Assembly: GCA_016839605.1 (NCBI GenBank)
Contig: JAEOTX010000029.1
Span: forward strand, 1 to 33,043
Direction of reading: 5' to 3'
Source: Candidatus Thorarchaeota archaeon
GTDB taxonomy: Archaea > Asgardarchaeota > Thorarchaeia > Thorarchaeales > Thorarchaeaceae
Length of the DNA: 33,043 nucleotides
In this document: positions 1 to 33,043 of the stretch, in pieces
How the letters are laid out: every line of letters begins with the position of its first letter
Position numbering within the stretch: position 1 is the first letter of the stretch
Notes under the pieces: model-generated
What the model was told of the DNA's origin: nothing
Database searches by the model: none
Seen by the model: the letters and a program-made list of their open reading frames with translations, nothing else
Made by a program: the position numbers and the translations under genes

Positions 1-678
1 CAGGGCGGTGTTGAGCTATCATACGAACTATGGACACTCTCTTGGGATGACATCTCTGTAGCGACCGGTACTGCACTCTTGCTTCAGCTCGAAGCCATTG
101 GGTTCGAAATCAACATGGAAGTTGTCGATGACGACCCGATGTATGTGGGTATCTATGAGCTTCCACGGACATTCGAGATGTATACCATGGCAGATGGCTA
201 TGGCGCATTCCCAGATCACCCATGGGAGCGAATGCACGAAGACAACGATATTGACTGGGGTAGCAATCCGTTCGGATGGGATAATACCACATTCGATGAT
301 CTCCTAGACGACTATATGGCTGCGGTTCCAGCTGATTTGGAGGCTGCAGCAAGAGCCGTCCAGATTGCTGCAACTGAGAACATGCCGTACATTCCACTGT
401 ATCTGTCAGACGACACTCACGCCTTGAGAGCGGAGTGGACCAACTACAGCATGAAGCCTGGTGGTCCATTCACTGCGTTTTGTCCAGAGACTTTGGTGTT
501 CATGTACGACTCAACAATGATGCCTACGACAACTGCAACGACAACAACAACGACAACAACGGGAACGACCGCTCCTCCACCACCACCTGGTGTTGACATG
601 GTCTTACTCGCCGGCGTTGGCGCAGTTGCTCTGGTTGTTGGTGTGGTCTGCACCTACTTCGTAATGAGAAGACAATAG
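1..678 (+). CDS. Peptide ABC transporter solute-binding protein, family 5, C-terminal part
   Basis: The reading frame is open from the first base, so the gene starts outside the window; 225 residues are visible. It resembles the C-terminal lobe of DppA/OppA-type extracytoplasmic binding proteins, which capture peptides and pass them to the permeases encoded just downstream. After the globular part comes a Thr-rich tract (about residues 175-190), a short Pro run, and one hydrophobic helix (about 199-221) ending in RRQ. This reads as a stalk plus C-terminal membrane anchor, with the binding domain outside the cell. No lipobox can be judged because the N-terminus is missing. It is followed by a terminator-like hairpin and then, 138 nt after the stop, by dppB-type, dppC-type, dppD-type and dppF-type genes on the same strand. 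Substrate specificity cannot be read from this fragment; peptide is the family default. Confidence 0.88.
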   Translation, partial: QGGVELSYELWTLSWDDISVATGTALLLQLEAIGFEINMEVVDDDPMYVGIYELPRTFEMYTMADGYGAFPDHPWERMHEDNDIDWGSNPFGWDNTTFDDLLDDYMAAVPADLEAAARAVQIAATENMPYIPLYLSDDTHALRAEWTNYSMKPGGPFTAFCPETLVFMYDSTMMPTTTATTTTTTTTGTTAPPPPPGVDMVLLAGVGAVALVVGVVCTYFVMRRQ

Positions 679-689
679 TAATCTATAGG

Positions 690-731
690 AAGGGACCTGC
701 AAGGGTCCCTTGCCTCTCTCTTTTTTCGTTT
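690..731 (+). terminator. Hairpin plus T-run after the solute-binding protein gene
   Basis: An 8-bp perfect stem (690-697 with 704-711) closes a 6-nt loop and is followed by a pyrimidine stretch with six T at 721-726. It lies 11 nt after the stop codon. It probably attenuates or ends transcription, so that the abundant binding protein is made in excess of the permease genes. Archaea mainly need the T-run; the stem may stabilise the 3' end. Confidence 0.6.
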
Positions 732-751
732 TGCGCAATCAGTACTTTAAT

Positions 752-765
752 CGATATGCTTTAAG
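752..765 (+). promoter_or_regulatory. Possible TATA element for the first permease operon
   Basis: AT-rich motifs GATATG and TTTAAG lie about 50-60 nt upstream of the permease start at 817. They would place a transcript start near 785-792 and leave a short leader containing the GAGAGGATGAG ribosome-binding site. The match to an archaeal TATA box is only approximate. Confidence 0.3.
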
Positions 766-816
766 GGTCCAATATCCTGTCATTTGGTAATCTAGAATTT
801 GAGAGAGGATGAGATA

Positions 817-1809
817 ATGGCCCTTCGCACAACAGTAGGTACAAGACGATACATTGTAAATCGCGTTGTTCAAACCTTGATAATTTGGTTCCTTATTGTC
901 ACACTCAACTTCATCATCTTCAGGATAATGCCCGGTGATCCTAGGGCATCAATAATTGAACAAGGTATGCCACCAGAACTGCGACAGGCAATTGTAGAGC
1001 GTTTCGGGCTCGATAAGACACTATTGGAACAGTATGTCTTGTACATAGTCGCCCTGTTTCAGGGCGATATGGGTTTCTCATTCTCACACTTCACTGAGCC
1101 TGTCTGGGAAACTATCTTCGGTTTCAGGTTCACCAACACATTCGTTCTCATGGGTGCCTCCATGCTAGTTGCAATAATCATCGGAATGGTCATGGGAGTT
1201 GTAGCAGCGGCTAGACGAGGAAGCAAGATAGACACAGGGTCAACGGTTGTCTTCCTTGTAGCATATAGTATGCCAGTCTTTTGGATTGGTCTGCTAATTC
1301 TGCTCTACCTAGGATTCAATTTTGGGCTTATTCCTCTTGCAGGAACAATAACACGCGGTGTGGAACATGCTAACTTCATCGAATACGCCGCCGACTATCT
1401 ACACCATATGATTGGACCGTGGATTGTCCTCACCCTGTCATTCATCGGAGGGTTCTACCTTATCATGAGAGATAGTGTCTTGGATGTGTTCACCCAGGAT
1501 TATATTTTGGCGGCTGAGGCTAAGGGACTCAAGGAACGCACCATCCTGTATGGCCATGCAATGCGCAATGCAATGCTACCGATGATCAGCGTGATTGCAG
1601 TCAATATGCCATTTCTCATTAGCGGTGCTACAATGACAGAATTCGTCTTCAGTTGGAGTGGACTTGGATTACTGACCTATGACTCTGTGCTTGCCGCTGA
1701 TTACCCGGTCCTGCAAGGGGTATTCCTGTTCTTAGCTACGATCACGGTGATTTCGAACTTCATTGCAGATATGCTGTATCTGAGACTCGATCCAAGGATT
1801 ACCTACTAG
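817..1809 (+). CDS. dppB: Peptide ABC transporter permease, DppB/OppB type
   Basis: A 330-residue integral membrane permease. It has an N-terminal helix after a basic RRY-type start, a periplasmic-side segment with the family pattern NFIIFRIMPGDP, and five further helices. The cytoplasmic EAA coupling loop is visible as LAAEAKGLKERTILYGHAMR, where the ATPase docks, and the protein ends in the typical LRLDPRI(T/R)Y tail. An in-frame TTG at 799 would add six residues, but the ATG at 817 is preferred because GAGAGGATGAG sits just upstream. It pairs with the DppC-type permease 11 nt downstream to form the translocation channel of the first peptide importer. Confidence 0.93.
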   Translation: MALRTTVGTRRYIVNRVVQTLIIWFLIVTLNFIIFRIMPGDPRASIIEQGMPPELRQAIVERFGLDKTLLEQYVLYIVALFQGDMGFSFSHFTEPVWETIFGFRFTNTFVLMGASMLVAIIIGMVMGVVAAARRGSKIDTGSTVVFLVAYSMPVFWIGLLILLYLGFNFGLIPLAGTITRGVEHANFIEYAADYLHHMIGPWIVLTLSFIGGFYLIMRDSVLDVFTQDYILAAEAKGLKERTILYGHAMRNAMLPMISVIAVNMPFLISGATMTEFVFSWSGLGLLTYDSVLAADYPVLQGVFLFLATITVISNFIADMLYLRLDPRITY

Positions 1810-1820
1810 GAGGGAGCTAA

Positions 1821-3359
1821 ATGGCAGAACAAAGTACTATAATGAATCAACAGACAGAGGACTATTCGCTTGATGAGCAGAAGAAGAGACCTTGGCATGT
1901 AAAACTAGTTTCATATGGCTCATTCATCCTTCTCTCTCTAGTGCTTCTGATTTTCATCGATTTGGTCACGGGAGCTTTGGGAACATCCATCACAATAGGC
2001 ATTCTAGAAATGGAGACTGCTGAAAGCGAGAGCATTGTCCTCTTTATGCGTGTTTCAGGCATGATTCTCTTGGGTTTGTCTCTAATAGTTGGCAGGTTCA
2101 GATTTGCAGTCTATGAAAGAAGGAATGGTCGAATGCTGCAAGACCTGCTTGTGATAGGAATACTTCTTGGCGTATTCTTTGCGGTTAACCTTGGTATTGG
2201 GATTCTTGCAGTTTTCTTCGTGTTCTTTTGGGATCCCAAGTTTGCGGAGCAATGGCAGGATAGAACACTCAAGATCTATAGATTTGTGATATCTGGGAGT
2301 GTTCTAATCTGGTTTTCACTGGAAGCATTTCTGTCTGAAGGATGGATTGGTACTACACTTCTGCCGAGAGTTCTCACACGTTCATTATCAGACATAATGA
2401 TGGGTAGTGGCTGGGAACCATTGACATTCTGCGTCGTAGTTCTCATCATGACCTCCTATCTGTTGCTGCCAAAGGCGTTCTATGCACTCTGGGGTTTCAG
2501 GAAGAACATCGAGTCCTTCTGGAGAGAATTCGTCTATGAACCAATGGGACTTGTAGGGCTCTTTGTTATAGGTGCAATTGTGCTTATTGCAGTATTTGCG
2601 CCCTTTATTGCCACACATCACTGGGGGGAGGGATCTTGGGTGTTGGAAGACCTATTAGCGCCGCCAAGTGCTGAACACTGGATGGGCACCAATCACAACG
2701 GGCAAGACATATTCAGTCGGATAGTTTATGGTGCACAAATATCACTGCTCGTTGGTTTCTTAGCAGCAATCATCGCTGTGGCAATAGGTACAACTGTGGG
2801 CCTCATTTCAGGTTACTTTGGTGGTTTCACCGACACAATTCTCATGAGAATTACTGATCTCTTCCTCAGTCTGCCGACGCTACCATTGATGATGATCATG
2901 CTTGCATTGTTCGGGCGAGGACTGCAAAATGTTATCATTGTGATAGCAATATTAGGGTGGACTGGGACCGCTCGAATGGTTCGAAGTGAAGCGCTATCTC
3001 TACGTGAGAGACCTCTCACAGAGGCTGCACATGCACTTGGTGCAAATGACTTGTACATCCTATTTAGACACATCTTCCCCAATACACTGCCTCTCGTTCT
3101 AGCTAATATGATCCTGGGAGTAGTGAACGCCATCTTATCTGAGGCAGGCATTGCATTCCTTGGGTTCGTAGACATACATGGACAGCCATCTTGGGGCATA
3201 ATTCTACACTGGGCATCCAACAATGGTGCTCTATTGAATAACATGTGGTGGTGGATCGTGCCGCCTGGCCTCCTCATCATGTTAACAGCACTCGGTTTCG
3301 TCTTCGTCAGTCATGCTGCTGACAAAGTCGTGAACCCAAGACTGAGAGGGAGGAGATAG
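1821..3359 (+). CDS. dppC: Peptide ABC transporter permease, DppC/OppC type, with N-terminal membrane extension
   Basis: At 512 residues this is much longer than the usual ~300 for DppC. The C-terminal ~285 residues are a normal DppC core: a first helix near 240-262, the MGTNHNGQDIFSR segment after the large extracellular loop, a coupling loop EAAHALGANDLYILFRHIFP, and the closing NPRLRGRR. The first ~230 residues add about five more hydrophobic helices (around 28-50, 72-92, 108-136, 152-170 and 195-220) that are not part of the canonical permease. The start ATG has a strong AGGAGGGAG site 8 nt upstream. It is translationally close to the dppB-type gene before it and the ATPase gene after it (1 nt gap). 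The role of the extension is unknown; the second importer in this window also has an extended DppC. Confidence 0.92.
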   Translation: MAEQSTIMNQQTEDYSLDEQKKRPWHVKLVSYGSFILLSLVLLIFIDLVTGALGTSITIGILEMETAESESIVLFMRVSGMILLGLSLIVGRFRFAVYERRNGRMLQDLLVIGILLGVFFAVNLGIGILAVFFVFFWDPKFAEQWQDRTLKIYRFVISGSVLIWFSLEAFLSEGWIGTTLLPRVLTRSLSDIMMGSGWEPLTFCVVVLIMTSYLLLPKAFYALWGFRKNIESFWREFVYEPMGLVGLFVIGAIVLIAVFAPFIATHHWGEGSWVLEDLLAPPSAEHWMGTNHNGQDIFSRIVYGAQISLLVGFLAAIIAVAIGTTVGLISGYFGGFTDTILMRITDLFLSLPTLPLMMIMLALFGRGLQNVIIVIAILGWTGTARMVRSEALSLRERPLTEAAHALGANDLYILFRHIFPNTLPLVLANMILGVVNAILSEAGIAFLGFVDIHGQPSWGIILHWASNNGALLNNMWWWIVPPGLLIMLTALGFVFVSHAADKVVNPRLRGRR

Positions 3360-3360
3360 A

Positions 3361-4338
3361 ATGGCAATACTCGAGGTGGAGAACCTAAAGACGCATTATT
3401 ACATTGGAGACAAACCAGTTTACGCCGTTGACGACGTGTCTTTCACCATTGACAGGAATGAAACACTTGGACTTGCTGGTGAGTCAGGATGCGGGAAGAC
3501 CACAACAGCTTACAGTATCCTGCGTATCCTTCCAGCTAACGGGAAAATTGTGGAAGGTAGCGTCAAGCTTGATGGTGAGGATCTGGTAACGAAATCAATG
3601 GAAGAGATGAGGAAGATTCGCTGGAAGAAGGCCTCAATCGTATTTCAATATGCAATGAACGCCTTCAACCCGGTGCTAAGGATAGGTCGACAAATCGTAG
3701 AAGTCATACAAGAAAAGGAGGGCGGCAGTGAGCAAGCAGCTGCACTGACTGTAGCTGGATTGTTCGAGGAGGTTGGACTAGAGCCAAGTCGAATCGATGA
3801 CTATCCTCACGAGTTCAGCGGAGGAATGCTTCAGAGAGCTATCATTGCTCAGGCGTTATCATGTGATCCAAGACTTATCATTGCAGACGAGCCGGTCACG
3901 GCGCTTGACGTCATCGTGCAGAATAAGATTCTCGACCTTCTCCGAAAACTCCAAGCCAAGTACAATTTGGCTGTGCTATTCATCACTCACGACCTCTCTG
4001 TTGTTGCTGAGAATTGCACACAAGTGGGAATCATGTATGCAGGAAACCTGATGGAGCTGGGTTCTGCAACTTCAGTATTCAAGGAGTCGTTGCACCCCTA
4101 TACATACAAGCTAATCGGTGCTTTTCCAAGCGTTACAGGGCCCAAGCGGAGACTGGAGTTCATTCCAGGCACTCCACCAAACCTGATGAAACCGCCACCA
4201 GGGTGCACGTTTCATCCCAGATGCCCGTACGCACAGGACATATGCAGTAAGGAACTGCCGAAATTCGAAGAGATCAGCAATGGCCACTATGCAAGATGTC
4301 ATTTTGCTGGGCAGCTAGAATTTGGAGGAGAAGAATAA
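3361..4338 (+). CDS. dppD: Peptide ABC transporter ATP-binding protein, DppD/OppD type
   Basis: A 325-residue nucleotide-binding subunit that energises peptide import from the cytoplasmic face. Walker A is GESGCGKT (about 40-47), the signature is FSGGM, Walker B is LIIADEP and the H-loop is ITHDL, so it should be a competent ATPase. The C-terminal OppD/DppD extension is present, with GCTFHPRC followed by two more cysteines, the four-Cys pattern that binds an iron-sulfur cluster in some OppD proteins. The start follows a GGAGGAG site, and the stop overlaps the next start (TAATG), indicating translational coupling with the partner ATPase. Confidence 0.95.
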   Translation: MAILEVENLKTHYYIGDKPVYAVDDVSFTIDRNETLGLAGESGCGKTTTAYSILRILPANGKIVEGSVKLDGEDLVTKSMEEMRKIRWKKASIVFQYAMNAFNPVLRIGRQIVEVIQEKEGGSEQAAALTVAGLFEEVGLEPSRIDDYPHEFSGGMLQRAIIAQALSCDPRLIIADEPVTALDVIVQNKILDLLRKLQAKYNLAVLFITHDLSVVAENCTQVGIMYAGNLMELGSATSVFKESLHPYTYKLIGAFPSVTGPKRRLEFIPGTPPNLMKPPPGCTFHPRCPYAQDICSKELPKFEEISNGHYARCHFAGQLEFGGEE

Positions 4339-5327
4339 TGGCAAGCAGCAAACCTATCCTAGAAGTAAAGAACCTCAAGAAATGGTTCCCAGTCCGAAGC
4401 GGTTTCTTCTCATTCTTCGGTGAACAGAGATATGTAAAAGCAGTTGATGATGTCAGTTTCGAAGTTCCTGAAGGCGGATCGATTTGTATCGTCGGGGAAA
4501 GCGGGTGCGGTAAAACTACGCTAGCTAGGACTATTCTCAGACTCGTTGAACCCACAGGCGGCGAGGTATATTTCGAAGGTGAGAATATTTACGATAAGAC
4601 ACGAGGCGAGTTGGCAGAGCTCAGACTCCAAATGCAGCTCATATTCCAGAATCCCTTCGAAGTGCTGGACCCTAGACTCACCATCGAGACCCTTGTTGGA
4701 GAAGGACTTCATATACATAACTTGGAGGAAGATCCTCAAGTTGTGAGGGAGAGAGTCTTCAAGGCACTTGAAGCCGTCAGGTTGGTCCCAGCCAGGAACT
4801 TTGCCAGTAGATATACTCACGAACTCAGCGGCGGACAGCTTCAGCGTGTGGCTATTGCGCGTTCTTTGATATTCGAACCTAAACTAGTAATAGCAGATGA
4901 ACCTGTTTCGATGCTAGATGCTAGCATAAGGACTGAAGTAATGAACCTCATGACAGATTTGCAGAAGGATTTTGGCCACACATACATCTTCATCACACAT
5001 GACCTCGCTCAGGCACGATACATCGGTGACTTCTGCATCGTTATGTATCTGGGTCGAATTGCAGAGATGGGCCCCATGGAAACCGTAATTCTCGATCCGA
5101 TTCATCCTTACACAAAAGCGTTGGTTTCGAATATACCTGTTCCAGATCCAACAGAGCAGAGAGACAGGATATTCTTAGAGGGTGAAACTCCGACCCCCAT
5201 TGACCTCCCAGAAGGGTGCCGATTCAAACCTAGATGCCAAGCATATAGCGACACCTACTGCAAACCTGAAGAACCGAATCTAATCGAGGTATCACCAGGC
5301 CACTGGGTAGCCTGCTATGCACCATAA
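4338..5327 (+). CDS. dppF: Peptide ABC transporter ATP-binding protein, DppF/OppF type
   Basis: The second ATPase of the importer, 329 residues when started at the ATG that overlaps the previous stop; the GGAGGAG before it supports this start over an upstream in-frame TTG-type extension. Motifs are complete: GESGCGKT, LSGGQLQRV, Walker B LVIADEP and H-loop THDLAQ. The N-terminal region carries the VKNLKKWFPV-type opening characteristic of DppF/OppF. The C-terminal tail has the GCRFKPRC pattern. It would form a heterodimer with the DppD-type protein under the two permeases. It is the last gene of the first importer operon. Confidence 0.95.
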   Translation: MASSKPILEVKNLKKWFPVRSGFFSFFGEQRYVKAVDDVSFEVPEGGSICIVGESGCGKTTLARTILRLVEPTGGEVYFEGENIYDKTRGELAELRLQMQLIFQNPFEVLDPRLTIETLVGEGLHIHNLEEDPQVVRERVFKALEAVRLVPARNFASRYTHELSGGQLQRVAIARSLIFEPKLVIADEPVSMLDASIRTEVMNLMTDLQKDFGHTYIFITHDLAQARYIGDFCIVMYLGRIAEMGPMETVILDPIHPYTKALVSNIPVPDPTEQRDRIFLEGETPTPIDLPEGCRFKPRCQAYSDTYCKPEEPNLIEVSPGHWVACYAP

Positions 5328-5366
5328 TTCCGTCTGACACAGAATCGCTCCAGAGGCCGGACATTG

Positions 5367-6617
5367 ATGGAAAATGAGCAGAGGAGTAACTGGGCTGCAC
5401 TCAAATCAGTTTACTACTCCGCCATATTTTGCAGTCTTGGTTTCTTCCTAGTACGATTCCTAATTCCGATCATCGCCTATACCATAATGGGGGTCTCAGC
5501 TACTGAAGTTGCACTTGTCTTCTCTGTGCTCACTCTGGGGACCGCAGTCTTTTCACCCATTGCAGGAAGAGTTGTCAAACGAGGGCGTCGAAGAGAATCG
5601 ATTGCTTTTGGAGCGATGGTCAGAGCAATGGCTTACTTTGGAATGACGGTCGCGATCATCCTGAATGACATCGGTCTCCTGGTATTGAACAGCATAGTTT
5701 GGGGAGTGGGTGCAGCTTTCTATCGTGTTGGAAGTGATGCTGAAATCTCTGAGAGAGTAATTCGTGATAACAGAGCGGAAGCTTTTGGACGCCGAGAATC
5801 GTTTAGTGCTACTGGAAGCATAGTAGGCGCGATTGTGGGTTTCGAAATCATGTACATGATAGGCCTCGAAACAGTGTTCCTATTCTTTGCAGTGATGAAC
5901 ATCTTTGGCGGACTCATTGTGATTAGACACCGTCCTCCACTTGAGCCACACAAAGAAATCACACTTCTCCCAAGTGTCCACAAAGCAGTTAGTGCTGGCA
6001 TTATCGCATTAGTAATTGCCGCATCACTCGACACATTCATTGCAGCTCTGCTCTCTCCATTTGTAGAGATATTCATCTTGCACAACTATCCTGGTCTAGA
6101 CCTCTTTGTGTTGGCACTGGTCTATCTCCCAGCAGGAATCATCTCAGGGCTCTTTGGAGCTCCGCTTGGGAAATATGCAGACAAGAGAAACAAAGTAAGA
6201 ATCGTATCAGGAGCAGTCTTTGTAGGAGCAATAGGCACACTGATTCTTGCTTTTGTACCAGCCATCTTTTCGGTAGCGTGGCACGGACTCCTAGCAATTG
6301 CAGTCCTCTTCACAATAGGTAGTGTGGCAGGGGTCATGGCATATACAGTCATGTCTTCTGTTCTTGGAACAGCATATGAAGGGAGGGCAGGAGAAGGCTT
6401 TGGGATGTTTGAAGCTGCAATGGGCTTCTCCCGGTTCTCAGCTCCGCTAATTGGAGGACTATTGTGGGACTTCATAGATCCGGTTGTCCCATTCCTGTTC
6501 GTCGGTTTGTCTGGATTTCTACTGATTCCAATCTACATTCATGGAATGCGACAATATCAAAGTGCAATCGCTCTACGAAACGAAACTTCTCCGGTCAATG
6601 ATGCGCAAGAATTATAG
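5367..6617 (+). CDS. MFS transporter
   Basis: A 416-residue membrane protein with about 12 hydrophobic helices arranged as two six-helix halves, as in the major facilitator superfamily. A basic cytoplasmic loop RVVKRGRRRES between helices 2 and 3 matches the conserved MFS loop 2-3, and GKYADKRNKVR is the equivalent in the second half. ATG 5367 is preferred over the adjacent TTG at 5364. It begins 39 nt after the peptide importer operon and may be read through from it. The substrate cannot be inferred; a drug- or metabolite-efflux role is possible. A second, unrelated-looking MFS gene is at 12867-14066. Confidence 0.85.
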   Translation: MENEQRSNWAALKSVYYSAIFCSLGFFLVRFLIPIIAYTIMGVSATEVALVFSVLTLGTAVFSPIAGRVVKRGRRRESIAFGAMVRAMAYFGMTVAIILNDIGLLVLNSIVWGVGAAFYRVGSDAEISERVIRDNRAEAFGRRESFSATGSIVGAIVGFEIMYMIGLETVFLFFAVMNIFGGLIVIRHRPPLEPHKEITLLPSVHKAVSAGIIALVIAASLDTFIAALLSPFVEIFILHNYPGLDLFVLALVYLPAGIISGLFGAPLGKYADKRNKVRIVSGAVFVGAIGTLILAFVPAIFSVAWHGLLAIAVLFTIGSVAGVMAYTVMSSVLGTAYEGRAGEGFGMFEAAMGFSRFSAPLIGGLLWDFIDPVVPFLFVGLSGFLLIPIYIHGMRQYQSAIALRNETSPVNDAQEL

Positions 6618-6667
6618 CGATATAGATTGCCTCTAGCTTCGAGGACCGCCATAGTAGGTGTAATCCA

Positions 6668-7675
6668 ATGACTGTGCGTGTCGGTATCAATGGTTTTGGA
6701 AGAATTGGGCGTGGCTTTCTTAGGTCCGCCCTTGGGATGAAGGAGTTTGAAGTCGTTGCTCTCAACGATCTAATGGATCTGAAGTCACTTGCTCATCTGA
6801 TGAAGTATGACACAGTGATGGGAAGATTCGAAGGCAGTGTTGAGGCTGGTGACAATACTCTAACGGTTGAAGGTCATGAGATGAAAGTGGTGTCTGAGAG
6901 AGACCCTGCTAATCTCCCCTGGAAGGAGCTTGGAGTTGACATTGTTGCAGAGTGTACAGGTTTCTTCAGGAAAAAGTCTGATGCAGAGAAACACATCTCC
7001 GCAGGAGCGAAGAAGGTTGTGTTGAGTGCTCCTGGTAAAGGCGGCGAAATGAGAACAGTAGTTCTGGGCGTAAATGACGAGGAGTACGATCCTGCAAAAG
7101 ACGATGTAATATCAAATGCATCTTGTACGACCAACTGCCTCGCACCAATGGTCAAAGTCATTGATGAGAGCTTTGGGCTTGTAAGAGGTCTCATGACAAC
7201 GATTCATGCTGTGACAAATGACCAAGTAATGCTCGATGGCCCACATAAAGACCTGCGAAGAGCTCGAGCTGCTTGTTGGAACATTGTGCCAACAACAACT
7301 GGTGCGGCAAAGGCAATAGGATTGGTCTATCCGAAAGCTGCTGGAAAGCTTGACGGCATGGCCCTAAGAGTACCAGTGATGGATGGGTCTATAGTAGACT
7401 TGAATGTTCTCGTTGAGAAGGACACTGACGTAGCATCGGTAAATGCAGCATTCAAGAAGGCCTCAGAAAAAGGCCCTCTAGCTGGATACCTTGGCTATAC
7501 AGAGGAACCACTGGTGTCGTCAGATATAATCGGTGACACTCATTCATGTGTCTTCGACTCTCTGACAACAGCGGTTTCTGGAAACATGATTAAGGTTCTA
7601 GGCTGGTATGACAACGAGCAGGGATACAGCCAGCGATTAGCCGATCTAGTAGGCATTATTTCGAGCAAGATGTAG
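6668..7675 (+). CDS. gap: Glyceraldehyde-3-phosphate dehydrogenase, bacterial/eukaryotic class I type
   Basis: A 335-residue enzyme of glycolysis/gluconeogenesis that oxidises and phosphorylates glyceraldehyde 3-phosphate. The Rossmann opening VGINGFGRIGR, the catalytic-cysteine motif SNASCTTNCLAP, the catalytic His in IHAVTNDQ, the phosphate-binding TTTGAAKA and the C-terminal WYDNEQGYS are all present, so it looks fully active. The acidic residue in ALNDLMD after the second beta strand suggests NAD rather than NADP preference. The ATG follows an AGGTG site 7 nt upstream. Most archaea rely on a distinct archaeal class of GAPDH with different motifs; this one is the bacterial type, suggesting acquisition from bacteria or retention in a lineage with mixed central metabolism. 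The adjacent genes are not glycolytic. It has its own terminator. Confidence 0.97.
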   Translation: MTVRVGINGFGRIGRGFLRSALGMKEFEVVALNDLMDLKSLAHLMKYDTVMGRFEGSVEAGDNTLTVEGHEMKVVSERDPANLPWKELGVDIVAECTGFFRKKSDAEKHISAGAKKVVLSAPGKGGEMRTVVLGVNDEEYDPAKDDVISNASCTTNCLAPMVKVIDESFGLVRGLMTTIHAVTNDQVMLDGPHKDLRRARAACWNIVPTTTGAAKAIGLVYPKAAGKLDGMALRVPVMDGSIVDLNVLVEKDTDVASVNAAFKKASEKGPLAGYLGYTEEPLVSSDIIGDTHSCVFDSLTTAVSGNMIKVLGWYDNEQGYSQRLADLVGIISSKM

Positions 7676-7676
7676 A

Positions 7677-7706
7677 GAGCCCTTTTTGGGGCTCACCCCT
7701 TTTCTT
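7677..7706 (+). terminator. Hairpin and T-rich tail after gap
   Basis: The perfect 6-bp stem GAGCCC/GGGCTC (7677-7682 with 7689-7694, sliding possible) closes a short T-rich loop and is followed by CCCCTTTTCTT. It starts 2 nt after the gap stop codon and separates gap from the downstream citrate synthase-like gene. Confidence 0.6.
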
Positions 7707-7733
7707 AACTGAAGATTCCAAATTTAGCATCAA

Positions 7734-8807
7734 GTGATTATCGTGACTATTGAGCCAATCAGCAGAATTAATCCAGCGAAAGGAAAGTTGTATTTCAGAG
7801 GACTTGACGCAACCGAATTGGCACGAGCAAGAAGTTTCGAGGATGTCACCTATCTCCTAATCCATGGCCAGCTCCCAGACAAAAAGGAGAGTGCCAATTT
7901 CCGAGAGCGGATGCTAAGACACAGGAAATTGCTGGATGAGGAGTTGCCACCAATTTTCAAAATGATTGGAGCAAATCCCGATAGAGGGCAACAGCAAATT
8001 ACGGATGGAATTGATAGGACTGAAATGATGGGTCTGCGGCCCCTAGCAAAGCAAATCAACCATATCTCACAAAAGCACAATCTAGATTCTTTGGATTCGG
8101 TCCTAGCTTTTGTCGCATTGTGTCCGGCAGTACTTGCCGCAGGATGGCGGCATCTCAGTAGCAAGCCCATAATTCCGCCCAAAGACAAACTGAACCATTG
8201 CCACAACTTCCTATGGATGATGAAGGAAACCGATTTACCAAATGAAGACCAGAACGACCTTGAGGCATGTTTTATTCTTCACATGGATGACCCCAACAAT
8301 CCATCACTTGATGCTCTTGGGAAATCAATCTTGGCGGGAGAATCTCTCTCGGATTCGCTTGTTGCTGCACTAGAACATCACAAAGACCCGCTTCATCATG
8401 GCGCGGGAGAAGCAGTGATGAAAGCTATGATTGACATGGGATTCTCCGAGAATATTGAAGCATACCTCTCCAGTGCTCTTGACAGCGGAGATCGCATCTA
8501 TGGACTGGGGCATAGAATATACAAGACAATCGACCCAAGAGCAATTGTGTTGCGAGATATTCTGAAGAGAAGAGCTAACAATCAGGCTACTTACGCTCTG
8601 TACTATAGGATAGAGGAAACAGCTAGAATTGGAGCTGAACTCATCCGCCAACGTAAGAATAAGGTAGTGCATCCAAATGTCGATCTCTACAACGCAGCAG
8701 TCTATCACACATTCGGAATTCCATACTATATGAACACTGAATTATTCGCCGTTTCTCGAGCAGCAGGTTGGGCTGCTCATATTGTTGAGTGGATGGAGCT
8801 CGTCTGA
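7734..8807 (+). CDS. Citrate synthase family protein, divergent
   Basis: 357 residues with the citrate synthase fold signature. RINPAKGKLYFRG matches the N-terminal domain, and the key motifs are PLHHGAGE (H221, equivalent to the catalytic His of LHGGANE), GLGHRIYKTIDPR (H260, R269), VDLYN (D317, catalytic Asp) and SRAAGW (R342). Two changes stand out. The oxaloacetate-binding HxDH of normal enzymes reads HMDD here (D186 in place of His). The protein also stops right after AHIVEWMEL, without the usual Arg/Pro-rich C-terminal tail. It could be a citrate or 2-methylcitrate synthase, a citryl-CoA-lyase-like enzyme, or act on another 2-oxoacid. Start is GTG 7734 (or GTG 7743); an AT-rich TTCTTAA about 27 nt upstream suggests a leaderless transcript. 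Confidence 0.82.
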   Translation: MIIVTIEPISRINPAKGKLYFRGLDATELARARSFEDVTYLLIHGQLPDKKESANFRERMLRHRKLLDEELPPIFKMIGANPDRGQQQITDGIDRTEMMGLRPLAKQINHISQKHNLDSLDSVLAFVALCPAVLAAGWRHLSSKPIIPPKDKLNHCHNFLWMMKETDLPNEDQNDLEACFILHMDDPNNPSLDALGKSILAGESLSDSLVAALEHHKDPLHHGAGEAVMKAMIDMGFSENIEAYLSSALDSGDRIYGLGHRIYKTIDPRAIVLRDILKRRANNQATYALYYRIEETARIGAELIRQRKNKVVHPNVDLYNAAVYHTFGIPYYMNTELFAVSRAAGWAAHIVEWMELV

Positions 8808-8874
8808 TGGAGAAATGTTTCAGAGGGAAGCTTTTTCTCATCCATCCGTTGTGTTGATGCGTGGTGGCCATAAT

Positions 8875-10065
8875 ATGAAAGCTATAACTAATGTGACAAT
8901 TCTAGATCCAGTAAAAGGGCTCATCGAAGGCGGAACAATCGTTTTCGATGAGAAGAAGATTCATTCTATTGGAAAGTCAGTGAAAGCTCCCAAAGGTGCA
9001 GAGGTTCTCGATGCCAACGGGAAATATGCGGTTCCAGGTTTCATTGACGCGCACTGCCACCAAGGACTCTTTGATGGAACTATTGGATGGGCGGGCTCAG
9101 ACGGCAATGAAATGACCAAACCTGTAACGCCAGAAATGAGAGGTATCGACAGTTTCAACCCTAGCGATCCAGCGCTCAAGGAAGTACTCCAAGGAGGAGT
9201 CACAACCATCAATACAGGGCCAGGTTCTGGAAATGTGATATCCGGTGAGGCATTAGTGGTCAAGCCTATAGGGAGCCAGATTGTAGATGACATGGTCGTG
9301 TTATCTCCTTCTGGTCTGAAGGTCGCGTTTGGAGAGAATCCTAAGCGAATTCATGGGGCAGGGGAGAAAAGGACTCCATCAACAAGAATGGGTGTTGCTG
9401 CGCTTTTGCGCAAGGCTCTAACAGACGGCCAGAATTATCTGGAGAGCTGGAAGGTCTTTGGGAAGAATGTGAAGGAAGCAAAGAAGGAAGGGAAAGCCAC
9501 TCCAAAACCTCCAGAACGTGATCTCGGGATGGAAACCATTGCTAAGGTCCTTAAAAGAGAGATTCCACTTCATGCTCATTCTCACAGAGCGGATGATATT
9601 GCAACAGTGGTTCGCATAGCGGATGAGTTCAAAATCAGAGTTGTAATTATCCACTGCACAGAGGGACACAAGATTGCCAACCTCCTTGCTAGGAAGAAGA
9701 TACCAGCGGTAGTAGGCCCTACCTTAATCTGGTCATCGAAACCTGAAACTAGAGAGAGAAGCTTCGATACTGTGATTAAACTAAACGACGCTGGGGTTAA
9801 GGTTGCATTACAGACAGATTCACTCACGCCTATGAACTACTTCCCTCTACTGCCAATGTATGCTATTAAGCATGGCCTGAGTAAAGAAGATGCATTGAGA
9901 TGCGTCACAATCAACCCAGCTGAGATTCTGGGCTTAGATAAGAGAATTGGCTCACTTGAACCAGGCAAAGATGCAGACATCATAATCTGGTCAGACCATC
10001 CGTTTGAGTTCTATTCAAAGGTTGAAAGAGCCTTCATCAATGGAAAGGAAATCCCAATAGAGTAG
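8875..10065 (+). CDS. Metal-dependent amidohydrolase (imidazolonepropionase-like)
   Basis: A 396-residue amidohydrolase-superfamily enzyme that hydrolyses an amide or ring C-N bond with bound metal. The N-terminal beta domain leads into PGFIDAHCHQG (metal ligands H60 and H62). HAHSH (around 233-237), IIHCTEGH (H260, H265) and QTDSLTP (metal ligand D315) follow. The C-terminus ends with the classic NPAEILGLDKRIGSLEPGKDADIIIW return strand. The ATG at 8875 is chosen because the domain begins there and GGTGG lies just upstream; translation from 8782 would add 31 residues of no family character and overlap the preceding gene. The substrate is not evident from context; the family includes imidazolonepropionase, dipeptidases and related hydrolases. 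Confidence 0.88.
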   Translation: MKAITNVTILDPVKGLIEGGTIVFDEKKIHSIGKSVKAPKGAEVLDANGKYAVPGFIDAHCHQGLFDGTIGWAGSDGNEMTKPVTPEMRGIDSFNPSDPALKEVLQGGVTTINTGPGSGNVISGEALVVKPIGSQIVDDMVVLSPSGLKVAFGENPKRIHGAGEKRTPSTRMGVAALLRKALTDGQNYLESWKVFGKNVKEAKKEGKATPKPPERDLGMETIAKVLKREIPLHAHSHRADDIATVVRIADEFKIRVVIIHCTEGHKIANLLARKKIPAVVGPTLIWSSKPETRERSFDTVIKLNDAGVKVALQTDSLTPMNYFPLLPMYAIKHGLSKEDALRCVTINPAEILGLDKRIGSLEPGKDADIIIWSDHPFEFYSKVERAFINGKEIPIE

Positions 10066-10130
10066 CTATTGCTCCTTCATCTAGTGAGTGTTTATAGGTA
10101 GATGAGAGAAAGTAGAAGCAGTGATGCAAA

Positions 10131-10568
10131 GTGAGTAGAGGCACAGAACCAAGCTGCAAAATCCTCGGAATCATTGGACTTACTTTCTGTATACCTATGA
10201 TCTTTGTATTGTTCCTCTTCCAATTCCTAGGAATTGCAGAGTATGTATATCCCATTGTCATTCCAATCTTCATAGGAACGGGACTGATCTTCATCTTTGT
10301 ATTCGGTATAATCATGTACGCAGTCCGGACTGTTACTAGAAGAACCATGCAATTTGACAAGGCGTTTATTCGGTCGCATGATGCGGGGATAGTAGCTGGA
10401 AGCGACTATATGGATCAATATCCCCCGGGCGCTTCCTACGAGATTCCAGTATATTGCCCGTACTGCCAGGAATCAATCGAGCTAGATAGAGTTGAATGGA
10501 GTAGATCAACCAGCCTAGTATGCTCAAACTGCCATAGCCACGTAAGAGTCGAAGTATCAGAGGAATAA
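10131..10568 (+). CDS. Membrane protein with C-terminal zinc ribbon
   Basis: 145 residues starting at a GTG. Two hydrophobic helices (about 15-34 and 41-64) are followed by a soluble tail with CPYC (C109, C112) and CSNC (C131, C134), a four-cysteine zinc-ribbon pattern. A TATA-like TTTATAG at 10091-10097 would start transcription about 10 nt before the GTG. The ribbon closely resembles that of the next gene (both have CPxC ... EW ... CxxC spacing), so the pair are probably paralogous in this domain. The function is unknown; such proteins may scaffold or sense at the membrane. Confidence 0.72.
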   Translation: MSRGTEPSCKILGIIGLTFCIPMIFVLFLFQFLGIAEYVYPIVIPIFIGTGLIFIFVFGIIMYAVRTVTRRTMQFDKAFIRSHDAGIVAGSDYMDQYPPGASYEIPVYCPYCQESIELDRVEWSRSTSLVCSNCHSHVRVEVSEE

Positions 10569-10619
10569 TGCCTTAGGCAAAGGATGGGACTTATCTACAT
10601 ATACCCAATTTGAGCCTGA

Positions 10620-10913
10620 ATGCTGGATTTTTACTGCTCCTTGATTTTGGTATCATCCGCATCATACTCCGGGTTTGTGTACAACCTGCCGACACCAAGG
10701 GGTATGCAATCTCCGAACCAAGCGCCACCATCGGATATTGGTTTTGTATCTTTGACAAGAAGTCTAGTAGATATCGTTGGACCAAAACATCATTGTCCTG
10801 AGTGTGATGCTGAAATCGATTTTAGTGATAATTTAGAATGGATGGGTCCGACCGCCTTTCTTTGCAAAGCATGTGAGCAGGTGATTGAACTACACAGAAT
10901 CAAAAACCTCTAG
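10620..10913 (+). CDS. Small zinc-ribbon protein
   Basis: 97 residues. A short hydrophobic N-terminus (about 5-20) is followed by a Pro/Gln-rich linker and a zinc ribbon with CPEC (C59, C62) and CKAC (C82, C85). The cysteine spacing and the EW-containing connector match the ribbon of the preceding gene. An AT-rich ACTTATC about 27 nt upstream suggests a leaderless ATG start. It converges with the lyase gene on the other strand, with only 7 nt between the stops. The function is not recognised. Confidence 0.6.
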   Translation: MLDFYCSLILVSSASYSGFVYNLPTPRGMQSPNQAPPSDIGFVSLTRSLVDIVGPKHHCPECDAEIDFSDNLEWMGPTAFLCKACEQVIELHRIKNL

Positions 10914-10920
10914 ACCTCGC

Positions 10921-11829
10921 TCATATGTACTTGAGATTCCAATCTTTAGTTGATTCTACTGCAGATGCTCGCTCATCATTGCTCAGAGGGTGTATCGGGG
11001 CTCTGCAAGAGCCGCCTGTTAGACCAACATGATCCAGAAGTGCCTTTATCACTGGAACATTATTCGCAGCCCCTCTTCCCTCTCTGATGTACTCGAGGGC
11101 TGATATCTTAGTCTGTATTCTCATAGATTCATTGTAGTCATTATTCTTCAGAGCATCAAACATACCTTTCGAAATATATGGAGCGAAATTCCCTAGGCCA
11201 GAAGTGAATCCTTGTGCTCCAGCTAACCAGAAGAATGGAGCAAACCTTTCAGCGGTACCGCAAGACCACACTATCGGCTTCCCTAAGGTCTGAACAGTGT
11301 TTGCAAAGTCAACAATTCTTCCGAACGCATACTTAACGCCAACCAGATTCTTGTGATCAATCAGCTTTCCGAGAACTGCATCAGTAAGGAGAGCGCCCTT
11401 CTTATACAGAACCACGCCAATGCCTTCGGACGCATCAAGGATTTTCTGGTAATAGCGGAGGATGCCTTCTTCTGAAGAGAACACATGCTGAGGGTACATC
11501 ACCATCACACCCTCTGCACCCAGATTCTTGGCCTGGCTCATCATGTCAATCGTTGTTGTAATAGAATGACCTACGCCAGCCATCACGACCATCTCGTTTC
11601 CTGCAGTTTCAATAGTAGTCCGAACGACGTCGGTCCACTCACTCTCTGAGAGGGAGTAAAACTCGCCCGTATTTCCACATGGAACGACCAGCCCTATCTC
11701 CTCCTCTGCCAGAAACTGCAGATTTCGCACAAGACCGCTTGAGTCTAAGTCCTTGAGATTATCAGAAAATGGAGTAGCTGTAGTAACAGACACTCCTGCA
11801 AGTGCGTTTCTTAATCTGGTATGCTCCAT
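10921..11829 (-). CDS. Dihydrodipicolinate synthase/N-acetylneuraminate lyase family protein, KdgD-like
   Basis: 302 residues from the ATG at 11829. A class I (Schiff-base) TIM-barrel lyase/dehydratase. The phosphate-free substrate loop is PCGNTGEFYSL (52-56 GNTGE), the active-site tyrosine is Y142 in VVLYKKG, and the Schiff-base lysine is K166 in VGVKYAFG. The GEFYSL and GRGAANNVPVIK features resemble 5-dehydro-4-deoxyglucarate dehydratases more than true DHDPS, and no lysine-pathway genes are adjacent, so sugar-acid breakdown is more likely. An upstream in-frame ATG (11871) or ATG (11910) would add residues with no family similarity; a TATA-like GCATATATG sits in that stretch. Upstream on the same strand are an Ntn hydrolase and an MFS transporter that may form a catabolic set with it. 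Confidence 0.85.
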   Translation of the reverse strand: MEHTRLRNALAGVSVTTATPFSDNLKDLDSSGLVRNLQFLAEEEIGLVVPCGNTGEFYSLSESEWTDVVRTTIETAGNEMVVMAGVGHSITTTIDMMSQAKNLGAEGVMVMYPQHVFSSEEGILRYYQKILDASEGIGVVLYKKGALLTDAVLGKLIDHKNLVGVKYAFGRIVDFANTVQTLGKPIVWSCGTAERFAPFFWLAGAQGFTSGLGNFAPYISKGMFDALKNNDYNESMRIQTKISALEYIREGRGAANNVPVIKALLDHVGLTGGSCRAPIHPLSNDERASAVESTKDWNLKYI

Positions 11830-11955
11830 CTTGAATTCCGCCAATTGAAACTTGTTTAGCTTCCGACTCATATATGCGGCGATATACCAGAGAAAGAAAC
11901 AGCGAATCATCTCAAACCCACGAGAGGAACATCATCACAGACTGAGATGGATCTA

Positions 11956-11970
11956 CCAGATTCTATCTGG
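11956..11970 (-). other. Short perfect hairpin between two minus-strand genes
   Basis: CCAGAT and ATCTGG form a 6-bp stem with a 3-nt loop. It sits 7 nt after the end of the Ntn hydrolase gene and upstream of the lyase gene. It has no long T-run, so a terminator role is only a possibility. Confidence 0.3.
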
Positions 11971-11977
11971 CTATTAG

Positions 11978-12820
11978 TCAGGGGAATTCTTGCACGATGG
12001 TTTGTTTGTCAATCATTGGCATCATGAAATCCACCTTTATTTCATGGAAGGTATTGCTACAAGGATTGCCTCTTGCCACATGCATCCTTACGTCGAATTC
12101 GCCTGTGTCAATCTCAAAAACCTCGAGAATGTAGCTATAGGAAGTTTCTCCGAGGAAGGGATTATCGGGATTGCTCGTTCTATGTCGACATATAGAGTTG
12201 TAGCCCCTCGAGTCACTGTGAGTGCTTACGATCTTCATCATGTCCCCAATGGAAACCGAGGATTCAAGCATTTTAGCAGCCACTTGGCGTCTGTGTTGAC
12301 TGTCCTGAATAGGACCGCCAGCTTCACGTTCCTCAGCACTAGCAGCCTTCAATATCTCGACAGTAGGAAGCTTGAGATGATGATTTGCCCGCGTGATCAT
12401 TTCAGGAAGCTTCTCCACTTCCATAACACCATCTCCAATCTCAATAGCTCCTACTTCGTTTGGTGTTGCTACCAGGAGGTTGGACCATTGATACCGATTT
12501 CCGTCTTCTAAGTCGATATTAGCAAGCTCTTCTGCCTCATCTATGGTCCTGCATTCTCTGAGTATCTTTTCAAGAAGTAAGTCATATGCTTTGTCAGAAT
12601 TCGCCAATACAGTAGAGCTGCAGACCGAGAGACCCCATTTGTTTACACCTATCGAAACGCCCATTGATACTCCAGAACCGATGTGAACACCAGTAACAGC
12701 AAAGATTGTGTCGTCAAACACAGCTTGGTCATTGAAATCCGGATAGACCAAGTCTCGATTCTTGAACATGAAGTATCGAGGACCTATTATCTTCGCGCCG
12801 AGTGTGCATCCTTCACTCAT
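11978..12820 (-). CDS. Ntn-hydrolase of the C45 / acyl-CoA:6-APA acyltransferase-like group
   Basis: 280 residues. The N-terminus reads MSEG-CTLGAK, followed by KNRDL. A Gly-Cys junction followed by an (R/N)xD motif is the hallmark of self-processing Ntn hydrolases in which the exposed Cys5 becomes the nucleophile. A further family landmark is RANHH (compare TNHF). A conserved NKWGLSVCSS strand is also visible. These enzymes cleave linear amide bonds, for example in small acyl-amino compounds or dipeptides. No signal peptide is present, so it should act in the cytoplasm. It lies between an MFS transporter gene (upstream, 12867-14066) and a KdgD-like lyase, consistent with uptake and breakdown of a small amide. 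The substrate is unknown. Confidence 0.75.
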   Translation of the reverse strand: MSEGCTLGAKIIGPRYFMFKNRDLVYPDFNDQAVFDDTIFAVTGVHIGSGVSMGVSIGVNKWGLSVCSSTVLANSDKAYDLLLEKILRECRTIDEAEELANIDLEDGNRYQWSNLLVATPNEVGAIEIGDGVMEVEKLPEMITRANHHLKLPTVEILKAASAEEREAGGPIQDSQHRRQVAAKMLESSVSIGDMMKIVSTHSDSRGYNSICRHRTSNPDNPFLGETSYSYILEVFEIDTGEFDVRMHVARGNPCSNTFHEIKVDFMMPMIDKQTIVQEFP

Positions 12821-12866
12821 GCAGTTTCGATACCAAGGCTCTTATTTCAAAGTATGGTCCAATTAT

Positions 12867-14066
12867 TCATTCAGATTCTTTCGAATCAACATCCTTTGAG
12901 CCAAGGCTAGTTCCTACTATTCCTATTAATGACACAGCTAGGGCTAGGGCTACAAGATTAAACAACATATTGATCCACGAAACCGGTTGAACCTTGCCGA
13001 AAACAAATTGAGCAAAAAGCCCCCCAACAACAGGACCTATTGCAGAACCTGAATTTTGGGCTCCACTAACTAATGACATCGCTCGTCCTCGTTCATCTTC
13101 TCCAGATAGCATCGATGCTAGTGCGTAAGCTGCAGTAGATGATAAGGGGTATATTGGGAGCGCCCACATTATCGTGGCAGTTATTGGGTCAGTAACTAAT
13201 CCAAATGCAACTGCAAAGATAACGTATGATACAGTAGCCAGAATCATTATCTTGACCGGACCCCGCCGATCCACAACTTTTCCGATATAGCCAGTGACTA
13301 CCACTGCTATCATTGTCGCGACCGAATTCGAAAGACCAACGTACAAAGCTAACCCACCAAGTTCATCCACGATGATTATTGCATACATGAATGAGACTCC
13401 GCCTATACCTATTTGACTCAATGCTACAAGAAGAGTAAGACGAGCAATCCCGGGTTTCTTGATTAGTGTAAGGAAACTAGTCTTCCTCTCTTGTGCTACT
13501 TCTTTCATGGGAATGTCACGAACAAAGACAATTGCCAGACCAGTCGCCACAATGCAGACTACAGCTGCAAACCTGTATAGATTGAACATTCCCACAATAT
13601 CGTAAAGCAATCCGCTGAGCAGTGCACCAGCAAACCATCCAGCTGATTGAGCTGAGATGAAGTATCCCATTCGTTCTCCTTTGCTCTTTGTCCCGGTTGT
13701 TAGATGAGCAGTCCCTGCTGGCATTGAGGCAGATGATAGCACAGCTCCGAGCACGCCAACTCCAAGAAACTGAATGCTAGTAGTTACAAGGGAATAGAGC
13801 GTGAATGTATAGGCATAGCCAATAAATCCAACAATCATAAAGGGCTTTCGTGCTCTGGAACGATCAGAGAAAGATCCCCAAAGGTTCACTGCAAAAATAT
13901 TGACAAAAGCTGGAACTGCGTAGACAACAGTAAGAGTTAGAAAATCTGGAGCACCCAATTCATGCTTGACAAAAAACGTAGCGAATTGCCAACTTATTGC
14001 CATTCCAGTTGACTGAAGGCCAAAGACCAGATAAACTGCAGCCGTTGCTCTATCGAGTAGTCCCAC
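12867..14066 (-). CDS. MFS transporter
   Basis: 399 residues with about 12 hydrophobic helices in two halves. The loop 2-3 motif is LWGSFSDRSRARKPF, and GKVVDRRGPVK is its counterpart in the second half. The GTG start at 14066 is supported by AGGAG 9 nt upstream (14076-14080). It ends with an acidic/Ser-rich tail. It is followed 46 nt later by the Ntn hydrolase gene. It diverges from the orphan ATPase gene at 14199, so the 132-nt gap must hold promoters for both strands. The substrate is not predictable from sequence. Confidence 0.85.
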   Translation of the reverse strand: MGLLDRATAAVYLVFGLQSTGMAISWQFATFFVKHELGAPDFLTLTVVYAVPAFVNIFAVNLWGSFSDRSRARKPFMIVGFIGYAYTFTLYSLVTTSIQFLGVGVLGAVLSSASMPAGTAHLTTGTKSKGERMGYFISAQSAGWFAGALLSGLLYDIVGMFNLYRFAAVVCIVATGLAIVFVRDIPMKEVAQERKTSFLTLIKKPGIARLTLLVALSQIGIGGVSFMYAIIIVDELGGLALYVGLSNSVATMIAVVVTGYIGKVVDRRGPVKIMILATVSYVIFAVAFGLVTDPITATIMWALPIYPLSSTAAYALASMLSGEDERGRAMSLVSGAQNSGSAIGPVVGGLFAQFVFGKVQPVSWINMLFNLVALALAVSLIGIVGTSLGSKDVDSKESE

Positions 14067-14198
14067 TAGCAGTTGCTCCTAGAATGAAATGTTGAGCGAT
14101 TTATGCTGGTATTAACGATTATGGAAACGGAGACTGAAGAAGGCATCAGGAATGCGTGTGTAGTAGAGTATTTGAGAGGATGGTGCAGAACCTCAGTT

Positions 14199-15326
14199 AT
14201 GCCAGAGGACACCGAAGAGTACGTGCTGAAGGTAGAGAGCTTGAAGGCCTTCTATACTTCGAAGAAAGGACTTGTTAAGGCAGTGAATGACATCAGCTTT
14301 GGCATTCGCAAGGGAGAGTCAGTTGGTCTCTTCGGAGAGTCAGGAGCAGGTAAGACATCTGTGGCATTAGCAATCATGGGGATATTCGACGAGCTTTCAA
14401 GATACTATGCATCAACATCAAGTGAGCCTGACAATAAGAAACTCTGGGAAAAGAGAGATGAAGCTAGAAAGAAAGGACTCGCATCTGAAGACTTGGGAAT
14501 GGAACTCCCCGGAGTCGAAGGAAGAATATTGTTCAAGGGGAAAGACCTGCTGACACTTGATGACAAGGAATATCGGAAAATTCGGGGAATGGAAATAACC
14601 TATGTCCCTCAAGGAACAATCAGGTCCCTCAATCCGTACACCCAGATAGGCCTGCAGACTGCAGAAGCTTTGTGGTCTCATGACGAAGATAATCTCTTGA
14701 TAGAGCGGGAAGTTCTTCGCAAGGTTCTGGAAACTCTTGACCTAGTTGAGATTGGCGATTCCGATCTGCGTCAGTTCATGAAACCAGCCGAGTTCTCGAT
14801 GGGTGAAGATCAGCGTATACTACTCGCAATGGCTCTAATCTCTGACCCAAGTCTAATGATAACAGATGAACCCACTACTGCAGTTGACGTCGGTGTACAA
14901 CGAAGGATTCTGGATGCAATCGAAATAGTGAGACGAGAACTTGATTTATCGTTACTACTCATCAGCAACGACCAAGGTCTTATTGCAGAGACCTCAGACC
15001 GAGTAGCGGTTATGAGTGCTGGACGAATCATGGAGTTTGGGACTGCAGAGAGAGTATTGACCTCTCCAGGGCATCCATTCACAAGGGCATTCATAATGAG
15101 TAATCCTAGCATGGAAATGATGCGTAAGATTCGAGAGAAGGGACTAAGGCTCAGAGGAATTCCTGGAAAACCCCCGGACTTAGCGAATCCACCATCTGGC
15201 TGTCCATTTCATCCTCGATGTGAATTTGCCGAAGGTATATGCAAGACAGATATTCCGGAGTATCGAGAAGTTGAGAAGGACTACTGGATATTCTGTCATC
15301 AATTTGAGGAGCTTCCTGACTGGTAG
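14199..15326 (+). CDS. Orphan OppD-like ABC ATPase with degenerate motifs
   Basis: 375 residues from ATG 14199; an ATG at 14121 would add 26 residues of no family character. Walker A (GESGAGKT, 46-53), the Q-loop (VPQG, Q138) and Walker B (LMITDE, D223/E224) are intact. The signature, however, is FSMGED rather than LSGGQ, and the H-loop reads LISNDQ, with Asn257 in place of the switch histidine. The OppD-type C-terminal four-cysteine tail (C335, C341, C348, C366) is kept. An extra segment of about 40 residues separates Walker A from the Q-loop and is shared in position with the ATPase at 19422. No permease or binding protein is adjacent. It may pair with the 19422 protein as the inactive half of a heterodimer. 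Its 3' end overlaps the convergent 7-TM gene by 28 nt. Confidence 0.9.
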   Translation: MPEDTEEYVLKVESLKAFYTSKKGLVKAVNDISFGIRKGESVGLFGESGAGKTSVALAIMGIFDELSRYYASTSSEPDNKKLWEKRDEARKKGLASEDLGMELPGVEGRILFKGKDLLTLDDKEYRKIRGMEITYVPQGTIRSLNPYTQIGLQTAEALWSHDEDNLLIEREVLRKVLETLDLVEIGDSDLRQFMKPAEFSMGEDQRILLAMALISDPSLMITDEPTTAVDVGVQRRILDAIEIVRRELDLSLLLISNDQGLIAETSDRVAVMSAGRIMEFGTAERVLTSPGHPFTRAFIMSNPSMEMMRKIREKGLRLRGIPGKPPDLANPPSGCPFHPRCEFAEGICKTDIPEYREVEKDYWIFCHQFEELPDW

Positions 15327-16378
15327 GATTCGAATATGGAAGACACCAGTTCATTGGCAGAGCTGAATTCCCTCAAGGTTCCTTCGAAATTCTGGATTAT
15401 CATCCCAAACATGGTCTCAAAGTCAGCGGTGAATTCCTTCAGTTTTGCTAGAAGAACGGTGTAAGGTTGCCGCGAAATTAGCACGGATGTGAATGTGAGA
15501 CTATGAGCGAATAATATGGAAAAATCACCAACTGATACTATGTTCAGTCCAGTATCGCTGCGAGTTATTTCTTGAAATAGCGATTGCACTCCAGATATCC
15601 CCGCTGCAGTCAGGACCTGATCGATCTCTGCGTTCTCCTCAAACTCATGATGATAAACAAGGAGCCCTCCCTCCTGAATGATGTAGAGCTCCACCAATTG
15701 TTGCATCCAGTCTAGCTCATCTAGAGTAGGAGTGTATATCAGGCCAACACCAAAGCCCGTAATCCCAACTACAAGAAGCACTTCACCTACTAAGTACAAT
15801 GGTACTCCGAAAGAGTAGTATACCATGTCGCTGGCAAAAACAAATCCAAAGTAGCCAACAAGAAATGTTGCAACGATTCGTTCAACGTTCTTCTTGAGCT
15901 CGCCCGTTGTGCTCTTCCTTGTATAGTTTAGGAACAGCATCACACCAGGTAGAGTGATTAATGCAATTGACACAGCCACAAGATCCAACCAAACTCGTGG
16001 AATCGCTATAGCCAGGAGAACATGAACTAGCCCCGCCAGGAAGAAGAGATGTTTTGTGTCATAAGGAAGGATTTCCTCTATAGCGTAGAAGAAGGCGCTA
16101 AGAGCAAGTATCATGCCGATGTATCCAAGCTTGGTCAGGATGGTATTCATTGGTTCTGCTGCATAGTAGAAATCTGCTAATATGAATGAGCCTCGATTGA
16201 CCATCATGCCGAAGAAGAATGTTGCCCAAGCAACCCGGACATCCACAATCCTGCGAAACTGATGGGTATGCCACTGACGTAGCAGAACTGCTCCGAGAAG
16301 AATCGAGTAGAATACAACTGCGCTATCCAAGACTAAGCTGAGGTCTCTTACAACATCACCCGGAGGAAATACTGGCAG
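15299..16378 (-). CDS. Seven-TM protein with C-terminal longin-like domain (paralog 1)
   Basis: 359 residues if started at CTG 16378. Seven hydrophobic helices (about 18-35, 46-66, 80-100, 109-127, 130-151, 167-188, 191-214) are followed by a soluble domain (about 228-350). Its apparent order is beta-beta-helix-beta-beta-beta-helix-helix: VELYIIQEGGLLVYHHEF, a Q-rich helix, three strands ending SVLISR, then a long helix with FETMFG and FEGTLREF. This order is that of longin domains. The nearest ordinary start is TTG 16330, but the 16 residues before it align without gaps to the neighbouring paralog, and a TAA two codons before the CTG limits the start. The function is unknown; a membrane receptor or vesicle-type adaptor is conceivable. 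The longin assignment is from pattern only. Confidence 0.75.
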   Translation of the reverse strand: MPVFPPGDVVRDLSLVLDSAVVFYSILLGAVLLRQWHTHQFRRIVDVRVAWATFFFGMMVNRGSFILADFYYAAEPMNTILTKLGYIGMILALSAFFYAIEEILPYDTKHLFFLAGLVHVLLAIAIPRVWLDLVAVSIALITLPGVMLFLNYTRKSTTGELKKNVERIVATFLVGYFGFVFASDMVYYSFGVPLYLVGEVLLVVGITGFGVGLIYTPTLDELDWMQQLVELYIIQEGGLLVYHHEFEENAEIDQVLTAAGISGVQSLFQEITRSDTGLNIVSVGDFSILFAHSLTFTSVLISRQPYTVLLAKLKEFTADFETMFGMIIQNFEGTLREFSSANELVSSIFESYQSGSSSN

Positions 16379-16392
16379 CTGTTATGCACCCC
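16376..16392 (-). promoter_or_regulatory. Shine-Dalgarno-like GGGGTG and CTG start of paralog 1
   Basis: On the minus strand GGGGTG (16392-16387) is followed by exactly 8 nt and then CTG (16378-16376). An in-frame TAA lies two codons upstream of the CTG, and no ATG, GTG or TTG occurs in frame until 16330. The paralog at 17503 has the same arrangement. A TATA-like ATTATAG (16410-16404) is also present, so a near-leaderless transcript starting around 16381 is an alternative. Confidence 0.55.
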
Positions 16393-16453
16393 TTTTGGCC
16401 ACACTATAATGCCATTTGCGAAGGCTACTTTTTAGTGAAGCTTGGATGAACGA

Positions 16454-17503
16454 CTAGAATACAGACGAAACAAGCTCGTGAACGGAGCTGAAGTCACGAA
16501 GGCTCCCCTCGAATCTCTCGATAATGGGCCCGAAAATAATGTCGAACTTGTCAGTGAACTCTTGTACCTTGGACAGCAAAATGTGGTAAGCCTTCCGTGA
16601 GATGAGAACCGCGGAGAAACAACCGCCATGAGCAAAGAGAATCTCATAGTTGCCAATTGAAACCACGTTGAGTCCCTGTTCACTTCTAGTAATTTCTTGA
16701 AAGAGTGACTGAACACCGGAGATACCAGCAGCTGTTAGGACCTGGTCGATGTCCAGATCTTCTTCAAAGTGGTGATGAAAAACTAGCAATCCACCGTCTT
16801 GGATGATATATAACTCCACTAATTGATGGCGCCAGTCAAGCTCGTCAAGGGCAGGTGACATAATTAGGGCATAGCCAAACACCATGAGTCCTACCACCAT
16901 TAGTGCAGCGCCGAAAGCGTAGATTAGCTCCCCTAAGGAATAGTAAGAGATATCACTCCTTCCAAGAAAGCCTACAAATCCAATCAGAAATCCAGCCACA
17001 ATCTGCCCTATGCTTCTCCGAACTGCACCACTTGTATTTCGTATCGAATAAGTCAGGAAGATCATCACTCCGATTAGGGTAACAAGTGAGATAATTAGGG
17101 CAACAATCTCAATGTATTGCCGAGGGGATATCAGGGTTAGGGCTGCGCCAGCTAGGCCTGTCAGGGAGAAGCCATTGTAGAGCTGGTAAGGAAGCATTCT
17201 CTCTATTGTTGAAAAGAAAGCAACCAGTGCAAGAATCAGGCACATATAGCCAATCTTGACCCAAAAAGTGTTCATCGGCTCTCCCACATAAAGAAAGTCC
17301 GCAAGCATGAAGGCAGATGTGTTGCCCACCATTCCTATGAAGAAAAGCCCCCATGCAAGTTTGACATCCACTGGTTTTCGGAAGGGGCTCCTGTACCATT
17401 GACCAAGTAAGACGATGCCTAGGAGAAATGAGTAGAACACCACTGCTCCATCTAAAAGTAAAATAACGTCACGAATGATATCACCCTGCGGAAACTGTGG
17501 CAG
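16454..17503 (-). CDS. Seven-TM protein with C-terminal longin-like domain (paralog 2)
   Basis: 349 residues if started at CTG 17503. It is a close paralog of the next gene downstream, with the same seven-helix N-terminal part and the same C-terminal domain: LVELYIIQDGGLLVFHHHFE, then the shared block VLTAAGISGVQSLFQEITRS, then SAVLISRKAYHILLSK and FEGSLRDFSS. The shared block is nearly identical between the two, pointing to the soluble domain as the functional interface. The nearest ordinary start is GTG 17443, but the 20 upstream residues are conserved with the paralog (LPxFPxGDxxRDxxLxLD). A TATA-like TATTAAG at 17554-17560 fits a leader of about 27 nt. 75 nt separate the two genes, so co-transcription and dimer formation are plausible. 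No function is known. Confidence 0.75.
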   Translation of the reverse strand: MPQFPQGDIIRDVILLLDGAVVFYSFLLGIVLLGQWYRSPFRKPVDVKLAWGLFFIGMVGNTSAFMLADFLYVGEPMNTFWVKIGYMCLILALVAFFSTIERMLPYQLYNGFSLTGLAGAALTLISPRQYIEIVALIISLVTLIGVMIFLTYSIRNTSGAVRRSIGQIVAGFLIGFVGFLGRSDISYYSLGELIYAFGAALMVVGLMVFGYALIMSPALDELDWRHQLVELYIIQDGGLLVFHHHFEEDLDIDQVLTAAGISGVQSLFQEITRSEQGLNVVSIGNYEILFAHGGCFSAVLISRKAYHILLSKVQEFTDKFDIIFGPIIERFEGSLRDFSSVHELVSSVF

Positions 17504-17517
17504 TTGCTTAACACTCC
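17501..17517 (-). promoter_or_regulatory. Shine-Dalgarno-like GGAGTG and CTG start of paralog 2
   Basis: On the minus strand GGAGTG (17517-17512) is followed by 8 nt and then CTG (17503-17501), the same spacing as in the paralog. An in-frame TGA lies nine codons upstream of the CTG. Between the two only GAC, CAA, ATA, CGG, AGT, GTT, AAG and CAA occur. Confidence 0.55.
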
Positions 17518-17535
17518 GTATTTGGTCTCATCTTC

Positions 17536-17561
17536 AGAGTGTTTCTTCGCACTCTTAATAG
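17536..17561 (-). promoter_or_regulatory. TATA element and hairpin upstream of the 7-TM/longin-like pair
   Basis: A TATA-like TATTAAG (17554-17560, minus strand) overlaps the edge of a 6-bp inverted repeat AGAGTG/CACTCT (17536-17541 with 17550-17555). The expected transcript start is near 17530. The inverted repeat placed across the core promoter could be an operator; this is inference from position only. Confidence 0.4.
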
Positions 17562-17588
17562 TAAATCTTGGATGAAGAATCGAAGGAC

Positions 17589-18107
17589 TCACACTTTCTC
17601 CTCAATGAAGGTTCTCACAATCTCAAGAATCGAATCAACTGCTCTGCCCCAGAGATTCTCTGGGGGAGGAGAAAGCTCTTTTGCTCCAATAATTCGGCGG
17701 ATTTTTGCGATCTGACCTGCATGGTAAATCCCATGCTGCGCAGTTCTGAGTACGGCCCAAGCTATTGATGGCCCGCCTTCCTTTGGAGGGATGATACGTA
17801 GCTGATCCTTGGGGCACTCACGGACAATCTTAGTAATCTTCTCCGAATTCTCATTGATACGAGATATTACTTCTTCAAATGTATCAGCAATCACTGGGGG
17901 TCCAATCGAGTTGTTGGCTTTGTGGAACCAGTAGGTTTCAGCAGTCCCAATGTGCATGACAATTCCAGCGATTGACCTCGAGTATTCCTCAGAAGTTACC
18001 TGCTTGATTAATTCTTCATTAGTCAAATCCTCCAGTACATAGTGGAGATGTGTTCTCATATTCTCATGTACCTGAATCACTTTCTCCCTGAACCATTCTG
18101 GAACCAT
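17589..18107 (-). CDS. DinB-family protein
   Basis: 172 residues from ATG 18107. A GTG at 18116 forming a GTGA junction with the previous stop is possible, but the AGAGGAG site lies 8 nt before the ATG. The sequence shows the DinB/YfiT four-helix pattern: a first helix with MRTHLHYVLEDLTNEEL, a metal-ligand His in GIVMHIGTAE and a second His pair in AQHGIYHAGQI near the C-terminus. DinB-fold proteins bind a metal with three histidines; many are thiol-dependent transferases or stress-linked proteins of unknown substrate. It overlaps the end of the DUF362 gene region and is probably co-translated with it. Confidence 0.8.
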   Translation of the reverse strand: MVPEWFREKVIQVHENMRTHLHYVLEDLTNEELIKQVTSEEYSRSIAGIVMHIGTAETYWFHKANNSIGPPVIADTFEEVISRINENSEKITKIVRECPKDQLRIIPPKEGGPSIAWAVLRTAQHGIYHAGQIAKIRRIIGAKELSPPPENLWGRAVDSILEIVRTFIEEKV

Positions 18108-18112
18108 GCCAA

Positions 18113-19315
18113 TCACTCCTCTGCTCCACCAGGCTTCTTGGGCGGGTCCTTAGTGATAGTCGCCAGCTCATATTCTCTGTTCCCCAGTCCCATCTTCTCT
18201 GCATGTGCTAATTGTCGTTCTGCGAGTTCGAGAATCTCACCGGTCTCTGGGTCTTTGCAGGCATGAACCATAGCGAATTTGCAGGCACCACACTCAATTT
18301 CACCCACTGGTGAGTCAGGATTAGCCGGAGCATCTTTGATAGCCTGCAATGTAGCCTGATCGATTGCTAATGGGTCTCTTGAACCAAAGATTCCTATGTC
18401 ATGCACTAGAAGCGGGGCGCCGACATTCCAGCAGTCGCATTTGTCGCTTATGTCAATTGCAAGATTGATGTAGTAGAACTTGTCAGCTCCAATGGCGTTA
18501 ATCACGCCCACTGTGTTCTCAACAAAGATTGAACCTTGCTCATGATTGGGTCTCCAAGTCTGTGTAGCAGCTTTTGCTTCAACTGTTGCACATATGCTGA
18601 CGCAATGATGACAAGCGATGCATCGTGACTCATCTACTTCTGCTTTCTCATTCATAGTGATGCAGCGAACTGGGCAGACCTTCAGGCATTTGGAGCACTC
18701 AGGACCCAGACACTTCTCAGGATCAATCTTGATATCACCTAGGAAGTGCATTGCAGCTTTGCCCCTCTTCCCAACCAAGCCGATTCCCAAGTTCTTGATG
18801 GTACCACCAATTCCTCCGAGACCATGTCCTTTGGCATGAGTCAGGACAATGACCTTGTCGCAATCAAGCAATGCAGCTGCAACATCCACTGTCTTTACAT
18901 GCTCTCCATCGACCTCAATGTCGTAGACGTCAGTTCCCCAATACCCATCTGCCATGATGATTGGAGCCCCAACTGTCGCATCAGTATAACCATGGAGTGC
19001 TCCCATCCCAAGATACTCCGGAGCGGTTGTGCGACCTCCATATGTACCATCTCCTCCATAGCCGAGACCTGTCGTTTCAGCAACAAATGGTTCACCTCCA
19101 ACAGCTCTGACAAGGTCAACTATCTTGCGTGCATATGCAGGTCTCAGATAGTTCGTGTTGCCCCACTGCCCAAAGTGTGTCTTTATCATTATTTTCTCGC
19201 CAGATTTAATCTCCTTGTCAAGACTAAGCTCTTTGAAGACATGCTCAAGCTTGTCTATCATATTATAGTCTGGTCGCGCCTGACGGTCCGTGAAGTAGAC
19301 CTTTGATTTTCCCAT
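18113..19315 (-). CDS. DUF362 protein with two [4Fe-4S] ferredoxin motifs
   Basis: 400 residues. The N-terminal part is the DUF362 domain, with IMIKTHFGQWGNTNYLRP and THAKGHGLGGIGGTIKNLG as recognisable blocks. It is interrupted at about 200-245 by two ferredoxin clusters: C202, C207, C210, C214 and C232, C235, C238, C242, each with the four Cys needed. DUF362 proteins are common in anaerobic archaea and bacteria and are thought to be cytoplasmic electron-transfer or metal-cluster proteins; the partner is unknown. ATG 19315 is preceded by a GAGG site and a TATA-like ATTATTA (19349-19355). It diverges from the orphan ATPase gene at 19422 and is followed by the DinB gene. Confidence 0.9.
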   Translation of the reverse strand: MGKSKVYFTDRQARPDYNMIDKLEHVFKELSLDKEIKSGEKIMIKTHFGQWGNTNYLRPAYARKIVDLVRAVGGEPFVAETTGLGYGGDGTYGGRTTAPEYLGMGALHGYTDATVGAPIIMADGYWGTDVYDIEVDGEHVKTVDVAAALLDCDKVIVLTHAKGHGLGGIGGTIKNLGIGLVGKRGKAAMHFLGDIKIDPEKCLGPECSKCLKVCPVRCITMNEKAEVDESRCIACHHCVSICATVEAKAATQTWRPNHEQGSIFVENTVGVINAIGADKFYYINLAIDISDKCDCWNVGAPLLVHDIGIFGSRDPLAIDQATLQAIKDAPANPDSPVGEIECGACKFAMVHACKDPETGEILELAERQLAHAEKMGLGNREYELATITKDPPKKPGGAEE

Positions 19316-19348
19316 TGCAAAACCTCAGAAACAGGATAGAATGGCGTG

Positions 19349-19355
19349 TAATAAT
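19349..19355 (-). promoter_or_regulatory. TATA-like element for the DUF362 gene
   Basis: ATTATTA on the minus strand lies about 37 nt before the ATG. It would place the transcript start near 19325 and leave a short leader that still carries a GAGG ribosome-binding site. Confidence 0.45.
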
Positions 19356-19393
19356 GGTTATCCTCCAAAGTGCTCGCTGCTCTTTCGAAACTG

Positions 19394-19400
19394 TTTATTA
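19394..19400 (+). promoter_or_regulatory. TATA box for the second orphan ATPase gene
   Basis: TTTATTA, preceded by CGAAAC, a plausible BRE, is centred about 27 nt before the TTG/GTG start codons at 19422/19425. This is the spacing expected of a leaderless archaeal transcript. Confidence 0.55.
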
Positions 19401-19421
19401 CATAATCACTAGCCACCAAGG

Positions 19422-20525
19422 TTGGTGAATCCATTGCCAAAGGGTGACAAGCTCCTAATCGTGGAGAACCTCAGAGCATACTATCCTTCGTCTAAGGGAT
19501 TGGTGAGAGCTGTTGACGATGTCTCACTCGAGATTCGGGAGGGAGAGTCAATGGGACTCCTTGGAGAAAGCGGATGCGGTAAGAGCTCACTAGCCCTAGC
19601 GCTAATGGGTCTCTTCGAGAGAGTTGCTCGGTTCCAAGCAGGAGCATCGAACGACCCGACACTCCTGAAGCAGTTCAAAGCAGGAGATAAAGCTCCAGTA
19701 GAAGACAGACCGGGAGTACAGGGCAAGGTGATATTTAGAGGAAAGGTCCTGACGTCCATGACCCAAGAGGAGCTTGTTGAGATACGAGGAAAAGAAATCT
19801 CGTTGATTCCTCAGGGCCTAACCCATGCTCTCAATCCTCAGCACAGCATTGGCCATCAGACAGCGGAGCCCATCGATATTCACGAAGATGATGCGCGTCT
19901 TATTGATATGAAGCGCAGAGTTCTCGAGTACCTTGGACTCGTCCGTCTGGCGGATGCTGGCATTCGGTACGTCCTTGATCCCGGAAGCTTCTCGGGTGGA
20001 GAGAGTCAAAGAGTGCTGATTGCTATGTCACTCATTGCGGGTCCATATCTTGTGATAGCCGATGAGCCGACGTCTGCACTTGATGTGACCATCCAACGCC
20101 AGATTATGGAGGTGCTAAGGATGGTCAAAGAAGAATTCGATGTTTCCACGCTTCTGATCAGTCATGATGCAGGGGTCATTGCAGAGCTAGCTGACCGCGT
20201 CGCAGTCATGTATGCAGGAAAAATCCAAGAGTATGGCGAAGCAGTCCAGATGTTCCACCACCCAAGCCATCCATATACTATGGGACTTATGGCATCATTC
20301 CCGACAATCGCAATGATGCGCATGAAGGCAGGAGGAAAGAGACCTCGATTGAGAGGAATAAGAGGGGATCCGCCCGATCTGACAGACCTGCCATCTGGGT
20401 GTGCTTTTCATCCAAGGTGTGACTACTGCATTGATATATGTAAAACTGAAACTCCGGAGTATAGAGAAGTAGAACCCAGGCATTTTGTACGATGTCATAG
20501 GTGGGGAGAGATTAAGCAAGAATGA
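19422..20525 (+). CDS. Orphan OppD-like ABC ATPase, intact motifs
   Basis: 367 residues from TTG 19422 (GTG 19425 is equally possible). Unlike its relative at 14199, all motifs are complete: GESGCGKS, FSGGESQ, Walker B LVIADEP, and H-loop LISHDA. It shares with that relative an insertion of about 40 residues between Walker A and the Q-loop (IPQG), including a similar (V/I)xGxxxFRGK strand just before the Q-loop. It also shares the OppD C-terminal tail with four cysteines (GCAFHPRC ... C ... C). No permease or binding protein gene is adjacent. A heterodimer with the 14199 product is a reasonable guess, serving permeases encoded elsewhere. The minus-strand block between the two ATPases carries the 7-TM/longin-like, DinB and DUF362 genes. 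Confidence 0.92.
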   Translation: MVNPLPKGDKLLIVENLRAYYPSSKGLVRAVDDVSLEIREGESMGLLGESGCGKSSLALALMGLFERVARFQAGASNDPTLLKQFKAGDKAPVEDRPGVQGKVIFRGKVLTSMTQEELVEIRGKEISLIPQGLTHALNPQHSIGHQTAEPIDIHEDDARLIDMKRRVLEYLGLVRLADAGIRYVLDPGSFSGGESQRVLIAMSLIAGPYLVIADEPTSALDVTIQRQIMEVLRMVKEEFDVSTLLISHDAGVIAELADRVAVMYAGKIQEYGEAVQMFHHPSHPYTMGLMASFPTIAMMRMKAGGKRPRLRGIRGDPPDLTDLPSGCAFHPRCDYCIDICKTETPEYREVEPRHFVRCHRWGEIKQE

Positions 20526-20744
20526 AGTGTGAGCGCACACCGGCGCCCACGAGTGATGTCCTCCACCAAGCCTGAGACGCAGACTTGACTCGGGTTATCG
20601 AATTGAAAACCCTGAAGGTTCACGCATCTTGTCCAGTTTCCGTCCTCCCGGCAAAGGCTCAAGACGCGACAAGCCTCTCTGAAGCATATATACGTCTTCC
20701 CTCGAAAATAACCGCCTTTTTTGGAAGGCGCCAAACCGAGCTCA
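20526..20744. other. Intergenic region without a convincing gene
   Basis: 219 nt between the convergent ATPase and GNAT-like genes. On the minus strand a good TATA-like GTATATATGC lies at about 20685-20694, followed by sequence that is relatively GC-rich. I see no tRNA cloverleaf, no complete C/D box guide pattern and no RNase P or SRP core motif. A 114-codon open frame crosses it but overlaps the GNAT gene and has no protein character. A small untranslated transcript is possible. Confidence 0.4.
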
Positions 20745-21632
20745 TTATTGATAAATGAGTTGCAGCTCCATCTCAATAAGCGTCCGGATGGTTTCGAAAC
20801 CTGCATCGCGGAATGGCTGCTTCTCCAGCAAATCACCATCCACTTCAGTACGAATCTCTTTCACACCATCCAAGTAGAGTCTGCCTGCTAGATGGGAAAC
20901 GAGATTGGAGTCCGGAACCTCAATGATGGTTTCTCCGGATCTAAGCGGAGTAAGATCTATCCAACCCAATTGTCTATTGGTTTCCGACCTGTAAGCAACA
21001 GCTAGAGTGCTATCTAGATTCTCTGAGAGCAAGGTGAACCTAGGTTCCCACTGATGGGCTGCCTCATCCCTCAACTCATGCAAATCAAGAGGTCTTGAAA
21101 AGAGACCCCCGAAAAGAGCTAGGAGTCTTTGGGCAGGACCTTTGCTATCCCACTCTCTCACACGTTGAACCAACGTCTCATCGATAGACAGCTCGGATTC
21201 CATTCTAAGCTTTAGACTGACCAAGACTCTTCGGGCCTCAAATGTATACTCGCTGAGTACGTCTGGCACCTTGATAGCTGACATGGGCGTCCAAGCAACA
21301 ATTCGCTCAGCCCCGATATCCCGTGCCCAAGCCATCACATACTCAAAAATCGCCTGCAATCCCTCTGTCTTTCCAGATAGAATGCTTAAGTCAGAGAGAT
21401 ATGCAGAGTGAGTGTCCTCAGACCCGATATGCCTTCCAACCGCAGTAGGCACTCCACCCTCAAGGCCCAAAAGGATTCTATCAGGACCCACTGCACCTTT
21501 CTTGATTAGTTCATTTAGCTCTTTAGATGTAAGTGGTTTGAATTCAGGCAGATTCTTCTTCCCTTCATTATACACTCTAAGCCAGTCATCAATCCACTCA
21601 TCAGTGAGCTGAACAATGGACTTACGGGTCAT
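20745..21632 (-). CDS. GNAT-like acetyltransferase-fold protein
   Basis: 295 residues from ATG 21632. The protein reads as one or two GNAT-like halves. The first contains GVPTAVGRHIGSEDTHSAYL then LSILSGKTEGLQAIFEYVMAWARDIG and IVAWTP, resembling the strand-helix-strand around the acetyl-CoA site; the second has RQLGWIDL and LEKQPFRDAGFETIRTL near the C-terminus. The canonical RxxGxG/A loop is not clear, so acetyltransferase activity is unproven. Starting at GTG 21797 would add 55 residues with no domain character that cover a GC palindrome and TATA-like sequences (ATTATAAG near 21715, ATTATTT near 21690). The later start is therefore preferred. Confidence 0.6.
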   Translation of the reverse strand: MTRKSIVQLTDEWIDDWLRVYNEGKKNLPEFKPLTSKELNELIKKGAVGPDRILLGLEGGVPTAVGRHIGSEDTHSAYLSDLSILSGKTEGLQAIFEYVMAWARDIGAERIVAWTPMSAIKVPDVLSEYTFEARRVLVSLKLRMESELSIDETLVQRVREWDSKGPAQRLLALFGGLFSRPLDLHELRDEAAHQWEPRFTLLSENLDSTLAVAYRSETNRQLGWIDLTPLRSGETIIEVPDSNLVSHLAGRLYLDGVKEIRTEVDGDLLEKQPFRDAGFETIRTLIEMELQLIYQ

Positions 21633-21838
21633 TGGATTCTCGATGAGTTCCAAATGAGTCGCTTTTGAACCTACTGGGTTATGCAGAAATAATGCGTAGA
21701 AGATAGGGTCCTTATAATGGGGGTGGGGCGCCCCGTCTTGATACGTATCAGCGTCCTGATGGTTCAATGCTGATTGATAGGAAGAAGACCACTGCACAGA
21801 TGGTGCAACCTACAGCGTTGACCTCTAACGCATGTCAT

Positions 21839-21887
21839 TAGACTTGGGTTCTCAAGTCTACCCAGGAGGAGGCTCGGGGCCTCCTCC
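21839..21887 (-). other. Two tandem perfect hairpins between the carbamoyltransferase and GNAT-like genes
   Basis: On the minus strand, just after the carbamoyltransferase stop, come a 9-bp stem (21865-21873 with 21879-21887, loop 5 nt, GC-rich) and then an 8-bp stem (21839-21846 with 21853-21860, loop 6 nt). There is no T-run. They could protect the 3' end of the carbamoyltransferase mRNA or act in the leader of the downstream gene. Confidence 0.6.
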
Positions 21888-21897
21888 ACACAGCATA

Positions 21898-22929
21898 TCA
21901 CGTCTTCCCCATGGTAAGAGCCATAATCGCTTTCTGAACATGGAGTCTGTTCTCTGCTACATCATAGACTATGGACTTAGGACTATCGCATACCTCATCT
22001 GTTACCTCAGCATTTCTATCCACAGGACCACAGTGAGTGAAGTAAGCATCATTGGTCTTAGCCATCCAATCCTTTGTAGTAATCCAGTCATCGTACTTCG
22101 CGGCAATTTCGATCTCTTTCTTTTTGGCTGCATCAACGCCTTTCTTTATCATGTCATCATAGAAACCAGCAGTCATCCAGTTTCGTGAATACACGAAGTC
22201 GGCTCCATCATAGCCTTCCTCAAGGTCGTGTACAATCTCGAATCTACCCCCAGCTGCATCAGCGTTTTCTTCACACCACTTCATGACTTCGGGGTCAAGG
22301 TCGTATCCCTTCGGATAGGCAAGAGTCACATCCATTCCGAGTCGCGTGTTGATCAAGACACTCTCTTGAACGGAGCACCATGATCTCACAAGTGCACCTC
22401 TACCCCAGACCTGAACGAACTTCTTTCCCTTGAGGTTCTTACCGCCATGCATTCTGTAGCCCATTACATCTGCGAGTCCTTGACACGGGTGAAAACGGTC
22501 GTGAGCCATACTAATTATTGGAATACTCGAGTATTGCGCATACTCCTGAAGCATCTCATGCCCTTGCCCGTACTTTTCAAGTGCGGTTTCTAGAACTCTG
22601 ATGCCTATGCCCACACCATAGCGACTCATGACCTCCGCGGCATCCTGAATAGTCTCTCCTGCGGATTTGGCAGACTTGAGCCTCATAGACTTTGGCTCAA
22701 GGAATTGTGCATGACCACCAAGCTCGGTTGCCGCAGCCTCGAATGATTGCCTGGTTCGAACAGAGGGATTATAGAAAAACATCAAGAAGGTGCGCCGGTC
22801 GAGACAATTATTCAGTGGATGATCATATCTTTTGGCCTTCATCTCAAAGGATAGGTCGAGGGTCTTCTCAAGCTCCTCAACACTCCAGTCTTGTGTGCAT
22901 AGCAAGTCCTTTCCATGTAGACTGTTCAT
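21898..22929 (-). CDS. N-acetylornithine-carbamoyltransferase-like enzyme
   Basis: 343 residues from ATG 22929 (GTG 22938 also in frame). It belongs to the aspartate/ornithine carbamoyltransferase family. The carbamoyl-phosphate motifs are SVRTR (56-60) and HPCQ (147-150), and the C-terminal DSPKSIVYDVAENRLHVQKA closely resembles N-acetylornithine carbamoyltransferases, as does the LLCTQDWS start. Two substrate-site changes are visible. The HCLP motif reads HCGPVDR (299-305), and the position of the carboxylated lysine of the Xanthomonas enzyme holds Trp288. The normal reaction transfers carbamoyl from carbamoyl phosphate to an amino group; the acceptor here may not be (acetyl)ornithine. No other arginine-pathway genes lie nearby. 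It diverges from the unknown gene at 22982. Confidence 0.85.
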   Translation of the reverse strand: MNSLHGKDLLCTQDWSVEELEKTLDLSFEMKAKRYDHPLNNCLDRRTFLMFFYNPSVRTRQSFEAAATELGGHAQFLEPKSMRLKSAKSAGETIQDAAEVMSRYGVGIGIRVLETALEKYGQGHEMLQEYAQYSSIPIISMAHDRFHPCQGLADVMGYRMHGGKNLKGKKFVQVWGRGALVRSWCSVQESVLINTRLGMDVTLAYPKGYDLDPEVMKWCEENADAAGGRFEIVHDLEEGYDGADFVYSRNWMTAGFYDDMIKKGVDAAKKKEIEIAAKYDDWITTKDWMAKTNDAYFTHCGPVDRNAEVTDEVCDSPKSIVYDVAENRLHVQKAIMALTMGKT

Positions 22930-22981
22930 GGTACTCACGACCAGCGGAAAGGTTGCATCTTTGTTTTAGGTCTATCGGGAA

Positions 22982-23896
22982 GTGAGTTGCTTGACCTCAG
23001 GAGCAATTGATAGCGATAGCGAAAGGGTTTTGAGAGAACCTCATTCGGATTTGACCTGTTCTGAGATGATGATTGGTCAGCCCGAAGCAGTATTCAGGGA
23101 ATTCGCTGAGAGGTATGAGATTGAATTCTCCTTCACCCATGAACAACTTGAGTTGTTTCAAAAGGAGAAGGAGGTCACACTAGGACCAGACCAAATGAAT
23201 GAATTGCTAGACCAGTTATCGGCAGAAGGTGGAATTCCCAAATTTCTTGAAGATTACGCGTCGCACATTCCCACTGTGTGCATGTCGCTCTATGTCATTA
23301 ACGACTCATTGTGGAAATTAATGGAGCGAAAACCCTGGGATCAAGAAAAGATGTTGGCCATGACGACAATGCCGTATTGCTTCTGGCACAAAGATGAAGA
23401 GAAGACCTCGAATATCAAAGCTGTAAAAAGATGGGGTCTAGGGAAGAACACCCTGAGTTATTCGGTCGTTTCCCACACACTCGAGATTATTGGAGAAGGT
23501 GGAGACTTCGCAGGGTTTATAGATAGGAGCCAAATCACCTTGCGGAAGTTCGGAATACCTGAGAAGAGGCAGCTTATTCCCAACTATGTGTATCAGAAAG
23601 TCAAAATGAATGTCCATCTAAAAGAAGCGAAAGCCGATGCCCATCCATTGCCTCTTGACTATCTAGACTATGATTATTCCAGCTCAGCGAAGAATTACCA
23701 CGACCATGGAATTCACCTCGGTGTACCAGGCGAGAGCGTGACATTGAAAATTGAGAAGAGAAAACCATCAAAACTCAGCGGCAATGTGCACCTCTTCATA
23801 GGATTCAAATCGGAATCCGAAGCCGATCAATTGACAACACTACTGGCGGACATCTGGTTCTGGGCATTGCAAAGACTACTTCAGGGACGTAACTAA
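22982..23896 (+). CDS. Unrecognised soluble protein, first gene of an unknown cassette
   Basis: 304 residues from GTG 22982; ATG 23066 is an alternative start that removes 28 residues of little character. I do not recognise a family. The protein is mostly polar with no clear membrane segment. It is rich in charged residues, with a HHxHxG-like run in KNYHDHGIHLGVP (His-rich, a possible metal site), and ends with an amphipathic helix (ADIWFWALQRLLQGR). The following membrane-protein gene starts 1 nt after its stop, so the two are certainly co-transcribed and probably act together. It could be a cytoplasmic regulator or enzyme working with the membrane pair. Confidence 0.65.
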   Translation: MSCLTSGAIDSDSERVLREPHSDLTCSEMMIGQPEAVFREFAERYEIEFSFTHEQLELFQKEKEVTLGPDQMNELLDQLSAEGGIPKFLEDYASHIPTVCMSLYVINDSLWKLMERKPWDQEKMLAMTTMPYCFWHKDEEKTSNIKAVKRWGLGKNTLSYSVVSHTLEIIGEGGDFAGFIDRSQITLRKFGIPEKRQLIPNYVYQKVKMNVHLKEAKADAHPLPLDYLDYDYSSSAKNYHDHGIHLGVPGESVTLKIEKRKPSKLSGNVHLFIGFKSESEADQLTTLLADIWFWALQRLLQGRN

Positions 23897-23897
23897 G

Positions 23898-24671
23898 ATG
23901 CTGATGACGATAGCCCTCATACTCCTCGGACTTCTATCGATTGGGATTTCTCTGATGTGGCGGAATAGACTCGCAAAGATAGACCCACTTTTCTCATCGT
24001 TTGAAGAACGGTTCGACGCTAATGAAGTTGATATCAGCGGCAACAAGAAATACGTGAATTGCTTGTCTCACCACTGGGTCATGAGGAATGTTGTTCGGGG
24101 TGACTATTCAAAATCTGGAGAGTCATTGAGCGATTTCGTTGGGGAAAATACTATGGTGGGCACTATGTTGGTTGGTATAGGAGCGGGAATCGCACCAGTC
24201 CTTCTCGTGTTGGTCATGTTTGAGAGCTTTGTTGTGGCAGGAGCCGCTCTCGCGACAGTCCTAATTGCGGTCTTTATCATTCGTCCATCGGGTGAGGTGG
24301 GAGTGTCATATGATCTTCTTTCATACCTAGTTGAACAAGAACCGACCGAATTCAAGATGGGCGATTGGGCGTACGCTGCAATCTCATCAAATCGGATAAA
24401 GAAATGGTCGTTCACCCTAATCGTAATCGCTGTGTTTTCGTTTGCACTCGCTCCTATAGGCGATATTCTTCCAGATGCTGTAGGATTCGGAATAGCCGCA
24501 TACTTCTCCGTCTTTATGCAACATATCTATCTCCCATTGGCAGAAATCTCGTTTCCATTTGCGCTAATAGCATTCATTGTCGGTGTTCCTCTTCTCCCAT
24601 TGCTATTATTCGCCCTCTTTCGGGTAGTGAAGAAACGACTAAGGTCTCAGTCAGATGAGGATGGAATCTAG
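23898..24671 (+). CDS. Unknown multi-pass membrane protein, paralog A
   Basis: 257 residues with an N-terminal helix (about 3-21) and around five more hydrophobic helices after a soluble stretch. It is clearly related to the gene at 24772: both begin with a (I/L)LLGxLSI(G/L) helix and share V(D/S)xSG(N/K)KxYxNCL, WVM(R/K)NV, the loop (D/E)P(T/I)(E/D)FK(M/V)GD(W/F)AYA and a similar late helix order. Between the helices is a conserved segment of about 45 polar residues. No known domain can be named. Gene order with the 22982 protein (1 nt gap) suggests one transcript. Confidence 0.72.
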   Translation: MLMTIALILLGLLSIGISLMWRNRLAKIDPLFSSFEERFDANEVDISGNKKYVNCLSHHWVMRNVVRGDYSKSGESLSDFVGENTMVGTMLVGIGAGIAPVLLVLVMFESFVVAGAALATVLIAVFIIRPSGEVGVSYDLLSYLVEQEPTEFKMGDWAYAAISSNRIKKWSFTLIVIAVFSFALAPIGDILPDAVGFGIAAYFSVFMQHIYLPLAEISFPFALIAFIVGVPLLPLLLFALFRVVKKRLRSQSDEDGI

Positions 24672-24771
24672 AGGCGAACTCGGATATTCACACCAGATTC
24701 TACTGAAAAGGTAGGATTCAAGAATACCCAATCGGCTGCATCTAAAACGTTGTGTCTGAGGTATCTTAACA

Positions 24772-25626
24772 ATGTATATGACGCTGGCAACAATTCTGCT
24801 GGGAATTTTATCGATTCTAATGGCAGTATTTTGGCGTAAGCGTTTACTGCGCCGCGATGAAATCAATATCTATCTTGAAGCTAGGTTTGGCTCTGAAAGT
24901 GTTGATACTTCAGGCAAAACCCACTACTCCAATTGCTTATCGTATCAGTGGGTCATGAAGAATGTCATTCAGAACAAACTTAGCCAAGGTAGCGAGGTCA
25001 TCCGTACAGCTTTGGTAGACAGAACCGTCGAGGGTACAATGGCACTCGCAATCGTAGGATCACTGATTCCATTCACGGCAGCTTATCTAATCTTTGTTAG
25101 CTTTGCACTTGTTGGTGGATCAATTATAATCCTCCTCCTGGCAATTCTTGTGATTCAAGCACCATTTGATGTGGCAGCATCTGATGGTCTCTTGAAATGG
25201 CAAACAAAGCAAGATCCGATAGATTTCAAGGTGGGCGACTTTGCATATGCTAAGGTATCATTCGGGGCAATCTCAAGATGGATACGAGTGCTTCTCGCAA
25301 TAGGAGCTATTGCCATTGTAGTGGCACCCTGGAGTGACTTGCTACTGGAAGGAGCGACTTATGCAATAATAATGGTGTTCACATTCGCTTTTACTACCGT
25401 ATATACTCCACTTGGTGCAGTCAATCCAGCTTTGGCGTATGTATTCTTTGTTGCGACTGTTGTGACAATCCTAATAATTGCCTTCCTCCTCCCTGGGAAA
25501 ATCTATAATTTGGTCCAGAGAGATATCAACATCTTTGCGCTAGAATCCGAAGAGAGTTCCGATGAGATCGATGATGAAACCGTAGAGAAAGAGAATAATC
25601 GCGGAGGCCATCAGGTCAAGACCTAG
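24772..25626 (+). CDS. Unknown multi-pass membrane protein, paralog B
   Basis: 284 residues, paralogous to the preceding gene over almost its whole length (see shared motifs there). It differs by a longer acidic C-terminal tail (about 265-284, rich in E/D/N/K) that probably lies in the cytoplasm. The ATG starts 100 nt after paralog A. Its last 87 nt overlap, tail to tail, a minus-strand gene at 25540. Two similar membrane proteins side by side suggest a heteromeric complex. The function is unknown; a transport or sensing role is possible but not shown. Confidence 0.72.
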   Translation: MYMTLATILLGILSILMAVFWRKRLLRRDEINIYLEARFGSESVDTSGKTHYSNCLSYQWVMKNVIQNKLSQGSEVIRTALVDRTVEGTMALAIVGSLIPFTAAYLIFVSFALVGGSIIILLLAILVIQAPFDVAASDGLLKWQTKQDPIDFKVGDFAYAKVSFGAISRWIRVLLAIGAIAIVVAPWSDLLLEGATYAIIMVFTFAFTTVYTPLGAVNPALAYVFFVATVVTILIIAFLLPGKIYNLVQRDINIFALESEESSDEIDDETVEKENNRGGHQVKT

Positions 25627-25878
25627 GAGTGCTCTTTTCCAGACAGGAGTAGGAGCTCCATTGGAGTCTAGTCTTTTCTTATCATCAAGTGGTTGTCGTG
25701 AGAATAGACAACCACCAAGGAGCAATAGGATTCCGCTACCCACGAAAGTGAGAATGCCTACAATGTAGAAAAACACCAAAGCCTGTGTTGCTACAGATGC
25801 GATAAGGCCTGTAACCAGAATGAGTGCGGTCAGCACTGTCCCCCACATGAAGCCAGCTTTGAGGGCGTTCATCCACAC
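25540..25878 (-). CDS. Small four-helix membrane protein
   Basis: 112 residues starting at a GTG with GGAGTG 7 nt upstream (an ATG two codons later is possible). About four hydrophobic helices (near 10-30, 33-55, 85-100 and 100-112) with a charged loop SRQPLDDKKRLDSNG. It follows the 64-residue gene by 16 nt. It overlaps the end of the opposite gene by 87 nt, an unusual length for a convergent overlap. No family is recognised. Confidence 0.58.
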   Translation of the reverse strand: MWMNALKAGFMWGTVLTALILVTGLIASVATQALVFFYIVGILTFVGSGILLLLGGCLFSRQPLDDKKRLDSNGAPTPVWKRALLGLDLMASAIILFLYGFIIDLIGTLFGF

Positions 25879-25894
25879 ATAACGTCACTCCGCT

Positions 25895-26089
25895 TCAAGG
25901 CATTAGAGCAAACAGGAATCCGATCGAACCAAGCACTATTGCCAATATCACAAGCGGAAGAAAGATTGACTGGAGAGATGCAATGAATAGAGCAACATAA
26001 TCTGTCGCATCGAGCGGTGTATGAGTTCCGCTATCTTGATCACCATAATGAGACCAATCAAAGCTCTCTTGTTTCTCTTCTTCGGTCAT
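25895..26089 (-). CDS. Small membrane protein, 64 residues
   Basis: A polar, acidic N-terminus (about 1-28, MTEEEKQESFDWSHYGDQ) followed by one long hydrophobic stretch (about 32-62). The ATG is preceded by AGGA about 8 nt upstream, a credible ribosome-binding site. It is probably co-transcribed with the four-helix protein downstream on the minus strand. No family is recognised; it may be a small subunit of the neighbouring membrane proteins. Confidence 0.55.
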   Translation of the reverse strand: MTEEEKQESFDWSHYGDQDSGTHTPLDATDYVALFIASLQSIFLPLVILAIVLGSIGFLFALMP

Positions 26090-26153
26090 TCGTTATTCCT
26101 CGCTTCCTTTTTTGCTTGCATTTAGTAAATAGGCATGTGGTTCACAGCAAAAT

Positions 26154-27185
26154 CTATCTTCCTGTAATCGTTGCTTCTTGTGCCTCGATCTGTGCCTTGT
26201 AATCAAGGTCGAGTTCTCCAGCGAAATGACAAGCCACAAGGTGTCCATCACCCATGTCTCGAAGATCTGGAACCTCGTCCTTACAGACTTCCTTCGCAAA
26301 CCTACATCTTGGATGGAATCTGCATCCTGTTGGAGGATTGATCGGACTCGGAACTTCTCCAGATAGAATCGCTGCCCGACCCCGAAATTCAGGATTCGGC
26401 ACAGGAACTGAGGATACAAGCGCAGCCGAGTATGGATGCATTGCTTCCTGGAATATATCGCGCGGAGTCATCTCCATGATTTTCCCTAGATACATCACAG
26501 CAACCCTGTCACTCATGTGCTTAACGACACTCAAGTTGTGGGAAATGAATAGATACGTTAGGTCGAATTCCTTCTGCAGGTCCTTCATGAGGTTAAGAGT
26601 CTGCGCTTGAACTGACACATCAGTACTAGATGTAGGTTCATCCATTACAACGAGCTTGGGATTCAACGCAAGGGCTCGCGCGATACAGATCCGCTGTCTT
26701 TGCCCACCGCTGAATTCGTGTGGAAACCTGTTGAGGTGGTCCTCATTGAGACCAACTTTATTGAGCAATTCTATGACCTTCTGCCTCAATCCATAGCCGC
26801 GAGCAATCCCATTTACTAGCAGTGGTTCACCGACAGCATTCTTAATTGTCAACCGTGGATCAAGTGAAGCCATTGGGTCTTGAAACACAATTCCCATGTT
26901 TCGGCGAAGGAACCTCATCTCTTTTGACTTCAGCTCGCTGATGTCCTGTCCCTCAAAGATCATTGTGCCAGATGTGGGAGGAATGAGTCTCAGTAGTGTT
27001 CGACCGGTGGTTGTCTTTCCACAACCTGATTCTCCGACAAGGCCAAGCGTTTCACCCTTGACAATGTCAAATGAGATGTCGTCAACCGCTCTAACGTACC
27101 CAAGTACCTTGCGGAAAACTCCGCCAGTCAATGGGAAGTACTTCTTCAAGTTCTTTACTTGGACCAAAGGTACATTGTCTGTCAT
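26154..27185 (-). CDS. dppF: Peptide ABC transporter ATP-binding protein, DppF/OppF type, second importer
   Basis: 343 residues. It has the DppF opening VKNLKKYFPL, Walker A GESGCGKT, signature FSGGQRQR, Walker B LVVMDEP and H-loop ISHNL. The D-loop reads SSTDVS instead of the common SALDV, a mild variation. The C-terminal cysteine tail (GCRFHPRC ... C ... C) is present. GGTGATTAA precedes the ATG. It sits 6 nt downstream of the dppD-type gene and is the last gene of the minus-strand operon of the second importer. Confidence 0.95.
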   Translation of the reverse strand: MTDNVPLVQVKNLKKYFPLTGGVFRKVLGYVRAVDDISFDIVKGETLGLVGESGCGKTTTGRTLLRLIPPTSGTMIFEGQDISELKSKEMRFLRRNMGIVFQDPMASLDPRLTIKNAVGEPLLVNGIARGYGLRQKVIELLNKVGLNEDHLNRFPHEFSGGQRQRICIARALALNPKLVVMDEPTSSTDVSVQAQTLNLMKDLQKEFDLTYLFISHNLSVVKHMSDRVAVMYLGKIMEMTPRDIFQEAMHPYSAALVSSVPVPNPEFRGRAAILSGEVPSPINPPTGCRFHPRCRFAKEVCKDEVPDLRDMGDGHLVACHFAGELDLDYKAQIEAQEATITGR

Positions 27186-27191
27186 TTTTAA

Positions 27192-28430
27192 TCACCTTCT
27201 CCCCTTCACAGAACCCTGTGGATGGAAACACTCCACCAAGTGACCAGGCTTTACCTCCTCTCTCGGAGGTCGCTGCTCTGAGCAAATACTTGTTGCGAAT
27301 TCACATCTTGGATGGAATCTACATCCTGTTGGTGGTGTAATCAGATTGGGAACCATGCCCTTAATCTGCAATAATCGATCAACCTTCTCTGTCAATTTCG
27401 GAATTGCCCGAAGCAGACCTGACGTGTAAGGATGAACAGGGTCTGAAAACAGCTCATCGGTTGAAGCGTACTCCACAACAACTCCAGCATACATTACCGC
27501 GACATGTGTGCAAGTTTCTGCTACAACACCTAAGTCGTGGGTGATGATGATTATTGAAGAGTCAAAGTCTGCCTTGAGCTCATTTAGTAGATTCAGGACC
27601 TGAGCCTGAACGGTTACATCCAGCGCTGTTGTGGCTTCATCGCAGATTAGTATCTGAGGATTGCAGGAGAGAGACATCGCAATGAGTGCTCTCTGTCTCA
27701 TACCTCCAGAAAGCTCATGAGGATACTGATTAGCTATCTCCTCGGGAGACGGCATACGGACCATCTTGAGCATTTCAACTGCTTTCTTCTTGGCCACCTT
27801 TTTCTTATCGTCATCAGTTGGTGGCGGAGGGTCATCGAGTTGACTCTTATATTCGCTGATTTTCTCCTTGATCTCCTCCGCATTCGGAGCCTGTGGATTC
27901 TCTGCCAAGGTTTCCTCCAAACGATCAATCTTCATCACGAGAGCTTCTTCTGCAAGATTCTGATGAAGAGATATCACCTCGGCAATCTGGTCACCGACTC
28001 GAAATACTGGATTGGGATATGTCGCAGGATCTTGGAACACAATTGCAATGCGGTTGCCCCTAATGTGACGCATCTCATCTTCAGACAGCTTAAGTAGATC
28101 AGAAATAACTTCCTCTTTATCCAGTGTGCGGTCTCTGAAGACAACCTCACCGGCCTCAATTACTCCCGGTGAATCCACAAGACGCATAATTGATTTCGCA
28201 GTCACGCTTTTACCGCATCCTGTTTCACCCACGAATGCAAGAGTCTGTCCCTTTTTCAGCTGAACAGAGACTCCGTCAAGTGCCTTTACAACTCCTTCAT
28301 ACGTATAGAAGGAAGTCTTGAGGCCTCGAACATCAAGGATCACATCAGGTTCAAGTGTATGGATTTCATCCTGGGAATCGTGGATTTCATTGTCTGATTC
28401 AGTCATAGTCATCATTTCTCCCTCTGTCAT
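27192..28430 (-). CDS. dppD: Peptide ABC transporter ATP-binding protein, DppD/OppD type, with charged insert
   Basis: 412 residues, longer than the usual ~330. Walker A is GETGCGKS (68-75), the signature is LSGGM (240-244), Walker B is LICDEA with D264/E265, and the H-loop is ITHDL (H298). The extra length comes from an acidic N-terminal leader of about 30 residues and an insert of about 60 residues (around 157-216) between the Q-loop and the signature. That insert has a predicted helical LEETLAENP ... EEIKEKISEYKSQ part, a Pro run and a Lys-rich end. The insert lies in the helical domain that touches the permease. The C-terminal four-Cys tail is kept. The start overlaps the dppC-type stop by ATGA. 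Confidence 0.93.
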   Translation of the reverse strand: MTEGEMMTMTESDNEIHDSQDEIHTLEPDVILDVRGLKTSFYTYEGVVKALDGVSVQLKKGQTLAFVGETGCGKSVTAKSIMRLVDSPGVIEAGEVVFRDRTLDKEEVISDLLKLSEDEMRHIRGNRIAIVFQDPATYPNPVFRVGDQIAEVISLHQNLAEEALVMKIDRLEETLAENPQAPNAEEIKEKISEYKSQLDDPPPPTDDDKKKVAKKKAVEMLKMVRMPSPEEIANQYPHELSGGMRQRALIAMSLSCNPQILICDEATTALDVTVQAQVLNLLNELKADFDSSIIIITHDLGVVAETCTHVAVMYAGVVVEYASTDELFSDPVHPYTSGLLRAIPKLTEKVDRLLQIKGMVPNLITPPTGCRFHPRCEFATSICSEQRPPREEVKPGHLVECFHPQGSVKGRR

Positions 28431-29710
28431 CGCCTTCTAAGTTTAGGATCTAAGATGTCTCTCACCCCGTCGCCGACTAAGTTGAAGGCGAGTGCACATA
28501 GCAGTATTGCAATGCCAGGGTAGAAGACCAGCCAGTAGAAGGTAAAGTGATCCTGTCCTGTTGCAATCATGAGTCCCCATTCCGCAGTACCCGCTTCCGC
28601 CCCGAATCCGATGAAGCTAAGGCCGGCAGCTGTAAGCAGAACACCACCCAAATCCAGGGTAGCCTGCACAATGACGGGCTGTACTGTATTGGGCAGGATG
28701 TGAGTCAGCAATATCCTGAAGTCTGATGCGCCGACAGACCGAGCAGCCTCAACATATAGCCTCTCGCGTTCGATCAAAACTTGACCCCTTACAAGACGAG
28801 CATATGTTGGCCACCAGACCACCATAAGAGCTATAGCAATGTTGTCGAGGTTTCTCTCACCAAGAGCGGACACAATCGCCATTGCAAGGATTAGGCCTGG
28901 GAATGCAAAGAACACATCTGTGATGCGCATGACAACCTCGTCAACAGCTCCTCCAAAGTAGCCAGCTGCAGCACCAAGGAATGTACCAATGATTAGGGCA
29001 ACTGAAACTACTGTGAGAGCAATTCGCAAGTCAATTCGGGTCGCCCACATGACCATGCTGAATATGTCTCCACCATTCTGGTCAGTTCCCCATATGTGCG
29101 TGGGACTGGGTGCTTGTAGAGTTTCGGTCCATATTCTTTCAGTAGGTCCATAAGGAGCCCAGAGATTAACAGTCAGAGCAATGAAAACATATCCGAGGAT
29201 GATTACCACTCCCACTACGACCAATGGGCTTCTTCTAATCAGATAGAGACTATACCTTAGCTCTTTCATCCTTGGACCCAAGTCTTCCTTGAAGAGCTTC
29301 CACCAATAAGACCTAACACTTGGAGTGAAAAGAAGCAGTATAGCAACCAAACTGCCAATGGCTAAGTATGGTAGAGAGCCACCTATCCAAACAAGGAGCC
29401 CAAAGTAGATGATATTAGCGTAAATAATCCATGGAAATTCGTGAGCAAACACCTTGTAGACTGACCGGCCTATGTTGAACAGCCATAGACCAAAGAGAAT
29501 CATCGGCATCGTATTCAGTATTAGTATGCCAGCAAAAGAGCCAAAATTGATTTCCCCTGCAATGAACGGTCCCACAAGAGGGGCTAAGAGTAGTACACCT
29601 ACTCCCATCGCCACAAGACCAATGATAGATTGGAAGATGCCTACAAATCTCACCATTTGAGGTGCTTTCTCTTCAACAATTTCTACTTCAATTTGAGTTA
29701 ATTCACCCAT
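28427..29710 (-). CDS. dppC: Peptide ABC transporter permease, DppC/OppC type, with N-terminal membrane extension
   Basis: 427 residues, about 130 more than standard DppC. The core starts near 145 (RRSPLVVVGVVIILGYV), with WGTDQNGGDIFSM, a coupling loop EAARSVGASDFRILLTHILP and the DPKLRRR end. The first ~140 residues carry about four additional hydrophobic helices separated by short polar loops. GAGGTGA lies just before the ATG. It follows the dppB-type gene by 11 nt and overlaps the dppD-type gene by ATGA. The extension differs in sequence from that of the first importer but occupies the same place. Confidence 0.93.
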   Translation of the reverse strand: MGELTQIEVEIVEEKAPQMVRFVGIFQSIIGLVAMGVGVLLLAPLVGPFIAGEINFGSFAGILILNTMPMILFGLWLFNIGRSVYKVFAHEFPWIIYANIIYFGLLVWIGGSLPYLAIGSLVAILLLFTPSVRSYWWKLFKEDLGPRMKELRYSLYLIRRSPLVVVGVVIILGYVFIALTVNLWAPYGPTERIWTETLQAPSPTHIWGTDQNGGDIFSMVMWATRIDLRIALTVVSVALIIGTFLGAAAGYFGGAVDEVVMRITDVFFAFPGLILAMAIVSALGERNLDNIAIALMVVWWPTYARLVRGQVLIERERLYVEAARSVGASDFRILLTHILPNTVQPVIVQATLDLGGVLLTAAGLSFIGFGAEAGTAEWGLMIATGQDHFTFYWLVFYPGIAILLCALAFNLVGDGVRDILDPKLRRR

Positions 29711-29721
29711 TTCTTGTCACC

Positions 29722-30747
29722 TCATCCATAGCGTATTCGTGGGTCTAGTGTGGCATATATGAGATCAACAATCAGATTGGCTGACACGAAAATTATAGCA
29801 ACTAGAATCGTGAACGCATTTATGCTAGGTATGTCCGATGTGAGAATAGCCGCGACAGCCCAACGACCAAGTCCTGGCCAGCTGAATATTGTTTCAGTGA
29901 GGACCGCTCCGGTAATGAGCCCACCAAAGGCAAGGCCAATAACAGTCACCGTAGGAATCATCGCATTTCTGAGAGCGTGTCTATAGATGACAACTCTCTC
30001 CGTCAAACCTTTTGAGCGCGCCAGCGTAATATAATCCTCTTTCAATACCTCAAGCATGCTGGAACGCATCATCCTAGTGATAATAGCCAGAAAGATGTAG
30101 CCAAGACACATTGCAGGCATCACAAAATGAATCAGAGCATCAAAGAATAACACTCCATTTAGAGTCAATACGGCATCCAGTAAGACAAAGTTGGTTATGG
30201 GAGTATAGTCGACATAAATGAAGGAGTACCTGCCTCCCTCAGGGAGGAAGGGTAATCCCCACATGAAGAACTGGAAATAGAACAGATACTTCAGCATAAG
30301 AGCAAACCAGAAGATAGGCATCGATACTCCAGCTAGAGCAATCACTCGAGTTACATGATCTGTCAATTTATCCTTCTTAGTTGCTGAAATAATGCCTAGA
30401 GGGATGCCAATAACCACAGCGATGATCATTGATACAATAGCTAGTTCAATGGTCGCAGGGAAGTATCTCTGGATTGTAGGGATTACATCCATCCTTGCAG
30501 TATTTGAATATCCCCAGTCTCCAGCAAACAGATTTCTCAGATATAGAAAGAACTGAACGTAAATGGGCTCATCGAGCCCATGTTCGAGTCTGATTGCTGC
30601 GTAAGCATCGGGAGTAGTTCTCTCGTCTACATATAATGCAAGAGGATTTCCAACAACATAAGCCAACACGAATGTTATGGCTAAGACTCCAATTATTACA
30701 GGAATCGATAAGAAAATCCTTCTAATCACATAATCTCTCAATCTCAT
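29722..30747 (-). CDS. dppB: Peptide ABC transporter permease, DppB/OppB type, second importer
   Basis: 341 residues from ATG 30747; GTG 30768 and ATG 30762 are in frame but add residues before the family-typical MRLRDYVIRRIFLSIP. Six hydrophobic helices, an extracellular segment DAYAAIRLEHGLDEPIYVQF, a coupling loop LARSKGLTERVVIYRHALRN and the DPRIRYG end are all present. It is the first gene of the minus-strand permease/ATPase operon and diverges from the solute-binding protein gene at 31093. A TATA-like CTTAAAT at 30832-30838 (minus) would drive it. Confidence 0.93.
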   Translation of the reverse strand: MRLRDYVIRRIFLSIPVIIGVLAITFVLAYVVGNPLALYVDERTTPDAYAAIRLEHGLDEPIYVQFFLYLRNLFAGDWGYSNTARMDVIPTIQRYFPATIELAIVSMIIAVVIGIPLGIISATKKDKLTDHVTRVIALAGVSMPIFWFALMLKYLFYFQFFMWGLPFLPEGGRYSFIYVDYTPITNFVLLDAVLTLNGVLFFDALIHFVMPAMCLGYIFLAIITRMMRSSMLEVLKEDYITLARSKGLTERVVIYRHALRNAMIPTVTVIGLAFGGLITGAVLTETIFSWPGLGRWAVAAILTSDIPSINAFTILVAIIFVSANLIVDLIYATLDPRIRYG

Positions 30748-30768
30748 GGTCGACCACTTCATGCGCAC

Positions 30769-31092
30769 ATACTCGGGGTTCTACCAGATGATGCCAAACT
30801 GATTTCAAAGGGCGCATCATTGGTGACAGTCATTTAAGCCTTTGGATGTCAGAAAAGAAAAATAGTGGCTCACACAACCATTCAAGAACCGTCTACGCCG
30901 GGGAAGGGTTCTATGCGAGATAGAGTGTATTTACGCTTTGTTGTGTGCGTTACCACACGATGATTTACCCGTAAGCTATATTAGACAATGCACATCCAAC
31001 TTGACTCCTCTGCGGCACATTAAAAGTGCTGCGCGGCAAGAAAATTTTGTCTTTTGACGAAATTCCTTGTACGAAGGAGGAAGTTATTTCCA
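30769..31092. promoter_or_regulatory. Divergent control region of the second peptide importer
   Basis: 324 nt between the divergent permease operon and the binding-protein gene. It contains a minus-strand TATA-like CTTAAAT (30832-30838), a plus-strand CTATATTA (30975-30982) and TTAAAAG (31020-31026), an imperfect inverted repeat TTGTGTG/CACACGA (30941-30960) that could bind a regulator, and a strong AAGGAGG ribosome-binding site (31074-31080) before the ATG at 31093. No gene is seen inside. Confidence 0.5.
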
Positions 31093-33018
31093 ATGGAAAG
31101 AAACCAGATGTACGCGATCATAGTTATCGTGATTGTGGTTGCGGGTGCTGGTGTTGCTTTTGTCTTCCTATCACAACCGACTCAGACTCCTGAGGATCAG
31201 TTTATTGTGGAGACTATAGGCAACCCCCTAAGCATGGACCCGCACGTCAATTATGAGAACTTCGGTGGCGGACTACAAGAAAATATTTACGAAACGTTAT
31301 ACTACTACCCATTTGGTACGGATAGTACGGAGCCTTCGGTGCCTCTATTGGCAGCGGACGACCCTGTTATTTCCGCAGATGGTCTACAGTACAACATCTC
31401 ACTGCGTCAGAATGTCAAATTCCATGATGGAACACCGTTCAACGCAAGTGTTGCAAAATGGAATTTCGAGAGAGCAGTCAAGGCCTTCCGCCTTGCAGGT
31501 CCTGTTTGGATGATCATTGAACCAATGGTTGGTGGTCTAGCCGTTGAGGATGCTGCTTACGGTGAAGGTACTGGTAGCCAAGAGTTCGCAGACGCCTTTG
31601 ACGACTGGGTTGAAAACTCAGGCGCAATCGTGGTTCTAGACACTTACACAATCCAGTATAACCTGGCAGAGCCATTTGCCCCATTCATTGCGGCGATGAC
31701 TTACCGTGTTGGTGCTTTTATGAGCCCGACCTACGTTCTATCGAACCCATGCAACGACTCCGTACCTGTTGGCGGTGACTGGACAGAGCACTATGGTAAT
31801 GACTACGGTGAGTGGCAATCCGTCTGGATGGAAGACCACACCTGTGGTACTGGTCCATACATGCTCGAAGACTGGAGACCAAACGAGTACATCCACATGG
31901 TCATTGCCCCTGACTACTGGAGAGCCGACGCCACTGAGGCGGGCATAGCTCCACCATCCTACGCAGGTGCAATCAAGGAAGTTTGGTATAAGACCAACGA
32001 GGACACAACTGGCAGACTCCTGAATCTCAGAACTGGTCTGGCTGATGTTGTCTACTGGCCTACAACCAACGCTGATGAGATCTGGGACAACACCACAATG
32101 GGTTCAAGCGATGCTAACATTCACGTCAACACTGGTGGATTCAGCTACACACTGATGGCCTTCACCTTCCTATTCCACGACATGAACATCACCCGTGGAA
32201 CAGCAGCTCCGGTGGAGATCCAAAGCCCATTCACCTATCGAGGATTGAGGAAATGTTTCGCTTACGCCTTTGACTATGACGCGGCAATCAATGCTATCGT
32301 CAGAGGATGGGGCTTCCAAGCTAAAGGCTTCATCCCACAAGGTATGTTCGGTCAGAACTCAGACTATTGGCTAGAGCACTATAACATCACTGCAGCAGTA
32401 GAATTCTGGAATACGGCAATGAACGAGCCAGGATTTGTAGACATCATCAATGCCCTAGATGGTTACATTGAGCTGTTCTACAACTCAGGCAACGTCATCC
32501 GTGAGCAGGGTTCACTCCTGTTGAAGGACGGTCTATCTGCTGTCATGGCACATGCAGACACCAACTTGACAGGTATCACTGCCACCATGACTAATGGTGA
32601 GCCTGGTGTTGAGCTCAGGGTCAATGCCCTTGAGTGGGCAAACATGCTCCTGAAGATGGACAACCACGAGCTGCCAATTTGGCTCATTGGTTGGGCTCCT
32701 GACTACGCAGATCCAGACAACTACGCCCTACCGTTCGTGAAATCGACCGGTACATTCATGCATGCAAGCGGCTACAACAACACAGCTGTAGACGCGCTAG
32801 TTGCAGCAGGGAAGGGTGAGACGGATCTAGTGGCCAGGCAGGCAATCTACGACGAAATGCAGGAGCTTGTAGCATATGACCAGCCCAGTATCTACATGTA
32901 CCAGCCTTCTGAATTCAGAGTCTGGAGAAACTGGATGGCTGGCAACGGTCTGACCTACAACCCAATGTATGGTACCTACTACTGGTTCCACCTACACAAG
33001 GTCTATCCAACAACCTAG
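31093..33018 (+). CDS. Peptide ABC transporter solute-binding protein, family 5, second importer
   Basis: 641 residues from ATG 31093, supported by AAGGAGG 12 nt upstream; a TTG at 31054 is rejected because it would place that site inside the gene. One N-terminal hydrophobic helix (about 6-26) without a lipobox cysteine follows MERNQ, suggesting an uncleaved signal anchor. The binding domain follows: VETIGNPLSMDPHVNYEN at the start, then the family signature NVKFHDGTPFNASVAKWNFER, and a C-terminal WAPDYADPDNYALPF block typical of dipeptide/oligopeptide-binding proteins. Unlike the first importer's binding protein there is no Thr stalk or C-terminal helix. It diverges from the dppBCDF-type genes. 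Peptide is the likely ligand; no specificity can be read. Confidence 0.93.
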   Translation: MERNQMYAIIVIVIVVAGAGVAFVFLSQPTQTPEDQFIVETIGNPLSMDPHVNYENFGGGLQENIYETLYYYPFGTDSTEPSVPLLAADDPVISADGLQYNISLRQNVKFHDGTPFNASVAKWNFERAVKAFRLAGPVWMIIEPMVGGLAVEDAAYGEGTGSQEFADAFDDWVENSGAIVVLDTYTIQYNLAEPFAPFIAAMTYRVGAFMSPTYVLSNPCNDSVPVGGDWTEHYGNDYGEWQSVWMEDHTCGTGPYMLEDWRPNEYIHMVIAPDYWRADATEAGIAPPSYAGAIKEVWYKTNEDTTGRLLNLRTGLADVVYWPTTNADEIWDNTTMGSSDANIHVNTGGFSYTLMAFTFLFHDMNITRGTAAPVEIQSPFTYRGLRKCFAYAFDYDAAINAIVRGWGFQAKGFIPQGMFGQNSDYWLEHYNITAAVEFWNTAMNEPGFVDIINALDGYIELFYNSGNVIREQGSLLLKDGLSAVMAHADTNLTGITATMTNGEPGVELRVNALEWANMLLKMDNHELPIWLIGWAPDYADPDNYALPFVKSTGTFMHASGYNNTAVDALVAAGKGETDLVARQAIYDEMQELVAYDQPSIYMYQPSEFRVWRNWMAGNGLTYNPMYGTYYWFHLHKVYPTT

Positions 33019-33043
33019 ATCTCTAGTAGAATAGATGTAAGAA

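What the first reader, a model, noticed from the sequence alone, without database searches (positions are those of the whole stretch)
16376..17517. Two tandem paralogs both appear to start translation at CTG
In both 7-TM/longin-like genes the sequence upstream of the first TTG (16330) or GTG (17443) is conserved as protein: LPxFPxGDxxRDxxLxLD aligns without gaps, with changes that keep the amino-acid class. Both aligned stretches begin at CTG, each with a Shine-Dalgarno-like GGGGTG or GGAGTG exactly 8 nt before it. In-frame stops (TAA two codons, TGA nine codons upstream) rule out earlier ordinary starts. Leucine-codon initiation is rarely documented in archaea; seeing it twice in duplicated genes suggests a fixed, perhaps regulatory, weak start.
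Basis: seen in the sequence. Interest (0 to 1): 0.7.

Follow-up and report, generated by a model that had tools for sequence, protein, structure and literature searches.

The report
Conserved CTG start codons in Thorarchaeota
Two neighbouring membrane-protein genes in an uncultured Asgard archaeon almost certainly begin with the rare start codon CTG; three relatives keep it and most others have an ordinary start codon at the same spot, so standard gene finders mis-annotate these genes and Asgard ribosomes evidently accept CTG.

Summary
The window is from a Candidatus Thorarchaeota genome. Of 33 homologs with a readable N-terminus, 29 have NTG at the codon aligned to the window's CTGs (14 ATG, 7 TTG, 3 GTG, 5 CTG) and the other four have ATG one codon later. 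The five CTG genes lie in four separately assembled genomes. Codons 2-16, upstream of any ATG/GTG/TTG, evolve under amino-acid constraint (pN/pS 0.30 in frame, about 1 upstream of CTG). All five CTGs have a G[AG][AG]GTG Shine-Dalgarno-like motif 5 or 8 nt before them. The closest relative of gene A (73% identity, same neighbourhood) has ATG exactly there. Two corrections. The duplication is old, so the pair is not a recent copy. CTG starts are rare here (about 5 of 586 sampled ORFs) but not confined to this family: two other genes of a same-genus genome look CTG-initiated. The 'regulatory weak start' idea is neither shown nor excluded: a family-specific upstream element is compatible with it but also precedes ATG and TTG members. 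CUG initiation is a known kind; I found no archaeal record of a conserved case.

The parts
15299..16378 (-). Gene A: 7-TM plus longin-like protein, 359 aa if started at CTG 16378
   Evidence: (open frame 15299..16381), alignment, model of paralog B
16376..16378 (-). CTG start codon of gene A
   Evidence: aligned with ATG of SMTZ1-45 (L037), CTG of L003 and start codons of all other homologs
16387..16392 (-). Shine-Dalgarno-like GGGGTG of gene A, 8 nt before CTG
   Evidence: same motif and spacing in L002 and L003
16382..16384 (-). in-frame TAA two codons before gene A's CTG
16428..16446 (-). family-specific upstream element TCCAAGCTTCACTAAAAAG of gene A, about 58 nt before CTG (putative promoter or operator)
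16454..17503 (-). Gene B: paralog of gene A, 349 aa if started at CTG 17503
   Evidence: model pLDDT 80.8
17501..17503 (-). CTG start codon of gene B
   Evidence: syntenic ortholog in G002 (L002/L035, CP070658.1) also has CTG
17512..17517 (-). Shine-Dalgarno-like GGAGTG of gene B, 8 nt before CTG
17528..17530 (-). in-frame TGA nine codons before gene B's CTG
17554..17572 (-). same upstream element, TCCAAGATTTACTATTAAG, of gene B, about 59 nt before CTG

Best explanation
Both genes are translated from CTG (CUG in mRNA). The likely mechanism is ordinary archaeal leadered initiation: a short 5' leader from a promoter about 57 nt upstream, 30S positioned by a Shine-Dalgarno pairing of the GRRGTG motif with the 16S 3' end, and initiator Met-tRNA accepted on CUG in spite of a first-position mismatch, so the protein starts with Met. 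SHOWN by sequence: the start position, and that no ATG/GTG/TTG is available there. INFERRED: Met as first residue, lower efficiency than AUG, and the leader's 5' end. In evolution the start codon drifted among ATG, GTG, TTG and CTG; CTG is held in most of the clade that contains A and B and appears separately in G019 beside TTG relatives.
For: Codon at the aligned position in 33 homologs: ATG 14, TTG 7, GTG 3, CTG 5, and ATG one codon later in 4. CTG genes come from four separately assembled genomes, so a base-calling error is very unlikely. Gene A has only CAG, CTG and nine non-start codons between an in-frame stop and the invariant R11-D12. Codons 2-16 show pN/pS 0.30 in frame, 0.83 and 3.81 out of frame, equal to the gene body, and about 1 upstream of CTG. 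SD-like motif G[AG][AG]GTG 8 nt (A, B, G002, G028) or 5 nt (G019) before every CTG. Orthology backed by conserved neighbours DUF362-DinB-[this gene]-ABC in many Thorarchaeota. Two other genes of G002 (gamma-glutamyltransferase-like L061:2097 and M20 peptidase-like L069:5866 minus) also lack any ATG/GTG/TTG near the N-terminus and have an SD-placed CTG within three codons of the orthologs' starts.
Against: No proteomics, ribosome profiling or transcript data exist. L003 (G028) also has an in-frame TTG two codons before its CTG, though only 2 nt after its GGGGTG. SD motifs are not enriched before CTG codons genome-wide in the G002 sample (1.2-1.6x with 4-5 base matches, against 3-8x for ATG/GTG/TTG), so CTG is a rare start, not a standard one.
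Confidence: 0.93

Rival explanations
1. Translation starts at the first ordinary start codon (TTG 16330, GTG 17443), and the conserved upstream stretch is chance or regulatory DNA.
For: This is what Prodigal-type annotation must give, because that program considers only ATG, GTG and TTG (PMC2848648).
Against: Upstream codons show amino-acid constraint in one frame only. Orthologs start with ATG at the CTG column. The truncation would remove R11 and D12, invariant in 22 homologs, and cut into the first predicted TM helix (residues 9-38).
Confidence: 0.03
2. The start is near CTG but at another non-standard codon, by stop readthrough or by frameshifting from a short upstream ORF.
For: Gene B has an out-of-frame ATG ORF (MRPNTEC, 17531-17508) that ends 4 nt before CTG. 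An ATC in a Ras-like GTPase of G002 suggests other odd starts may exist.
Against: The short ORF is not conserved: the other CTG genes lack it at this place. Stops and upstream lengths differ between the CTG genes, while CTG, its SD spacing and NTG alignment are shared.
Confidence: 0.03
3. CTG is a consensus or sequencing error for ATG or TTG in a metagenome assembly.
For: The sources are MAGs; some homologs carry frameshifts near the N-terminus (L012, L024).
Against: The same codon at the same column in five genes of four assemblies, including both copies in one genome.
Confidence: 0.01
4. CTG is a weak start kept by selection for low or regulated expression of this receptor-like protein (a refinement of the best explanation, not its opposite).
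For: Four of five members of the A/B clade keep CTG in spite of synonymous saturation. Start-codon identity is clustered on the tree (11 changes against 16.4 in shuffles, none of 200 as low). A family-specific element TCCAAGNTTNACTAAAAAG lies at a fixed distance upstream.
Against: SMTZ1-45 uses ATG in the closest ortholog. The upstream element also precedes ATG and TTG members, so it is not tied to CTG and may simply be the core promoter. Clustering also follows from slow drift.
Confidence: 0.25

Closest known systems
Non-AUG initiation in bacteria and archaea (GUG, UUG)
   Same: SD-led initiation by initiator tRNA on a codon with a first-position mismatch; alternation of NTG codons among orthologs, as here
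   Different: Reviews of archaeal initiation name only AUG, GUG and UUG (PMC7531240); here it is CUG
Rare CUG starts in prokaryotic genomes
   Same: CUG is listed by NCBI table 11; in 36 triplets of close genomes 2 of 61,358 ancestral AUG starts, 1 of 5,080 GUG and 1 of 2,468 UUG became CUG (PMC5622118)
   Different: Here CUG is found in 5 of 33 homologs and retained across genera, in an Asgard family
Asgard longin/roadblock-domain proteins; clathrin-adaptor sigma subunits, Mon1-Ccz1, TRAPP, MglB (fold of the C-terminal domain)
   Same: Best Foldseek hits of the model's C-terminal domain (E 1.4e-3 to 3e-2)
   Different: Fused to seven predicted TM helices; no Pfam family passes its cut-off; weak hits only, so the fold call is tentative

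Membership tests
CUG-initiated gene | CUG at the position where orthologs start | tested here: met
CUG-initiated gene | No ordinary start codon available in frame that would include the conserved N-terminus | tested here: met
   (strictest in gene A: stop two codons upstream)
CUG-initiated gene | Coding constraint begins at the CTG and not upstream | tested here: met
CUG-initiated gene | Ribosome binding site at a suitable distance | tested here: met
   the 16S 3' end of this genome was not read
CUG-initiated gene | Protein product begins at this codon (peptide or footprint) | not testable with these tools
   uncultured organism, no data held
Regulatory (selected) weak start | Start codon conserved beyond drift | tested here: inconclusive
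   clustered on the tree, but ATG in one close ortholog
Regulatory (selected) weak start | Changing CTG to ATG alters output or fitness | not testable with these tools
   needs an experiment
7-TM plus longin-fold protein | Seven TM helices | tested here: met
   model ma9ddaba6da4a, seven long helices 9-215; prediction only
7-TM plus longin-fold protein | Longin/roadblock fold at the C-terminus | tested here: inconclusive
   Foldseek best E 1.4e-3, none below 0.001; parts of this domain have pLDDT under 50

The most novel reading that the evidence does not exclude
Thorarchaeota use CUG as a working fourth start codon in a small set of genes, and in this 7-TM/longin family the CUG is maintained by selection as a built-in brake on translation, together with a gene-specific promoter element.
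Probability: 0.25. Interest if true: 0.65.

Novelty: new member of a known kind. Interest (0 to 1): 0.5.

Why it matters
It is strong comparative evidence for CUG initiation in archaea, in the lineage nearest to eukaryotes, where near-cognate CUG starts are well known. It shows that gene finders restricted to ATG/GTG/TTG truncate or miss real N-termini in Asgard genomes, and it gives exact, testable constructs for start-codon stringency of an Asgard-type initiation system.

Tried and rejected
A genome-wide SD test did not show CTG enrichment, so 'CTG is a common start here' was rejected. Short upstream ORF with reinitiation: present only in gene B, rejected. The upstream element as a general Thorarchaeota promoter: rejected, since ACTAAA is depleted upstream of other ORFs (2 seen, 10 expected) and exact element copies occur only upstream of these genes in G000 and G002. 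Pfam, PDB-sequence and Rfam searches gave no usable assignment. A larger family-wide search added no further Thorarchaeota CTG genes. Ten paper searches found no report of a CUG start in archaea in the held library, which lacks most subscription journals.

Full report
WHAT IS THERE. On the minus strand lie two adjacent homologous genes, B (17503..16454) and A (16378..15299), 57% identical. The genome is a Candidatus Thorarchaeota MAG: named relatives from the genome collection are nearly all Thorarchaeota.

START COLUMN. Homologs were found in 31 of 59 related genomes, more in the named collection, and the search was repeated over all 47 held genomes of the family. At the codon aligned to the window's CTGs I count, over 33 genes with a readable N-terminus: ATG 14 (L006, L008, L009 twice, L010, L011, L014, L017, L018, L021, L031, L034, L037, L038), TTG 7 (L005, L013, L025, L040, L042, L043, L049; L042 also has an ATG two codons earlier), GTG 3 (L007, L015, L026), CTG 5 (window A and B, L002, L003, L004), and ATG one codon later in 4 (L019, L020, L023, L032). 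L012 and L024 show ATG-CC at this place but in a shifted frame, probably assembly errors. So the column is the start codon, and five genes in four separately assembled genomes have CTG there.

CODING CONSTRAINT. Among A, B, G002, G028 and SMTZ1-45, codons 2-16 have pN/pS 0.30 in the CTG frame and 0.83 and 3.81 in the two others. Pairwise values for codons 2-16 (0.13-0.42) match those of codons 17-120 (0.23-0.47), while the nine codons before CTG give about 0.5 to 1.7. Substitution shows codon periodicity downstream of CTG (0.38, 0.15, 0.54 for positions 1-3) and none upstream (0.66, 0.59, 0.51). Translation therefore runs through codons 2-16. In gene A the only codons between the in-frame stop and the invariant R11-D12 are CAG CTG CCA GTA TTT CCT CCG GGT GAT GTT GTA, so a start other than ATG/GTG/TTG is required.

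RIBOSOME BINDING SITE AND LEADER. Each CTG has G[AG][AG]GTG before it, at 8 nt in A, B, G002 and G028 and 5 nt in G019. About 53-60 nt before the start of all members of the CTG- and TTG-rich clades lies a conserved element, (C)CAAG-N-TT-N-ACTAAAA; a related form precedes L006, L008 and L021. In the window it is matched only upstream of A and B (expected 0.10, found 2). In the whole G000 and G002 genomes exact copies occur only before these genes, and ACTAAA is depleted before other ORFs. It may be the core promoter or an operator; the first would place the 5' end some 30 nt before CTG, i.e. a leadered mRNA. That step is inference.

EVOLUTION. In the protein tree four CTG genes and the ATG gene of SMTZ1-45 form one group (96/96 support): A with SMTZ1-45 (100/98) and G028 (100/100), B and G002 outside that pair. 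The fifth CTG gene (G019) lies among TTG genes. Start codons are clustered on the tree (11 changes, 16.4 in shuffles, none of 200 as low). CTG was thus gained at least twice, or gained and lost, and it has outlived synonymous saturation within the A/B clade. The tandem copies are old; 'seen twice' is not one recent duplication. Neighbours DUF362, DinB-like and a convergent ABC ATPase are conserved around the gene in many genomes, and G002 has the syntenic ortholog with CTG.

HOW COMMON. In 341 ORFs from 400 kb of G002, three have CTG as the only plausible start: the family member, a gamma-glutamyltransferase-like gene (GGAGGT 9 nt before CTG; first NTG 30 codons inside the conserved domain) and an M20 peptidase-like gene (AGGTG 6 nt before CTG, directly after an upstream gene); their orthologs start within three codons of these places. 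In 245 ORFs from about 296 kb of G000 (window included) only A and B qualify. SD motifs are not enriched before CTG codons overall. So CTG is a rare but real start in this genus, against a background rich in TTG starts (33 of 97 SD-supported starts in G002, 20 of 85 in G000). By comparison, reconstructed switches to CUG in 36 prokaryote triplets were 2 in 61,358 from AUG, 1 in 5,080 from GUG and 1 in 2,468 from UUG (PMC5622118), a figure that annotation habits may depress.

PROTEIN. AlphaFold2 on the 22-sequence alignment (mean pLDDT 80.8, pTM 0.73) gives seven long helices (9-215) and a C-terminal alpha/beta domain. A start at 16330 or 17443 would cut into TM helix 1. A receptor-like protein with a cytosolic longin domain, perhaps acting with small GTPases, is a reasonable but untested guess.

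VERDICT. The start codon claim is well supported (0.93). The regulatory claim is open (0.25). Prodigal considers only ATG, GTG and TTG (PMC2848648), so such genes are systematically shortened. Novelty is moderate: CUG initiation is a known kind, and archaeal reviews name only AUG, GUG and UUG (PMC7531240).

Noticed in passing
L072 (G002:C1:2470001-2490000), minus strand near 19843; L133 (G000:C192:20001-40000), plus strand near 3110: SelD-like (selenophosphate synthetase) frames follow an in-frame stop and begin SCKV; in L072 the stop is TGA and the frame before it ends VTTHG, giving G-U-S-C-K, the usual selenocysteine motif of SelD. Suggests selenocysteine use in this genus.
   Followed up: partly
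L056 (G002:C1:390001-410000), minus strand near 16788; L102: A Ras-like GTPase frame has no ATG/GTG/TTG before the P-loop; an ATC preceded by GGGGGCATTCAAG aligns with the TTG start of L106 preceded by GGGGGATTCAAA. Either an AUC start or an assembly error.
   Followed up: partly
L061:2097 plus; L069:5866-5864 minus (G002): Two further probable CTG starts, in a gamma-glutamyltransferase-like and an M20 peptidase-like gene.
   Followed up: yes
window 17508-17531, minus strand: Seven-codon ATG ORF (MRPNTEC) out of frame, ending 4 nt before gene B's CTG; not conserved in the other CTG genes.
   Followed up: partly
window 16428-16446 and 17554-17572, minus strand: Conserved element TCCAAGNTTNACTAAAAAG, unique to this gene family in the genomes searched, at a fixed distance before the start codon in ATG, TTG and CTG members alike.
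   Followed up: yes
L037 (SMTZ1-45) 4098-4286: A fragment matching the last about 63 residues of the protein follows the intact gene, apparently the remnant of a second tandem copy.
   Followed up: no
L054 (G002:C1:130001-150000), plus strand near 16741: An in-frame TAG interrupts what looks like one open frame (VPADC*FVLEG); pseudogene, assembly error or recoding not decided.
   Followed up: no
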